From the NCBI GenBank assembly GCA_963931865.1, contig OZ007512.1:9433160-9497159 (forward strand): DNA of 64,000 nucleotides, in the 5' to 3' direction. This document shows positions 1-64,000 of this stretch, piece by piece (position 1 is the stretch's first letter; every line of letters starts with the position of its first letter). The translations under genes were made by a program, and so were the position numbers. The DNA comes from Axinella damicornis (taxonomy: Eukaryota > Porifera > Demospongiae > Axinellida > Axinellidae). The notes under the pieces were generated by a model that was not told the origin of the DNA, did not search any database, and saw nothing but the letters and a program-made list of their open reading frames with translations.

Positions 1-117
1 CAATCGTGTTTATGGTTTCGTGTGTCTCTGGTAATTGGCCATTGTGCTCAATGCACTTGAGTGGGTGCAACTACTCGTACTAGTGCTCATTCTCTCCTTG
101 TGTTATTTCATGTGCAG

Positions 118-198
118 CAGCAGCAGCTCTCCCAGAGCAGCCGGTGAACTCTGCCGACACCTCACCAACTACCTCCGCCAGTCCCAGGAAAGAGTCAG
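118..198 (+). CDS. Proline/serine-rich linker exon 1 of the A-B kinase gene
   Basis: An 81-nt exon lies between a CAG acceptor inside a (CAG)n run and a GTGAGG donor. Read in the only frame that joins to the following exon it gives a Ser/Thr/Pro-rich low-complexity linker ending in PRKES. It starts with two codon bases and ends with one, so it is a phase-1 symmetric exon that can be skipped without changing frame. The acceptor sits in repeated CAG triplets, so NAGNAG alternative splicing is possible. No domain is recognisable. The 5' part of the gene lies before the window. Confidence 0.5.
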
Positions 199-299
199 GT
201 GAGGGATTTTCACCCAAAAATTGTCCCCCCCCCCCAGAAGTTATGACACCAAATATCCCCCTGTGACCAAACCATGTTCGTCCCCCTCGTAAAATTCAG

Positions 300-330
<31 letters not shown>
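300..330. repeat. Poly-C tract
   Basis: Thirty-one consecutive C, inside an intron of the A-B kinase gene. It is one of eight homopolymer C/G tracts of at least 21 bases in the window. Confidence 0.95.
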
Positions 331-606
331 ACCACCATTCATTTCTGAAACTTATGGCAAAATGTGTGATTGAAATTAGGAAGACGTATCAACATCATGC
401 CTCGTGTGCCACATGCGCACAGGTGGCCTGACCTCATGTTTGCGTGTATAGCTAGTCTGCAAACAGTGCACTTAAGGACAATTTTTTTGAGAAGGAACTA
501 CTGCATCAGATGTGTGGCATGTTCATAGACTGTGTAACAGCTATTTGTGATTCAGTCTGAGTCAAATGGGACCTGGGTATAATGTATGTGTGTTCATTTT
601 GTGCAG

Positions 607-693
607 ATGCACTGCCAACTCCACAGAGAGGAACGTTCATCTTTCCACTTTCCCCCCAGTCACCTCCGGCCTTGATCCCAGTTAGCATGCTTG
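607..693 (+). CDS. Proline-rich linker exon 2 of the A-B kinase gene
   Basis: An 87-nt exon follows GTGCAG and ends at GTAAGT. It encodes ALPTPQRG followed by a Pro/Ser-rich stretch and ends with VSML. The minus-strand exon at 24747-24827 encodes the same ALPTPQRG start and an SPVSILG end, and in both genes this exon immediately precedes the kinase glycine-loop exon. It is phase-1 symmetric and joins in frame to 1249. It probably forms a flexible, non-catalytic tether between N-terminal domains and the kinase. Confidence 0.65.
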
Positions 694-1248
694 GTAAGTT
701 GAAGCATGGCTGCTCTCATAATGTACGTTGTGCTGTTATTATACACTATTGCATGGTTTTCAGCAGTCTGGTACAGGATGGGACTAGTGGGCATAGCTGA
801 AACCCATATGAACAGGAGCTCCAGAAATTGAGCTCCAGAAGAACATGTTACAGTGAAGCTGTAATATCAGTAATACTGTGTGCAGAACATGCTACATTGA
901 AGGTGTAACACCATATAATATAGCAGTATATAGCAATACAAAACATCACATTCTTGTCTACTGGTGTTAAAGCTGTTACGTTTGCAATGCACAATTATAT
1001 CCAGACTTCCATGTTACACAAGCAAAGCAAGGTGATATGCTGAGCTATCCAGAAGATGAAAACCTATAGCCATTGAGTCTTCCTTGGTCCCAATCTTTTG
1101 CACTACAATGCAGAGATTGCATAAATCCACAAACTGTGCAGAACGTGTACGCTAAAAACATTGGGATGATGGGATCTCTGTGGCATGTATTACTGGAGAT
1201 CATTAATTTTTGTATGACACTCAGCCTGGTGTGTGTCTGATATTACAG

Positions 1249-4200
1249 GTAGCAGCTTCAGCAAAGTAAGCTTAGTTGACATTGAGTACTCTGATCTGGA
1301 GATCAAGGAAAAGGTGGGATGTGGTGGGTCAGCAACAGTGTCAAAGGGGCGCTGGATTTCTAAGAACATGACTGTGGCCATCAAGATATCAATGGAGTTG
1401 GTGGAAAAAGAGGTAAGCTACAGTATACACATTTTTGAAATTGATGCCAAAATTTGCAACGTTTTTCCAACATGCGTTTGCACCACAAATCGGAAGGCTT
1501 CGTTCGAGAATCCGGAAGCGTCTTCCAAGAAGCAGAAGGCTTCTGTGAAGAGTGCTGGCTTTGTACATGCATAAGTTTCCGGAAAATGGTGCAGCTTCAC
1601 TTACGGATCTTTCGGAGCTTTTCTTAGCTCTTCCAGAGCTGTGTTTAGGTCTTCCAGAGTTTCGTTTGCAGCTCAGTGATGGAAGTGGTTCCACAAATGC
1701 GTGTCAGTTTTAAAGACGCGCGCTATAATACGGCTTACTATAGTTGGGCTACCGGTTAGGTTTAAAGGAAAGTTCTCACCAGGCCTATATACTGCAAGCT
1801 TCATGCAGTTTAGCCACGGACGAGAGAATGAGGGATCAAAAGTTGCTGAGTCAGCAAGGTCACAGCAGTAGTTAGAAGTTTGTGGTAGTGCTGATTCAGA
1901 ATTTGCTGGCACCAGTCTAGCTGGGTCTGGCACAGAGTCTTCAGCCCTCCCTTCAAGGTCTCATTTGCACGCTTTTGTCTTCTGCACATTTTGATACCTG
2001 AGCCTCGTTCCCACGTTAAGGCACTCCTTCTGCCATTGGACAGCCTTCATATTAGCCTCATGGCTAGGTGGCTTCATCCATACACCAACACTCTGTGTGT
2101 GTGTGTGTAAAACTGGTATAATTTTATTAAAAAATCGAGCCCAGGAATGCACCATCGAGTATGAGTCTGAACTGTTTCGCCATACGTTCAGATTTACAGT
2201 ATCAGTGTATATGACGTTTGAAGTGTAATGTTTCGTACATTTAAATGAATGAATGAAAGATTTTTTATGTCACACCCCATGGGCAGCAGGCCACATTTGG
2301 CCCATGAGACAATTTACATCACATACTATATGCACTTTAATTCATTAGTGTTTAATTCTTGTTCTGGTTCTGTAAGCTATGGGTGTTGTTGGCCTAATAG
2401 GTGTCCATTTCCAGCTTTGCATAGTGTTGCCATATCTGACAGACAGGCCAGGAATTCCTTCCTTTTCTTTATACTTAGCCTGTCTAGCAGCCCTTATAGT
2501 AAGCTCTTCATCACTTGATTCTTCAGAGTCTTCTTTTACACCTGCCCCAGGTTTCCTCTTTCTGGAGTCCAGCCCTCTTGTCCATCTTCATCAAAATACT
2601 GGACCCCAGGAACACCATCACGCTTCTCATAGCTAACCGACTGACAGGTTTTCAAGTCAAACTCAGGCGAAGAATCACATGTGTCCAAGTCGCCACTTCC
2701 ACCAGGTGCTGTTTCGTTTGTAACGGCTGGCCGCGTCTGAACGATCTGCTGCTCGTGCAGAAACCAGTGCTCTTGAACTAGCTACACAAATATATCACAA
2801 GACTGCATGAGGTAAACTGCATCTGAAGAGGCTCAGGAGAAGGCAAATCAGTGCTGCTATGAGATGAAAGATTCTTCCTGCATTGTTGGCAAGAGGGAAC
2901 AGATCTGCGAAAATGACTGTACGGCGAGACAAGGTGACAGTTCCAAGATGAGACAATGTCGGGCACGCTTTCGGTCTGAACTCCCACCTCGGCAGAGACC
3001 AGCACGGACACTGCTGGAGCCTCCTGAGCTTGTGCTTGCTTAGCTTTCTTCTTGCTTCTTTTCTTTTTCTTGCTCTTGGGCGAGTTCGGAGAGGTGCCAC
3101 CATTTTCACACTTTATGCCAGCTGAGACCTCCCAGAAAAAAGACACCGAAAATCCCGAAGAGTTCTGGCGAACAGTCCAGTTAGCCTTATCCAGTCGAAC
3201 ACACCGTCCTTGTACTCAACCAGCGCCGACAAAGGGAACCCAAGTTTCCCCAGTTGGGAGTAATATGCGTGAAGACCGGAGACCAACTTTTCGCTCACCG
3301 CCATTATAACGTTCCATTGAATAGCCGCCATTATAAAGTTCCATTGAATTGGAGGTGAGGCCTGAGTATAAACTTCTGTCCAGAGCATGCACGGGGACAG
3401 TGCTGTACACTACCCGGTGCTGTACAAATCCATGTGGATTTACCATGCTGTACAAATCCATGTGGATTTACCATATAGCTATTATGGAGACAGATCACAC
3501 ACCACTCGACTACGACTAGTGTAGGGCTTGCTCGTCTGAAGGTTCAATAATCACTAGTATCCCGCCTTTGACGGAACAATAAGCCCTTGCCGTAGTATAA
3601 AATTATGTATTTCACAGTACAATGAACGCATTACAGCCCAGAGTACTTGTTTGGGCGAGCCTGAGCGACCCCCACATAGTCATGATCTCCACTGTCTGTC
3701 TGTTTTGGTGTCCGTTTAGCGTATGACCATATATCCAAGTGGAAAACCATAATGTTGCGCCACGCACATACTGGACTGCCGAAGCATTGTGCACGATGGG
3801 GCCCAGGGTGGAGAGCCTGCTACGTTTGCACGGCAATGATGAGCTACATGTATGACCTTGAAACTGCAGACTGCCATGAACGATAAATTGTGCATGGGCT
3901 CTAGCAAGCTACGTACTACCGTCGGTGAAACTTGAAATTGCAGACTAAGTGGAGGATGAGCTGCGAACGTGAAACTGCACAAGTTGAGCTTGAAACTGCA
4001 TGAGTCGAGCTTGAAACTGCACACCATCGTCAACCTGAGGCTCAGGGTACGGGTAGTGTACAGCCCGTGCATGCTCTGGACACAAGTTTATACTCAGGCC
4101 TCACCCCCAACTTCCCTCCAGTATGTATGCTGTGCCGCTCGTGGACTACTTATAATATGCACTGTGTTAGTTTGTTCTGTTTCTGGTTATTGATACATGA

Positions 4201-4517
4201 ACCCTACAACATTGCCAGTATAGTAATTGTAAATGACTTTTTCAGGCAAGCCCCACAATGCCCTGCATTCTCCTAATTTAAGAGTATCTGCACTGTATCT
4301 GCTCAGGTTAGAATCCTCAGCTCACTGGATCATCCCTCCATCGTCCGGTACTACGGGACAGCCTCACAGGATAATGTGCACTACATTGTCACAGGTTTGC
4401 CAAATATCAGGCTAATGAGTGCCATCTATAGACAATGTCAACCAAAGAGCTCTCATCCAAGAGTAGCAAAATCAGTATACCGTAGTCTCGTGAAAGAGTG
4501 CTCACCCTTGAAAGAGT

Positions 4518-4559
<42 letters not shown>

Positions 4560-7500
4560 ACCCACCCACCCACACACACACACACCACACGCTTTTGGCT
4601 CAATTTCTTGTTTAGGGTGAAAGTTTACTCGAATGAGTGCCACCCTGGCACTATAGCCTCGTACCTCGTGTGACGCATTTGTGAGATGTTCTATATATGC
4701 ATATCTGAGGTATGAAACTTGGCTTGCAGAGAGTCTCTATGAGTCTGCATATCCGTTTCTATGTGTGTTGGCTTGCTTGTGAAGACAATGATACACGGGA
4801 CCTCCATGTGGGACCTCATCGAGAAAAAAAAAGGAAAGAACAAAGGTGGGCACTCTTTCGGGGTTGAATGCAGAAACACTTGGAAGATCGCCCACCCCCC
4901 TGTTCTGTGAGCATGTAAGGTGCACCACCCATGGGCGCTCTTTCACGAGAGTACGGTACATATGAAGTGTACGTACTCTTGGAGGTTTATGAGGGAAATA
5001 ACTATATCACATTGAAAGTGAACATGAACCTACCCTACGTAGTGACCTTACAATGCTGTCCGTGTTACAAGTGCCAGCTGCTCTTCCTGGCAGTGCAATT
5101 CATTGCCTCAGGTCTTACTCTCACCTTGTGGATTGCATCCACCAGCTCATCCTTACAGATATAGCCTCATTCCTAGGCAACCAGTTGGCAGCTATAGCCT
5201 ATGGCTAACCCCGATTAACACAGATGTTATGTGACGTCATATACTGCCAGTGGCACTCAGTCGAAGTGACCAATAGCCCAGGGAAGATAACAATACTCAC
5301 AACCTCACACACGCATACAAGCTCCCAGTTTCAGAACAGTTGTAAGGTGACCCAGTGCATGACAGCTACCATGAGGGTGTAGTCAGAATCTTCATGGGCC
5401 TTTCCTGAGAGCCACTCCATCCAATGGGAAGAGAAAAGTCCTCATGACTCCACCACCAGAGTGCATGGGAATCTGTGCAATAATTATACATTTGGGCAGG
5501 TGCAAGATAAGTAGCAATCATGACGGTTTCGTTTTGTATACCTTTCCTGTTCTTTCCCTACCTAAACATTGAATAGCACACCTCAAATTGACTTGTACGA
5601 TTTTCTTTGCAGAATTTGCCGAAAATCGTTCCGTCTGTGACTACATTTTCAAAGAGAATAGGCAGCCTCCTCTATTCTTGAGATTACTCTGGGCAGCACA
5701 AGTAGCTGAAGGTACAGTTCATAAGTTTATTTTGATTTGGAATGCCGCATCTGCAATACAGAAGTTTTTCATGCAGCCATTAACAGGGGGATGGTGATGA
5801 CATCATCACTGAACTTGCTTTAGTTAAAACGGCATTGCTCAAACTTGTTTTACTGGAAGGACAAAGGGCAAATTCCTTTTTTTAAGACGAACTACCTTTC
5901 ACCAGAAAACCAAGTGGGATTCAATACCAGGACAGAGCCTGAGTTCAGCTCTAGAGACTCTCATTCCTCTATCAGTGCACCACTGCACACCCCTCAGTTA
6001 CTGAAACATTTTATGTGCAGCAAAGTGCTATACTCAGCCTATATATACCAAGAAATATTATGAGTTTGTTGCTGTGGTATTGTAACAAGAGAGCAACTTA
6101 AGGTAGTTGTGCGTACTAATTAATTTAAGCAATTTGGGTGTGTAGCAGATTTGGCAGGTCGCGGGCAAGTGATTTTGGAATTAATGTCATCTAATTAAAA
6201 ATATGTTGCAATCTGCAAGTCCTGCCATGAATGGAAACCAACTGTGGTACTCAAACACTTCATGGTAAGTGCTACTTGTGTACCAAGCCAGGATGTTCTG
6301 GAGCAGCAAACAACGGAGACAGCGAATATTCAGTATTGATGGAATTAAATAATTTTTCTGTACGTCTCAGTTTCATTGCACGCAAGCTACTGCTACTGTT
6401 CTTTCTCAGGATCAAGACAGGCCCAGTCGGAGGGGGCTACGTTGAGTTTATGCAAGTATGCTTCCGAACTAGCCGGATACAGAGTTAACAGTGTTATCGC
6501 GCGCAAATTTTCCTGTTTTTGTACACCTTGCAGGGGAGAAATGATGATGAGACGTTCGTTCGACGCCATATGACAATGTAGCCCCCTCGAGTAACCAGTG
6601 GAAGAGCTGCCTGCGAAGAGCATTTTAGCTAAATACATTCAGCTGATTTTTGAGACGTACAGAAAAAACAGTGCTGTATTTCGCCGAGATTTGCAGCTGG
6701 CGTTGTCACGGTACGAAGTTCGTATAACGTAGCGCTCAGCTAGACACGCTGTCAATGGATGCTCAACAGCCTTGGAAGAAGAAAGGTGGCACAGCATCTT
6801 GGATGGCTGCTGATGGAGCGCTCGAGAGCGGTGATTCGGAACTCGAATCACGCCTCCAATAATTGCGCGGTCACGCGCGCGTAATCATTGCTTGCCCGCC
6901 ACCTTAATTTTAGCATGTTTACCGATTTGTTCAAGTGGCAACCGCACAGCTAGTACAACAGGTAGGGCAAACTCACTTTTCGGAATGATGATTCAGACTC
7001 ACGTGCATTAAGGAATGGTTAGCCTAATACGTAGCAATGCTATCAAACACTGTATTTGTAACTGTGTACATCCAGGTGTCTTGGTTCAGTTCCAATATAC
7101 TTATGTTTATTGAACAGGTGCACCTTTTGTTGTTGTTTACCAGTAAGTCCCGCCCCCTGGCTCCGCCCACATCCGGTTCTAGAAGCGTGTTAGCACACAC
7201 CCTTCAGGGACATATACTGCCTGAGGCGGAGACTAAGACGCCAGAGCTCGGGCCTCAAATTTAGTACGTAGGTTAGGCCTGTGGGGGTTGTTCATAAACC
7301 GGCGGGGGACACGGGTAAGCCTTACCAAACAGCGAAAAAACCCGAAAGTCTGCCTCCACGTCAGCCCAGAGCCATTGTAAACAAAGTGTTTTGACCGTTA
7401 TTTCAGTAATGACAATAGACTGACAAGTCCCCCGTCGAATTCTACTTCAGTGTTCCTTGGAGCTTCTCTTGCGCCACATAACGCTACAATACAGGCGCGT

Positions 7501-8742
7501 TTTCATCTCCGCCTTCGCTCCAACACTTTCCATGTACACGATCGGCAGCATACAGTCTGAAGGTCAAGCATATACTGCCGTTCGAAATCCACACAGGAGC
7601 GGCACCACGGAGTCACACAAGCAACTACGAAAGGTATAGGCTACAACTACCACAAAGCGAAGCTACAACTATCATCCAGAGAGACACACTAGTAGACTAT
7701 ACTCTGCTGGTTTTGTTAGACCGCCATTATCTTTCTCCGTACACTAAATGATTATTTCCGCACACTAGCAATTATTTCCGCACATTCTCCGTGTAACGTG
7801 CATTAGATTGATCCACGACTTAATACACCCGAGGACCTTACTTTCTACCAGCTCCTACTATACAGCTATCACCGTTCCCAGGCTATCACCGTTCCCGAAA
7901 ACTTGTGGTCAACAATCAGCATCTTGATACAGGTGTTGCATTGATACGACATTCCCGTTGCATCTGTGGATGATTCCACATGTTAATTAGTGAAGATCTT
8001 TTTTTCAATCAAGATTATAACACGTGTCACATTCTCAGGAATGGTCTACCTTCATAATCACAAGCTGGACATTATCCACAGAGATCTGAAGTCCAGCAAT
8101 GGTAAGAAAGATTTTACGTATCTGCATTAATGGTTGTACTGTACTCTCCCGCCATTGGAATAAATGCCCTCCCTTCCTTTGACCCCCAAGTTCTTAAACA
8201 TCGTAGTTTGACTCGTTTAAACGCCCCATTATTGAGCGTCATCTAGAATATCAATATCTCTAATAATGTACAGTAATCCTTGAATCCTTTATTAACTCAT
8301 TACCTACTACTGCAAACAGCTTAAAGAAGCAGAAGAACATGTACAAAGTATTAACGCCTAATATTAACCCCCTTATTTAAATTCTTATGGGCTTATGGGT
8401 ATCCTCCGGGCTCATTTGGCTGCTACGGGGTGCAATGGGTTAACTTAAACAGTTCTGTTTGAAAAGCTTTTAGCTTAGCAAACAAAGTCATAAAACTGTC
8501 ATAGTGTTTTCGTTTCCCCCTGAAGACCTAGACACGTCGGAAACACCCAGTCTTCATCTCCAGTCGCCACTAGCACTGACAATGCAAGTTACCTCGCTGC
8601 TCGGTTGGTAGTACCAGCTGACTTCAGAAATGTCTCGTGATACACATGACCAACGTAGTTGCTGTTCGTCCGGATAGCTACAGCAAAGTCCTCCTTTTTT
8701 CATCTCTCCGTGCCCTCCCCACTTAGAATGAAAGTATTGTGT

Positions 8743-8773
<31 letters not shown>

Positions 8774-11503
8774 GGGGGGGACTACGGTGCATGTCTAACT
8801 CATATCTGCACTGTTGTGGACTGGTCTTTTGTCTGGGTATGAGCTGTTCAATATTCTGGTATCCATGACAATGATTGTATATCTCTTCCTCCCTGCAGTT
8901 GTCCTCACATCTGCACTGAATGCGAAGGTAACAAACTATGATATCACTGACTCTATATATAGCCTGAAGCATGTGGAGTATAAGCTAGTCCTTGCGTAAA
9001 CACTTCAACTCTCTGTCTCAGATCTGTGATCTTGGATCTGCTCGCATGTTGGAGCACACGACACAGAACTTCACGGCTGTTGGTACAAGTGCCTGGATAG
9101 CTCCAGAGGTTGTGGGCAGTAAACACTGCTATAAGTCACATGCATTTGGTGCATATGTCTGTTATTTTCAGATTATTCTATGCTTTTTTCCTCAGATCTT
9201 GCGAGGGGATGCAGTTTCCAAATCCTGTGATGTCTACTCGTATGGTGTACTGCTCTTTGAGATAGTAACAGAAAAAGTTCCATTCCAGGGTGTGCACAAT
9301 GCCTTGATACCGTCTAAGACAGTCGACGGCCAGGTGACTAACAACTCTAAGTGACTGACAAGAAAGTATCGCAATTCACAAGCAAGAGTTTGTTTCAATG
9401 AAGATACAAGCCAGCTTACTATTAAGTCACTTGTGCATTCTATTCTCTGGTTACTTAGCTACTATACAGTGCATTTTAGTGGGACAATTTTAAGGTTACG
9501 GGATACTCGTGCGCGCCGTGTGAAATGTTTTGGGAAATGTATACTCAATTTCGCTAACCAAAATCTCTGGTACGAAGAGCGTGAGCAACTTGATTCTGGA
9601 GGTGGAGGTGCGCTGTCACAAGGTGCAGGGCATGGCGGAAGCTTTTTTGATAGCATAATCCTTGGCTAATTTATCTGCTGTCTTGCTTGAGAAAAGCGGG
9701 AAATACGGCTTTTTGGTGAACTGAACTGCTCGTTTTTGCACAGCTATACAGCATATCCATAAAACATCATAATACTGTCATGACTAATTAATACTAAATG
9801 TTCTTGAGTTCATTGTGTACAGCCAACATGATTATGTCACCTCAAAGTTTCAGTACAGTAGTCATGCCCCTGAGTAGAGTTTGTGTTGATGCAAACTGTA
9901 CAGGTTTCCATAACTAAAGTACTAAAGGATTGCGGCTGTAATCTGATTGCACATCTGTCATTTTATAATTCTATGCATGCAGCGCCCGACCATTCCTGAG
10001 ACGTGTGAACCACATCTAGCAGACCTGATTAAGCGCTGCTGGGACCAAGATCCAAAGGTGCTGAATCGGTCATTGTGGTCATGTCATAAAACATTCATGC
10101 TGACACAGCTTATTTCTTCATGTCTTATATTATACCAAGGATTATTGCATAATAATATTATACAATTACTGTACTAGTGGAATGCAGGACATTGGAGGGC
10201 GAGCCTGAGCGAAGTGCATGCACTGGGACATGCAAGGAGCAGTTGCATTCACATGACTGTCAGAATGTGATTGGGCAGTGAACATGCCACAGAAATTATG
10301 GCACTAAACATACACTCGTACACATCACAGCAACTGTGAGTCAGGTTAGCGTTTATAGCTGAAGCAGTCTAGCACCAACATCACCGGCCATGGCGGCAGG
10401 TCCACGAGCAGTCACCGTCTTTGTCCGAGTGTTGCCACCGAGGAGGCAGAATGTTCGTGGTGCTCTAGCCAATGTCCACGAGTGGTCTCTCCTCCTTTTT
10501 TGTCGCCATCGTCTATCGAACAGGTAGCTAGACGGTTCGCGATTCCTTACACTGAGGAGGTGCGTAGCTAGTCTCGTGCCCAGACCCTCCCGAAAAGCGG
10601 AAAGAGGGTCTGGTGTTCTGAGCGACATTTCTTGATTCATGGGGTGTGGTCGCTCTCGGATTTTCAAGCTCGAATCAGATTACAGAACGCGAATGACGTA
10701 GTCAATCAGCGTAAGTCATAGGTACGGTACATGTAACAGTGCAGTGTAGCTAGTACGGACGGTATGTCAGTGAAATGGATACGACAGGCCTACCGAAGAG
10801 CGAGCTGAGGCAGTAAGCCAAATCGATTATCTTGCCGGCTGGTTTTGGGAAATCTCTGTGTTTCGTGACCCTTCCACTCATCTTTGACAACCTCAGATAG
10901 AATTCTGTACAAGCGCAGGGCAACTGTACGTTGTTGTTGGCCCTTTGGTGTCACTCGTGAAGGACCAAATGCGCTGCTACAGTAAGCTTATAAGAATAGT
11001 GATAGGTGCGCTTTCATTGGAGAGGACATACAGAATGCAGGTAATTACATTCCTTACGCCGTATAGCCCCGCCCCATGCGCCAAGAAATATCGCTCAGAA
11101 CACCAGACCCTCTTTCCGCTTTTCGGGAGGGTCTGGGCACGAGACTAGTGCGTAGCTAGAGTTCGTTGAATTTGAATATTATTGTGTACGTGCAAGTGAA
11201 ATTCGCTGATTTAAAATTTACGGTAGCTAATTGCAAGAGCCAAGCAAACATACACACGCACTGCGCAATGAAGTCACGCTAGTGTGGGGCTCGCTCAGGC
11301 TAATCTGCACACACGTTCTACCAATTAGCTACTACTGATTTTCTTTACCAGCTTTTTGTTGATCAAAATTATTTGCATAACGTAGTCTGGTATGGAATGG
11401 GAGTGACTGTCCATTGAGGTGTTTGTGTAATATTCATTGATTTTCTGTGTACCACAGGCTAGGCCAAGTTTTCCAGAGATCTTGGAGGCTCTGAGTGGTC
11501 ACT
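1249..11503 (+). CDS. Kinase A: first MLK/ZAK-like kinase domain of a tandem-kinase gene
   Basis: Nine exons form one complete protein kinase domain: 1249-1412, 4307-4394, 5613-5711, 8039-8101, 8899-8927, 9022-9108, 9196-9333, 9983-10057 and 11458-11503. All have GT-AG junctions and compatible phases. The glycine loop is GCGGSATV, followed by VAIK (ATP lysine), IIHRDLKSSN (catalytic loop), ICDLGSAR (metal-binding DLG in place of DFG), WIAPE, CDVYSYGVLLFEI and RPTIPETCEP. The pattern SLDHPSI-YYGTA plus HRDLKS-N resembles MAP3K MLK/ZAK (TKL group). The catalytic-loop exon is 63 nt against 57 in paralogues, adding two residues before the HRD. The last exon could read through to a stop at 11569-11571, or splice at GTGAGT (11504) into kinase B. 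The gene is probably a cytosolic Ser/Thr kinase. Introns hold many repeats. Confidence 0.8.
1437..1690. repeat. Intronic dispersed repeat with CTTCCGGA/CTTCCAGA micro-motifs (copy 1)
   Basis: This segment is dense in short TCGGAAGGCTTC and CTTCCAGAG motifs in both orientations. Related segments occur at about 45840-46030, 50145-50440 and 61970-62180, each inside or next to a kinase gene. The two later minus-strand copies carry AAATGGTGCAGCTTTGC in reverse complement, matching AAATGGTGCAGCTTCAC here. It is a non-coding repeat of unknown class, and short ORFs across it are shadows. Confidence 0.6.
2480..3146 (-). pseudogene. Relic of a Lys/Arg-rich ORF on the antisense strand of intron A1
   Basis: On the minus strand a basic segment (KSKKKKRSKKKAKQAQ) is followed, after about 300 bases, by VSYEKRDG and EGWTP and then, in a shifted frame, an acidic EESSDEE stretch. 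The same order (KKKRKRKTKAKKAAQ, then DEEGWTPVIGKR, then SSDE) occurs on the minus strand at 12696-13495, in an intron of kinase B. Two copies in equivalent places suggest a duplicated gene fragment or transposon accessory ORF. Frames are broken and I do not recognise the family. Confidence 0.4.
3345..4115. mobile_element. Terminal-inverted-repeat element in intron A1
   Basis: The sequence at 3345-3415 (GAGGCCTGAGTATAAACTT, then AGAGCATGCACGGG) reappears in reverse complement at about 4038-4115. The arms are about 65-70 bases and enclose roughly 620 bases without a convincing ORF. A 27-base direct repeat (GCTGTACAAATCCATGTGG) sits just inside the left arm at 3419-3473. It is consistent with a non-autonomous DNA transposon. 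No target duplication was resolved. Confidence 0.5.
4519..4559. repeat. Poly-C tract
   Basis: Forty-one consecutive C followed by (CCCA)n and (CA)n, in the intron after exon 4307-4394. Confidence 0.95.
8287..8446. mobile_element. Short element with TTAAC(T/C)CATT ends
   Basis: The left end TTAACTCATTACCTACTACT matches the reverse complement of the right end, AATGGGTTAAC preceded by CTACGGGGTGC. The ends are imperfect inverted repeats next to TTAA, about 150 bases apart, in the intron after catalytic-loop exon 8039-8101. It resembles a piggyBac-like MITE but the match is imperfect. Confidence 0.35.
8757..8780. repeat. Poly-G tract following (GT)n
   Basis: Twenty-four consecutive G directly after a (GT)n microsatellite, in an intron of kinase A. 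Confidence 0.95.
10569..11147. mobile_element. MITE-like element, TAGTCTCG termini, 9-bp target-site duplication
   Basis: Terminal inverted repeats of about 80 bases begin TAGTCTCGTGCCCAGACCC and flank about 420 internal bases. The element is bounded by GTGCGTAGC at 10560-10568 and again at 11148-11156, a perfect 9-base direct repeat. Its inner arm ends with TCTGGTGTTCTGAGCGA on both sides. It lies in the last intron of kinase A. The minus ORF at 10353-10667 only spans its left arm. The 9-bp duplication fits Mutator- or Merlin-type transposition, which is inference. Confidence 0.8.
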
Positions 11504-11641
11504 GTGAGTGTGTAGCAGGCACCTTCTCCCTCTGTATGAAACTTAAAAATGTACCATTCATGGACTTATAATTATGGTAATGCATACAAAATGCATCGCA
11601 TTGTGCTACTTCATAAAATGCAATCCAACACTCCAATTTAG

Positions 11642-14600
11642 GGAGCATTGAGTACTCTGACCTGAAGTTCGAGGAGAGTGTGGGAATTGGTGGGTTTGGA
11701 ACAGTGTACAAGGGACGATGGGTTTCTAAGAACAAGACTGTGGCCATCAAGATGATGGTGGTATTGGTGGAACGAGAGGCAAGCATATAAGTAGAATGTT
11801 CATATGTGTGGTGTGATTGGTCAGTTACTGAATTCTAATGCACTTCCAGTCCTCAAGCTCTACTATACTGTAATTTTATAGAGTCCAGGTCTTATGAGTT
11901 TCCTGCTTTATCTGTTCAGGTTAGAATCCTCAGCTCACTGGATCATCCCTCCATCATCCAGTACTACGGGACAGCCACCGAGAATACTGCACACTTCATT
12001 GTCACAGGTTTATCAAATGCCATAGAAAATGCTCTCACTATGCATGTACATTGTTACTATGTACGTATGTGTCGGTCATGCTTAGGAATGTTACGGGCCA
12101 GTTTCCAGCTGGCCACATGAGTTTTATAGCTACAAGACTTCAACATCAGAGATCAGGGGACAAACGTGCTGGGGGGGACCTTCAGGCCTAGCTAAGCTAG
12201 AAGAGCTACATGACAGTGAGCATAGTCGACATCTCATACTATACACTCGCACCCCATCACCAACCTACGCACATGCATGCACAATGAAAATTTGGAAGTG
12301 ATGTGATTGAACTATAGTAATAATTTATACCTTTGCATAGTAAGAAGTAAGGCTATCACAGATGATTGAAAATGAGAAATTTGAATCTAAACGCATTGTT
12401 TTATTGAGGGATGGTTATAGTAATGAATTCTAATTGGGCGTGAGGCACGAAGTGACAACCTTATGCACTCTGTAGTTTTTTTATATATGACAATTTTGCA
12501 TCTAAACGCAAGGATACACACAATAGCATCTAAGCTAATTTTTTGAGGTATGTACCCTATCTAAAGTTAAATTGATGAGATGACAATTCTCAGTACTTGA
12601 ATTTAGCTCGAGTACGGGCAGCAATGGGGGGTCCAACTTACATTTGGTTTTGACTTGGAGACCAGGCTTGCCATCAACTGTAGAAAACTTGACAGTTACA
12701 TGATCAGGGATGTTGAGGTGAGACTCGGAACAGTCACTATCACTGTCATAGCTATAGTAGACTCATCAGAAGATGTTAAGGTAGCATTCATGTGAGGAGG
12801 TGCTCTAAGGCGCAGGAGATGCAGTGGGACAGATCTCTTTGCTCTCTTCCCAATCACTGGGGTCCAGCCTTCTTCGTCACCATTGGAGTAGCTATGTGAC
12901 ACAGTGAACTGCACCTCTCTTGTCATAAGGTAACGGAGGGGGTTTCCGGACAGTCTTTTAATTCCGGACACGGTATTCATTCCCCTACATTCGCTCCATT
13001 AGCAATTTTTCCGAATTATGGTAAGTGCGCATGCATACCCTACCTTCGAACTTTCCAACGCTGTGGCAAAAACTGCTCCTAGAGAGCGAAAGCTGGGGCA
13101 GTGTCCGGAAATCCCCTACTGTCCGGAAACCCCCTCCGTTACCTTATTTGACATTTGAGCAAGAGTTGAGATTGATACCCTTTTTCAAGTTGGCTTGGTT
13201 GGGAGTAAAAGTTGATGAGCTATTCTGAGTAGAGTTGGCTTGACTTTCAGGGCTCAGTTCAGGGCCATGGTGTAGCTACATTCAGTGGAGTGGCAGGATT
13301 TGGCTCTGCTTCAGCAGTGCTTTTGGCACTGGATTGCTTACACTGAGCAGCTTTCTTGGCCTTGGTCTTCCTCTTTCTCTTCTTTTTCCTCATCTCTTTC
13401 TTGTCATAGTGTAGCTGTGAGGAGCCTGAGACACTGGGCCAGATGAAGCTAACAGAGAAACCACCAGCTGTAAGATTTGGCAGTCCACATAGCATCAGAG
13501 AGTTTCAGAGCACTTTCTTGCAACTGCAAACTAAGTACTAGTGACAGGGGAAATCCAGCTGCACTAATGCTAGCAAAATCTCCTTCCAAAACTGCTACTC
13601 TAATAGCTAGCTAGCTACTTCTGTCAGCCATTTTATTATTCAAGACTAGTACTAGTTGAAACTGTCTCAGACATAAACTGAATACAAATAGGGAACTAAC
13701 TCCATGGCTTGTATAATTAATTTATGTAGCTATGCCTTACACAGAATTTGCTGAAAATGGTTCCATCTACGACTACATTCATGAAGAGCACAAGAAGCCT
13801 CCTCTGCCTCAGATATTACTCTGGGCAGCACAAGTGGCTGAAGGTATGTTTTTATGGCCAGTCAAAGTGACCAATACAGATGCAAGACCATTATATTCAA
13901 CTGTAGCTATAGCAAAATTCTGTACACACAGTACGGTCTACCAGGAGTTTGTTGCCATGGTATTGCTGCATGCAAGTGTACAGAGTGCCATTGGTGTGGT
14001 ATTTACTGGATATGTACTTCATGTAATGACCTAACTGCACAGTTGATTTGTGGGAATACTTGAAAAGAGCACGAGAACAACACAGGCTGCGCCAATTAAT
14101 TAAGTTCACACCTTTGTGCCTGCTCTTGACTCGACATTATAGAGCACATGGGAAAAGCAGTATATATCTATTGTTTGCTTGTATCATAGACTCGGTAGAG
14201 TCTATATGTAGGGATACGACGTACACGCAATACATGCCAATACAAAAAAAAATCTCTCCAAATCTCAGAAACGGTACACTTATAAGCCTTTATAACCACA
14301 TACCGTTCATCTTCGAGTGTTTTCATGACCAACAAGACTCCTCGCATCGCGAAAACCCGTCGCGAAAGTACCACACCAGGCACTCACAAAACGGGCAAAT
14401 TGTTTTTCTTTCTTTCTTTCTTCTTCTTCAGACAACTTAGCTCAACGTTGCCTCAATCTGTCACGATGGTTTTCGCACGAAACAGTAGCATTTTCAACCG
14501 AGCAGTGCAACGTCCCATCGCTTTTTCGCTACCTCCAAGTCTTCACCAGGCGGCTGCAGCTGCCCACTCAAGTATATGGCTTCGTTTGTCACGCCATGTT

Positions 14601-17600
14601 CACGTTTGTACGCATGCGCACTTAAACGATCACTTAGCAACGATACGTAATTATTACTCAAGATCGCTGAATTAGAAACAGTGACGAAGCTGCGTTGACC
14701 GACGTGTTGTCAAACCATAGATATACTACACAACGTATATCTATGGTCAAACGAGGCACTGTTTATAAGACTGAGGTTAGTCCCTGTAGAGTCTATGCAT
14801 GATTTAGCTAAGCTTATATTGCTACCTATACTGTATTCTGTGAGCAGGGTGAATGCCTATCTCAACTCTCAACACCCATATGAATGTCCCTACCTATGTC
14901 ATGGTCTTAGAACTCAAGGGCTTTGTTATCCATCTAGGGAACAGTTGACTTGAGATGCCCGGGCCTGATTCTTCAGCCAATGCTGGAAGTGTAATACTTG
15001 AGTAATATAGTCCATATACCAAGGCAAGGACACCTACTGCCCAGTTGCCTGTGAGGTCACTGACTTCTGCAGCAAACTTCAGCTCAAACATGCGCCTGCT
15101 GCCAAAAAAAAAGTAATAAAAAACATTAAAAATGTAGCAGCATGTAGGGATACCAGAACGGCCAAAAGTAAGGAAACAAGAGGGATGATCGAACATAACA
15201 GTGAATTATATGATTTGAGGATGAGCACATGCGACAAGCAGCACTGGATTGATACAGCTGTTGCTAGCATATACCATTCAATGATATGTATTTTTTTGAT
15301 GATTTCACGTAAGTAAACACACCACATCATTGTGGTACAATGATGTGGTACAATGATGTGGTGTGTTTACTTATGCAATGATCTGCTTTGTCCATTCTCA
15401 GGAATGGTCTACCTCCACCAGCGGGACATTATTCACAGAGATCTGAAGTCCAGCAATGGTAAGAAAATTGCGTCTGTGTTATATAGTCGTGTATCTGATA
15501 AAGTAGGTACACAGTTTGTAGTGTTAACTTGTTGTAGCTAGTGTAAAATTCGGGGGAATGGCCCCTTGGTTCACATAGACTATAGAAAGATCGAGTGGGG
15601 CTAAACGGGGTGGGTCAATTACTGGGATGAATCACATACAGGGATGAGGTTTGAATACTAGAGAAGTGTTCTCAGAAGATGCTGGAGTCTGCTGCTGACC
15701 AACGTAATGCCGCTAACATTAAGTTCCCATTACATGCGAATTTCACAGGACGTTTCACTATATAGCACACAATTGTTGTTAGTTTCTTGGAACGTGAGTC
15801 ACTGCATGCGCAAGTGGGCTATCCACCGCTTGGTTGGGTTGCTTAATTTGCAGTGTAACTGCAATGTTGTTCTCAGGTTGGAATATGCTGTTCAATACTG
15901 TGGTATCCATGACAATGATAGTATATATAGCTATCTCTTTCCTGCAGTTGTCCTCACATCCGAACTGAATGCAAAGGTAACGAATAATACAACATGTGAC
16001 TCTATAGGCTGTACTGTGTGGGGTACGTATAAGCCAGTCCCTGTGTGAACGCATCAACCTTTCTGCATGTCTCAGATCTGTGATCTTGGATCTGCTCGGA
16101 GTTTAGAGCACACCGCACGGCAGACCACAGCTGTTGGTACATATGCCTGGATGGCTCCAGAGGTGGGGGCGGTGAACACTGCTACAAGTCTCTGCTTCCT
16201 CCAAATGATTTGTTCTTACGTATTTATACTTCAAGTAGTGCAGTATCTCGATCAGTGATTTTCAATGCTTTTCTTCCTCAGATGCTGCAAAGAAAGGAAG
16301 TCTCCAAATCCTGTGATGTCTACTCGTACGGTGTACTGCTCTTTGAAATAGCAACCCAAGAAAAGCCATTCCACGGTGTGCTTCCTTACGAAATACCTAG
16401 TATGACAGTGGATGGCAAGGTGGGTGATTCACTAACGGAAGGTGTGCAGTCACTCTATAGGAAATGTCCATTCTTGGTGCTAACTTCTATGGCAGTGTAG
16501 CAATGCAGCAACTCAGCTATTAAAAAAAAAACATGTGCACGAACATACCATTAAGCCAACTTACAAGTCATTATAATGAAGACAATTAAATTACGTTACT
16601 CTTATAATTATACTCTGGTTGGTTTAACGAACTGCGCTAACTTGCAGGACTCCCTGGAGGACCAGCCAGGTGGCTGAAGGGACATTTCCTGTCTAAAATT
16701 AAAATTTATCTATCTATCTATCTATCTAACTTCTAGTTTGTTAAAAGTGCTCTCACTCTTGGTTGGAGTTTGTAGTGGTGCTAAAACTGTACGTACATAT
16801 ACAACACTGTGGCTGGAACCAAATTGCATTCTGTCACTTTATCACTCTACACAGCGCCCGACCATTCCTGGAACATGTGATCCACGTTTAGCCGAGCTGA
16901 TTAGACGCTGTTGGAAGCAAGATGCAAAGGTACATCATTGTGGCTAAGTCTGTCAATGAGCTTCCACGTCATGGCTACACCTTGTTTTAATTTTGACGTG
17001 GCTATTGGCCAGCAGGAAGTACACATACTTTAGGTATAGGTACCAGAAATGCGCATGCATCTAGAACCGGCCCTGGCCCTAATATACCCTAACCCATTGC
17101 CCTACTTCATGCCGGACCAATATCCACTTCGTTTTAATTTAGCAACGGTTGAAATGGCTGCTGGGTGAGCACTCGCGTTGTTTTCTGTACCCAAGCAGAT
17201 TTCGAGAACAAATGCTGTGAGAACCGACTGAAAGCGTGGCGAAAGTGATGAAACAGAACTGCGGCACTTGTCAGTGTGCCATACTAGTGCTTTAGCTATA
17301 GCGCTAACTGTTCGTGGCTGCTATGTGCACCATAGCCTCTGTGCTGCTCTTTTGGAACCCTGGGACACCACGCTTCCATCCTAAAGATTCTGCTTCATCA
17401 CACAACAGGTCAGTACTCAAAACGGTAGCCGGTTTAGTTTGCTCACTTGTGCCTGGGGCGTGGCTTATCACTCAAGTCACTTCCTTTCGACCATGCCATC
17501 ATCTGCATCCCACCTCAGGTCTTGTTACTTGCGTACAAATTGTAGTTTTTATTACCGCAGTCAACCATTCTAGCTACACATCATAATTCTGGTATCTTCT

Positions 17601-17645
17601 CTACCACAGGCCAGACCCACTTTCAAAGAGATCCTAGGAACGTAA
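11642..17645 (+). CDS. Kinase B: second MLK/ZAK-like kinase domain of the tandem-kinase gene
   Basis: Nine exons: 11642-11778, 11920-12007, 13745-13843, 15402-15458, 15948-15976, 16076-16162, 16282-16419, 16855-16929 and 17610-17645, ending in TAA. Motifs are GIGGFGTV, VAIK, IIHRDLKSSN, ICDLGSAR, AVGTYAWMAPE, CDVYSYGVLLFEIATQ and RPTIPGTCDP. Exon sizes after the first match kinases A, C, D and E (88, 99, 57, 29, 87, 138, 75). The first exon is 137 nt rather than 164, with a more internal acceptor (ATTTAG), but the frame is kept. Its donor is GC (GAG|GCAAGC) where paralogues have GTAAGC. The final exon encodes ARPTFKEILGT and stops, five residues earlier than kinase C. The entry phase (two codon bases) fits splicing from kinase A. 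Complete catalytic motifs suggest an active kinase. Confidence 0.8.
12690..13495 (-). pseudogene. Second relic of the Lys/Arg-rich antisense ORF (intron B2)
   Basis: Two minus-strand pieces lie in order. The first (13259-13495) contains DKKEMRKKKRKRKTKAKK, and the second (12696-12980) contains NGDEEGWTPVIGKRAKRS and SSDES. It parallels the relic at 2480-3146. No intact start or splice structure is evident, and the function is unrecognised. Confidence 0.4.
14188..15210. repeat. 1-kb duplicated segment, copy 1
   Basis: The stretch begins near GACTCGGTAGAGTCTATATG, contains a TTTCTTTC tract and a segment on the minus strand ending in GGCAGCAGGCGCATG, and runs to GGGATACCAGAACGGC. It matches 19193-20100 over most of its length with indels. 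Copy 1 sits in the intron between kinase B exons 13745-13843 and 15402-15458, and copy 2 is between kinases B and C. Each copy carries a 100-residue plus ORF starting MTNKTPR, but the two diverge by in-frame and out-of-frame changes, so coding is doubtful. Confidence 0.6.
15305..15373. repeat. Short inverted repeat
   Basis: AAGTAAACACACCACATCATTG is followed by its reverse complement, with an extra ATGATGTGGTACA unit in the loop. It could form a stem of about 22 bp directly upstream of catalytic-loop exon 15402-15458. Confidence 0.6.
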
Positions 17646-17921
17646 CTTTGAATACCATCTCCAACTGAACTGCCAAGTGATTGCACCAATTAATGTCTGT
17701 AAATCCATTAATTTGAGGACTGATACTGTAGTTGTCTATAGTATGATTTTGTTTGATTTACCTTTCTGTATGTTGCAGTGTTGCATGGTGGTGACAACTT
17801 GTGACCGTCAAAAAAGTGGAGCCGTGACTGTGTGTAAACAGCTAGTGACAAGCATTGCCACTTGAAACCTGGTTCTGTGGATACCTCCTGTGCAACTGGT
17901 TGCTTCCCAGGCTGCCAGTGC

Positions 17922-17957
17922 AATAAAATAAATAAATAAAATTAAAATAAAATAAAT
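17922..17957 (+). terminator. Candidate polyadenylation signals for the A-B gene
   Basis: A run of overlapping AATAAA hexamers starts 277 bases after the kinase B stop codon, in the correct orientation. The same run could also be a simple AT repeat. Confidence 0.35.
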
Positions 17958-18071
17958 TGCAGTATATACGCATGCAAATACTGCAAGCAATCAAATACTG
18001 GTGGTGGGAATGGCCTGGGAACGAGGCTACTATACAGTGTATGAGGTTGCTGTGTGAAGTTTTAAGTTAAT

Positions 18072-18095
18072 GGGGGGGGGGGGGGGGGGGGGGGG
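18072..18095. repeat. Poly-G tract
   Basis: Twenty-four consecutive G in the B-C intergenic region. Confidence 0.95.
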
Positions 18096-18129
18096 ACAGA
18101 AGGATGAGAGGGTCATCAATATATTATTT

Positions 18130-18275
18130 TAACGTGTGTGTGTGTGTGTGTGTAATGGAAGTGGGATGTTCGTGGGGCGGGACTAGACTAGTGACGCAAG
18201 GACCTTCGTACTTCAATTGGGGAGCAGCAGTTGAAGCGGACGCTAACAGGGAGCAGCAACTAAAGCATGGAGAAG
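18130..18275 (+). repeat. (GT)n-linked GGAGCAGCAG repeat element, short copy
   Basis: (GT)n, then AAGTGGGATGTTCGTGGGG, then GGAGCAGCAGTTGAAGCGGA-type units. The same order is found at 22990-23365, where the unit is amplified, so the two are copies of one element. Confidence 0.6.
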
Positions 18276-19192
18276 GTCTTTATGACTGCAAATGCCGTCA
18301 TGAGCTCGATCCCATAAGCCATAAGAATTTATATTATGGGGAATTTAATACTAGGCATTATACCTACAGGATTTTCAAATTTGCTTCCTTAAGTTGTTTC
18401 TTATGGTTGGTAAAGAGTTAAACCAGGCCGCCCAGGCCAACAGTTTTGCATCCCTTCCAAAAGGTGCTGCAGTGTAAATTTACAATTTCAAGATTAGTGA
18501 TAGTCTTAATTCCATGCAGAGCACTTACACCTATTTACTTTTTTTAGGGTAGAACTGAGTCAACTCCTAGGAGAGAAGAAAAATCTGCAATGGCATGGTG
18601 GGACTCAACCAGCAACCTTTCGATTTTGAATGCTTTAACATCTCGGCTGCCAGCTATCCCTACGTTAATGCAGCCATGCAAGGATGTCACTCATATTGCA
18701 AGAGAAGCGGCATCCATTAAATTCCAATTAAGGGTGGTTGCCCTCCTTGAGCATTGACCCCCCAAGATGGTTTCTCTAGCTATAGACAACTATGACTGTT
18801 AATTTGACAACCCAGGGTTTAATGTAATCATTCTCCAGTAGAAGATAACCAGCTAGTCCAAGGCAGCTGTTCTGGATGATGAAAAGGTACCATTTTCTGT
18901 CCTGTGCTAGTTTCTATTGCTTTCACAAAGAAACTCACATTGTGCCTGTCATTGCTGTGTATCAGTTACCACTACATCAATTTTGAATTCTATAATGCAA
19001 CCAGTTAACGGTGTTCTTAAGGAATGAGTGGCGAAGGTACTAGGTACTAGTAGCACTAGGTAACGTACATGTACACATAGCAATTAGTACACAAAAGCAG
19101 ATTACAAAAGGAAGACATGAAGCAATAAAGGTAACATAAAGTAGAGAATTAATTAAACACTATACACATAATTATAAAAGAATACTAATCAC

Positions 19193-20100
19193 AGAGTCGG
19201 TAGACTCTGTATGTAGGGATACGACGTACACGCAATATATGCTAATACAAAAAAATCTCTCCAAATCTCAGAAACGGTACACTTATAAGCCTTTATAACC
19301 ACATACCGTTCATCTTCGAGTGTTTTCATGACCAACAAGACTCCTCGCGTCACGAAAAACCGTCGCGAAAGTACCACACCAGGTACTCGCAAAACGGGCA
19401 AATTGTTTTTCTTTCTTCTTCTTCTTCTTCTTCTTTCTTTCTTCAGACGGGCTAGCTCAGCGTCGCCTCGATCGCTCATCATGGTTTTCGCACGAAACAG
19501 CAGCATTTCACACCGAGCAGTGCACCAGCCCATCGCTTTTTCGCAACCTCCAAGTCTTCACCAGGCGGCTGCAGCTGCCCACTCAATAACTACGGCTTCA
19601 TTTGTCATGCCATTTTCATGTTTGTACGCATGCGCACTTAAACGATCACTTAGCAACAATACGTAATTATTATTCAAGATCGCTGAATTAGAAGTGCCTT
19701 GCGCTGTTGTGTACGTGTTGTCTGGAACCGTAAGTAAATTCTCTGTGCTACCTACTGTGTTCTGTGAGAGGGGTGAATGCCTATCTAAAGACTCAACAAT
19801 GTGTCGCTACTACTATCTGGTATAGCTATTTTAGCTACACTATACTTAGCTATGGTCTTCAGCTCAGGGAGCACTGGCTTAGTATCCATCCAGAAAAGGG
19901 TTGGCTTTTGAGATGCTTGGGTCTGACTCTTCAGCCATTGCTCGCAGTGTAAATGCCAGAGTTCAGTATGCATGCGCCTGCTGCTAAAAAAATGACATAA
20001 ACAAGTAGTAAAAAACATTTAAAATGTAACAGAATGTAGGGATACCAGAACGGCAAAAAGTAAGGAAACAAGGTAGGGATGATCACACAAAACAGTGAAG
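19193..20100. repeat. 1-kb duplicated segment, copy 2
   Basis: It matches 14188-15210, starting at AGTCGGTAGACTCTGTATG and including a CTTCTTCTT tract. Its 3' part grades into the left arm of the hairpin at 20001-20275. Coding potential is not convincing. Confidence 0.6.
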
Positions 20101-20275
20101 TATACAATCCCCCTACATATCTTTTTTCATTATACACGTATTATGGATAAAGATCTCTGTAGGGGGGGTTGTATACTTCACTGTTTTGTGTGATCATCCC
20201 TACCTTGTTTCCTTACTTTTTGCCGTTCTGGTATCCCTACATTCTGTTACATTTTAAATGTTTTTTACTACTTGT
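20001..20275. mobile_element. Large hairpin (foldback) element
   Basis: Near-perfect inverted arms of about 115 bases (20001-20118 and 20160-20275) are separated by about 40 bases. The arms contain GGGATACCAGAACGGC and TAAGGAAACAAGGTAGGGA. A single arm with the same sequence is present at 15105-15200. It looks like a foldback or MITE-type element, or a repeat arm duplicated by inversion. Confidence 0.75.
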
Positions 20276-20948
20276 CAACAAATATAAAACAAACCGACAG
20301 TTAGAAAGCATCCACGGCAGATACGGGGTAATGCCTGAAAGTAAATCAAACCTGGCAGTTCAGTGGGTGATGGTGTTCAGAGTTCCCAGGTTCTGTTCAA
20401 AAGTGGGTCTGGCCTGTGGTATACAGAACATACCAGAAATATGATGCACATAGCTAGCATGGTTACTGTAGTGATAACACAGATATGTATCAAGGACCCA
20501 CCCCCCAACCCCCTCTTCACATGAAAGTTCTTGCACAGGGTTCAAAAGCAGTGTATTTAAAGGGCCCACCCATCACAAGTCTTGAGCAGCACTATGAAAC
20601 GCAAGGGGAACCTGGGAACAAGGCCAGTTCAAATCGTAATGACAGATTCAGATGACGTACCTTTGCATCTTGCTTCCAGCAGCATCTAATCAGGACGGCT
20701 AAACGTGGATCACATGACTCAGGAATGGTTGGGCGCTGTGTAGAGAGTGATAAAGTAACAGAACTCCAGCCACACTGTTGTGCAACAGTACAATTTTAGT
20801 ACTACTACAAATTCCGATCAAGAATGAGAGCACTTTTAATTAAAAGAAGCTAGAAGCTAGTGCAGTTCGTTAACCATGCAAACAGAGTATAATATTACTA
20901 GGGGAATGCATTGCATTGTGTGGTGAGCGTGAGCGAGTGCGTGTGCAG

Positions 20949-21010
20949 TAGCCTTGTACCCAGGCCCACCGCGGAACGTGGACCGCGTGTGGGCCTGCGT
21001 ATGAGGCTAC
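20949..21010. mobile_element. Short TAGCCT...AGGCTA element
   Basis: It starts TAGCCTTGTACCCAGGCCC and ends GGGCCTGCGTATGAGGCTA. It is flanked by GTGTGCAG at 20941-20948 and again at 21012-21019, an 8-base direct repeat. It sits in the last-but-one intron of kinase C and belongs to the TAGCCTCG family. Confidence 0.6.
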
Positions 21011-22989
21011 GGTGTGCAGAATGTTGAGTTTTTGTATGCAAATGACTGTACGTCACAGAACGTTGACTGAGAATAGAACCACCTCAGGCCACAGAATACT
21101 ATCATACAGGTCTTCTCGTTCTCTGCTGATGCCAGATCTGGGCATCACTGGTCACACATGGGCCGTGAGTCGAGCGCAGGCCAGCCACTGAGTTCCCATT
21201 CACTGGCAATACCTGAAGCAGTCAAACAGGCACATGATCCCCCCACCGCACGCTATATCCTTGTTGAGGTAGACTGTTCCGTGTCTCAGTCAGACAGTCT
21301 CTGGCTCCAAGTCGACGTTGCAATTGTGCAATGGGTGAGTTCGAGGCATGACGCAATGACACGCAAAATACGAGCATGAAGTGATTTACGGCACGACGTA
21401 CGATAGAAATATATAGAAAATTTACAGCAAACTTGTCTATGTCGGGCTCGCTCACGCTCATCCCAATTGTCTTGATGGTGTACTCACCAAACATCCACAC
21501 ATTAAATGCTAATTGTTGAGTTGCTACATTGATAGCATTGCCACAGAAGCTAGCACCAAGAATGGACATTTCCTATAGAGTGACTGCACACCTTTGAATC
21601 ACCCACCTTGCCATCCACTGTCATGCTAGGTATCTCGTAAGGAAGCACACCGTGGAATGGCTTTTGTTGGGTTGCTATTTCAAAGAGCAGTACACCATAC
21701 GAATAGACATCACATGATTTGGAGACTTCCTTTCTTTGCAGCATCTGAGGAAGAAAAGCATTATCACTGATCGAGATACTGCACTAAGTGAAGTATGTAA
21801 GAACAAATCATTTGGAGGAAGCAGAGACTTGTAGCAGTGTTCACTGCCCCCTACCTCTGGAGCCATCCAGGCATATGTACCAACAGCTGTGGTCTGCCGT
21901 GCGGTGTGCACTAAGTCCGAGCAGATCCAAGATCACAGATCTGAGACAGAAAGGTTGAAATCAATTTACACTGTATTTTCATGATCAAATGCCACCCTTG
22001 AATAGTGGCCACATTTGAATAATAGCCACACCTCCAGAAGGGCTGAACAAATAAACGCCACCCTTGTTTAGTAGCCGTGGCTAGTATTCGAATAGCACGT
22101 GAGCAACCTCGTGTATGAATGGATGCACTGATGCACATGTTGTATTATTCGTTACCTTTGCATTCAGGTCGGATGTGAGGACAACTGCAGGAAAGAGGAG
22201 ACATACAATCCTCGTCGTGAATATCGGAGTATTGAACAGCGTACACCAACAAGTGCAAAATATTGTGGTTATACTGTAAATATAAAACAACCAAATGGTG
22301 GATAGCTCACTTGCGAATGCAGTGACTCATGTTACAATAGACTCTTAACAATTGTGTGCTAGTGAAACGTCCTGTGAATTGCGAACTTAACTTAATAATG
22401 TTAGCTGCAATCAGTTGGACAGCAGCAGACTTCAGTATCTTCTGAGAAATCTTCTCCAGCATTCAAACCTCATCCTTATATGCAATTCACCCCAGTAATT
22501 GGATTCACCCCACTCAATCTTTTTTAGTCTATGTGAACCAAAATGACTGAATAACAGCCTGGGGCAACCCCCTGAATTTTACACTAGCTACGGTTAATTA
22601 GACACTTATTTGAATGCATGCACACAAACTGTGTACAATGATTAAACCAGAGACCACTCTCTTTTATGTTGGGGAGTGTACAGCTTAGAACACGTTAAAG
22701 TAGAATAAATATGCTTCATATACACTCTGGTCATTCAGAGCTTCTCAGTATCCACACCGTTCACAAGCCCGTCGAGTCCATGGTGGGGCCATTGAAGTTT
22801 CAATTTTCTTACCATTGCTGGACTTCAGATCTCTGTGAATAATGTCCCGCTGATGGAGGTAGACCATTCCTGTGAACAATGAAATGTGTGCATATACGTA
22901 AGTGGTTGGTTAGGCTAAGTACACAACCACAGCCTGTGTTGTTCCTGTACTCTTTTGAAGTCTTTGAATACATTCCATAACAATATATA

Positions 22990-23365
22990 ATGTGCGTGTG
23001 TCTGTGTGTGTGTGTGTGACAGAAGTGGGATGTTCGTGGGGAGGGACTAGACTCGTGATGCACAACCTTCGTACTTAAATTCACTGAACCTCGAACTCCG
23101 CGAAGGACGCACAGGCTGGAACAGCTAGCTGGGACTACAAGCGGATGAAGCAGCAGCCGAAGCGCACGCAATCGGGGAGCAGTTGAAGGTGATGTAATCA
23201 GGGAGCAGCAGCTGAAGCGGACGTAAGCGACGAGCAGCAGCTGAAGCGGATGCAATCTGGGAGCAGCAGCTGAAGTGGATGCAAGCGGGGGAGCATGCAG
23301 TTGAAGCGGATCGATGCCATCGGGGAGCAGCAGCTGAAGCGGATGCAATCGGGGAGCAGCAGCTC
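22990..23365. repeat. (GT)n plus GAGCAGCAGCTGAAGCGGAT minisatellite
   Basis: After (GT)n and AAGTGGGATGTTCGTGGGG, about eight units of roughly 28-30 bases based on GGGAGCAGCAGCTGAAGCGG fill 23130-23365. It lies in the kinase C intron between exons 23588-23490 and 22869-22813. The 196-residue minus ORF across it is a translation of the repeat and not a gene. Confidence 0.75.
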
Positions 23366-25169
23366 TGCACAGGGCGCTGTCTGGCGCTGGATCACTCACT
23401 CATACCAATGGCACACTGCATGTACACTTGCAGGCAACAAACTCCTGGTAGACAGCACTTTGTCCCTTTGATTGGCCATAAATACATACCTTCAGCCACT
23501 TGTACTGCCCAGAGTAATATCTGTGAGAGAGGAGGCTTCTTGTGCTCTTGGTGAATGTAGTCGTAGATGGAACCTTTTTCAGCAAATTCTGTGAAATAAA
23601 TACAAGTGATGGAGACAGTTCCCTATGTTTATAGTTTCACTACAGAGTGCATATGGTTCTTATTTCATGCCTCACGCCGCATTAGAATTCATATAACCAC
23701 CCGCAAATAAAACAATGATTGTGTTTATAGACTTGATTTTCTCTGTTTCAAAATTTGAAATTATCTGTGTGATAGCCGTTACGGTACTTCTTACTATGCA
23801 AAGGTAGTTCTGATCACTTCCAAATTTTCATTGTGCATGCATTATGTGTAGGTTGGTGATGGCCTTCCGAGTCTATGAGTAATGCATCTTCAAAATTGAC
23901 GCTGAGATTCGGTAACCTTTCTGTTGCTAATCCCCTCATCACCATATGATGTTTGGCACACCTGTGACAATGTAGTGCACAGTGTTCTGTATGGCTGTCC
24001 CGTAGTACTGGATGATGGAGGGATGATCCAGTGAACTGAGGATTCTGATCTGAACAGATACAGTGGGAAACTCATAAGACCTGGACTCTAGAAATAGAGC
24101 TGTAGAGGAAGTGCATTAGAATCCAGAAACTGACCAATCACACTGCACATAATAAAAATATTTAGTCTTATTATTATAGCTTACCTCTCGTTCCACCAAT
24201 ACCATCATCATCTTGATGGCCACAGTCTTGTTCTGAGAAATCCATCGTCCCTTGAACACCGTTCCAAACCCACCACTTCCCACAGCCTCTTTGAACTCCA
24301 GGTCAGAGTACTCAATGTCAGCTAGGCTTAGTTTGTTCAAGCTGCTACCTATAATATATCAGACACACAGATTGTCATACAGAATACTGTGGTATGAAGA
24401 ATGTGCTACATTGAAGCTGTAATATAAGACATAGTGTAGCTAGCATTGCTCATACCATCGCTGCCCGCTGTGCAACCCATGCACTAGCTGACACAGCTAA
24501 GTTGTCACAGATCTGCTAAAGTACTTCAGGTATGTATACTTGCTTGTACATTTCACCTATGTTTATTTCTCCCAAATAAAAGTGGCTATAAAATTCTAGT
24601 CTGAAGCAATGCTTAGGGCTAGCCTTAGAATTCATAATGGTTTCTCTTTCAGCAATGCCCACTGGTTGCACCCTGCACCAGACTGCGGAAACCCTGCTAC
24701 TGTATAACAATACATACATATGAGAGTAGACATGCTCTACACTTACCAAGTATGCTAACTGGGGAGGCCCGGGGTGGGGGTGGAGGTAGACAGATGACTC
24801 CTCCCCTCTGTGGAGTTGGCAGTGCATCTGCACAGAAATTAACACGTACAGTGATAAACTATACCGGACCCCTTCAAACACAAACAACATCGTATCTTAT
24901 TTGACCCGGACTGAGCTTGTTACACAGTCTGCGAACATTAATGTTTGATATTCGCTGTATGCCAGGCATCTGATGAAGTAGTTCCTTCTCAAAGGAACTT
25001 GTGCTTAGTGAACTGTCTGTAACCTTCCAACAGCTGTGCACCAGAGGATCAGCTCAACTGTAGCCATTGGGAGAGTTCCCCGGGAGTGCTAGTTTGGCAT
25101 ATGGTAGGAAATAGGGTTGACTTTCATATTTTCTATGTAATTGCAAACAGCATACTGAAATGGAATCTC

Positions 25170-25357
25170 AGTATACTAGTGAATACACTGGGGATGGTTC
25201 AGTATACTAGTGAGTACACTGGGGATGGTTCAGTAAACTACTGGATACACTGGAGATGGTTCAGTATACTAGTGAGTACACTGGGGATGGTTCAGTAAAC
25301 TACTGGATACACTGGGGATGGTTCAGTATACTACTGGAGACACTGGGGATGGTTCAC
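25170..25357. repeat. 31-bp minisatellite, six units
   Basis: Six 31-base units based on ACACTGGGGATGGTTCAGTA, alternating CTAGTGAGT and CTACTGGAT variants. It lies between the death-domain exons and the linker exon of gene C. Two related units occur at 27670-27735 in the same gene. Confidence 0.85.
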
Positions 25358-25449
25358 TAAGTGTATTATCACTCATGGCATACTTAAAAGACATAAGTAG
25401 TGGACGTATCATGTGTGTGTGCGTGTGGGTGGGGGGGATTACTTTACTT

Positions 25450-25560
25450 TTCTTTCACCAGCTGTAATAGTTCGTGATACTTCCCATGCTCACCACCTAT
25501 CTGCCCGCTATACAGAGCATTGGCAACCAGCATCCATCTGGGAGCAGAGTGCACTACGTA
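25450..25560 (-). pseudogene. Degenerate death-domain exon remnant
   Basis: The minus-strand translation gives APRWMLVANALYSG then GKYHELLQLVKEK, closely matching APSWMLVADALYAG and GKYHKLSQLVKNK in the exon at 25814-26098. Only the 3' half is recognisable. The upstream half is lost and no acceptor is evident. It is probably a decayed tandem copy. Confidence 0.6.
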
Positions 25561-25813
25561 CTTTGCACATTCTCAGTCCCATCCCAGCCCAACATAAACA
25601 AGTTTCCTTGGGAGCCCTTGTTTGACACCAAGGTTTCCATGGCAACCATTGCAACACCCCAGGGTGTTAATCTTTGTGCGATAATAGTCTTTATCGTGAT
25701 AATTGTTTTTTATCATGATAAATATGATATTGGATATCCATTATTGTGTTCAGTACAAGTGTGGCACTGTTTTAATGACACAGCGGCATGCAGGAAGACT
25801 GAATTTATCTTAC

Positions 25814-26098
25814 CTTTGAGGTATTTGTTTTTCACCAACTGCGACAGTTTGTGGTACTTCCCATATACATCATCATTGAATCCTGCATACAGAGCATCTG
25901 CAACCAGCATCCAGCTGGGAGCAGGGTGGTGGTTGCACCATTCTTCCAACATGGCCTGCTTGCGTTGTGTGTCATCGGAGTACTTCTTCTTGATCTCGCT
26001 CCATATCGACTGGGGCACATCAAGGTAGTAGCCCAGATAATCCAACTCCACCACCTCTTCCAGTACACTACACAGGTTGGCAACCGTCAGTGTAGCCT
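25814..26098 (-). CDS. Death-domain-like exon 3 of gene C
   Basis: A 285-nt exon between TTAG and GGTAAG encodes about 95 residues: LTVANLCSVLEEV, then LGYYLDVPQSIWSEI, then MLEEWCNHHPAPSWMLVADAL. The spacing of LEEV, LGYYL, MLEEW and SW..LADAL matches the six-helix death-domain pattern. It begins with two codon bases and ends with one, so it splices in frame to the linker exon at 24827. Death domains mediate homotypic assembly of signalling complexes. The combination with a downstream kinase is IRAK/RIPK-like. Confidence 0.65.
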
Positions 26099-26334
26099 CT
26101 AATTGGAGAGTAAGTCACACCCGCATAATAATACAACAACAATTCAGGAGACCATATAAGGTGCATTCAGACATCACAGTGTGGGTCACTGGGTAACATG
26201 CAACTGAAGGCATCCAGGTATCTGGGTCCATGGTATGTTTATGGTTCACAGCAGTTCCAATGACCTGCAAAGCCTGTCAAAGTACATGACAGTAGCCTCA
26301 AACTCAGGTGCACTGCCTGGGTTCAAGGAAGCCT

Positions 26335-26915
26335 TGTTCCCAGGCTCTCGTTCTAGGACAGGAGAAGAGAACCTGGTAACATTGGGGCAGTTAAACCGTG
26401 GACTTCCGCCGCCAGGATCTTGGCGGAACCAATCAGATTGCAGAAGGAAAACATGTGACTATTTTGTAGGCGTGTTTACCTTCACTGCCGTGCTAACGCA
26501 GGAATTGTAGACTCAGAAATGAGCGTCAAGGACGAAGCACCCCTCAAAGGTTGGTAAAAGGGAGATGACAGATGTGCGCGACGGCCACTGGTCTTAGAGT
26601 GCTGTTCACTTTGGTTTGTTTGCGGGATCAGCTCGCTCATCGTCTGTCACCGCTTACGGGATCGACGGTTCGCAAGGTGAGTTGTCCGGTTTGCTTGCAA
26701 GAAGTATCTCGTATCTCTAGCCCTCGGGGATGCCTTGAGAACGAAGAGTAATAGTTCGAATAGCGTGTGACTGATTTGTAACTCACGTGACATTCACTAC
26801 AAAAGTAGGAGTGTCCTTTGTTTATCACATGAATGATGACGCGCCGGAAGTCCACGGTTTGACCCCCCCCAATGATACCAGGCTCTCTTCTCCCTTCCGA
26901 GAACGAGAGCCTAGG
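26335..26915. mobile_element. Terminal-inverted-repeat element between death-domain exons
   Basis: The left arm (CAGGCTCTCGTTCTAGGA ... CCGTGGACTTCCGCCG) matches the reverse complement of the right arm (CGCCGGAAGTCCACGG ... GAACGAGAGCCTAG) over about 75 bases. The roughly 430 internal bases have no supported ORF. It is intronic in gene C. Confidence 0.6.
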
Positions 26916-27394
26916 TTCAAGGCTAACATGTATTGACAGATGTGTTGCATGCTGTCATAGAAACTCCATGTGTCAAAATGTTGGTTTCCAAGGCAACGAG
27001 TTATGTACCTACATTCTCATGGATGTAAGATTACTGTGCAAGTTCACACTTCACTGTAGATCGGCCTTTTCGAATGCACAACCTTACCAAAGGTTAAGCT
27101 AAGTAAATGCTGCTCAAGACTTGTGATGGGTGGGCCCTTGGTACACTGCTTTTGAACCCTGCTCAGTAACTTTTGCTTGAAGAGGGGAGTGGGTGCTTGA
27201 TACGCGGTGAGTGCTTGATACATACTCTACGGTACATACACACTTACATGTACGCACGTACATAGCGAAAAATGACACTTGCAGGCAATGCCAAATTATT
27301 ATACACACATCTAACAGTTGGTGAATGTGCAGAACTTTATTGCTTGAACTTTACGATAATATTATTATACTTCTCAGACCCCACCCACCCATAC

Positions 27395-27631
27395 CTGGCT
27401 GTCGTTGGAAATACTTCGTCACTCTTTCCAGTGCTGCTTGTTCCTGTCCATAATACAACACCCCAGCAAGAACTTGCCAAGATGCATTAGGCACGGTAGT
27501 GATAAAATACTGGAGCTTCTCTTCCCTGCTCCCACACCTCTTGCTTGGCACAACAAGGAAGAACCCTAAGGTATCAGAGTCCTGAACACTTTCAACAGCA
27601 GTGGTGACATTGGAGAGGGTGAAGGTAGGGT
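27395..27631 (-). CDS. Death-domain-like exon 2 of gene C
   Basis: A 237-nt exon between CTACAG and GGTATG. It reads FTLSNVTTAVESV, then DTLGFFLVVP, REEKLQYFITTVPNASWQVL and GVLYYG. It is shorter than the 25814-26098 exon, lacking several residues before the EEKLQYF helix, but keeps the LG-F and NASWQVLAG positions. Entry and exit phases are identical to the other two, so exons can be shuffled without frame change. It is probably a divergent death-fold domain. Confidence 0.55.
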
Positions 27632-28854
27632 CTGTAGGGAGGGGAGAAAGAGAAACGAGAGGAACTGTGTGTGAGTACTGGAGATGGTTCTGTATACCAG
27701 TGGATATACTGGGGATGGTTCAGCATACTAGCGTTGCTAGGCAACTGTGGTGTCCTTATCAAAACTGTGGCTTCTATCCTTCCCTCAGTTTTATGTACCT
27801 ATTCCCTCAGGCTTCACCCCTCAGACGGGAATACATAAAATCCTCCCAGTACAACTATCACATACGTCATAGCTAGTGGATAGCCTCGTTCCCAGGCTCC
27901 TCCCCAGCTTTTTATTGCATAGTGTACATAAAATGGGAGAGAGCCTGGAAAATTTCATCACGTGCACGATGACATAATATTATGTACTATGCATGATTTT
28001 ATTATTGCCATCACCCAGTGCTATAGCTCATGTTCCTTTTATATTCGTCGATACCACAGGGCCGGCACAGCAGGGTGGGCCATGGCCCACCCAATTCTCA
28101 GGCCAGGTAGTTTTTTTTTTGAGCATTGAGGCAACATCGAGCGCTCAGTCAATCGACACTCGCACCCTTACTCGTGATCAGGTCATAGCCTCGTTCCCAG
28201 GTGCCTGGGAATGAAGCTAATTATAAGCTGTGGCGATTCGTTCCGTCGTACCTAGCCTCGTTCCCAGGCCCCGCCCCCGGCTTTTCGTCGCTTCGATGGC
28301 GGCCGCTGGACCTGCAATCCTCTTACATCTGGAACTTGCAGTGCAAAGCACAAAGTTGCCACGAGAGCCTATCCTGATTTTTCCGCGCTTCGCGCATACT
28401 GATCAACACTTCGCACCTCTGCACACTGCCTTCAGAAGCGATTCTGGCCCACCCTATATCTTTTACAGTGATCCGGCCCTGTATCACTCTCACCTCCTAT
28501 TTCGTAATGTTGTTATGGTAACTTCAACAGAGCAACAATTTCATTCCACAGGGAGTAACTAATTAATCCACTAACCACAAATAATGGGTTCTCTTATGTG
28601 AATCTAGTTGCTGAAATTACATAGGAGATAGTATGCCTACGAATGAGGCTGCCGTGATCATGAGCACCAGAGATCGTGTACATCAGTGTTCTTCTCAGAT
28701 TCGGCACCAATTGCTTTTGCTTATGAACCAAGGAATAGCTCAACCAGCTATAGATAGGTTAAACCTTCCGGGTCTACAGGTGTTAGAGAGCCCCGGCTGC
28801 AGAAGGGTGTCTATAGGTTTCAAATAAAGATGGTCAGCGAAAACAGCAGTCAAT

Positions 28855-29475
28855 AGAGTAGGGCCGTGGGAAAACCCGGACCGGACCGACGGGAAGTGAA
28901 ATACCTTGAGAGAGAATTACCAAAACAACTCTGATGTTGTGCGCAAACTTCAACGAATAACATGTATCACTTACAGGGAACTGATGGAGGAGTTTCGTGG
29001 GACCTGAAGTAGCTTCAGCAAAGGTACTGTCTGTATTGCTACTGCATTTGTACTTCGCGTTGCATTTTATGTGTCAAGCTTACAGCAGATCAGGGGGCAA
29101 GTCTCATGGAATAACTAATATTCGATGCTTTGTAGTATAGATTACTCGCACTCGTTTGGCCCAGCTCTCTCACGTACCTAGCACCGTGAAACGCCAAGAA
29201 ATGCCTGGTTGCCTCCTTCAAGTCATCCTTGAATTCGGGGTCGTTGCTACCGGCAGATTTGGACCCCGTCGCGGCCAGCTTACTAACACTTTGTGGCTTC
29301 AAAATACTGTCCAAATCAGCCAACTCGTAAGACTATCTGACTTCCCCTCACGAGGTAATGCCGCAATGGCTACTTCACCATCCAGAGTAAACTATTTTCT
29401 CTACACATGGAAACACAAAAGACTACTTCCGGTCGGTCCGGTCTGGTCCGGTCCAGTCCGGGTTTTTACCACGGC
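28855..29475. mobile_element. Element bounded by GGCCGTGG...CCCGGAC inverted repeats
   Basis: The left end (GGGCCGTGGGAAAACCCGGA then CGGACCGACGGGAAGT) is matched by the reverse complement of the right end (ACTTCCGGTCGGTCCGG then GTCCGGGTTTTTACCACGGCC). The interior includes a 77-codon minus-strand open frame at 29090-29323 with SKLAATGSKSAGSNDPEF and a GTACGT donor-like site after FHGAR. I do not recognise the product. Confidence 0.45.
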
Positions 29476-29719
29476 CAATGGCCTAGCATGAACAAAACCT
29501 TAGCCTCAAAATATAGGGAAGCCATTGTAAATACAATCAACCCACCACATTACTAGTGGGTGAGGCCCAACAGACAAATATAATAGTCTTCCCAGCACCC
29601 CACCCACCCAGCTCAAAGCAGTGCGCTTCTTCCAGTATAATTATACTGCCAGCAATTCAAACAGGAGTGTGAATGAGGCAACATGTAACTGCACACTGGC
29701 ATGTCTGTGGACAACATAC

Positions 29720-29983
29720 CCTCGACTGGCTCTGCATTGTGGCGGATCTTGTCTGCTGTCTCTGATTCATTAAATTCATCAAGTCGGTGTATGAGCCTCC
29801 TCCAGGAGGGTGCTGGGTCCATGAAGAACCACCAGTCAACCAACACCCTCCTGTGACTCTTGGGTGGATAGTTAGCTAGAATTTCATAATATTTTGATTG
29901 TGACACACACAGGCACAAACACAGGGTCTCCCACGTCACCTCCTCCACTGCCTCTATCACTGTCTCTGGCGTCAGTGGAGCAG
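29720..29983 (-). CDS. Death-domain exon 1 of gene C
   Basis: A 264-nt exon between CTGCAG and GGTATG. It encodes LTPETVIEAVEEV, then WETLCLCLCVSQSKYYEI, RRVLVDWWFFMDPAPSWRRL and IHRLDEFNES. The W..L..CL start, VDWW and PSW-RL-HRL positions fit a death domain well, including the conserved tryptophans. It is phase-1 symmetric, joining in frame to 27631. No start codon or signal peptide was found upstream, so the gene 5' end is unknown. Confidence 0.65.
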
Positions 29984-30276
29984 CTGCAGTCAGGGAGAAC
30001 AGAGCAATGAAGTAAACACTGAACACAGCAGACCAGATATTGCTTATTTGATTGAGTTATTGGGTCTCCATCGCTTCTCATGGTTGATGAAGTTATGTAA
30101 GTGTTAGCAACATGTGTAGCTCTATAGCTTTGATTATCCGTAGCAACACAGGAATCAATATAATTATAGTTGTGGTGCGGTATTAGCGCAATTTGTACAA
30201 CAGTACGGACGAGTCCAGTAGCTACACTTATATTCTATAGTTGCAGTCTCACAAACACTGCTACCATATATATACT

Positions 30277-30555
30277 AGGGGCAAAAAAATTTTCCACAAA
30301 AATTCTAGGGGATTTAGTGATGGCCTGTCACATTCCATGCACCTCACGAAAAACCTAAGAAACAAGAGGAAATGCCATTAACCAGCCTCAGTCCCATCCC
30401 ATTTATAAAAAAAGTAGAATTTAGGGATGGGATGGGACTGAGGCTGGTTAATGGCATTTCCTCTGGTTTCTTAGGTTTTTCGTGAGGTGCATGGAATGTG
30501 ACAGGCCATCACTAAATCCCCTAGAAGTTTTGTGGAAAAAATTTTTGCCCCTAGT
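30277..30555. mobile_element. 279-bp near-perfect inverted repeat
   Basis: The arms start CTAGGGGCAAAAA and run about 130 bases each, containing GGATTTAGTGATGGCCTG and CCATTAACCAGCCTCAG, with a loop of about 15 bases. It could extrude a long hairpin or yield double-stranded RNA if transcribed. No ORF. Confidence 0.85.
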
Positions 30556-31290
30556 TTGTGCACTTTTGTGAGCGCATGAAATGCGTAGCTTATAGGTGTT
30601 GCTACATATACCTAATCACCATGTCAGCAAAGGAAAGCTATCACAGTCTCTCATGATGGCAGTGATGGATGTGGACCTTCTGCTGGGCATTGAGCAGGCT
30701 TTGCTGCTTCCATTAATAATATTGTTCTACGCATGTTGCTCTTGTCATCAGCTAGCTACAAGTCTTTGGGAGGTGGTGGGCATTCACCCTTCATCAGATC
30801 AGAGAGCTTGATGGCAGTCATAATAATTATAGGTCACGTACATGCAATGGCTCCATATAATAGCTTATAACTCCAGCCTCACTCACAGTTCTGGTCAGTA
30901 TTGGTACAAGTACAAAGTCTTGTTCTGCACTGTAGCTACGTCATGAAAAACAAAGCCACGCCCCCATGATGGCACAGCCACTATAGATCTTGACAAGAAC
31001 AGGTTGGTAGAAATTCCTCTCAGCGTTAGTGAGCCACCAGATGACGGACTGACAAGGATTCAGTAAGTGTCTCAAACGCAGCTATCACAAGCAAAAAGAA
31101 CACAACATGCGCTTGCATGTGAAATGCGCATGCGCAATTGGTGGAACGCGTGACCTCTGGCTGCCTCAAAATGGCGTCGTGCTACAATTTCGTCGAATGG
31201 TAGCTAGCCAAAACTGCTGTTCTTGCCAGTTCGCAGACAAAAGGGCTCAAAGACTCTACTGCGGAGAAAGCGGTGTTGTTCTGTGCTTAA

Positions 31291-31892
31291 CCCTTTAAGC
31301 CCCATTGACATCTATAGGCGTCATTTAGACCCTATGCACTTGTAGGGCTTCTCGCCAGTCCAAAAAGAGACCAAAAAGTCTTCAGAGGGCCTAGGGACGA
31401 CTTTAAGGCACGAACTCAAAAATTTGGTCAGATTTTGGCGCGCCTCCCCCACTAAACGTACAAGCGGGGGGGTTTCGAAGGGGGGGGCGGCAGCCCCCCC
31501 TTCGGCCTGTCGTGGGCGTTTTTGATTTTAATGAGATTCATTGACCCGAGAATTTTTGATTCTAATGATATTCATAGACCCCACCCAGGGCCTCAAGAAA
31601 ACCTGCAAATTGGTGGTGTAAGGTGTGCCATCAGTCAGATCTGGCCCAAGTTTAGGGAAATGCTGGGCGAAAATCCGGCTGACATCCACCTTTGGCCTCC
31701 GATTGCTGGCCTTGTGGGGGGTCATGAATATCATTAATGGTATTACCAGAGGGGTCTCTCCATGTGTGCGGGCCCCACCAAGTTTGGCCGCTGAGGAGCG
31801 AATGCTGTGGGAGAGGAGTACCTTCGAAAGTGGTGTGCGCTGAATGCATGAAAATGTGTTGTCTTGGTGGGAAGAATTCGGTGGTTAAAGGG
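31291..31892. mobile_element. 602-bp element flanked by TTAA (piggyBac-like MITE)
   Basis: The ends CCCTTTAA and TTAAAGGG are inverted and flanked on each side by TTAA (31287-31290, 31893-31896), which is the target duplication expected of piggyBac-type elements. The interior has G-rich and C-rich stretches and no transposase. Confidence 0.6.
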
Positions 31893-32987
31893 TTAAATGA
31901 GCTCAAGGATCGACTCCTTCCGTTGGTGAGCTATGCTTGACTATGAGAAAGAAGAAAGAAGAAGATGACGAAATCGGAATTTTACAGCAACTTGTCTCTC
32001 GACTCCCGCGTACTCTCAGGTACGTTTCAGAGTGTTTTTGTGAACTGCTAGGCAGTGTCATTCTGTCTGCATGCTTGGTTTGGGCCTTTGTAGCTTCTTT
32101 AGCTGTTTTCCTGCTAGTGTATCAGTATGGTAAATTCGAAATTTCCTTGGCCATCCCTAAATAGAGAACGCTATCGCGTTCTCTGATATTAGATGAATGA
32201 AGGGAGAAGGATTGGAAACATGTTGATAATCTACAAATAGGCATGTTTAATGTTTTGTGCACCCTAGGTGACTGTGAAAGCCAGAACTCAGGAACACGTA
32301 ACGGAACACGGAATGGAAGTACAAAGGTCAAATATGGTAGTGGTAGTATACGCTGGAGGATCACAATGTATAAAATACCTCAATATCAGTCAGATTTGTT
32401 ATGTATGAGGGTTGGAGAAGCTCTAGCCTATATACCCTGGTCACAGGTCAGTCCGTAGGCGCTCTCTGAGTCACTAATGTGCTCTGATAGCAGTTGGTTT
32501 GGCCATTGTGATCTTTCATATACATAGTTATACAACGACAAAATATTTAAGTCCCGGTATGAAGCTCTACAACTTTGTGCAGTCAGATCACCCTATGCTG
32601 GAACTAGCTAGTGATTGAGCCAGAGAGAAGTTGGTCTGCAGGAGCAATTTCAGTGGTGTGGGTCCTGTTGAATTGTATGACACAGCTGCTGTTTCTACAT
32701 ATGGCTACCATGGACACAATATGTACAGCCAAGAGTTCATATGAACTCTTGGTACAGCCCTTTAGTACAGGAAGAGAGTGGTCTGAGACATAATTAATGT
32801 TATCAGTTTGAGAATACGGACGGGTACACCAACATGGTGGCTATATTGTGCACTTTTGGAGATAGCAGCTTCTGTGGTGACCTCGGCAAACAAAATCGCG
32901 CACCAATAATGCAAATCGAACAAAATGTGATTGATATGTAGGCATATAGAGCTATTGTACTTGTTACTTCACTGAAGTTGCTCTCTT

Positions 32988-33176
32988 ACAGCGAATTTCA
33001 GTTGTGTTCGAATCTCCGTGTTGCGTTCGTATGGCACGCCGTCATATGCTCGCTTCCGTACAGAATCGCGTATACAATGGATGTCAGCAGAACCAGCTCG
33101 AAAATCGGTCTACACGCAATTCCGTACGGAAGCGAACGCAACACGGAGATTCGAACGCAACTGAAATTCGCTGTAG
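32988..33176. mobile_element. Tc1/mariner-like MITE
   Basis: Inverted arms of about 45-50 bases beginning TACAGCGAATTTCAGTTG and including TTCGAATCTCCGTGTTGCG are mirrored at 33125-33176. The termini CAG...CTG next to TA fit Tc1/mariner. No ORF of its own. Confidence 0.65.
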
Positions 33177-33273
33177 CATGTTCAAACAGTACGTTGAGGC
33201 CTCTTTCCTCGAGTCTGTAGATGCACTCAAAAGGCATTTTAGGGTAGTTTGGGTGAATCCTGTAGTCCATTCC

Positions 33274-33377
33274 CAGCTTCGTTCCCAGGCCTTCTACAAC
33301 TCCAGATTTTGATCACTTGTAGTATCCAAAAACTGTGGTCAAAAACTGGAGGTGTAGAAGGCCTAGGAACAAGGCTA
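33274..33377. mobile_element. TAGCCTCG-family MITE
   Basis: It starts CAGCTTCGTTCCCAGGCC and ends GGCCTAGGAACAAGGCTA. It is flanked by GTCCATTCC (33265-33273) and GTCCACTCC (33378-33386), a 9-base direct repeat with one mismatch. Confidence 0.65.
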
Positions 33378-33782
33378 GTCCACTCCAGTAAGAACGACCA
33401 AGCTTCTGGGATTCTAGCAATGACTTGGATACAAGTTACACAAACAACATGTCAAAGCGAACATAACTGCTGTGCCGCTGCCGCCGTAAATCAAGAACAA
33501 TCACCTGATCTGATGTGTTAGTGCATGTTTACTGTAATTAGTGGGCATGCCATTTGGACCTTGGCAACTCTTCAGTATATGTAACTCAAAAATCCTAGAA
33601 GCATTGAAATGTACTAGTGTTGCCAGTTATTGACCAGTTATTTACACCGCCAGTCAATTATTGGCTTACTATTTTAATAACCAGTTATTGTCTGTACTGG
33701 AACCAAGATCTGTTTTGTGTGTTTTGAACCATGATTGCCATCATTGCATGCATTTGTAAAGTTCTGTACAGACCTTTGCAGG

Positions 33783-33910
33783 TAGCCTCGTTCCCAGGCC
33801 GTCTGCCAGTCGCGCGCGCATCGCATACGTGACCTTTGAACCCTTGTCAGGGTTCAAAGGTCACGTATGCGATGCGCGCGCAACTGGCAGACGGCCTGGG
33901 AACGAGGCTA
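33783..33910. mobile_element. TAGCCTCG-family MITE forming an almost perfect 128-bp palindrome
   Basis: The two arms are almost exact reverse complements: TAGCCTCGTTCCCAGGCCG at the left and CGGCCTGGGAACGAGGCTA at the right, with a tiny centre around CCCTTGTCAGGG. It is flanked by the perfect 9-base direct repeat CTTTGCAGG (33774-33782 and 33911-33919). Confidence 0.85.
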
Positions 33911-34440
33911 CTTTGCAGGTTGGTTGTTCTGCAAGCTGTACTAACAAGTTTACTATTGATGACATACGTAGCATACCACATCGCCAATTAACAGGTCAAT
34001 ATCCAATATGAGGCTTCCAATTACTGGTTAGTGTAATAAGGAGAAGGTTCACAAATGAACCATCCTGCATAAAATAGCCTTTGTTAGTAAATTCGCCAAT
34101 TGCTGAATAAATACTACAGCTGCACAATCTCTACTAATTAAGTTTATGCTATCAGGCTACTGAAGGTTGGTACACCTGAGGATAATATTAAATTTTAGGA
34201 AAACCCCACTGTGATTGCAAGGCTGCAGTAGAGGTTTATGATTTGCATGCTGGTAGACTTGTACCATTCCTAGCAAAAAGTGATGTGCAACAAGTGTAAC
34301 CTCGTTCCCAGGCCCCACCCAAAACTGGGGCCTGGGACGAGGCTACAAGTTCACAGTCGTACAGTAAGGGAATGTATGGAACTAGCAAGGATAGTGCAGA
34401 TGATCCGGTATAGTTTAGTGGTTCAGTTGGTGTGGCTGTG

Positions 34441-34795
34441 TAGTCTCAGAACCAGACCCTTCGTGTGGGGGAGGAGGAAGCGTCTGGGTACCATCTCATA
34501 TTCGAGTTGTCTCCAGGTCGGAATGTTGAACTAACGAATCAGAAGCGTTGATTGCAAATGACGTCAGGGAAATGATTTTTCTCCCGACTTTCGGTGTCGC
34601 CAGCGACTAGACACAGCAAATCGCTGTGCCGTACCGCGAGTGTCTGACAAAAGTCGAGGAGAGCAACGAGCAGGTCGACTGCATTAGTACGCGTGGTATC
34701 GCAGTTGATTGCTCATAATTGCATTCCGTGAGGACAACTCAAATGTAAGCACATGCCCAGACCCTTTCCTCCTCCTGGGTCTGGTTCCGAGACTA
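34441..34795. mobile_element. TAGTCTCG-family element with 9-bp target-site duplication
   Basis: It starts TAGTCTCAGAACCAGACCC and ends GGGTCTGGTTCCGAGACTA. It is flanked by GTGGCTGTG at 34432-34440 and at 34796-34804. It shares the terminal motif and TSD length with the element at 10569-11147. Confidence 0.8.
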
Positions 34796-35778
34796 GTGGC
34801 TGTGATGCAGCCTCCACACAGTGCAGCTGATCAAGCTACATCAAATCCGTCGTTGGCATTTCGGCTTAGTCCATAATTTCCAGTAGTCCATGGATACAAA
34901 TTATATATCTATATGGCACAACTGCATGGCCAGACCCACCCGCTCAACGTACCATCGGTCTTTAGCGGCTTTGCCATTCTCGCCTTCTCAAAATCTTGCC
35001 TCCACTTCGATCGACCAGACCACACTTCAGGTATTAATTTTACCGCCGCCAATTCCGGTATCTTGGTTTCCCTAGTCTCAGTACCAGACACTCGCCCGCC
35101 CCCAACTCAAACTCCGCCCAACGTGCTAAAGTTCAAGGTTCAAGGTTCATGAGCATTGCCCTTTCGGGATAGCATGTACAGACTGAACACTGTATAAGTA
35201 TATGTACAAAGGTAAGGGTTTAGGAGGGAGATTGACAATGGTACAAAGACAGAACACAAGATGCCAAGTCCAATAGGCACCAATGCTTTACCAAGTCCAA
35301 TACGCACCAATAAGTTACCCAAATGCGCATGTGTGTCCGGTACCGTATAATTATTGACACTGATCTGTAACATGCAGGTTCATGGCATTATAAACACAAA
35401 CTCGTGCCTCATGCAGTCAGTACATGTACATGTACGCTGAATCACAATCATCATTCACAGTCTTACATATAATTCTTCATAATTATCATTATCCCATGTC
35501 ACTCTATCAGATCTCAGAAGATTGCTTTATCGCAGGGATAGCTATTCTTAGGCAACTACATGCATGCCTGTTGAAGCTAAATTATAGACTGTGTGCAGGT
35601 ACCCTGACCTCTGATCCTTATAAGATTATGAAGACTGAAAGAATCCTGCATGATAAGAGTTGTGATTAATTAAGTTACATAATAAATTGCAACATCACTG
35701 ACAATTTGAAGTACAGGGAAAAAAAACAGTGCCTATGAGTGTACGTAGTATACAACTACAGCAAATTCAATAACGGAT

Positions 35779-35844
35779 TTAACAAACTCTAACTGGCCCA
35801 ATCGCTGGCAATTTCAGTGATGGAACTTTGAAACTTGGTCTGGC
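35779..35844 (-). pseudogene. Orphan terminal exon of another kinase
   Basis: After TTTCCACAG the minus strand reads ARPSFKVPSLKLPAIG and reaches TAA. The ARP(T/S)F start and the upstream intron sequence (GCTAGCTATATAGCTATGTG) match the last exon and intron of kinase C (20413-20470). No other kinase exons are near, so this is a remnant of a lost or transposed copy. Confidence 0.6.
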
Positions 35845-36733
35845 CTGTGGAAAAGGACAGTATGATGTTTGCACATAGCTATATAGCTAGCATGGTAATG
35901 ATAACTGTCCACAAGTAAAAGATTTGAGTGGGGATTCAACGTGATCTCTGCATAAATGTAGAGACTGTGTTCAACAGTATATATGCACAATCATCATTAC
36001 GTGACCCCATGGATTTTTGGAGATGGGGCACTGGATCACGGGACTGCCATCATCATACTCCCTCCAGACTGGATCATTTTATGACCAGCGTTTCTAGGAC
36101 CATTGTTACGAATAGTTCGGCGGTGTCCGATTTTCATTTGGTGTCCAGTGATTGACAGTACAGGAGAATATTTTACGAAAGGTTTGTTCTAGAATAACAG
36201 ACTTATACAGGCCTAGGCTTATATTAACTGTAGCACAACAACAGGCACTACTGCTCTTGCAGTGTTGCTCAAGTATGTACATCACTAAGAGCTGCTCACT
36301 ATCCCAGCACCGGGTGGGGAAAACGTTCAATTCAGCCACATCCCCAGGGCCGGGATAAATGTATGACATTTATCACCTGTTGAAGAGTTTGCGAGCGGGA
36401 TCAAAATGAAACTAACGGATATTGATGCACTTTCAAGAAGTAGAGTATTTTCCTTGGTTTCCCGTTATCAGTGCTTCTACTCAGTTTTGCATCTTTGTAA
36501 TTATCAAGCTAACGTCTGATAACAAGATACAGGTAATGAGCCTTAATTAAATGGTTATGGCCACGTGGTTATGGCCAGCCTTAATTCTGCCGTTGATTGT
36601 CTAGTCCAGGGGTTGCCCAGCTGCCTGTTCCTTCCTCACAGCCACTTGCTTCTTCCTCAGAAAGAAAAGATGGCTACCTGCGGAGCACAGAACCTTCTTG
36701 GTGCTGCCATCAGCAATCGGTTGAGGATAGCGC

Positions 36734-36779
36734 TAGCCTCGTTCCCAGGCCTGAGACGGCGCGCCTAGGAACGAGGCTA
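36734..36779. mobile_element. 46-bp TAGCCTCG-family element
   Basis: TAGCCTCGTTCCCAGGCC ... GGAACGAGGCTA, flanked by GGATAGCGC (36725-36733) and GGATTGCGC (36780-36788), a 9-base duplication with one mismatch. It is almost only the two termini. Confidence 0.75.
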
Positions 36780-37502
36780 GGATTGCGCATGCGCGCATGA
36801 ACGGCCAGTCTTTCCCACCAGACCGCGGGAAAAATTGGCGCCAAATTTGGAGCTTGGCAGATCGATACTCGATCGAGCAATCTCTGCGTGTGGGTCACAC
36901 TCCAAATGGTTCTACAGCAGACAAACCTTGCTGCTGCGCTCCTTTTGGTGTGGCAAATATATAAAATGCGCCTTCAGTTGGTGGCTAAGTTATAGGTTTC
37001 ATTTGAGGGCCTCGAACTAGCCTCGTTCCCAGGCCTTCCAAACCTCCAGCTTTTGATTTTTGCCATGCTGTCATGCTGGGATATGTACCAGGCCCTCCCT
37101 GCTTTTTCCGTACTGCAAGCGACGGACTGGGAACGAGGCTTGGTCAACAGTCCAGCGCTTTATCCACTGATAGCTAAGTACAAGTGAGGTATTGTTTAGC
37201 AGGAGAAGATGACAATGAAGGTGCTCTGAGACGAGAGGACAGCTAGGGAAGGTGGAGTGGATGTGCGGGAACTACTCACCAGTTCAGGTGTGGAGCATGC
37301 AGCAGAGGTACAGTTGACAGCTGGTAGGAAGACTGCAAACTGGAAGAAAGCTGTTCAGGAAAGGATGTTTGGTGTACGTGATAGCTCCAACAGGGTCATG
37401 CGATAACAGTCCTGGTTGCAGGGATTCATACAGGATTAAATGGTGGCGAATCTCAGCTCAGCAGAGTGGGCATGTGACAGAAGTACACTGTAGCCTCCTG
37501 GT

Positions 37503-37540
<38 letters not shown>
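37503..37540. repeat. Poly-G tract
   Basis: Thirty-eight consecutive G in non-coding DNA. Confidence 0.95.
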
Positions 37541-37542
<2 letters not shown>

Positions 37543-37639
37543 TAATTATAATACACAACGTGTGATAATTTCAGGTGGGGGTGATGTAGCTATTCTAAGC
37601 ACACTGTCGGCTCAGTAGACAGTGTAATGAGTGTATGTC

Positions 37640-37915
37640 ATTATGCAGGGAGGAGAGAGAGGGGTGAGGGAGGGAGAATGCGGGAAGACGGTGAGGGGTT
37701 AGGGAGGGAGAGGGGTGAGGGAGGGAGAGGGAGTGCGGGAAGAGGGTGAGGGGCCCGGGTTAGGGAGGGAGCAGGGTGAGGGAAGGAGAGGGAGTGAGGG
37801 GGGAGGGAGAAGGGTGAAGGGGGAGAGCGGTGAGCGAGGGAAAGGGGTGAGTGAGGGAGGAGGGAGAGGGGTGAGGGAGGGAGGAGGGAGAGGGGTGAGG
37901 GAGGGGAGTACACAA
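37640..37915. repeat. Purine-rich GAGGGAGG minisatellite
   Basis: Irregular GAGGGAGGGAGAGGGGT units, all purine on the plus strand with occasional T. Proline-rich minus ORFs and Gly/Arg-rich plus ORFs over it are translations of the repeat. Confidence 0.9.
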
Positions 37916-39650
37916 GATCGCAGTTCAATCTTAGACCTCACCAGTATTCTGCCACACCAACAGCCCACAAGTAGATTACCCCGTCCTCTCATGCCGCTGC
38001 AATCATCCAATCCACCTCCTGGGACAGATGATGTCATGCCCACACACCTGGTGTCAGATGAACAGTTAGGATCAAAGGGTTCCCGCTAATTATTGTGCTA
38101 ATGCTAAGTCACATGACCTCAATGAGATTCAAGCTTAGAAAACCACTTCATGATGGTAGTGATGTCACTTGATGTCACGTTGATTCCATAATAATTATAG
38201 GCACAGTCCACATCCAGTGTTAACCACTTCTGCAAGCAGCACACAGGGTAAATGCTCTATTGTATGGGCACCTCTAAATATCCAGTTGCAACTGCATATA
38301 GGCACTCAAGTACATTCATGACTCTAACCTCATCCACTCACTAATGAGTATCAATCAAGTTGCTATTGTCATTTGTTGCTAAAACGACAAGACACAAGAA
38401 TGGCCCAGCCCATCTACCAAGTCCCAAGCTGGACTCAGGCACAGGCACATTTTGTTATGCTCAGATGCTCACAAAAACACTAAGTCTTTGTTTTCCTACC
38501 TATCATGCTCATGTATACCACTGAATGGAGTTCTGCTCAACACCGAATGGGTAGGACACTTCAGCCTGTCCAGCAAAGAAATGGACTTGTGCAACTGGAA
38601 CTGCGCATTGCACATGCAATTGCGCAATGCGACATCTGGAGCAAAATTATGCCGGCATTACGCTTCACAGACAAATTTGCCTATTATGCCCAAAGCATAT
38701 GCCGCAGAATGTGTGCGTGCCTACCAAGGACCTTGCCAGAAGTGACATCACTTGTAAGCTGAAAGTGTGATGACAGCATTTGAAGTAGGTACACCTTCAA
38801 GTTACACAGTACACCAGATAGGATGAGAAACACTGTTGTGATACACCACTGGCCACTTTCAATGGTGAGGAGGTAGGAAAAATACTTGGGTCATCTAGGG
38901 TATGTGGTACGCAGAGTACACAAGATCTCAGTTCAATCTTAGACCTCACCTGTATTCTGCCACACCAACAGCCCACAGTTCTCAGGCCAGGTAGATTACC
39001 CCTTCCACTCATGCCGCTGCAATCATCCAATCCACCTTCCTGGGACAAATGATGTCATGCCCACACACCTGGTGTCAGAGAACAGTTAGGATCAAAGGGT
39101 TCCCGCTAATTATTGTGCTAATGCTAAGTCACATGACCTCAATGAGATGCAAGCTTTGAAAAACACTTCATGATGGTAGTGATGTCACATGTTGATTAAT
39201 AATTATAGGCACAGTCCACATCGAGTGTTAACAATTCTGCAAGCAGCACAAAGGGTAAATGCAAGCAGCACAAAGGGTAAATGTAGCCTCGTTCCCAGGC
39301 CTCCACTCAGATCTTATCTCGCAGCTGTGGAGAAACATTTTCTCCACGGCTGAGAGATAAATTTCTGGGCGGAGGCCTGGGGACGAGGCTAGGGTAAATG
39401 CTGTACTGTATGGCATCTCTAAACATGCAGTTGCAACTACACATTGGCACTTAGCCATCCTAAGTACATTCATGACTCTAACCACATCCACTCGCTAGTA
39501 AGTATTCAATCAAGTTGCTATGGTCCATTTGTTGCTAAAACAACAAGACACACTAATCGCCAAGCCCATCCCCCAAGTTCCAAGGACTATATAGGCACAA
39601 CCACATTCTGCTTCTATTATGCTATGCTCAGATGCTCACAAATACACCAA
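37905..39650. repeat. Tandem duplication of a ~1-kb segment
   Basis: The segment at 37905-38500 (TACACAAGATCGCAGTTCAA ... GTGTTAACCACTTCTGC ... ATGCTCAGATGCTCACAAA) recurs at 38917-39650 in the same orientation. The second copy is interrupted by the MITE at 39284-39391 and a 20-base local repeat. A minus-strand frame (GLDDCSGM, then VGCWCGRI, then VRSKIELRSCVL) is kept in both copies despite a 12-base indel. Coding is possible but unproven. Confidence 0.6.
39284..39391. mobile_element. TAGCCTCG-family MITE with perfect 9-bp duplication
   Basis: TAGCCTCGTTCCCAGGCCTC ... GGCCTGGGGACGAGGCTA, flanked by GGGTAAATG at 39275-39283 and 39392-39400. It is inserted in the second copy of the ~1-kb tandem duplication and absent from the first, so it arrived after the duplication. 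Confidence 0.85.
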
Positions 39651-40744
39651 TTATGCTTTGTGTTTACTACCTATTATGCTCGACGTTATGCTGTGTATAT
39701 CACCACAGATTCACCAACATTGGAGGACATTTATTACCACAATGCACACACACACACACACACGTACACACACACACTAATCCCACACTTACATGTAGGC
39801 AAGAGTTCTACATTACAAGACATACAGTACGTACAACAATTGCTTGTGAGAAAAGCAGGTTCAGTTCTACAGGTGAACAAGTCCTCGTTCCTGTGGTATC
39901 CGTGGGTATAGGTATATCAGCTACACTAGGGCTAGCCGGCACTGCCATCAGTTACTAGCTAAAATGGTCATCTGAATATGTACAAGAAATACCCTAAAGA
40001 TATACGACTGCACATTACATGAAAGCATTAACCACAAAAGGGGCAGTAGAATAACCAAGGCAACAGTATGCATGGCAACTACACCAGATGATGAACAACT
40101 ACTACAGTTCCCACGGCCTTTCTCACTGCAAGTACATGGTACACTGTATTTGATTGCTTGCAGTAAAGTGGGTGGGAGGCCTGGGAGATCTTTTCACGTG
40201 CGATGAGGTCAAGTAGACACATGGGGGGCGGTGCCTAACCGTTACACTACTGGTTCACGTCAATCAATCCCTGGCTTTGTGAACAACGAATGGTATGGAT
40301 ATCATCTGCCTTGCGAACACTGACATCCAGCCTTTGAGAGGGCATTAAATCTGTTGGGCACCACCCCCTGTGTGTCAACCATCTGTCTACCTGATGGCAC
40401 CGCACATGACTAGATCTCCCATACCTGTCAACCATCTGTCTACCTGATGGCACCGCACATGACTAGATCTCCCATACCTCCCCCAGCATATTTGCATACT
40501 GCAAGTGATCAAATATTGGCGGTGGGAACAGCCTGGGATATCATGGGTCTGACCTACTACTGCCAGTGTAAACCAGTGACAAGATTACTGCAAGGTGGCC
40601 CCTCCCTTGAATAGTCCCTGTGTCCGCACCTGAAGATCATAAGCCAGGTCTTCTGCTCTGAAAGGTAGTTGGCCTCAGGGGTGTTCCTCTTGATGTCCTT
40701 CACCACATGCTGGGTGCTCTAACCGCTCCTGGGTCATGCATGCA

Positions 40745-40985
40745 GCCTGGGGAGAGGGTGACGAGAGGGAAGAGGGGGTGGAGGGAGGGGAGAGGGTGGA
40801 GGGGAGAGGGTGGAGAGAGGGAGAGGGTGGAAGGAGGGGAGAGGGGGGGAGGGGAGAGGGTGGAGAGAGGGGAGAGGTGGGAGGGAGGGGAGAGGGTGGA
40901 GAGAGGGGAGAGGGTGGAGGGAGGGGAGAGGGTGGAGAGAGGGGAGAGGGGGGAGGGAGGGGAGAGGGTGGGGAGAGAGGCGAAA
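40745..40985. repeat. Purine-rich AGAGGGTGGAGAG minisatellite
   Basis: About 13-20-base units (GGGGAGAGGGTGGAGAGA) repeat across 240 bases. The Pro/Leu-rich and Arg/Glu/Gly-rich ORFs here are repeat translations. Confidence 0.9.
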
Positions 40986-42204
40986 GAAGGAGGTCACATA
41001 GACCTTCACACACACACCTATGCGTCAAAATGCAAGTGCCCAAGCAAAGGACGTTAATTGGACATGGTCATGTGACATATGCATGTAGCAAATGTATATG
41101 GAGTGCACTGAAGTGTGTCAAAAAACTCTAGTGGAGTGGATTCCAAATATGCATTCAACCCCGTGCTACCAAGCCTCCTAGTCCTCCAACGAGAATCCTG
41201 CCGAACCTGAAGCGTTTTCAAGGCACTCCTACCTTTCAAACTCCCCAACCACTTCTCGTTGGCACTTGAGGTTTACCTTCGGTCCCAGGATATGTTGACG
41301 TGGGAATGAGGCTGGCGAGGTAATTATTTCCACTTGAGTGCAGCTCATAGTCACGTACGCAAAATATGTGTTCAACCTCCTCTTGTGCCAACAGGTACGT
41401 AATATGGAGCTCCCAATTCTAACAGGCACACTCCCCCCACACAAACACTCACCTTGAGGGCACGGAAGACACAGGCATTTGTCGATACAGCAGTGGCTCT
41501 CCCTTATGTTCGTGGAGCACATCTAATTACCACAAGAACTGGAGGGAGGGAGACAGGGAACATACAAGTGATGACACTCACAGGTCTACATTCAAGACAG
41601 ACGCACAAGATTGAACAACCTCGTTCCCAGGCCCCACCCAGCTTCCCGCAGACCAGCTGTACGGTTGCATGCAAGCGAAGAACAGCTGGACAGGGGCCTG
41701 GCAACAAACCTAAGATTAAACGTGATTGTGCAATCAATACGTACCTTCTGCATGCTAGTCTCATGGCCAGCCGCATTTTATGGGTTGAAAGTAGCACCAC
41801 ACATCATAACACTCCTCTGCCTTCTCTGAAGAGGAGGGAGGGAGTGGTGACATACTCCTTAGCTTATATAGCTGGCCTGTCCATTGCGGAGATTTACGTG
41901 AGGATGGAGCAGTACGTGTTCAAATCCTTCCATCACAAGCACACACACACACACGCAGAGGGTATAGTCACACACCCACAATACTTGCACAATTTCACTC
42001 ATTCCATAGTGTGACAAACGAAATATCTATGCAGAAATACCAGGAGTGTAAATCACCCTCCACTTCTGGATAGAACTAGCTAGCTACTTTGACACACTGA
42101 GATGTCACTCACCATATTCTCATTGTGAAGATAGTCTTCAAACGAGATGAAATCAGTCTCATCGATGGAGGGAGGGACAGAGGGACGAGGGAGGGAGGGA
42201 GGGA

Positions 42205-42225
42205 GGGGGGGGGGGGGGGGGGGGG
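42205..42225. repeat. Poly-G tract within GGGA repeats
   Basis: Twenty-one consecutive G preceded by (GGGA)n and followed by AGGGG units. Confidence 0.9.
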
Positions 42226-42360
42226 AGGGGAGGAGAGGGGAGGAGACCAAGAAGATGGAGGGAGAAAGGAGGAGGGAAGGGGAGAGGATGAATATAATCG
42301 GGAAGACCATGTGGGTACACACGTATCTTCTTTATATGGAACCCTCGTTCTGATGCAATG

Positions 42361-42800
42361 TAGAGAGCCATCTTTATTTGAAAGGTTAGGATCGGCCCCG
42401 TACTCCAGCAAGGTGAAGGCAGAATCCGTCAACCCTTGTTCTGAAGCGATGTAGAGAGTCATCTCTATTTGGAATGTTAGGATCGGCCCCGTACTCCAGC
42501 AAGGTGATGGCAGAATCCGTCAACCCTCATTCTGATGCGATGTACAGAGCCGTCTTGCCATCCTGATTCTGCTTGTTGACGTCCTTGGACTTGGTCAGCA
42601 GTAACTTCACAATGTCCGGGTTGGTAATATATAGCATCGTGCAGAGCCGTGTACTGCTCATGGTCCGCCACATCAGGATCCGCACCACGCTCCAACAAGA
42701 CCTCAACACATTTCTCAAGATTTTTCCAGGCAGCAAGCTTTAGTTCTGTCCATCCCTTCAAATTCTGGTTGTCCCGAGGCATATATTATTGCCTCCACAT
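42361..42800 (-). pseudogene. Broken ankyrin-repeat gene fragment
   Basis: The minus strand reads WTELKLAAWKNLEKCVEVLL, ERGADPDVADHEQYTALHDA, then after a frame change NPDIVKLLLTKSKDVNKQNQ and GKTALYIASE, then a stop, and again LTDSAFTLLEYGADPN. These are canonical ankyrin repeats (TALH, LLL--GADPN). The last repeat is duplicated with a period of 91 bases, not divisible by three, so the copies cannot be read in one frame. At least two frameshifts are needed, hence pseudogene. An exon-like piece upstream at 42118-42165 (DETDFISFEDYLHNENM, then GTGAGT) might belong with it. Confidence 0.65.
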
Positions 42801-44276
42801 TCATCAGAACTCAGAAAGAACTTCTGCTCGGGTTTCGTCCTGGGTGTCATAGTGTGGTAATCACATCTTCTTAACAGGTACTCACTTCGCGGGAAACCAT
42901 TATATAGACGTAGTTCAGCTTACAGTGAATTAACAACTTGCAAGCAATTGCCTGCTGGTGATTCTCTAGAAGTCCTAGGGTCTGCATCCACAAGAATCCT
43001 GTGGGTACAACAATATATAATAACGATTCAGTCCCATACTGATCACTCCATGTATGTCTTATCAGCTAGCCTCGTCTCCCGCTCCTCTTTCTTGACCACA
43101 TACTTGACCTTTCAAAGGTCAAGAAAGCGGAGTGGGAGATGAGGCACATGCCCAGGGCCTTCATGCCTAGCAGTGAGTTGAGACACTTGCTGGGTGATTT
43201 GGGAGAAGTCTCAAGCACATGACCAGCAGCTAGACAGTAAGCTTGCGCACAGATATCATGTGACTCCTCCAGATGCTACACAAGTGTCCATACTAATGGG
43301 TTATGAACACTGGGTGCTTATACAGCTTCTGTCCACATCCATGTTAGGGCATTATGTAATAGCTGTCTTAGGCCTGGATCTCTCTCCCTGCCATCTTTGT
43401 TCTGTGTCCACAGCTTCACTGAATCAGATACAGACGGCACTGCTGAAACCCACCCACCAAGCAGAAGTACTGGCATCTCCAGTCTAGCTGCTAGCCACTC
43501 TTCTCCAGGCCAGCTACTTCATGTAGCAAGCCCTGTGTAACAACTAGCTAGCACGACCATACCAAACAGACCAGTCACATCTTCTCACTCTCTTTGTTTC
43601 TTCATTTTCCCTCCCCCTCCGCTCAGTTCTCTCTCTTCACTTAGATGGCAAGCTCACAGCATCATCTGAACAATCTCGGTCCAGTTCCCAGGCGCCAAGC
43701 CTTGTCAAACGTATTCATGCAAGCCGGCAAACGTATTCATGCAAAGCGGCCTGGGCACCATCACCGAGGCTAGTAGTATGGGCAACTTGTAGCAACCACT
43801 TTCCTGCTGATATGTATTAAAACTGTCATCTCCCGCTCAATAACAGTACCAAATCTGGACAGCCACTGGCTCGTTTAGTTTGAGGCTCGAGCTCTGAACT
43901 ACTTGTCCAGTCAACTACAAGGGTATCAACAGAGGGAGCGCCAATGGCAAAGGGCCTACAGGAGGCCAACGCCATCGGAGACCCAAGAAAAACGACAGAG
44001 ACGGAAGCACGCTCACCATTGTCCACAGTTTACGCGTGCACAGATCGTTTCCCGCCAGAACACGTTTGACCACGGTTGTCAACCAATCAGATCATTGCAT
44101 TACCGGCGCGTGCAGAGTTACTGGCACGCGCTACCGGCAGAGCTTCTGCGAGTATATAAAGAGAGCAAAGTTGTTCCCGAGCCATTCGGGTTAGGTTTAG
44201 CTCGGGTGAGGTTAAGGTGAAGTGAGCCTTCACATGCACTAACCTTACCTGAGCTCAATACCTTTCACCGCTGGGT

Positions 44277-44319
<43 letters not shown>
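44277..44319. repeat. Poly-G tract followed by G-rich minisatellite
   Basis: Forty-three consecutive G, then AGCATTGGGGGGGTGG-type units to about 44455. Strong G-quadruplex potential on the plus strand. Confidence 0.95.
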
Positions 44320-44320
<1 letters not shown>

Positions 44321-45039
44321 GCATTGGGGGGGTGGAGGTGGGGGGGAGCATTGGGGGGGTGGGGCTGGGGAGCATTAGGGGGTGGGGCTGGAGGGAGCAT
44401 GGGGGTGGGGTTGGGGTGGGAGGGAGGGGGTGGGGTGGGTGGGAGGGGGTGGGTATCATGCGTTCAGTTGTGAATTACAGTCACATCACACTCAGTAGTG
44501 GCCAAGTAACAAACAATAATACCAAGTTGGATGACTTCTCTGAGTTCAGCACACAGTAGTTACAAGTGTTGTGCTAGAGGTTGTTCCGCTTAACACATGT
44601 AAAAGTTAGCAATGGCAGCCAATCGAAGACAAATGAGCCTTATGTGTGCATGCCATGGCGAGTCCCTGAACATCCTTAAAATATTTTACTGTTCAACCCA
44701 TAGACACAGGACCCCACTACGTAATTATCCCCATGGGGTAAGTCGTAGTGGAATATCCGGATAAGTGCATGCTCTAAGCTGGGTACATCTAGAATTGTTC
44801 CTGTTCTTTCTATTGTGCGGCCACCAGTTACGTCCATGCACTGGTAAATTAAATGAAGTCAATATTGGTCAGCGCAGGACAAACAAAGAGTGTTGACAAA
44901 GTTACATAACTGTGATTAGACTATGGTATGCATAATGTGCTTTGACATTTTGAACATAAAATCTATTATACACTTAATAAATTCATACTTCATAGTGACA
45001 AACTGAAAGCCCCCATTGCCTTAGCTGGTTTTTGCACTC

Positions 45040-45166
45040 GAGCAGGTATAGCTCTTAGCTGTTTAGAGACCTTCGGGATGCTATCTATAATCACCTCGGG
45101 CTTCGCCCTCGGCAATTATAGGTAGCATCCCTCAGGTCTCTAAAACAGCTTAGAGATCTGCTTGAG
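45040..45166. repeat. Hairpin element with TTAGAGACCTTCGGGATGC arms (copy 1)
   Basis: AGCTGTTTAGAGACCTTCGG and its inverted partner at 45123-45160 flank a palindromic centre (GCTTCGCCCTCGG). The same hairpin recurs at about 61180-61300 in the duplicate, there with a shortened centre. Confidence 0.7.
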
Positions 45167-45229
45167 CGAATGCAATAACCAAATGAAGCAAACTTAATAG
45201 AACTCTAAATGGTGCAAACACTTTGCAGT

Positions 45230-48200
45230 TCAGGTGCTCAAAGTTAACTGGATCTCTCTGAAAGTTGGTCTGGCCTGCGGTACAGAAGATACCAGAGACA
45301 TTAACAGTTACTATACAGTGGGAAGCATATACACAGACACAAGTGACATGACTAATGTGTGAGTGACATTTCCAGTATGCACTCTAATAGGTTTATCAAG
45401 CTTCCAGGCCGTACGGCTATACTGGAACATGTTGACATCAATCGGCAGTGCCTTATTTAACCATATACACCATAATTATACGGCCAAATGCACCTGGAGA
45501 ATACCCATTAGCATATAAGGAGGTTTAGTAAAATAATTCCTCAATCATTTGGTATACCAACACGGAGCTCAAGAACCTGGGAACCAGGGAACAAGGCTAA
45601 GCAGAACCATACTTAGACTACGTAGGCCACTATGTACCTTTGGATCTTGTTCCAAGCACCATTTGATCAGGTCTGCTAAATGCGGATCACATGTTTCGGG
45701 AATGGTTGGGCACTGTGTGGAGTGATAAAGTGGCAGAATGCTCCAGTCACACGTACAGTTTTAGGGTACAACAGCTTTTGCTATGTACGTAAACATAAAT
45801 TTTAACGAATTGCATTTGGTTACTTAAGTAAATACGTGACAAACGCAACACTGGAAGACTGAAACACAGCTCTGGAAGGCCTAAACGAAGCCCTGGAAGA
45901 TCTGTAAGCAAAGCTGCACCATTTTTCAGAAACTTAGGTACATACAATAGCTTCTGATGTTCAGAAGAAGCCTTCCGGTTTGCGGTGAAGCTGCGCCGGA
46001 AAACATTCTGAATCTCGGCATCAAGTTTTAAGACGTGTACCATACAAAAATGCAGCTTTTATACAATCAAGTGTACATAGTACATGTACATAGTACAGGA
46101 GTGCCTGCATTTGCAATTAATTGTAATCTGGCTTGAGATGCTTGTGTGCTCATGAAATCTGACATAAACAAGCACTTGCTTACGTAGCTGGTGAGTTGTG
46201 CTGTTACTGCTACTGTACAACTTAGTACCAGAATGGTGAAGGGACATTCCCCTATAGTGATTGGCAACTCCCTCTGAATCACTCACCTTGCCATCAGCAA
46301 TCATAGCAGGTACCAGGACAGGAAGCACATCAGAGAATGGTAGTTCTTGAGTTGCCATCTCAAATAATAATGTCCCAAATGAGTAGACATCAGAGGATTT
46401 GGAGGCACTTTTCCTTCGCAGTATCTGAAAAACAAGAGGATAAAACGTAATAGTTCTGAAAATAAAATTAATGCACTATACATTTATTTAATTTCAAGTA
46501 AATTGTATCGCTCCCTACCTCTGGAGCCATCCAGGCATATGTACCAACAGCCGACATCCGCCGTGTGGTGTGTTGCAAAGCCTGAGCAAACCCAAGATCA
46601 CAGATCTGAGAAATAAAGGTTTATGTGTTTACATAGAGACTATAATTATTATACTCTAGTGATGCGCCAATATCGATATTCCGATAATACCAAAAGATAT
46701 TTGCCGATACCGATAACCTATCTGATACTGTAGGTTCTCGTGTTTGTATTATACCGTGTGAAGTCTGTTGGCCACAAGCTCACTTCAAATAGCAAAATTT
46801 GGATCCAAATAGAACTCCCAAATTAGTGACTTCTTCCCTTGACCCATCATCCTATAGTTTGTAACAACCACTGCACTGATAATGCTAGTACATGGTTATG
46901 CAATACGCTGCTCCATTTATCGGCCAAGTTATCAAATTTTATCCCCAGGAAGGTGATTATCAGCCCAATACTGATATCCAATTATTGGTACATCACTAAT
47001 ACGTACTCCACACAGTTCAGGCCAGTGTCACTTGCTGTATTAATCGTTACCTTTGCTTTCAATGCAGATGTGAGGACAACTGAAGGGACAAGCGATACAA
47101 TCCTCATCATGGACGCCAGAACAGCACATACCCAGTGTCACATTGCATTTTGGCAGTGAATATGTACACAAACTGGGAACTAGAAAACTATTAGATGCAA
47201 CTTTCTTACCATTGCTGGACTTCAGATCTCTGTGAACAATATCACGCTGATGGAGGTAGACCATTCCTGTGAATGCAAGACAAAGATATTACAATGTTAT
47301 GTATACTACTGCTGAACTGGAGGAACCTCAATACGTATTATGCTGTTACGTGTACTATTCCAGGAAATGGTGCCAAGCCACATGCACATTGGAATTCAGA
47401 GAGAAATTGGTTGTGGCTACACTATTCTAGGAAAATACAACAGCTCTATGTATACATTGTTACTCATAAGATCTTCAACTTCGGTAGCTATAGCCTCAAG
47501 GAGGGAATTATGAGCCATATTTTCCTACAGGTATATATGCCTGATAACCACCCTCTTGTTAGATACAAGGGGATATACGTACATACAAGTAAGGAATAAT
47601 TATGATGTGAGTTGTTGTCATGGTATTTGAACAGTATAGAGTATGCGATTGGTAGCAAAGGAGCTGGGTGGGGCCTCGGAACGAGGCTATGGTATTTTGC
47701 AACAATGGTCTTACATCCCTATCGGTGACCTGGCATAAGTATACCTTCAGCTACTTGTACTGCCCAGAGTACTATCTGTGACAGAGGAGGCTGGTTGTGC
47801 TGTTCATGAATGTAGTCATAGATGGAGCCATTCTCCGCAAATTCTGTGAAGAAAATTATTGAGGCCATGCAGTAATTAAAAGTTCCCTCAGGCATGAAGT
47901 TTACATTCCAAACGTTATTCATGGTCAAGCTGTCATTAATGGTTGCTGTCTTTCTTTGGGTGCTACATACGTAGTGTTGTAGAGGAAGCAATCGGTTTTC
48001 TGACACTTTCTGCAATACTACTTCAAGATTTTTATCAACAATGCGGACACCAACTGCATTCTTGTAGACAAGTTGTTATGGCTTCGAATAAGTTGGGCTC
48101 CGAAACTTTGTTAATCAGACCACACCAACAGTCTGCTACACAAAAAATAGGATGATCACTGCAATTGCCTGCTACACCTCCTTGAGAACTGGGTAACCCG

Positions 48201-49998
48201 CTAACCTAGCACACTAGGTGATCCTTCTACTCTCAACTTTTGATCACGGGCAGACATGAAACTGTCATGGTCTCGACCTTAAATAAAATAAAACTTATTA
48301 ATTGTTAATGTTCCGGACTACTGTATGCTGTCTGGTATCATGTAACTACTCTAGGGTGGTTTACATTTGTATCTCACATACTTTTCAGTTCAAATCAAGC
48401 ACGGGATGGTCGAAGTTTGGTAATCATTGGCATCAGACAATCAGTAATTCACTCTAGTTCTGAGAAAATACAAATTTCCAAATGCCTTCTGTGTGCTCAT
48501 CGTGCTACTGTGTGATACACCGCAGCAATATTGGGTGTGATGCTGTCTATAGTATTCATATGTATCCTGATGTTTGCCAAACCTGTGACAACGAAGTGCA
48601 CATTGCTCTGTGTAGCTGTCCCGTAGTACTGGATGATGGAGGGATGATCCAGTGAGATGAGGATTTTAACCTGAAGAGATTCAGTGCAGAAACTCATTAT
48701 ACAAGACTAGTATACAGATCAGAAGATATACCAGCAATGGTGCATACGACCTTCATAGCAAATGCCGTTGCCATGACAATGACACTGAGTATTCATTAGA
48801 TACGTATTCTGTGTGTCAGGCTCTAATTTGTATGGTGTAAACTAGTCTCTATACACAATAAGCCATGGACAGTAATAGTTAGGCTTGCGGAAATTATTCC
48901 CCAAATTTTGCCCATTATTCTATTCTTTTATTCCTAAAAATTTTACCTATTATTCTTCCTAGAAAAAAAATTATTCCCAAGACAGCCACCTATTATTCTC
49001 AATGAAAAACCAAACCGTGAGACCGAACTCTCCTTCACACGTTGCGTCAGCGATTGAGATAGCCTTAGTAAAGACCGTCGCTGGCTTCTCTTCACTCGAA
49101 CCGGAGGGTTAGCTTTTACTTCACGCTTCCTAGCTAACTCAGAGGGCTCTGGGAACTTGAACCTACCTAGTAGAGAGCTAGTAGTTTGGCTACACTCTCC
49201 TTTCTCCGACGAACAGTCGCTAGCAGCCATTTCCGCGACGTGATAATCCGTTTTTTCCCCAGTAAACTCACCGATTATTCCGGAAATATTCTTCATTCTT
49301 TGTGCTACCTATTATTCTTTTATTATTCCCGGCATAATTTCCGCAAGCCTAGTAATAGTGCTGTCACCGTGCTACCAAAATCAGCTGAATTTCCTGCATG
49401 GGAACTATTACACCTGCTAATAATAGTCTGAAATTAACATCAGTGAGCCAATTTCTAAATCACATCACAGGATAAGCTAGCTGTAGATACAGACTGGACG
49501 GCCACATCAAAGTTGCTCCGTGACACACCATCTACATGCCGTCCGAGTCTGTCATGGGACCACTTCACTTTTGAGTAGTAATTACATTATTTCCTGCATA
49601 GACCATACCTACAGGCACGCCCCTAAGCAGGAGAAGCCAAAAATGAAACTTCAAATGGTCCCACCACGGACTCGAATGGGCGTGCGGACGGTGTGGATAC
49701 AGAGAAGCTCTGATGGTTACGTGTCCGTATCTTCAGGCGGTTTCGCCTGTGTGTGCTATGAGTCCTTGCTCTCGCCATCTAGGTTCTTTGCAGCAGCAAC
49801 TCTCGACAAGTGGAGACACATATCGCCATCTTACCTCTCTTTTCTCCAACACCATCATCATCTTGATGGCCACAGTCTTGTTCTTTGAAATCCATCGTCC
49901 CTTTGACACTGTTCCAAACCCACCACTTCCCACCTTCTCCATGAACTCCAGGTCAGAGTACTCAATGTCAACCGGACTGAACTTCTTCAAGCTGCCCC
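45230..49998 (-). CDS. Kinase D: second MLK/ZAK-like kinase domain of the E-D tandem-kinase gene
   Basis: Minus-strand exons: 49998-49835, 48670-48583, 47843-47745, 47266-47210, 47079-47051, 46605-46519, 46424-46287, 45712-45638 and 45274-45230 (TGA). Sizes are 164, 88, 99, 57, 29, 87, 138, 75 and 45. Motifs are GSGGFGTVSKGRW, VAIK, IVHRDLKSSN, ICDLGFAQ, AVGTYAWMAPE, SSDVYSFGTLLFEMATQ and PTIPETCDPHL. The usual CW of subdomain XI reads WCLEQD, a mild change. The first exon starts with two codon bases, fitting the donor after kinase E (GAC T|GTGAGT). It ends ARPTFREIQLTLST, shared with kinase F. All motifs are intact, so an active kinase is likely. Confidence 0.8.
45840..46030. repeat. Intronic CTTCCGGA-type dispersed repeat (copy 2)
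   Basis: Minus-strand copy of the repeat at 1437-1690, with GGTGCAGCTTTGC/CTTCCAGAG motifs. It is in the intron between kinase D exons 46424-46287 and 45712-45638, and is carried along in the duplicate at 61970-62180. Confidence 0.55.
46656..47003. mobile_element. hAT-like MITE, TAGTGATG termini
   Basis: The left end TAGTGATGCGCCAATATCGA and the right end, in reverse complement TAGTGATGTACCAATAATTG, are imperfect inverted repeats with AT-rich GATA-type interior. Termini of this type are common in hAT elements. It is present in the duplicate at 63620. Confidence 0.5.
48880..49351. mobile_element. hAT-like element with 8-bp target duplication
   Basis: Its ends are TAGGCTTGCGGAAATTATTC and the inverted GCATAATTTCCGCAAGCCTA. 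It is flanked by GTAATAGT at 48872-48879 and 49352-49359. It lies in the kinase D intron between exons 49998-49835 and 48670-48583. The 117-residue minus ORF inside (MKNISGIIGEF) is wholly within the element and does not look like a transposase. Confidence 0.75.
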
Positions 49999-50144
49999 CT
50001 GTAATATCGGACACAAGTGGTGCACTTTCACTTCGGACATTAATTGTAGATCGCACAGTGTCTCATGTCATTTTTACCACAAGCTCCTCCATAATTATTC
50101 AATGTCTAGGTGTTTAAGTTGCAAATGGTATGCGTCTTTAAAAT

Positions 50145-50440
50145 AATTGATGCTGAGATTCTTTTCCGAAGTGTTTGTGGTGCAGTTTCACCGCAAATCG
50201 GAAGGCTTCTTCCAAGCTTCTTCCAAGAATCGGACGGTTTCTTCCGAACATAATGCAGAAGACTTCTTCGGAAGAGTGCTACATAGCTTTGTATGTAAGT
50301 ACCTAAGTTTCCGAAAAATGGTGCAGTGTCGCTTATGGGTCTTCCAGGGCTTCATTATGCCTACTGTAGCTGCTCTTCCAGAGCGGCATTTGTCGTGTAA
50401 ATCTTGTGCTGTGACGGAAGGGGTTCTGCAATGCATGCCA
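50145..50440. repeat. Dispersed CTTCCGGA-type repeat (copy 3)
   Basis: CGCAAATCGGAAGGCTTCTTC and many CTTCCGAA/CTTCCAGA motifs, between kinase E's last exon and kinase D's first exon. It forms most of the 499-base intron that would join the two kinases. Confidence 0.55.
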
Positions 50441-50497
50441 TTAACCCCCTAAAGACACATACTGTACAAGGGGAGGAGCTACCTACTACACACTCAC

Positions 50498-51481
50498 AGT
50501 CTCCACTCAGAGCCTTCATGATCTCTGGAAAACTTGGCCTAGCCTGTGGTGCACAAACAATCACATTCCACGTACGTACTAATGAAATTATCAACAAAAG
50601 CTGTATAACATGTAGATTAGTAGTACATACAGGATTGTGATCAGTATGGTCACATGCACAATCTTACGGTGTAATACGCAGACCGTAAAACAGTACCTAA
50701 GGGGTACGTATGTACTCAGTACTATACATTGAGAAATAATAATGCCCCTATACGTAATAAAGCCACGCCAGCATGTACGTTTTATGACCATATGTAAATA
50801 CTAGCCTCGTTCCCAGGCAACCCCTTTTCTCTCAATTTTTGTTCACGCGTGGGAGAGCCTGGGAACGAGGCTACGTAAATACCAGTTTGCAGTACATTAT
50901 GTTTTTAATGCACGAGGGAAATCTAGTTAACGGTCGAGGGTGAGATAATGCACGAGCCAAAGGCGAGTGCATTATCCACCCGAGACCGTTAACTAGATTG
51001 CCTGAGAAGGGCGGCGGCACGTATTTACAAATGGGGGGGGGGCAAGATATATTACACACTGCCGGAGACAGTGCATAGAGGCACGTAGCGCTGATCAGTC
51101 CCAGCGAAGCGCGGAACAAATTTTTCGCCTTCATTTTCAGCTATCAGGATGGGCTCTAGTGGCACCTTCGTGCTTTTGCACTGCAAGTTCCAGATGTATG
51201 AGGATTGCAGGTCCCGGGGCCGCCGTGCTTCTTTCTTGCTCAAATTTCGCTCACGAACGTAATACGTATGTACACGGGTATACTAGATTGCGGTCTCGTT
51301 CCCAAGTCGTTCGGTTATAGCTAGCCAGCTGCTGGCTACGTCGATAGCTGGACTTGTGCCAGATCAGCAACTCGATTCGCGTACATCGTACGTACACAAG
51401 GTTAGCCGAGTCAGCCTAGTACTAAGTATAGGGCAGCCGTTGGCTGTTTAATAGGTTTAATAGTAGCTAGCTGCTAGGAGT

Positions 51482-51513
<32 letters not shown>

Positions 51514-52865
51514 TTGCCCCCCCCTGTGCCGCCGCCCCTGCCTGAGTGCACTAAACCCCGTAATGCACTGCAAACTGGTATCTAAACTACTTAGTGCAAC
51601 TCACTGACCCGAAACAGCCATTGGTATTTGCTTTATCCAGATAATGCACACTAAAGTGTGCATTAAGCGATTTAATGCTCAGTCATGTAATCGATTCTGA
51701 GGCATCTAATTCATTGAGGGTCACGTGAGCAGCACTAATGACAGATACAGCCACAATGTACCTTTGGATCGTGTTCCCAGCAGCACTTAATCAGGTTGGC
51801 TAAACGTGGGTCACATGTCTCAGGAATGGTTGGGTGCTGTGTAGTGATAAGGTGACAGAAAATCATCACATTCCAGCCACATTGAATTAGTGGTACAGCT
51901 TTGGTAACACTCAGACTTTAAATCGTGTGAGTGTGAGTAACGGATGTGGGGGACTGGAGGCACCTGCATGACCTTTGTACTTTACTACACCCTTCGAAAT
52001 TCAAATTCCATGAAGAATGCTCAAGAAAGTTGAGCACAATTATAACGGAACGGCGTGTCTATAGTTTGAAAGCGCACACAGTCCAGTTGAATAGCGAACA
52101 GGGCATTGCTAACACCTAAGTTAGTATACATCCGTACCAGAATGGTGAGGGGCATTCTCTGAAGTGACTGGTACCTTCTGAATCACCCACCTTGCCTTCC
52201 ATTGTCATAGATGGTACCAGGAGAGGAAGCACATCAGGGAAGGGTAGCTGTTGGGTTGCTATCTCGAATAACAGTACTCCGTACGAGTAGACATCACAGA
52301 ATTTGGAGACTTTCTCTCTTCGTAGCATCTGAGAATTAAAAGGAAGACAATCTCTAATAGGTAGGAAAAACACATGCAGTTAGTGCAGTAAACGACAAAT
52401 CAACTGCCTTGTAGCAGTGTTCATCGTCCCCATACCTCTGGAGCCATCCAGGCATATGTACCTACGGCCGTGGTCTGCCGTGCGGTGTGGTCCAAACTCC
52501 GGGCAGAGCCAAGATCACAGATCTGAGACAGAAAGGTTGGCTTGTTTACTCAGGACTAGTTATACCGCCCACGGTTCAAGCTAGAGTAAAATGTTGCAGT
52601 TTGCTAGGTACCTTCGCTTTCAGTGCAGATGTGAGGACAACTGCAGGGGCAAAGAGATAATACAATCTTCATCACGGCTTTCAGAGTATTGAGCAGCATA
52701 TACCCAGTACACAACATTCCAGTTTGCAGGTTTGAAGTTAGACACTTGTTTAAGAATGCACGCAATCTGTATATTCCATCACCTAAACAAGAAATGAAAC
52801 TTTCTTACCGTTGCTGGACTTCAGATCTCTGTGAATAATGTCCCGCTGGTGGAGGTACACCATTC
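50498..52865 (-). CDS. Kinase E: C-terminal two-thirds of a first kinase domain, N-lobe missing
   Basis: Minus-strand exons: 52865-52809, 52640-52612, 52522-52436, 52328-52191, 51836-51762 and 50543-50498. They encode IIHRDLKSSN, VVLTSALKAK, ICDLGSARSLDHTAR, AVGTYAWMAPE, CDVYSYGVLLFEIATQ, HPTIPETCDPRL and ARPSFPEIMKALSG. The three exons that carry the glycine loop, VAIK lysine and hinge in every paralogue are absent upstream. Reverse-transcriptase relic sequence begins about 115 bases 5' of the first exon. The last exon resembles kinase A's (ARPSFPEI-EALSG) and not the terminal type, and its GTGAGT donor joins in frame to kinase D. Without an N-lobe, E cannot be a catalytic kinase by itself. 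Confidence 0.75.
50803..50873. mobile_element. TAGCCTCG-family MITE
   Basis: TAGCCTCGTTCCCAGGCAA ... GCCTGGGAACGAGGCTA. It is flanked by TGTAAATAC (50794-50802) and CGTAAATAC (50874-50882), 8 of 9 identical. Confidence 0.75.
50876..51588. mobile_element. Terminal-inverted-repeat element in a kinase E intron
   Basis: The left end ACCAGTTTGCAGTACATTA is mirrored by TAATGCACTGCAAACTGGT at the right. An internal palindrome around GTTAACTAGAT lies at 50925-51000 and poly-G at 51484-51512. A segment at 51062-51235 is the reverse complement of one at 28280-28440. Confidence 0.55.
51484..51512. repeat. Poly-G tract
   Basis: Twenty-nine consecutive G inside the element at 50876-51588. Confidence 0.95.
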
Positions 52866-52978
52866 CTGAGAATGGACAAAGAAAAGCCTACATATAACAT
52901 ATAGGCGAGACTCCACATAATGTAATCATTGAATGAGCTGCCTTCCATGTGAAATCATCTGCACATGCTCGGGGGATG

Positions 52979-54116
52979 TCATATCGATGTTACGTAACGG
53001 CTGCATGCACTACAGGTACTGCTTGTAAACTGTACTTGATAATGTAGAGACAGAGGTATTATCTGACACAGTGCTGGAACCAATCGTGTGGTGGACAACA
53101 ATGCAGAGACAGAGGATTTGGCAGCTTGGAATCCCCATTGGCAGTTAGACAGTGGACAGTGCTCTCTAAGATGGTCCGAGATTAAACAATGGAAATGCTT
53201 TTCAAGGATCTTACTGAGGATTGGTAGCAAGGATATTGGCCTGAAGTCATTTGGGCCTTTAGCACCCTGTTTCTTCGGGATGGGTACGACATTAGAGCAT
53301 TTCCATGCAGTAGGTGGCCGACCCAGTTGAATAGAGAGATTGAAAAGCTTGGTGATGGAGGGAGCTATCGCATCAGCAGTATATTTCAACATGTGAGCAG
53401 AGATACCATCTTTGCCACTGGCCTTGGCAGTCTTGAGAGACTGCAACATATCCAAGACCCATTCCTCACTGCAAAGGATGTCGGGGGTGTGATGCAATGC
53501 AGAGAGATTACAGTCCAGTGGATGCAATGCTGGGACCGAGTTGTTGAAACAACTTGAGAAAAATGAGTTCAGCCTTTGCCTCATCAGAATCGTGCATTAC
53601 ATCATTGTGGGTCAGAACAGGGATAGATGAAGATCTCTTGTTAAGATGCTTGACTGCCTTCCAAAACTGTCTGGGATTGGATGGGTTAAGTTTGTGAAAA
53701 TATGCAGACTTTGCAGTTCGAAGCTCCCCGACCACTTTGTTTCTAGCCTGGCGAAATCTGGCATAGTCCTGATGTGTCCCACTTCTTTTTGCTCTTTTGA
53801 ACAAGGTATTTCTTCGACGCATTGATCGGGTAATGCCTTTACTCAGCCATGGGAGGTTTCGGCGTCTTGGCGGAAGAACTCTTCTTGGTATACATTCCTC
53901 CATTATCTCAAGGAACTTTCCCTGCCAGTTCAGCCACGAAGAATTGATGTCATCACTGAAGAGTTCATCCCAATTTGTGTTGCCGGCTAGTCTAGTGTTG
54001 CCAAGTCGTATAATCATCTGTGGGCCACAACTACTACCAATGCACTGCAGCACAGTGCGCACGGGGTATGTGCTCTGCAGAGCTCTAGTTGTATTGATGG
54101 TTGACAATACTTCCAC
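52979..54116 (-). pseudogene. Non-LTR retrotransposon fragment (linker and N-terminal reverse transcriptase)
   Basis: The first frame (54116-53508) contains LPWLSKGITRSMRRRNTLFK and NPRQFWKAVKHLNKRSSSIP, typical of the endonuclease-RT linker of CR1/Jockey elements. After one frameshift the second frame (53584-52979) has KASGKDGISAHMLKYTAD, NVVPIPKKQGAKGPNDFRPI and LLPILSKILEKH, which are RT fingers motifs. It stops before the YADD catalytic box, so both the endonuclease and the RT palm are missing. Same strand as kinase E. The missing 3' half is unusual for ordinary 5' truncation and suggests a later deletion. Confidence 0.8.
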
Positions 54117-54524
54117 TCATTTTTGCTGCATGAATTCACCCACGCAAACCAAATTCATGAAACATTGTTGACTTCAGGGGCTCATAGCTCCAAATCTGAT
54201 GGCCATGATGTGGCTATTTTCTGAAAAGTACAGAGATGGGGCTTTTATCTGGCGCAGGTCCGTCATCATAGCACCCTGCGTTCTTGCACTACGGGCGCTT
54301 GAATCTGACCATCTTGAGACGTTTCAAGCTAGACGGGCCCGACTTTACAGCGTTCTCACCCAAAACGGGAGCAGTCTCAACTGTCTTGATAGCTAAATAG
54401 ACTCTTGACCACCAGAGATACACATATCTCAAAGGATAAGTTGTTCGCATGAACGCATCTTGGAACAGTCGGTGCCAAAATCATAGCTATTTCAGGAATT
54501 GCATAACTCCGAGTTCATAATGAA

Positions 54525-54755
54525 TAAGGTAGGGCGGGGTAATTCGGGCCACGGGGTAATTCGGGCCACTTCTACGGTGGCAACAGGAAAGAAGCATCCA
54601 TTGGATTCTTGCTTCTAGTGAGTTGTAGGCAGGTTTAGTCCCTGGATATATATGGCCATAAGTTTGCCTAAAGTCTGTCCGTTTTTAGTTACCGTTGACC
54701 TGAAGTTGAAGTGGCCCGAATTACCCCGTGGCCCGAATTACCCCGCCCTACCTTA
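54525..54755. mobile_element. 231-bp MITE with GGGGTAATTCGGGCCAC repeats
   Basis: The inverted arms of about 48 bases begin TAAGGTAGGGCGGGG and contain two GGGGTAATTCGGGCCAC units each. It ends 154 bases before the start codon of the kinase-kinase-death gene, so it may lie in that gene's promoter or 5' leader. Confidence 0.8.
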
Positions 54756-54862
54756 CTAACAGAAAGGTAACGGACGAATACGAACCTCCGTAAGCTTGCA
54801 CTACCTCCTCGTTCCCACACCCAAACAACCCCAGCGAAGATCGATACTCGCATGATCGAGAT

Positions 54863-54881
54863 TAGCCTCGTACCCAGGCTA
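54863..54881. mobile_element. 19-bp minimal TAGCCTCG element with perfect 9-bp duplication
   Basis: TAGCCTCGTACCCAGGCTA is flanked by GATCGAGAT at 54854-54862 and at 54882-54890. It consists of little more than two fused termini. It lies 28 bases before the ATG at 54910. Confidence 0.7.
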
Positions 54882-54909
54882 GATCGAGATCAGCACAGAC
54901 AGCGATAAC

Positions 54910-57900
54910 ATGGCTGATTCGCGCGTCGAGCCAGTGCTTCATGACGTACGCCCTACTGGTAAACAATTGCATGCGGGAGCCTCCGACGTGGTGGAGGAGG
55001 TAGACGTACGGGGAACGATGTGTGTCGCGAAACGTCTTCACGAGACATTGTTAAGCGGAGACATTCCAAAGACGACTCGGAGGCTGCTCTCACAACGATT
55101 TGCTTCTGAATGCGAGATGATGAGCAAGTTGCGACATCCGCACATTGTAGCATTCCTTGGGACATCATACTTGAACGGGTCTCAGGCGCTAATAATGGAG
55201 AAACTTCCCTACAGCCTTTCTCGGCTTTTACTAGACTGGTGTGTTGAAATTCCCTTGTGCTTGAAGTGGTCAATACTTGGTGATGTGGCCCGAGGTCTGA
55301 TCTACCTGCACTCCCTTTCTATTATCCATCGTGATATTTCGCCGAGTAATGTTCTACTTACTTCAGGCTTGGAAGCAAAAATTGGTGATTTTGGTGTTTC
55401 TAAATCTGTGATGCGACCAGTCACTGACAGCTGGATGCGAGCAGTCAGCTGGATGCGACTTGAAGAACACACACAATGCCCAGGCACGATTATGTTCATG
55501 CCACCAGAGGCACTACAAGTGCCAGCAGAATATGGCACTCCACTTGATATCTTCTCCTTTGGTGTTCTTGCTCTTTCCACTTTGACTCAGGAGTTTCCAG
55601 GTGACATTAGAGGAAATACTTTTATCGGAGAAAATGGTAAGATCATGGCTCGTTCAGAGGTGGAGGTACGTGAAAAGTATTTTGCGAAGATCTACTCTCA
55701 ACTGACACGCAGTCACCCTCTCGTGCGAATGATTGAACAGTGTTTGGCCAATTATAGCAAGAGACGCCCAACAGCAGAAATGGTTCTACAGATTGTTAAC
55801 AAGGTGAACAGTGTTTCTGAAGATGACCAATTGAGCGCCAAAATCAAGACAATGGAGATGATAAGGAGTAAGGATCAAGGACTGCATGAGGAAATTGAAA
55901 AGGTACCTACTTTAGTGTACACTGTTATTTGCGGTTACTGGATTGAGCATACTGCAGATTTGGCGGGTAGCTATCAGGTTTTTTATACAATTGGAGCTAA
56001 TCATAGTTGTTATGTATCAATGCAAGTGGCAACCATATATACTTACCTGTTAACATAGGACATTCCAGAGAAGGTGAAACCGTATCATAGGAAAGCTAAA
56101 CCAACTGGGAAAACGTTAGGACACGGAACGTACGGCACCGTCTTGGAAATGGAATCATGTGGAGAAATACTTGCTGGGAAAGTGTTCAAAAGGATCACGG
56201 CTCATAGTAGTTCACAGATTCAGGACAAGTTGTACACAGAAATAAGAACAATGGCAATATTCCAACACCCAAATTTGGTTCGGTTCATAGGGTTGTGCTT
56301 CCTGCCTCACCTATCTGATTTTCCTGTACTCCTGATGGAAAAGATGATGACTGATCTGCATACCTACCTTATGGATCCACAGAATCAAACTCCACTTGCA
56401 AGAAAAGTCTTGATTTTGCGTGACGTGGCTAGTGGTCTAGAATATCTCCACCAGAGAAGACATGCACTTGTACATCGCGATCTCACATCTAAGAATGTAC
56501 TACTCAACGCAGAGCTAACGGCCAAGATAGGAGATTTTGGAACCGGAATAATTATAGACTTAGATCCTGAAGCAACTCCGGATACACTTACTACTCAACC
56601 AGGCACGCTCGGATACATGGCACCTGAAGCCATGACTGGACATGCGCAGTACGACATCAAAATCGACATCTTTGCATTCGGACACTTAATGTTGTTTGCT
56701 ATTCTCCAGACCCAAGTACCGTTACTACCACCTACGTACCCTGATGAACAGGGATCATTGCATCCACGCTCTGAAGTTAAGAGACGCCAGAAATCCATTG
56801 ACAAAGCGAGTGAATCGTTGGGAAAATGCCACCCTCTTGTGGTGATGCTAAAGCGCTGTCTTCACAATTTACCTGGACAGCGGCCTTCTGCGAGTGAGAT
56901 CCTAACCAAGATACAGCAAATCATTTCAGGTATGATTTTCAGATGTAGACTCCTTGCTGGATCTGATGCTCCAGCTATACAGTTACAACATTTAGCTATA
57001 GGATATCTATGCAGAGTGAATAACATGACTGTTGGTACCAATCTGATGCAATATTCATGTATGGGTACACTTGGGTAAATATTCATTATGCTTAAGTTGT
57101 GACAGCTGTGTCCATAAGAAAAGTACCTTTCCAGGTTGGGTGAGATAAGATAAGCTTGATACAACTTTGCTGCACCCAAATTGTGGGGAAAGTCCCTATG
57201 GGACACCACAGCTAATTAAGCTTAACTCGATTTCCTGTGGGACTTCTAATCACGTAGCTATGGCGATGAATAGCCGGAATCCAGTTTTGGGCAAATACGG
57301 CCGCTATCAGGGTTGATGCTTGCATAATTTCTGGGCGCATAGAGGCACTATCAGGGGTAAAGGGTTGGTGGGTGTGTCCACCCAGCTGTCTCACCCAAGA
57401 GGAAGTGGATGTCACATGAGCTGGCTGGGCGGGACTTCGTACAGCCCAGCACGTGGGCTGGCTGGGCGGGACTTCATACAGCCCATATGGGCTGTACGAA
57501 GTCCCGCCCAGCCAGCTCACGTGATACGCCGGATAACATGCATGTTATCCGGCGTATCACGTGTGCACGCCCAGCACTGGTGCCAACCCTTTGGGTAAGT
57601 TACCGCATAGTTGTCCATCTCTAAGTCGTCGTTCGAGTTCGTGCAGGTTAATAGGACTTGGGTTGCGCATGCGTGTCGCGGCCGCACATGGCGCTTAGTC
57701 AGCAATTCTATGTGTGTGAAGTTGGGTTGACTCAGGTGGAAATTAGGTGAAACCGCACCCTCTGCTTTGTAGTGCATGCACTACGTGCCACCCTGGGGTC
57801 AAAGTACATAATGGCTAGCTCAGTTTGTGTCGCTTTAGCTTGTGGTAGTAGTTGATAGTGCCAGAGGCAGCAGTTGGCCTACCAGTGTTCTTGTATAACA

Positions 57901-59787
57901 GTGCTGCTGACCTGCTGGTGTTGATTTTCTGACAGAAACACCTACAAAAGTTTCCTCTGTGAGCTATAAAGTGTCACAACCAAACTAAGCAGCTTTTAGC
58001 GCAATCCCCGAATTGAATCTGTAACGTAGTTGCAACCATAGGGTCAATGGCATGAGCAGTAGAGCACAGTAACAGACAGACACATGAACAGACAGACAGA
58101 TAGACATAGACAGGCAGACAGGCAACAGACACGCAGACAGACAGACTGAAGGATACAGACTGACAGACACACAGGGTGACATATACAACCCGAGCATGTG
58201 CTAGGCTTAACAAGTTGACTGTTGTAGCTACGTAGCTATAACTAGATTCCTATGGGGATTGATATAATTGGGGCGAGCCTCAGCGAGCCCCACGTAGACG
58301 AGTTTGCTGTAAATTTTCCCTAGAGTTGCCATAGCTACATTTACTTCCATAGAAAAGTGTAGCGAAGCTGAGCGATTGACTTAGGACAATTAGAATTTTC
58401 ATATACTTTTTCTTACACAACACTTGCACCACAACCTACAACGACACTGCACTACAATCACACATCCACTTTTATACAAAAATCACAATAGTTCTAGGGC
58501 AGAGGCCAAATCGTTACAAGCACAAAGCCACTGACCACATAACAAGTCTGTACTACAAACCCAATACATTGTACATAATGTTCAAAAGCACAGAAGACTC
58601 TAACCACACTCAATACAAAAAAGGAACTACTCACTGAATGCACAAAATCCACAGAATGAATGCACAAAGAAATACACTGAATGCCCACTGAATGATCAAA
58701 GAAAAGACAAAAGAAACAAATGCCCTATACAAAATTAATTACAATGCATCATAAAGCAAAATCAGTGCAACTTTGCGACAAAAAGTGTGTAATTTTTTCC
58801 CAAACTGCACGGTTATTGTAGCCCGAGGGCCATCAGAAATTGCACGCTTACTAAGCAGCCGCGTCGCACACCAACTAATCAGGTCAAGCTCCGCCCTAGT
58901 AACCAGCATCTGCGTCATGGCTTTGCTTCATTTTCGTTACCAACATGAAAATGACTGCTGTATTATGTATGTGAACGCTCGCATTGTTTAGCTACTACTA
59001 GACTGCCCGAGCAGAAGAAGTACTGAATGATAGTGTGGCGAAAGTGGTGTCACAGAAACGGTGGTGCTAATCATTGTGCCATACTAGCGCTGCAGCCGTA
59101 CTGTTCATGCTGTTATGCACACATAGGCTCTGTGCTGCTGTTTTGGGACCCTGCATGAGATGTGTGTCTGTGTGACAGTGATTAACTGTATTCTGTGACC
59201 TGATGTGTTATGTTCAGTCGCATTCTGGTGACGGTCATGTGCGTGCAAAATGCTCCACGTTCTGCATTGCACTCGCTCAGGCTCACCCTACAATGCCATA
59301 CATTCTTCTAGTCACCATAGAGTCTACAGAAAGTACCATTGTCTCTAGCTTCTCCACATGCCTCAGTATGCCTATAAGACCTGTTGAATATGGTGTTGCT
59401 GCTTCCTTTTGTGTCTTAGATATGCAACAGAAGGCTCAAGAAGAAGTCACCGTCAAAAGCAAGAATACAGTACATGATGAAGTCACACTTGATAAACTGT
59501 CGTTAATGAAGCTACCAAATGGAGAGCGGGTTAAGATCATTGAGACCATAGCAAAGGATTGGAGGATAGTCGGATGTCAACTTAACTTTGACCGAGCTGG
59601 CAATCGACTGAGTTTAATCAATAAGCAGGAATTGAACAATCCTATTGCATGTTGCGAGGCCATGTTTCAGCACTGGTTGAATGGGAACGGGGTGAAACCA
59701 GCTACATGGAAGACACTAATAGACATTCTGGAAGACTGTGACTATATTGCATTGAAAGAGCAAGTTGAAAGAGCGTTCTCACATTAA
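54910..59787 (+). CDS. Tandem kinase-kinase-death-domain protein (3 exons, ~743 aa)
   Basis: Exons 54910-55902, 56059-56929 and 59420-59787; phases 0 and 1 match exactly and the stop is TAA. Kinase 1 (residues ~15-300): the glycine loop is degenerate (AGASDVVEEV), but CVAK (K41), HRDISPSN (140-147), GDFG (159-162) and PPE (198-200) are present, as is a conserved RRP. Residues ~301-331 are charged and may be a short coiled coil. Kinase 2 (~345-621): GHGTYGTV (352-359), K372, HRDLTSKN (470-477), GDFG (489-492) and MAPE (518-521), all intact. The C-terminal death domain (~645-743) has DKLSLM, AKDWRIVGCQL, FQHWLNG and ATWKTLIDIL. Both kinases share the ARSEV/PRSEV and HPLV segment and differ from the MLK-like kinases around them. 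Likely a cytosolic adaptor-kinase. Kinase 1 may be weakly active. Confidence 0.85.
57417..57563. repeat. Nested palindromes in the last intron of the kinase-death gene
   Basis: GAGCTGGCTGGGCGGGACTT occurs directly repeated at 57418 and (shortened) at 57448, and inverted at 57491-57516. Next to this, 57518-57563 is a 46-base perfect palindrome centred on ATGCAT (half-site CACGTGATACGCCGGATAAC). Short ORFs across it are shadows. Confidence 0.85.
58065..58180. repeat. (GACA)n microsatellite
   Basis: Imperfect ACAGACAG repeats of about 110 bases in the last intron of the kinase-death gene. Confidence 0.9.
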
Positions 59788-61364
59788 TAGCACCGAATAT
59801 TGTTTTTGTTTTTTTCCTGATTAGCGTTAATTTTATCAATTATGCATTTAAAAGCTGTTGCTGTGAGCTGTGTTTATCATCCTAATTACTTTGTATTCCT
59901 TTGCTTGAGATTGGTAGTAGCAGGAGCGCATTCGCTGCCTTCGGCGGCTCATGCACTCCTGGTACATGTAGTAGGGTTCCACCTATATCATACATGTACT
60001 GGCATCGGTATCGGTCCCAATATATACCAGCAGTGGTGAGTATGATCAGTTATTGGAATTCTATTGCCCTATGACATCTGAGCAATACATGATGGCCAGG
60101 CATGTTAAGAGGGGTTTTGGGTGTACATATTTTGTATGAATGCTGTTACACAATCAGAATCTAAGACTACGTATAAGCAAAAACCGAAATGAATGAAAAC
60201 AACTGTTACTTCTGGTGCTTGTGTTTATTGTGGTGTGGTCTTGTCCAGACATCGAACCACTACATTTCGTGTGTACATATACTTGGTTCTAGCTGGGATT
60301 AGGGAGAAAGAGGTGCATGCATGTGGATGGTACTTCCCCCTTCCTATAATTATCATCATGATCGATCACCTGGCTACATGCATGTTTAATTTATGGAGTG
60401 TTACTAGTATTGCAGTATAGCCCTAGCTTGGTGGTATAGCTCTGGTATATACAGTACCCCTCTAAAGAGTAGTGCAATCCATTTCTGATGGAATATAGCC
60501 TCGTTCCCGGGATGGGGCCTGCATGGGAACAAGGCTAAATGGCTGAGCAAAGACTTCACAGTAAGTGCATGTGGTACAATGAACAGATATTATGTTTGTT
60601 TTCTGACCTGGGCTGCTGGCAGTATCAACACTCAGTAGTGGCCAAGTAACAAACAATATACCAAGTTGGATGACTTCTCTGAGTTCAGCACACAGTAGCT
60701 ACAAGTGTTGTGCTAGAGGTTGTTCCGCTTGACACATGTAAAAGTTAGCAATGGCAGCCAATCGAAGACAAATGAGCCATATGTGTGCATGCATGGTGAG
60801 TCCCTGAACATCCTTAAAATATTTGTGACTGCTCAACCCATAGACACAGGACCCCACTACGTAATTATCCCCATGGGGTATATAAGTTGTAGTGGAATAT
60901 CCGGATAAGTGCACGCTCTAAGCTGGGTACATCTAGATCTTGTTTCTGTTCTTTCTGTTGTGCGGCCACCAGTTACGTCCATGCACTGGTAAATTAATAT
61001 TGAAGTCAATATTGGTCAGCGCAGGACAAACAAAGAGTGATGACAAAGTTACATAACTGTGATTAGACTATGGTATGCATAATGTGCTTTGACATTTTGA
61101 ACTTAAAATCTACTATACACTTAAATTCATACTTCATACTGACAAACTGAAAGCCCCCATTGTCTTAGCTGGTTTTTGCACTCAAGCAGGTCTAGCTCTT
61201 AGCTGTTTAGAGACCTTCGGGATGCACCTATAATCACCTCGAGCTTCGCCCTCTAGGTAGCATCCCTCAGGTCTCTAAAACAGCTAAGAGATCTGCTTGA
61301 GTGCATGCAATAACAAAATGATGCAAAATTAATGGAACTCTAACTGGTGCAATCACTTTGCAGT
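59788..61364. other. Intergenic stretch between the kinase-death gene and kinase F
   Basis: No supported gene. It holds a short TAGCCTCG-type pair at 60498-60537 and, from 60629, the duplicate of 44490 onward, including the hairpin copy at about 61180-61300. No clear AATAAA follows the stop at 59787. Confidence 0.5.
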
Positions 61365-63575
61365 TCAGGTGCTCAAAGTTAACTGGATCTCTCTGAAAGT
61401 TGGTCTGGCCTGTGGTACAGAAGATACAAGAAACATTAACTGTATACAGTGTGAAGCATATACACAGACACAAGTGACATGACTAACGTGTGAGTGACAT
61501 TTCCAGTATAGGTTTATCAAGCTTCCAGGCCGTACGGCTATACTGGAACATGTTGACATCAATCGGCATTGCCTTATTTAACCATAATTATACAGCCAAA
61601 TGCACCTGGAGAATACCCATTAGCATAAGGAGGTTTAGTAAAATAATTCCTCAATCACTTGCATGGTATACCAATCCTACTTCTGGCTCCCCACTGTATA
61701 ATTACACAGAGCTCAAGAACCTGGGAACCAGAACCATACTTAGACTACGTAGGCCCCCATGTACCTTTGGATCTTGTTCCAAGCACCATTTGATCAGGTC
61801 TGCTAAATGCGGATCACATGTCTCGGGAATGGTTGGGCACTGTGTGGAGTGATAAAGTGGCAGAGTCCTCCATGCAGCCACACGTACAGTTTTAGAGGTA
61901 CAATTTCTGGCTTGTTACATTGGCCTATGGTATACGTACAGGCCTCTAAATGCGATGTACGTTTGCGGAACTGTTCCGTCGCAACGCCGGATTTACGTGA
62001 CAAAGGAAACTCCAGACTTAAACACAGCTGCGGAAGACCTAAACGAAGCTCTGGAAGATCTGTAAGCAAAGCTGCACCATTTTTCAGAAACTTAGATACA
62101 TACGACGTTCAGAAGAAGCCTTCCAGTTTGTGGTGAAGCTGCGCCGGAAAAACATTCTGAATCTCGGCATCAAGTTTAACGACGTGTATACCATACAAAA
62201 ATGCAGCTTTTATGTAATCAAGTGTACATTACATGTACGTACATAGTATAGGAGTACCTGCATTTGCAATTAATTGTAAGCTGGCTTGAGATGCTTGTGT
62301 GCTCATGAAATCTGACATAAACAAGCACTTGCTTACGTAGCTGGTGAGTTGTGCTGTTACTGCTACTGTACAACTTAGTACCAGAATGGTGAAGGGACAT
62401 TCCCCTATAGTGATTGGCAACTCATTGACTCTCTATCCCAATGGATTACAGATAACAACCTTCAGTTTAATGGTGACAAGTGTAAATATATGCTCATTTC
62501 CCGGAAGCGCAGTCATATTCATCGGTCGTCACCTATCTTATTGAATGGTACTCCACTGGATAGAGTTGAGGTGTTCAAGTACCTTGGGATCCACATATCT
62601 TCTGATCTCTCGTGGTCCCATCACATACAAACGCTCTGTTCTAAAACTAGGAGGATGCTTGGCCTTCTATACAGAAGATTTTATGCTGATGCTGACCCCT
62701 TCACACTGAGACAGTACTACCTCTCATTTATCCGGCCGCACTTGGAATATGGTTGTGAGGTCTGGGACCCACACCTAGTGAAGGATATCAATGCATTAGA
62801 GGGAGTTCAGAGATTTGCTAGTAGAATTTGCTCAAAGCAGTGGCGCCCCCAAGTTGAGTATCCAGCAATGTTGGAGTCACTCCATATTCCCCCCCTGGGC
62901 TCGAGAAGACTCAAAATGAAAGTATGTCTGCTTCACAGAATGATTCATGGGCAGTCCATTTATCATGATCCTCCATTCGACTACAGAACCGCCACTTTTG
63001 CTTCTCGCTCTGTAAATCCATTATCACTTACCAGGCCATTTGCTAAACATAATTATTACCTGTACTCTTATTTCCCTAGCACTATTTCCTTTTGGAATTC
63101 ACTCCCATATCATATTGCTGCACTTCCTTTGAATTCTTTTAAGTCTGCACTAGATAACTATGTCTAAGGATATGTATCATGTATTAGCATAAATTGCTAT
63201 TGTATGTATCCATGCATTTGCAGAATATATTATAGAAAAAAAAGAAAAAAAACTCCCTCTGAATCACTCACCATGCCATCAGCAATCATAGCAGGTACCA
63301 TGATAGGAAGCACATCAGAGAATGGTAGTTCTTGAGTTGCCATCTCAAATAATAATGTCCCGAATGAGTAGACATCAGAGGATTTGGAGGCACTTTTCCT
63401 TCGCAGAATCTGAAAAACAAGAGGACAATATTTAATAGTTCTGAAAATAAAATTAATGCACTAAACAGTACATTCTATCGCCCCCTACCTCTGGAGCCAT
63501 CCAGGCACATGTACCAACAGCCGACATCCGCCGTGTGGTGTGTTGCAAAGTCTGAGCAAACCCAAGATCACAGAT
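61365..63575 (-). CDS. Kinase F: partial MLK/ZAK-like kinase, near-identical to kinase D
   Basis: Minus-strand exons in the window: 63575-63489, 63409-63272, 61839-61765 and 61409-61365 (TGA). They read ICDLGFAQTLQHTTRRMSAV, then CAWMAPE, ILRRKSASKSSDVYSFGTLL, PTIPETCDPHL and ARPTFREIQLTLST. N-terminal exons lie beyond position 64000. The intron after 63272 contains a LINE insertion starting 20 bases past the donor. The insertion does not touch an exon but places a sense-opposed element close to the splice donor, so splicing could be affected. The exon end changed from GGCAAG (kinase D) to GGCATG, a missense change and a weaker donor context. Confidence 0.75.
62424..63167 (+). CDS. C-terminal part of a non-LTR reverse transcriptase
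   Basis: The open frame is intact from the truncation point to a stop at 63167 (247 codons). It contains SQWITDNNLQFNGDKCKYML, VEVFKYLGIHISSDLSWSHH, QYYLSFIRPHLEYGCEVWDP and a VQRFASRICSKQW segment, the region just after the YADD box through the C-terminal domain of CR1/Jockey-clade RTs. The palm and endonuclease are missing, so it is not autonomous. The lack of stops or frameshifts agrees with a recent insertion. Whether it is the same family as the relic at 52979-54116 cannot be judged, because the two fragments do not overlap. Confidence 0.85.
   Translation: MDSLSQWITDNNLQFNGDKCKYMLISRKRSHIHRSSPILLNGTPLDRVEVFKYLGIHISSDLSWSHHIQTLCSKTRRMLGLLYRRFYADADPFTLRQYYLSFIRPHLEYGCEVWDPHLVKDINALEGVQRFASRICSKQWRPQVEYPAMLESLHIPPLGSRRLKMKVCLLHRMIHGQSIYHDPPFDYRTATFASRSVNPLSLTRPFAKHNYYLYSYFPSTISFWNSLPYHIAALPLNSFKSALDNYV
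62424..63251 (+). mobile_element. 5'-truncated CR1/Jockey-type LINE with A-rich tail and target duplication
   Basis: Copy 1 of the duplication reads GGCAACTCCCTCTGAATC without a break. Here GGCAACTC is followed by 828 inserted bases ending in an A-rich tail and then ACTCCCTCTGAATC. ACTC (or AACTC) is thus duplicated. Truncation at the 5' end, the A-rich tail and a short duplication are the marks of target-primed reverse transcription. The insertion is younger than the segmental duplication. Confidence 0.9.
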
Positions 63576-64000
63576 CTGAGAAACAAAGGTTGATGTGTTT
63601 ACACAGAGACTATTATACTCTAGATGTGCCAATATGGGCTTTTATCGATATTCCGATAATCCGATTATACCAACAGATATCTGCCGATACCGATAACCTA
63701 TCTGATACTGTAGGTTCTCGTGTTTGTCTTATACCCTGTGAAGTCTTTTGGCCACAGCTCACTGCAAATAGCAAAATTTGGATCCTCTGACTAAATAGAA
63801 CTCCTAAATTAGCGACTTCTTCCCTTGACCCATCATCCTATAGTTTGTAACAATCACTGCACTGATAATGCTAGTACGTGGTTATGCAATACGCATGCTC
63901 CATTTATTGGCCGAGTTCTCAAATTTTATCGCCAGGAAGGTGATTATCAGCCCAATACTGATATCCAATTATTGGTACATTACTAATACGTACTCCACAC

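Follow-up and report, generated by a model that had tools for sequence, protein, structure and literature searches.

Toll/IL-1 and TNF signalling center on proteins that combine a kinase with a death domain, represented by IRAK and RIPK1. RIPK1 contains one kinase and a RHIM-bearing middle part, and the IRAKs have an N-terminal death domain and one kinase. A degenerate kinase located ahead of an intact one is found in JAK and GCN2, and in the JAK family FERM and SH2 domains precede the pseudokinase-kinase pair. Here, we analyzed a stretch of 64,000 nucleotides from the sponge Axinella damicornis (G000:C8:9433160-9497159, hereafter the window; the genome searched comprises 226 Mb in 120 contigs), in which two predicted kinases are followed by a death domain.

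The exons at 54910-55902, 56059-56929, and 59420-59787 join into one frame of 743 codons plus a TAA stop codon, and both introns are of the GT-AG type, with phase 0 for intron 1 and phase 1 for intron 2. A previous sequence-only reading of this DNA had proposed these three exons and phases, and its coordinates were exact. The proposed kinase-kinase-death order was also recovered, since a Pfam search with the joined protein found kinases in exons 1 and 2 (116.3 and 126.3 bits, respectively) and a Death match that reached 27.1 bits with exon 3 and 23.2 bits with the whole protein (cut-off 22.6). The features of the gene, including the catalytic motifs located by motif alignment, are the following:

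54910..55902, + strand: exon 1, with the start codon, kinase 1 (residues 1-331), and a phase-0 donor at its end
54970..54993, + strand: glycine-loop region of kinase 1, HAGASDVV, degenerate, two of three glycines lost
55030..55032, + strand: VAK lysine of kinase 1, kept
55327..55335, + strand: HRD of kinase 1, kept
55387..55395, + strand: DFG of kinase 1, kept
55903..56058, + strand: intron 1, 156 bases, GT-AG, phase 0
56059..56929, + strand: exon 2, with kinase 2; the paralogue exon is 78% identical
56119..56136, + strand: glycine loop of kinase 2, GHGTYG, canonical
56473..56481, + strand: HRD of kinase 2
56533..56541, + strand: DFG of kinase 2
56930..59419, + strand: intron 2, 2490 bases, phase 1, containing palindromic repeats
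59420..59787, + strand: exon 3, with a linker, the C-terminal death domain, and the stop codon TAA
59542..59769, + strand: Pfam Death match, residues 663-738

Judged by this anatomy, the locus is a real gene, with the three-domain order in one spliceable frame. Rfam gave no match at the gathering threshold in the region 50000-64000, and NCBIfam returned kinase matches only, far below the cut-offs. Repeat elements adjoin exon 1 and sit within intron 2, and a Pfam search of ten other open frames of the window detected one sub-threshold reverse transcriptase.

The two kinases, both of which presumably belong to the TKL group, are 33% identical and are separated in the tree by a 100/99 split. They represent different subfamilies, in agreement with the initial proposal of two different kinases. 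A recent internal tandem duplication was rejected on the basis of this identity and this split, and because nearer relatives of each kinase are present at other loci of the genome. The best solved relatives of kinase 1 were IRAK1 and IRAK4, followed by RIPK1 and others; the best solved matches of the whole protein fell on kinase 2, with TNNI3K first and IRAK4 among those that followed, and RIPK was absent from the best 60 of the 2437 solved-structure matches of the whole protein. The glycine loop of kinase 1 had been described as degenerate and kinase 2 as canonical, and both descriptions held, the latter with the complete set GHGTYG, AGK, HRD, and DFG. None of 28 other kinases of the genome present in the same alignment has a loop as degenerate as that of kinase 1, and in five of them (L029, L031, L032, L035, and L038) the third glycine alone is missing. 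Regarding the death domain, the nearest solved structures by sequence profile were those of FADD and RIPK1 (E 6.8e-6 for the RIPK1 match), and its structure model was of low confidence (pLDDT 57).

A search of the genome with the window protein (66 matches; 60 of 970 candidates scored) identified a paralogue of the kinase 2-death unit on the same contig and strand, 1.9 Mb away (G000:C8:11409400-11411299), with an identity of 78% in the kinase 2 exon and 67% in the death exon. The site and phase of intron 2 are common to both genes (this intron has 634 bases in the paralogue), and the acceptor ahead of exon 2 is located at the same codon and in the same phase (0). The nucleotide similarity spans positions 56062-56932, which fits exon 2 within 3 bases, and 59373-59769, that is, from 47 bases before the start of exon 3 to 18 before its end; beyond the exons and their edges, only a copy of a mobile element and another copy of the death exon matched between the window and the paralogue. 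A likely broken death-exon copy lies near the paralogue. The join of kinase 2 to the death domain is well supported by these comparisons.

The dN/dS value relative to the paralogue was 0.44 for the kinase 2 exon (95% 0.29-0.68; 0 of 2000 resamples ≥1) and 0.52 for the death exon (95% 0.29-0.95; 34 of 2000 resamples ≥1). Kinase 1 has no close copy for this analysis, so these figures cover the kinase 2 and death exons only. Values below 1 in both shared exons, only just so for the death exon, and the presence of three intact exons make it very improbable that the gene is a duplicate that is unexpressed or not under selection, a reading that draws on the multigene arrays of this family, the likely broken copy near the paralogue, and the repeat elements beside exon 1 and within intron 2.

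The kinase-death combination was also observed in database proteins. P0121 (JGI, 898 aa) has ankyrin repeats, a kinase, and a death domain in one frame, the latter with 20.8 bits, slightly below the Pfam cut-off, and it was the one protein with E ≤ 0.001 among 377 candidates in a search with residues 560-743. This protein and the window protein form one alignment of 433 positions that spans the kinase-death junction, with 45% identity and 7 gap positions. The linker of similar length in P0121 speaks against hidden exons between the kinase and the death domain. Kinase-Death proteins were also represented by P0010 and P0018, above the Pfam cut-off, and by P0014, below it (16.2 bits), and in P0013 the Death match lies ahead of the kinase (19.2 bits). 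P0121, P0010, P0014, and P0018 share with the window gene a kinase of one subtype and, C-terminal to it, a death domain; ahead of this kinase, they carry ankyrin repeats or nothing, and the window gene carries another kinase. No ankyrin match was obtained for the window protein with Pfam at E 0.01. The named relatives of the kinases include proteins from the sponges Halichondria panicea (P0042) and Sycon ciliatum (P0118), as well as from plants and an oomycete.

Within the sponge genome, the kinase family sits in multigene arrays. A match to the death exon of the window was present near the kinase at five of ten kinase loci examined (each of 9 to 10 kb), downstream of it at L039, L042, L043, and L044 and upstream at L048, and none was detected at L045, L046, L047, L049, and L050. 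With a match at just half of these loci, many related kinases may have no death exon. At L042-L044, located near C1:17.84-17.90 Mb, the match begins 1.5-1.8 kb past the kinase, and at L048 the order is ankyrin, Death, kinase, as an order along the locus that does not imply a single gene.

Regarding the connection between exons 1 and 2, the first Met of exon 2 is residue 31 of the exon, beyond the glycine loop, and the TAG of the acceptor is in frame immediately 5' of it. Given that there is no start codon ahead of the glycine loop and that this TAG lies upstream, an upstream exon is needed. Splicing of exon 1 to exon 2 is likely in view of the lack of a usable start in exon 2, the phase-0 gap of 156 bases, and nine database proteins (P0001-P0009) that have two kinases in the order of the window gene in one frame. 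Their alignments extend over both kinases and cover 80-84% of the window protein, with an identity of 37-41%. The kinase pair of the window is the most closely spaced among the genome matches (66; 60 of 970 candidates scored; overlapping pieces left out), and the next closest pair among the matches scored, of the kinase 1 type, is on C5 with about 2.4 kb between its members.

It could be argued that the locus comprises two genes or alternative 5' exons, with a stand-alone kinase 1 and with the kinase 2-death exons usually spliced to another upstream exon. The in-frame reading of intron 1 is open as far as the TAG of its own acceptor, so that retention of this intron would yield a neat kinase 1 protein of about 382 residues. 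The paralogue has a phase-0 acceptor, yet no kinase 1 match was found in the 13.4 kb that precede its kinase 2 exon (L041 and L039), which indicates that members of the family do not always include kinase 1, and the genome has many loci with a single kinase 1-type match. Against this possibility, the exons are just 156 bases apart, exon 2 has no start before its glycine loop, and the nine database proteins show the same tandem order in one frame; accordingly, we regard it as unlikely. AATAAA and ATTAAA are absent from intron 1 as well as from the 613 bases 3' of the stop codon of the gene, and since the gene's own 3' stretch lacks them too, their absence from intron 1 says little.

Unlike the window gene, the frames of P0001-P0009 have no death domain. 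In these frames, LGK or LGE is followed by a terminal tail; judging from the protein letters, the tails look like run-on past a G|GTRAG donor after kinase 2, making a further exon possible. The evolutionary relationship of these tandems with that of the window was approached with trees. The first tree contained the proteins up to P0049, P0121, and 28 kinases of the same genome, with 13 rows dropped; the alignment omitted P0050, P0052, P0064, P0071, P0076, P0079, P0116, P0117, and the ranks beyond 60 except P0118 and P0121, and the later trees (those of p 0.238 and p 0.246) also omitted P0007, P0034, P0042, P0044, L023, L037, and L040. A single clade of kinase 1 with its tandem counterparts was not rejected (p 0.163; p 0.238 without P0007), nor was a single clade of kinase 2, the paralogue (L011), and their tandem counterparts, without P0007 (p 0.246); both clades were absent from the best tree. 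A separate origin of the window tandem and P0001-P0009 was considered and withdrawn, since the p value of 5e-10 on which it was based arose from leaving the 78% identical paralogue outside the group, whereas its inclusion gave the p 0.246 mentioned above. The clade of window kinase 2, L011, P0010, P0012, P0013, P0014, P0018, and P0121 had p 0.113, and a wider set of 16 rows that includes window kinase 2 and L011 constitutes one side of a branch with a support of 93/75. The placement of kinase 1 in the trees came with long-branch warnings; its tip branch was 1.04 versus 0.14 for kinase 2, the latter being short partly because of the 78% paralogue in the tree.

The catalytic motifs of the tandem proteins differ between the two positions. 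HRD and DFG are present in the second kinase of all nine proteins. In the front kinase, the HRD aspartate is missing from seven (P0001, P0002, P0004-P0007, and P0009) and the DFG aspartate from four (P0004, P0005, P0007, and P0009). By motif, the front kinase is thus a pseudokinase in seven of the nine, unlike kinase 1 of the window, which keeps Lys, HRD, and DFG and may therefore be active. The proposal of a regulator/effector pair, made in the sequence-only reading, is backed by the missing catalytic residues of the related front kinases, although those of kinase 1 are retained. The VAK, HRD, and DFG of kinase 1 would instead favor a double effector, in which each of the kinases can catalyze phosphotransfer, either onto the other or onto different substrates; the loss of two of three glycines in its loop, its long tip branch, and the loss of the HRD aspartate in most of the tandem relatives make this option rather doubtful.

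The reading that we favor, with a probability of about 0.5, is that the gene encodes a 743-residue cytoplasmic protein of TKL kinase 1, kinase 2, and death domain, scaffolded by the latter, in which the effector would be kinase 2, regulated by a degenerating kinase 1; this estimate applies jointly to inheritance of the kinase 2-death unit as a module that also occurs behind ankyrin repeats, within a lineage-expanded family, probably of sponges. Taking the RIPK1 and IRAK complexes as a model for the assembly, the activation of kinase 2 by proximity, and its modulation by kinase 1, the death domain would dock onto, or co-polymerize with, other death-domain proteins and thereby cluster several copies. 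The genome contains at least 150 Death stretches above the cut-off (150 of 980 candidates scored), and hence candidate partners are plentiful. In these clusters, kinase 2 would be switched on by trans-autophosphorylation and would then relay the signal to an immune, stress, or cell-death output, while kinase 1, with its broken glycine loop, would bind ATP poorly and would mostly serve as a platform that regulates kinase 2. The reading frame with its splice anatomy, the domain identities, the family relations, and the state of the motifs were observed directly, whereas the splicing of exon 1 to exon 2, the clustering, the activation in trans, the part of kinase 1 in regulation, and the immune setting are inferred. 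A sponge study found Death-domain genes, kinases, and ankyrin proteins among the responders to microbial signals (PMC6208332); this fits an immune setting, but it is silent on the window gene itself.

More tentatively, and with odds well below even, a JAK-like pseudokinase-kinase switch might have arisen independently among the TKL kinases in an early lineage of animals and been coupled to a death-fold assembly domain, so that the death domain would cluster the protein and kinase 1 would gate kinase 2. The family would then display successive stages of catalytic loss in the front kinase, with the window gene at an early one, in which the glycine loop is gone but the catalytic residues remain. 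The range of motif states among the front kinases, from kept through partly lost to lost, offers material for studying the change from kinase to regulator, and one kinase-death module with varied front ends (nothing seen, ankyrin repeats, or a second kinase) informs on how signalling kinases are assembled outside model animals.

The description of the gene as an undescribed signalling protein was too strong, given that kinase-Death, ankyrin-kinase-Death, and kinase-kinase proteins exist; what stands is that the full order was not found elsewhere among the best 120 of 1770 protein matches, an absence that is weak both for this coverage and because database genes are often cut at introns. Precomputed Pfam annotations listed Death in none of these 120, although this column misses weak matches and P0010 and P0018 do carry the domain. 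In the literature, no title or abstract opening on the kinase-kinase-Death order was found, in a full-text search that mostly did not extend to subscription papers.

In comparison with the described systems, the kinase 2-Death part of the window protein has the order of RIPK1, with a TKL kinase ahead of a C-terminal death domain, but the window gene has two kinases and kinase 2 is nearer to TNNI3K by sequence; the kinase 2-death linker gave no Pfam match at E 0.01, RHIM included, with the proviso that short motifs can be missed. With the IRAK family and insect Pelle it shares the presence of kinase and death domain in one protein, as well as IRAK1 and IRAK4 as the best solved relatives of kinase 1, and it differs in its C-terminal death domain. 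The resemblance to JAK and GCN2 is one of logic only, and a Pfam search of the window protein at E 0.01 detected neither FERM nor SH2 nor RWD. The known scheme of kinase-death signalling is not overturned: as judged from its domain order, the kinase-Death half of the window gene is of a kind with several members, and what sets the gene apart as an unusual variant is its additional front kinase.

Two related sequences were seen near the paralogue, the kinase 2 exon plus death exon found elsewhere in the same genome (local coordinates of each locus).

L039:687-998, (-) strand: extra death-exon copy, 58% identity to the death exon of the window
L040:593-1408, (+) strand: kinase, closer to kinase 1 of the window (43% over 221 positions)

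The death-exon copy lies approximately 6.4 kb from the kinase exon of the paralogue, on the opposite strand, and no kinase 2 match was found on the strand of the copy within the 10 kb locus L039. Among the listed frames, none that stays open for 90 codons covers the copy, which may therefore be broken. The L040 kinase starts approximately 1.3 kb 3' of the death exon of the paralogue, on the same strand as the paralogue.

Three further features were observed within or upstream of the gene under study.

52979-53596, (-) strand: open frame, match to a reverse transcriptase (RVT_1) below threshold
54525-54755, immediately 5' of exon 1: short element with inverted ends (51 bases, 98% complementary)
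57412-57566, within intron 2: nested, near-perfect palindromes (arms of 37, 37 and 26 bases)

The inverted-end element looks like a non-autonomous DNA transposon, and nucleotide comparison revealed a second copy near the paralogue (L039:1506-1744, 95% identity). The open frame, which scored 19.9 bits against a Pfam cut-off of 29.6, is perhaps a retrotransposon remnant.

Among the matches listed for the whole protein in its own genome, dense kinase arrays were present in three regions.

C5, 19.48-19.76 Mb: kinase-match array
C8, 11.48-11.60 Mb: kinase-match array
C9, 10.74-10.76 Mb: kinase-match array

Most of these listed matches fall in the half of the query that holds kinase 1; the arrays are a lineage expansion.

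A different arrangement was read across another kinase locus of this genome.

L048:60-5202, all on one strand: ankyrin repeats, then Death, then kinase

This Death-to-kinase order, which at L048 may belong to one gene or to two, is the reverse of the kinase-to-Death order in the window gene, and it is also the domain order of the database protein P0013.
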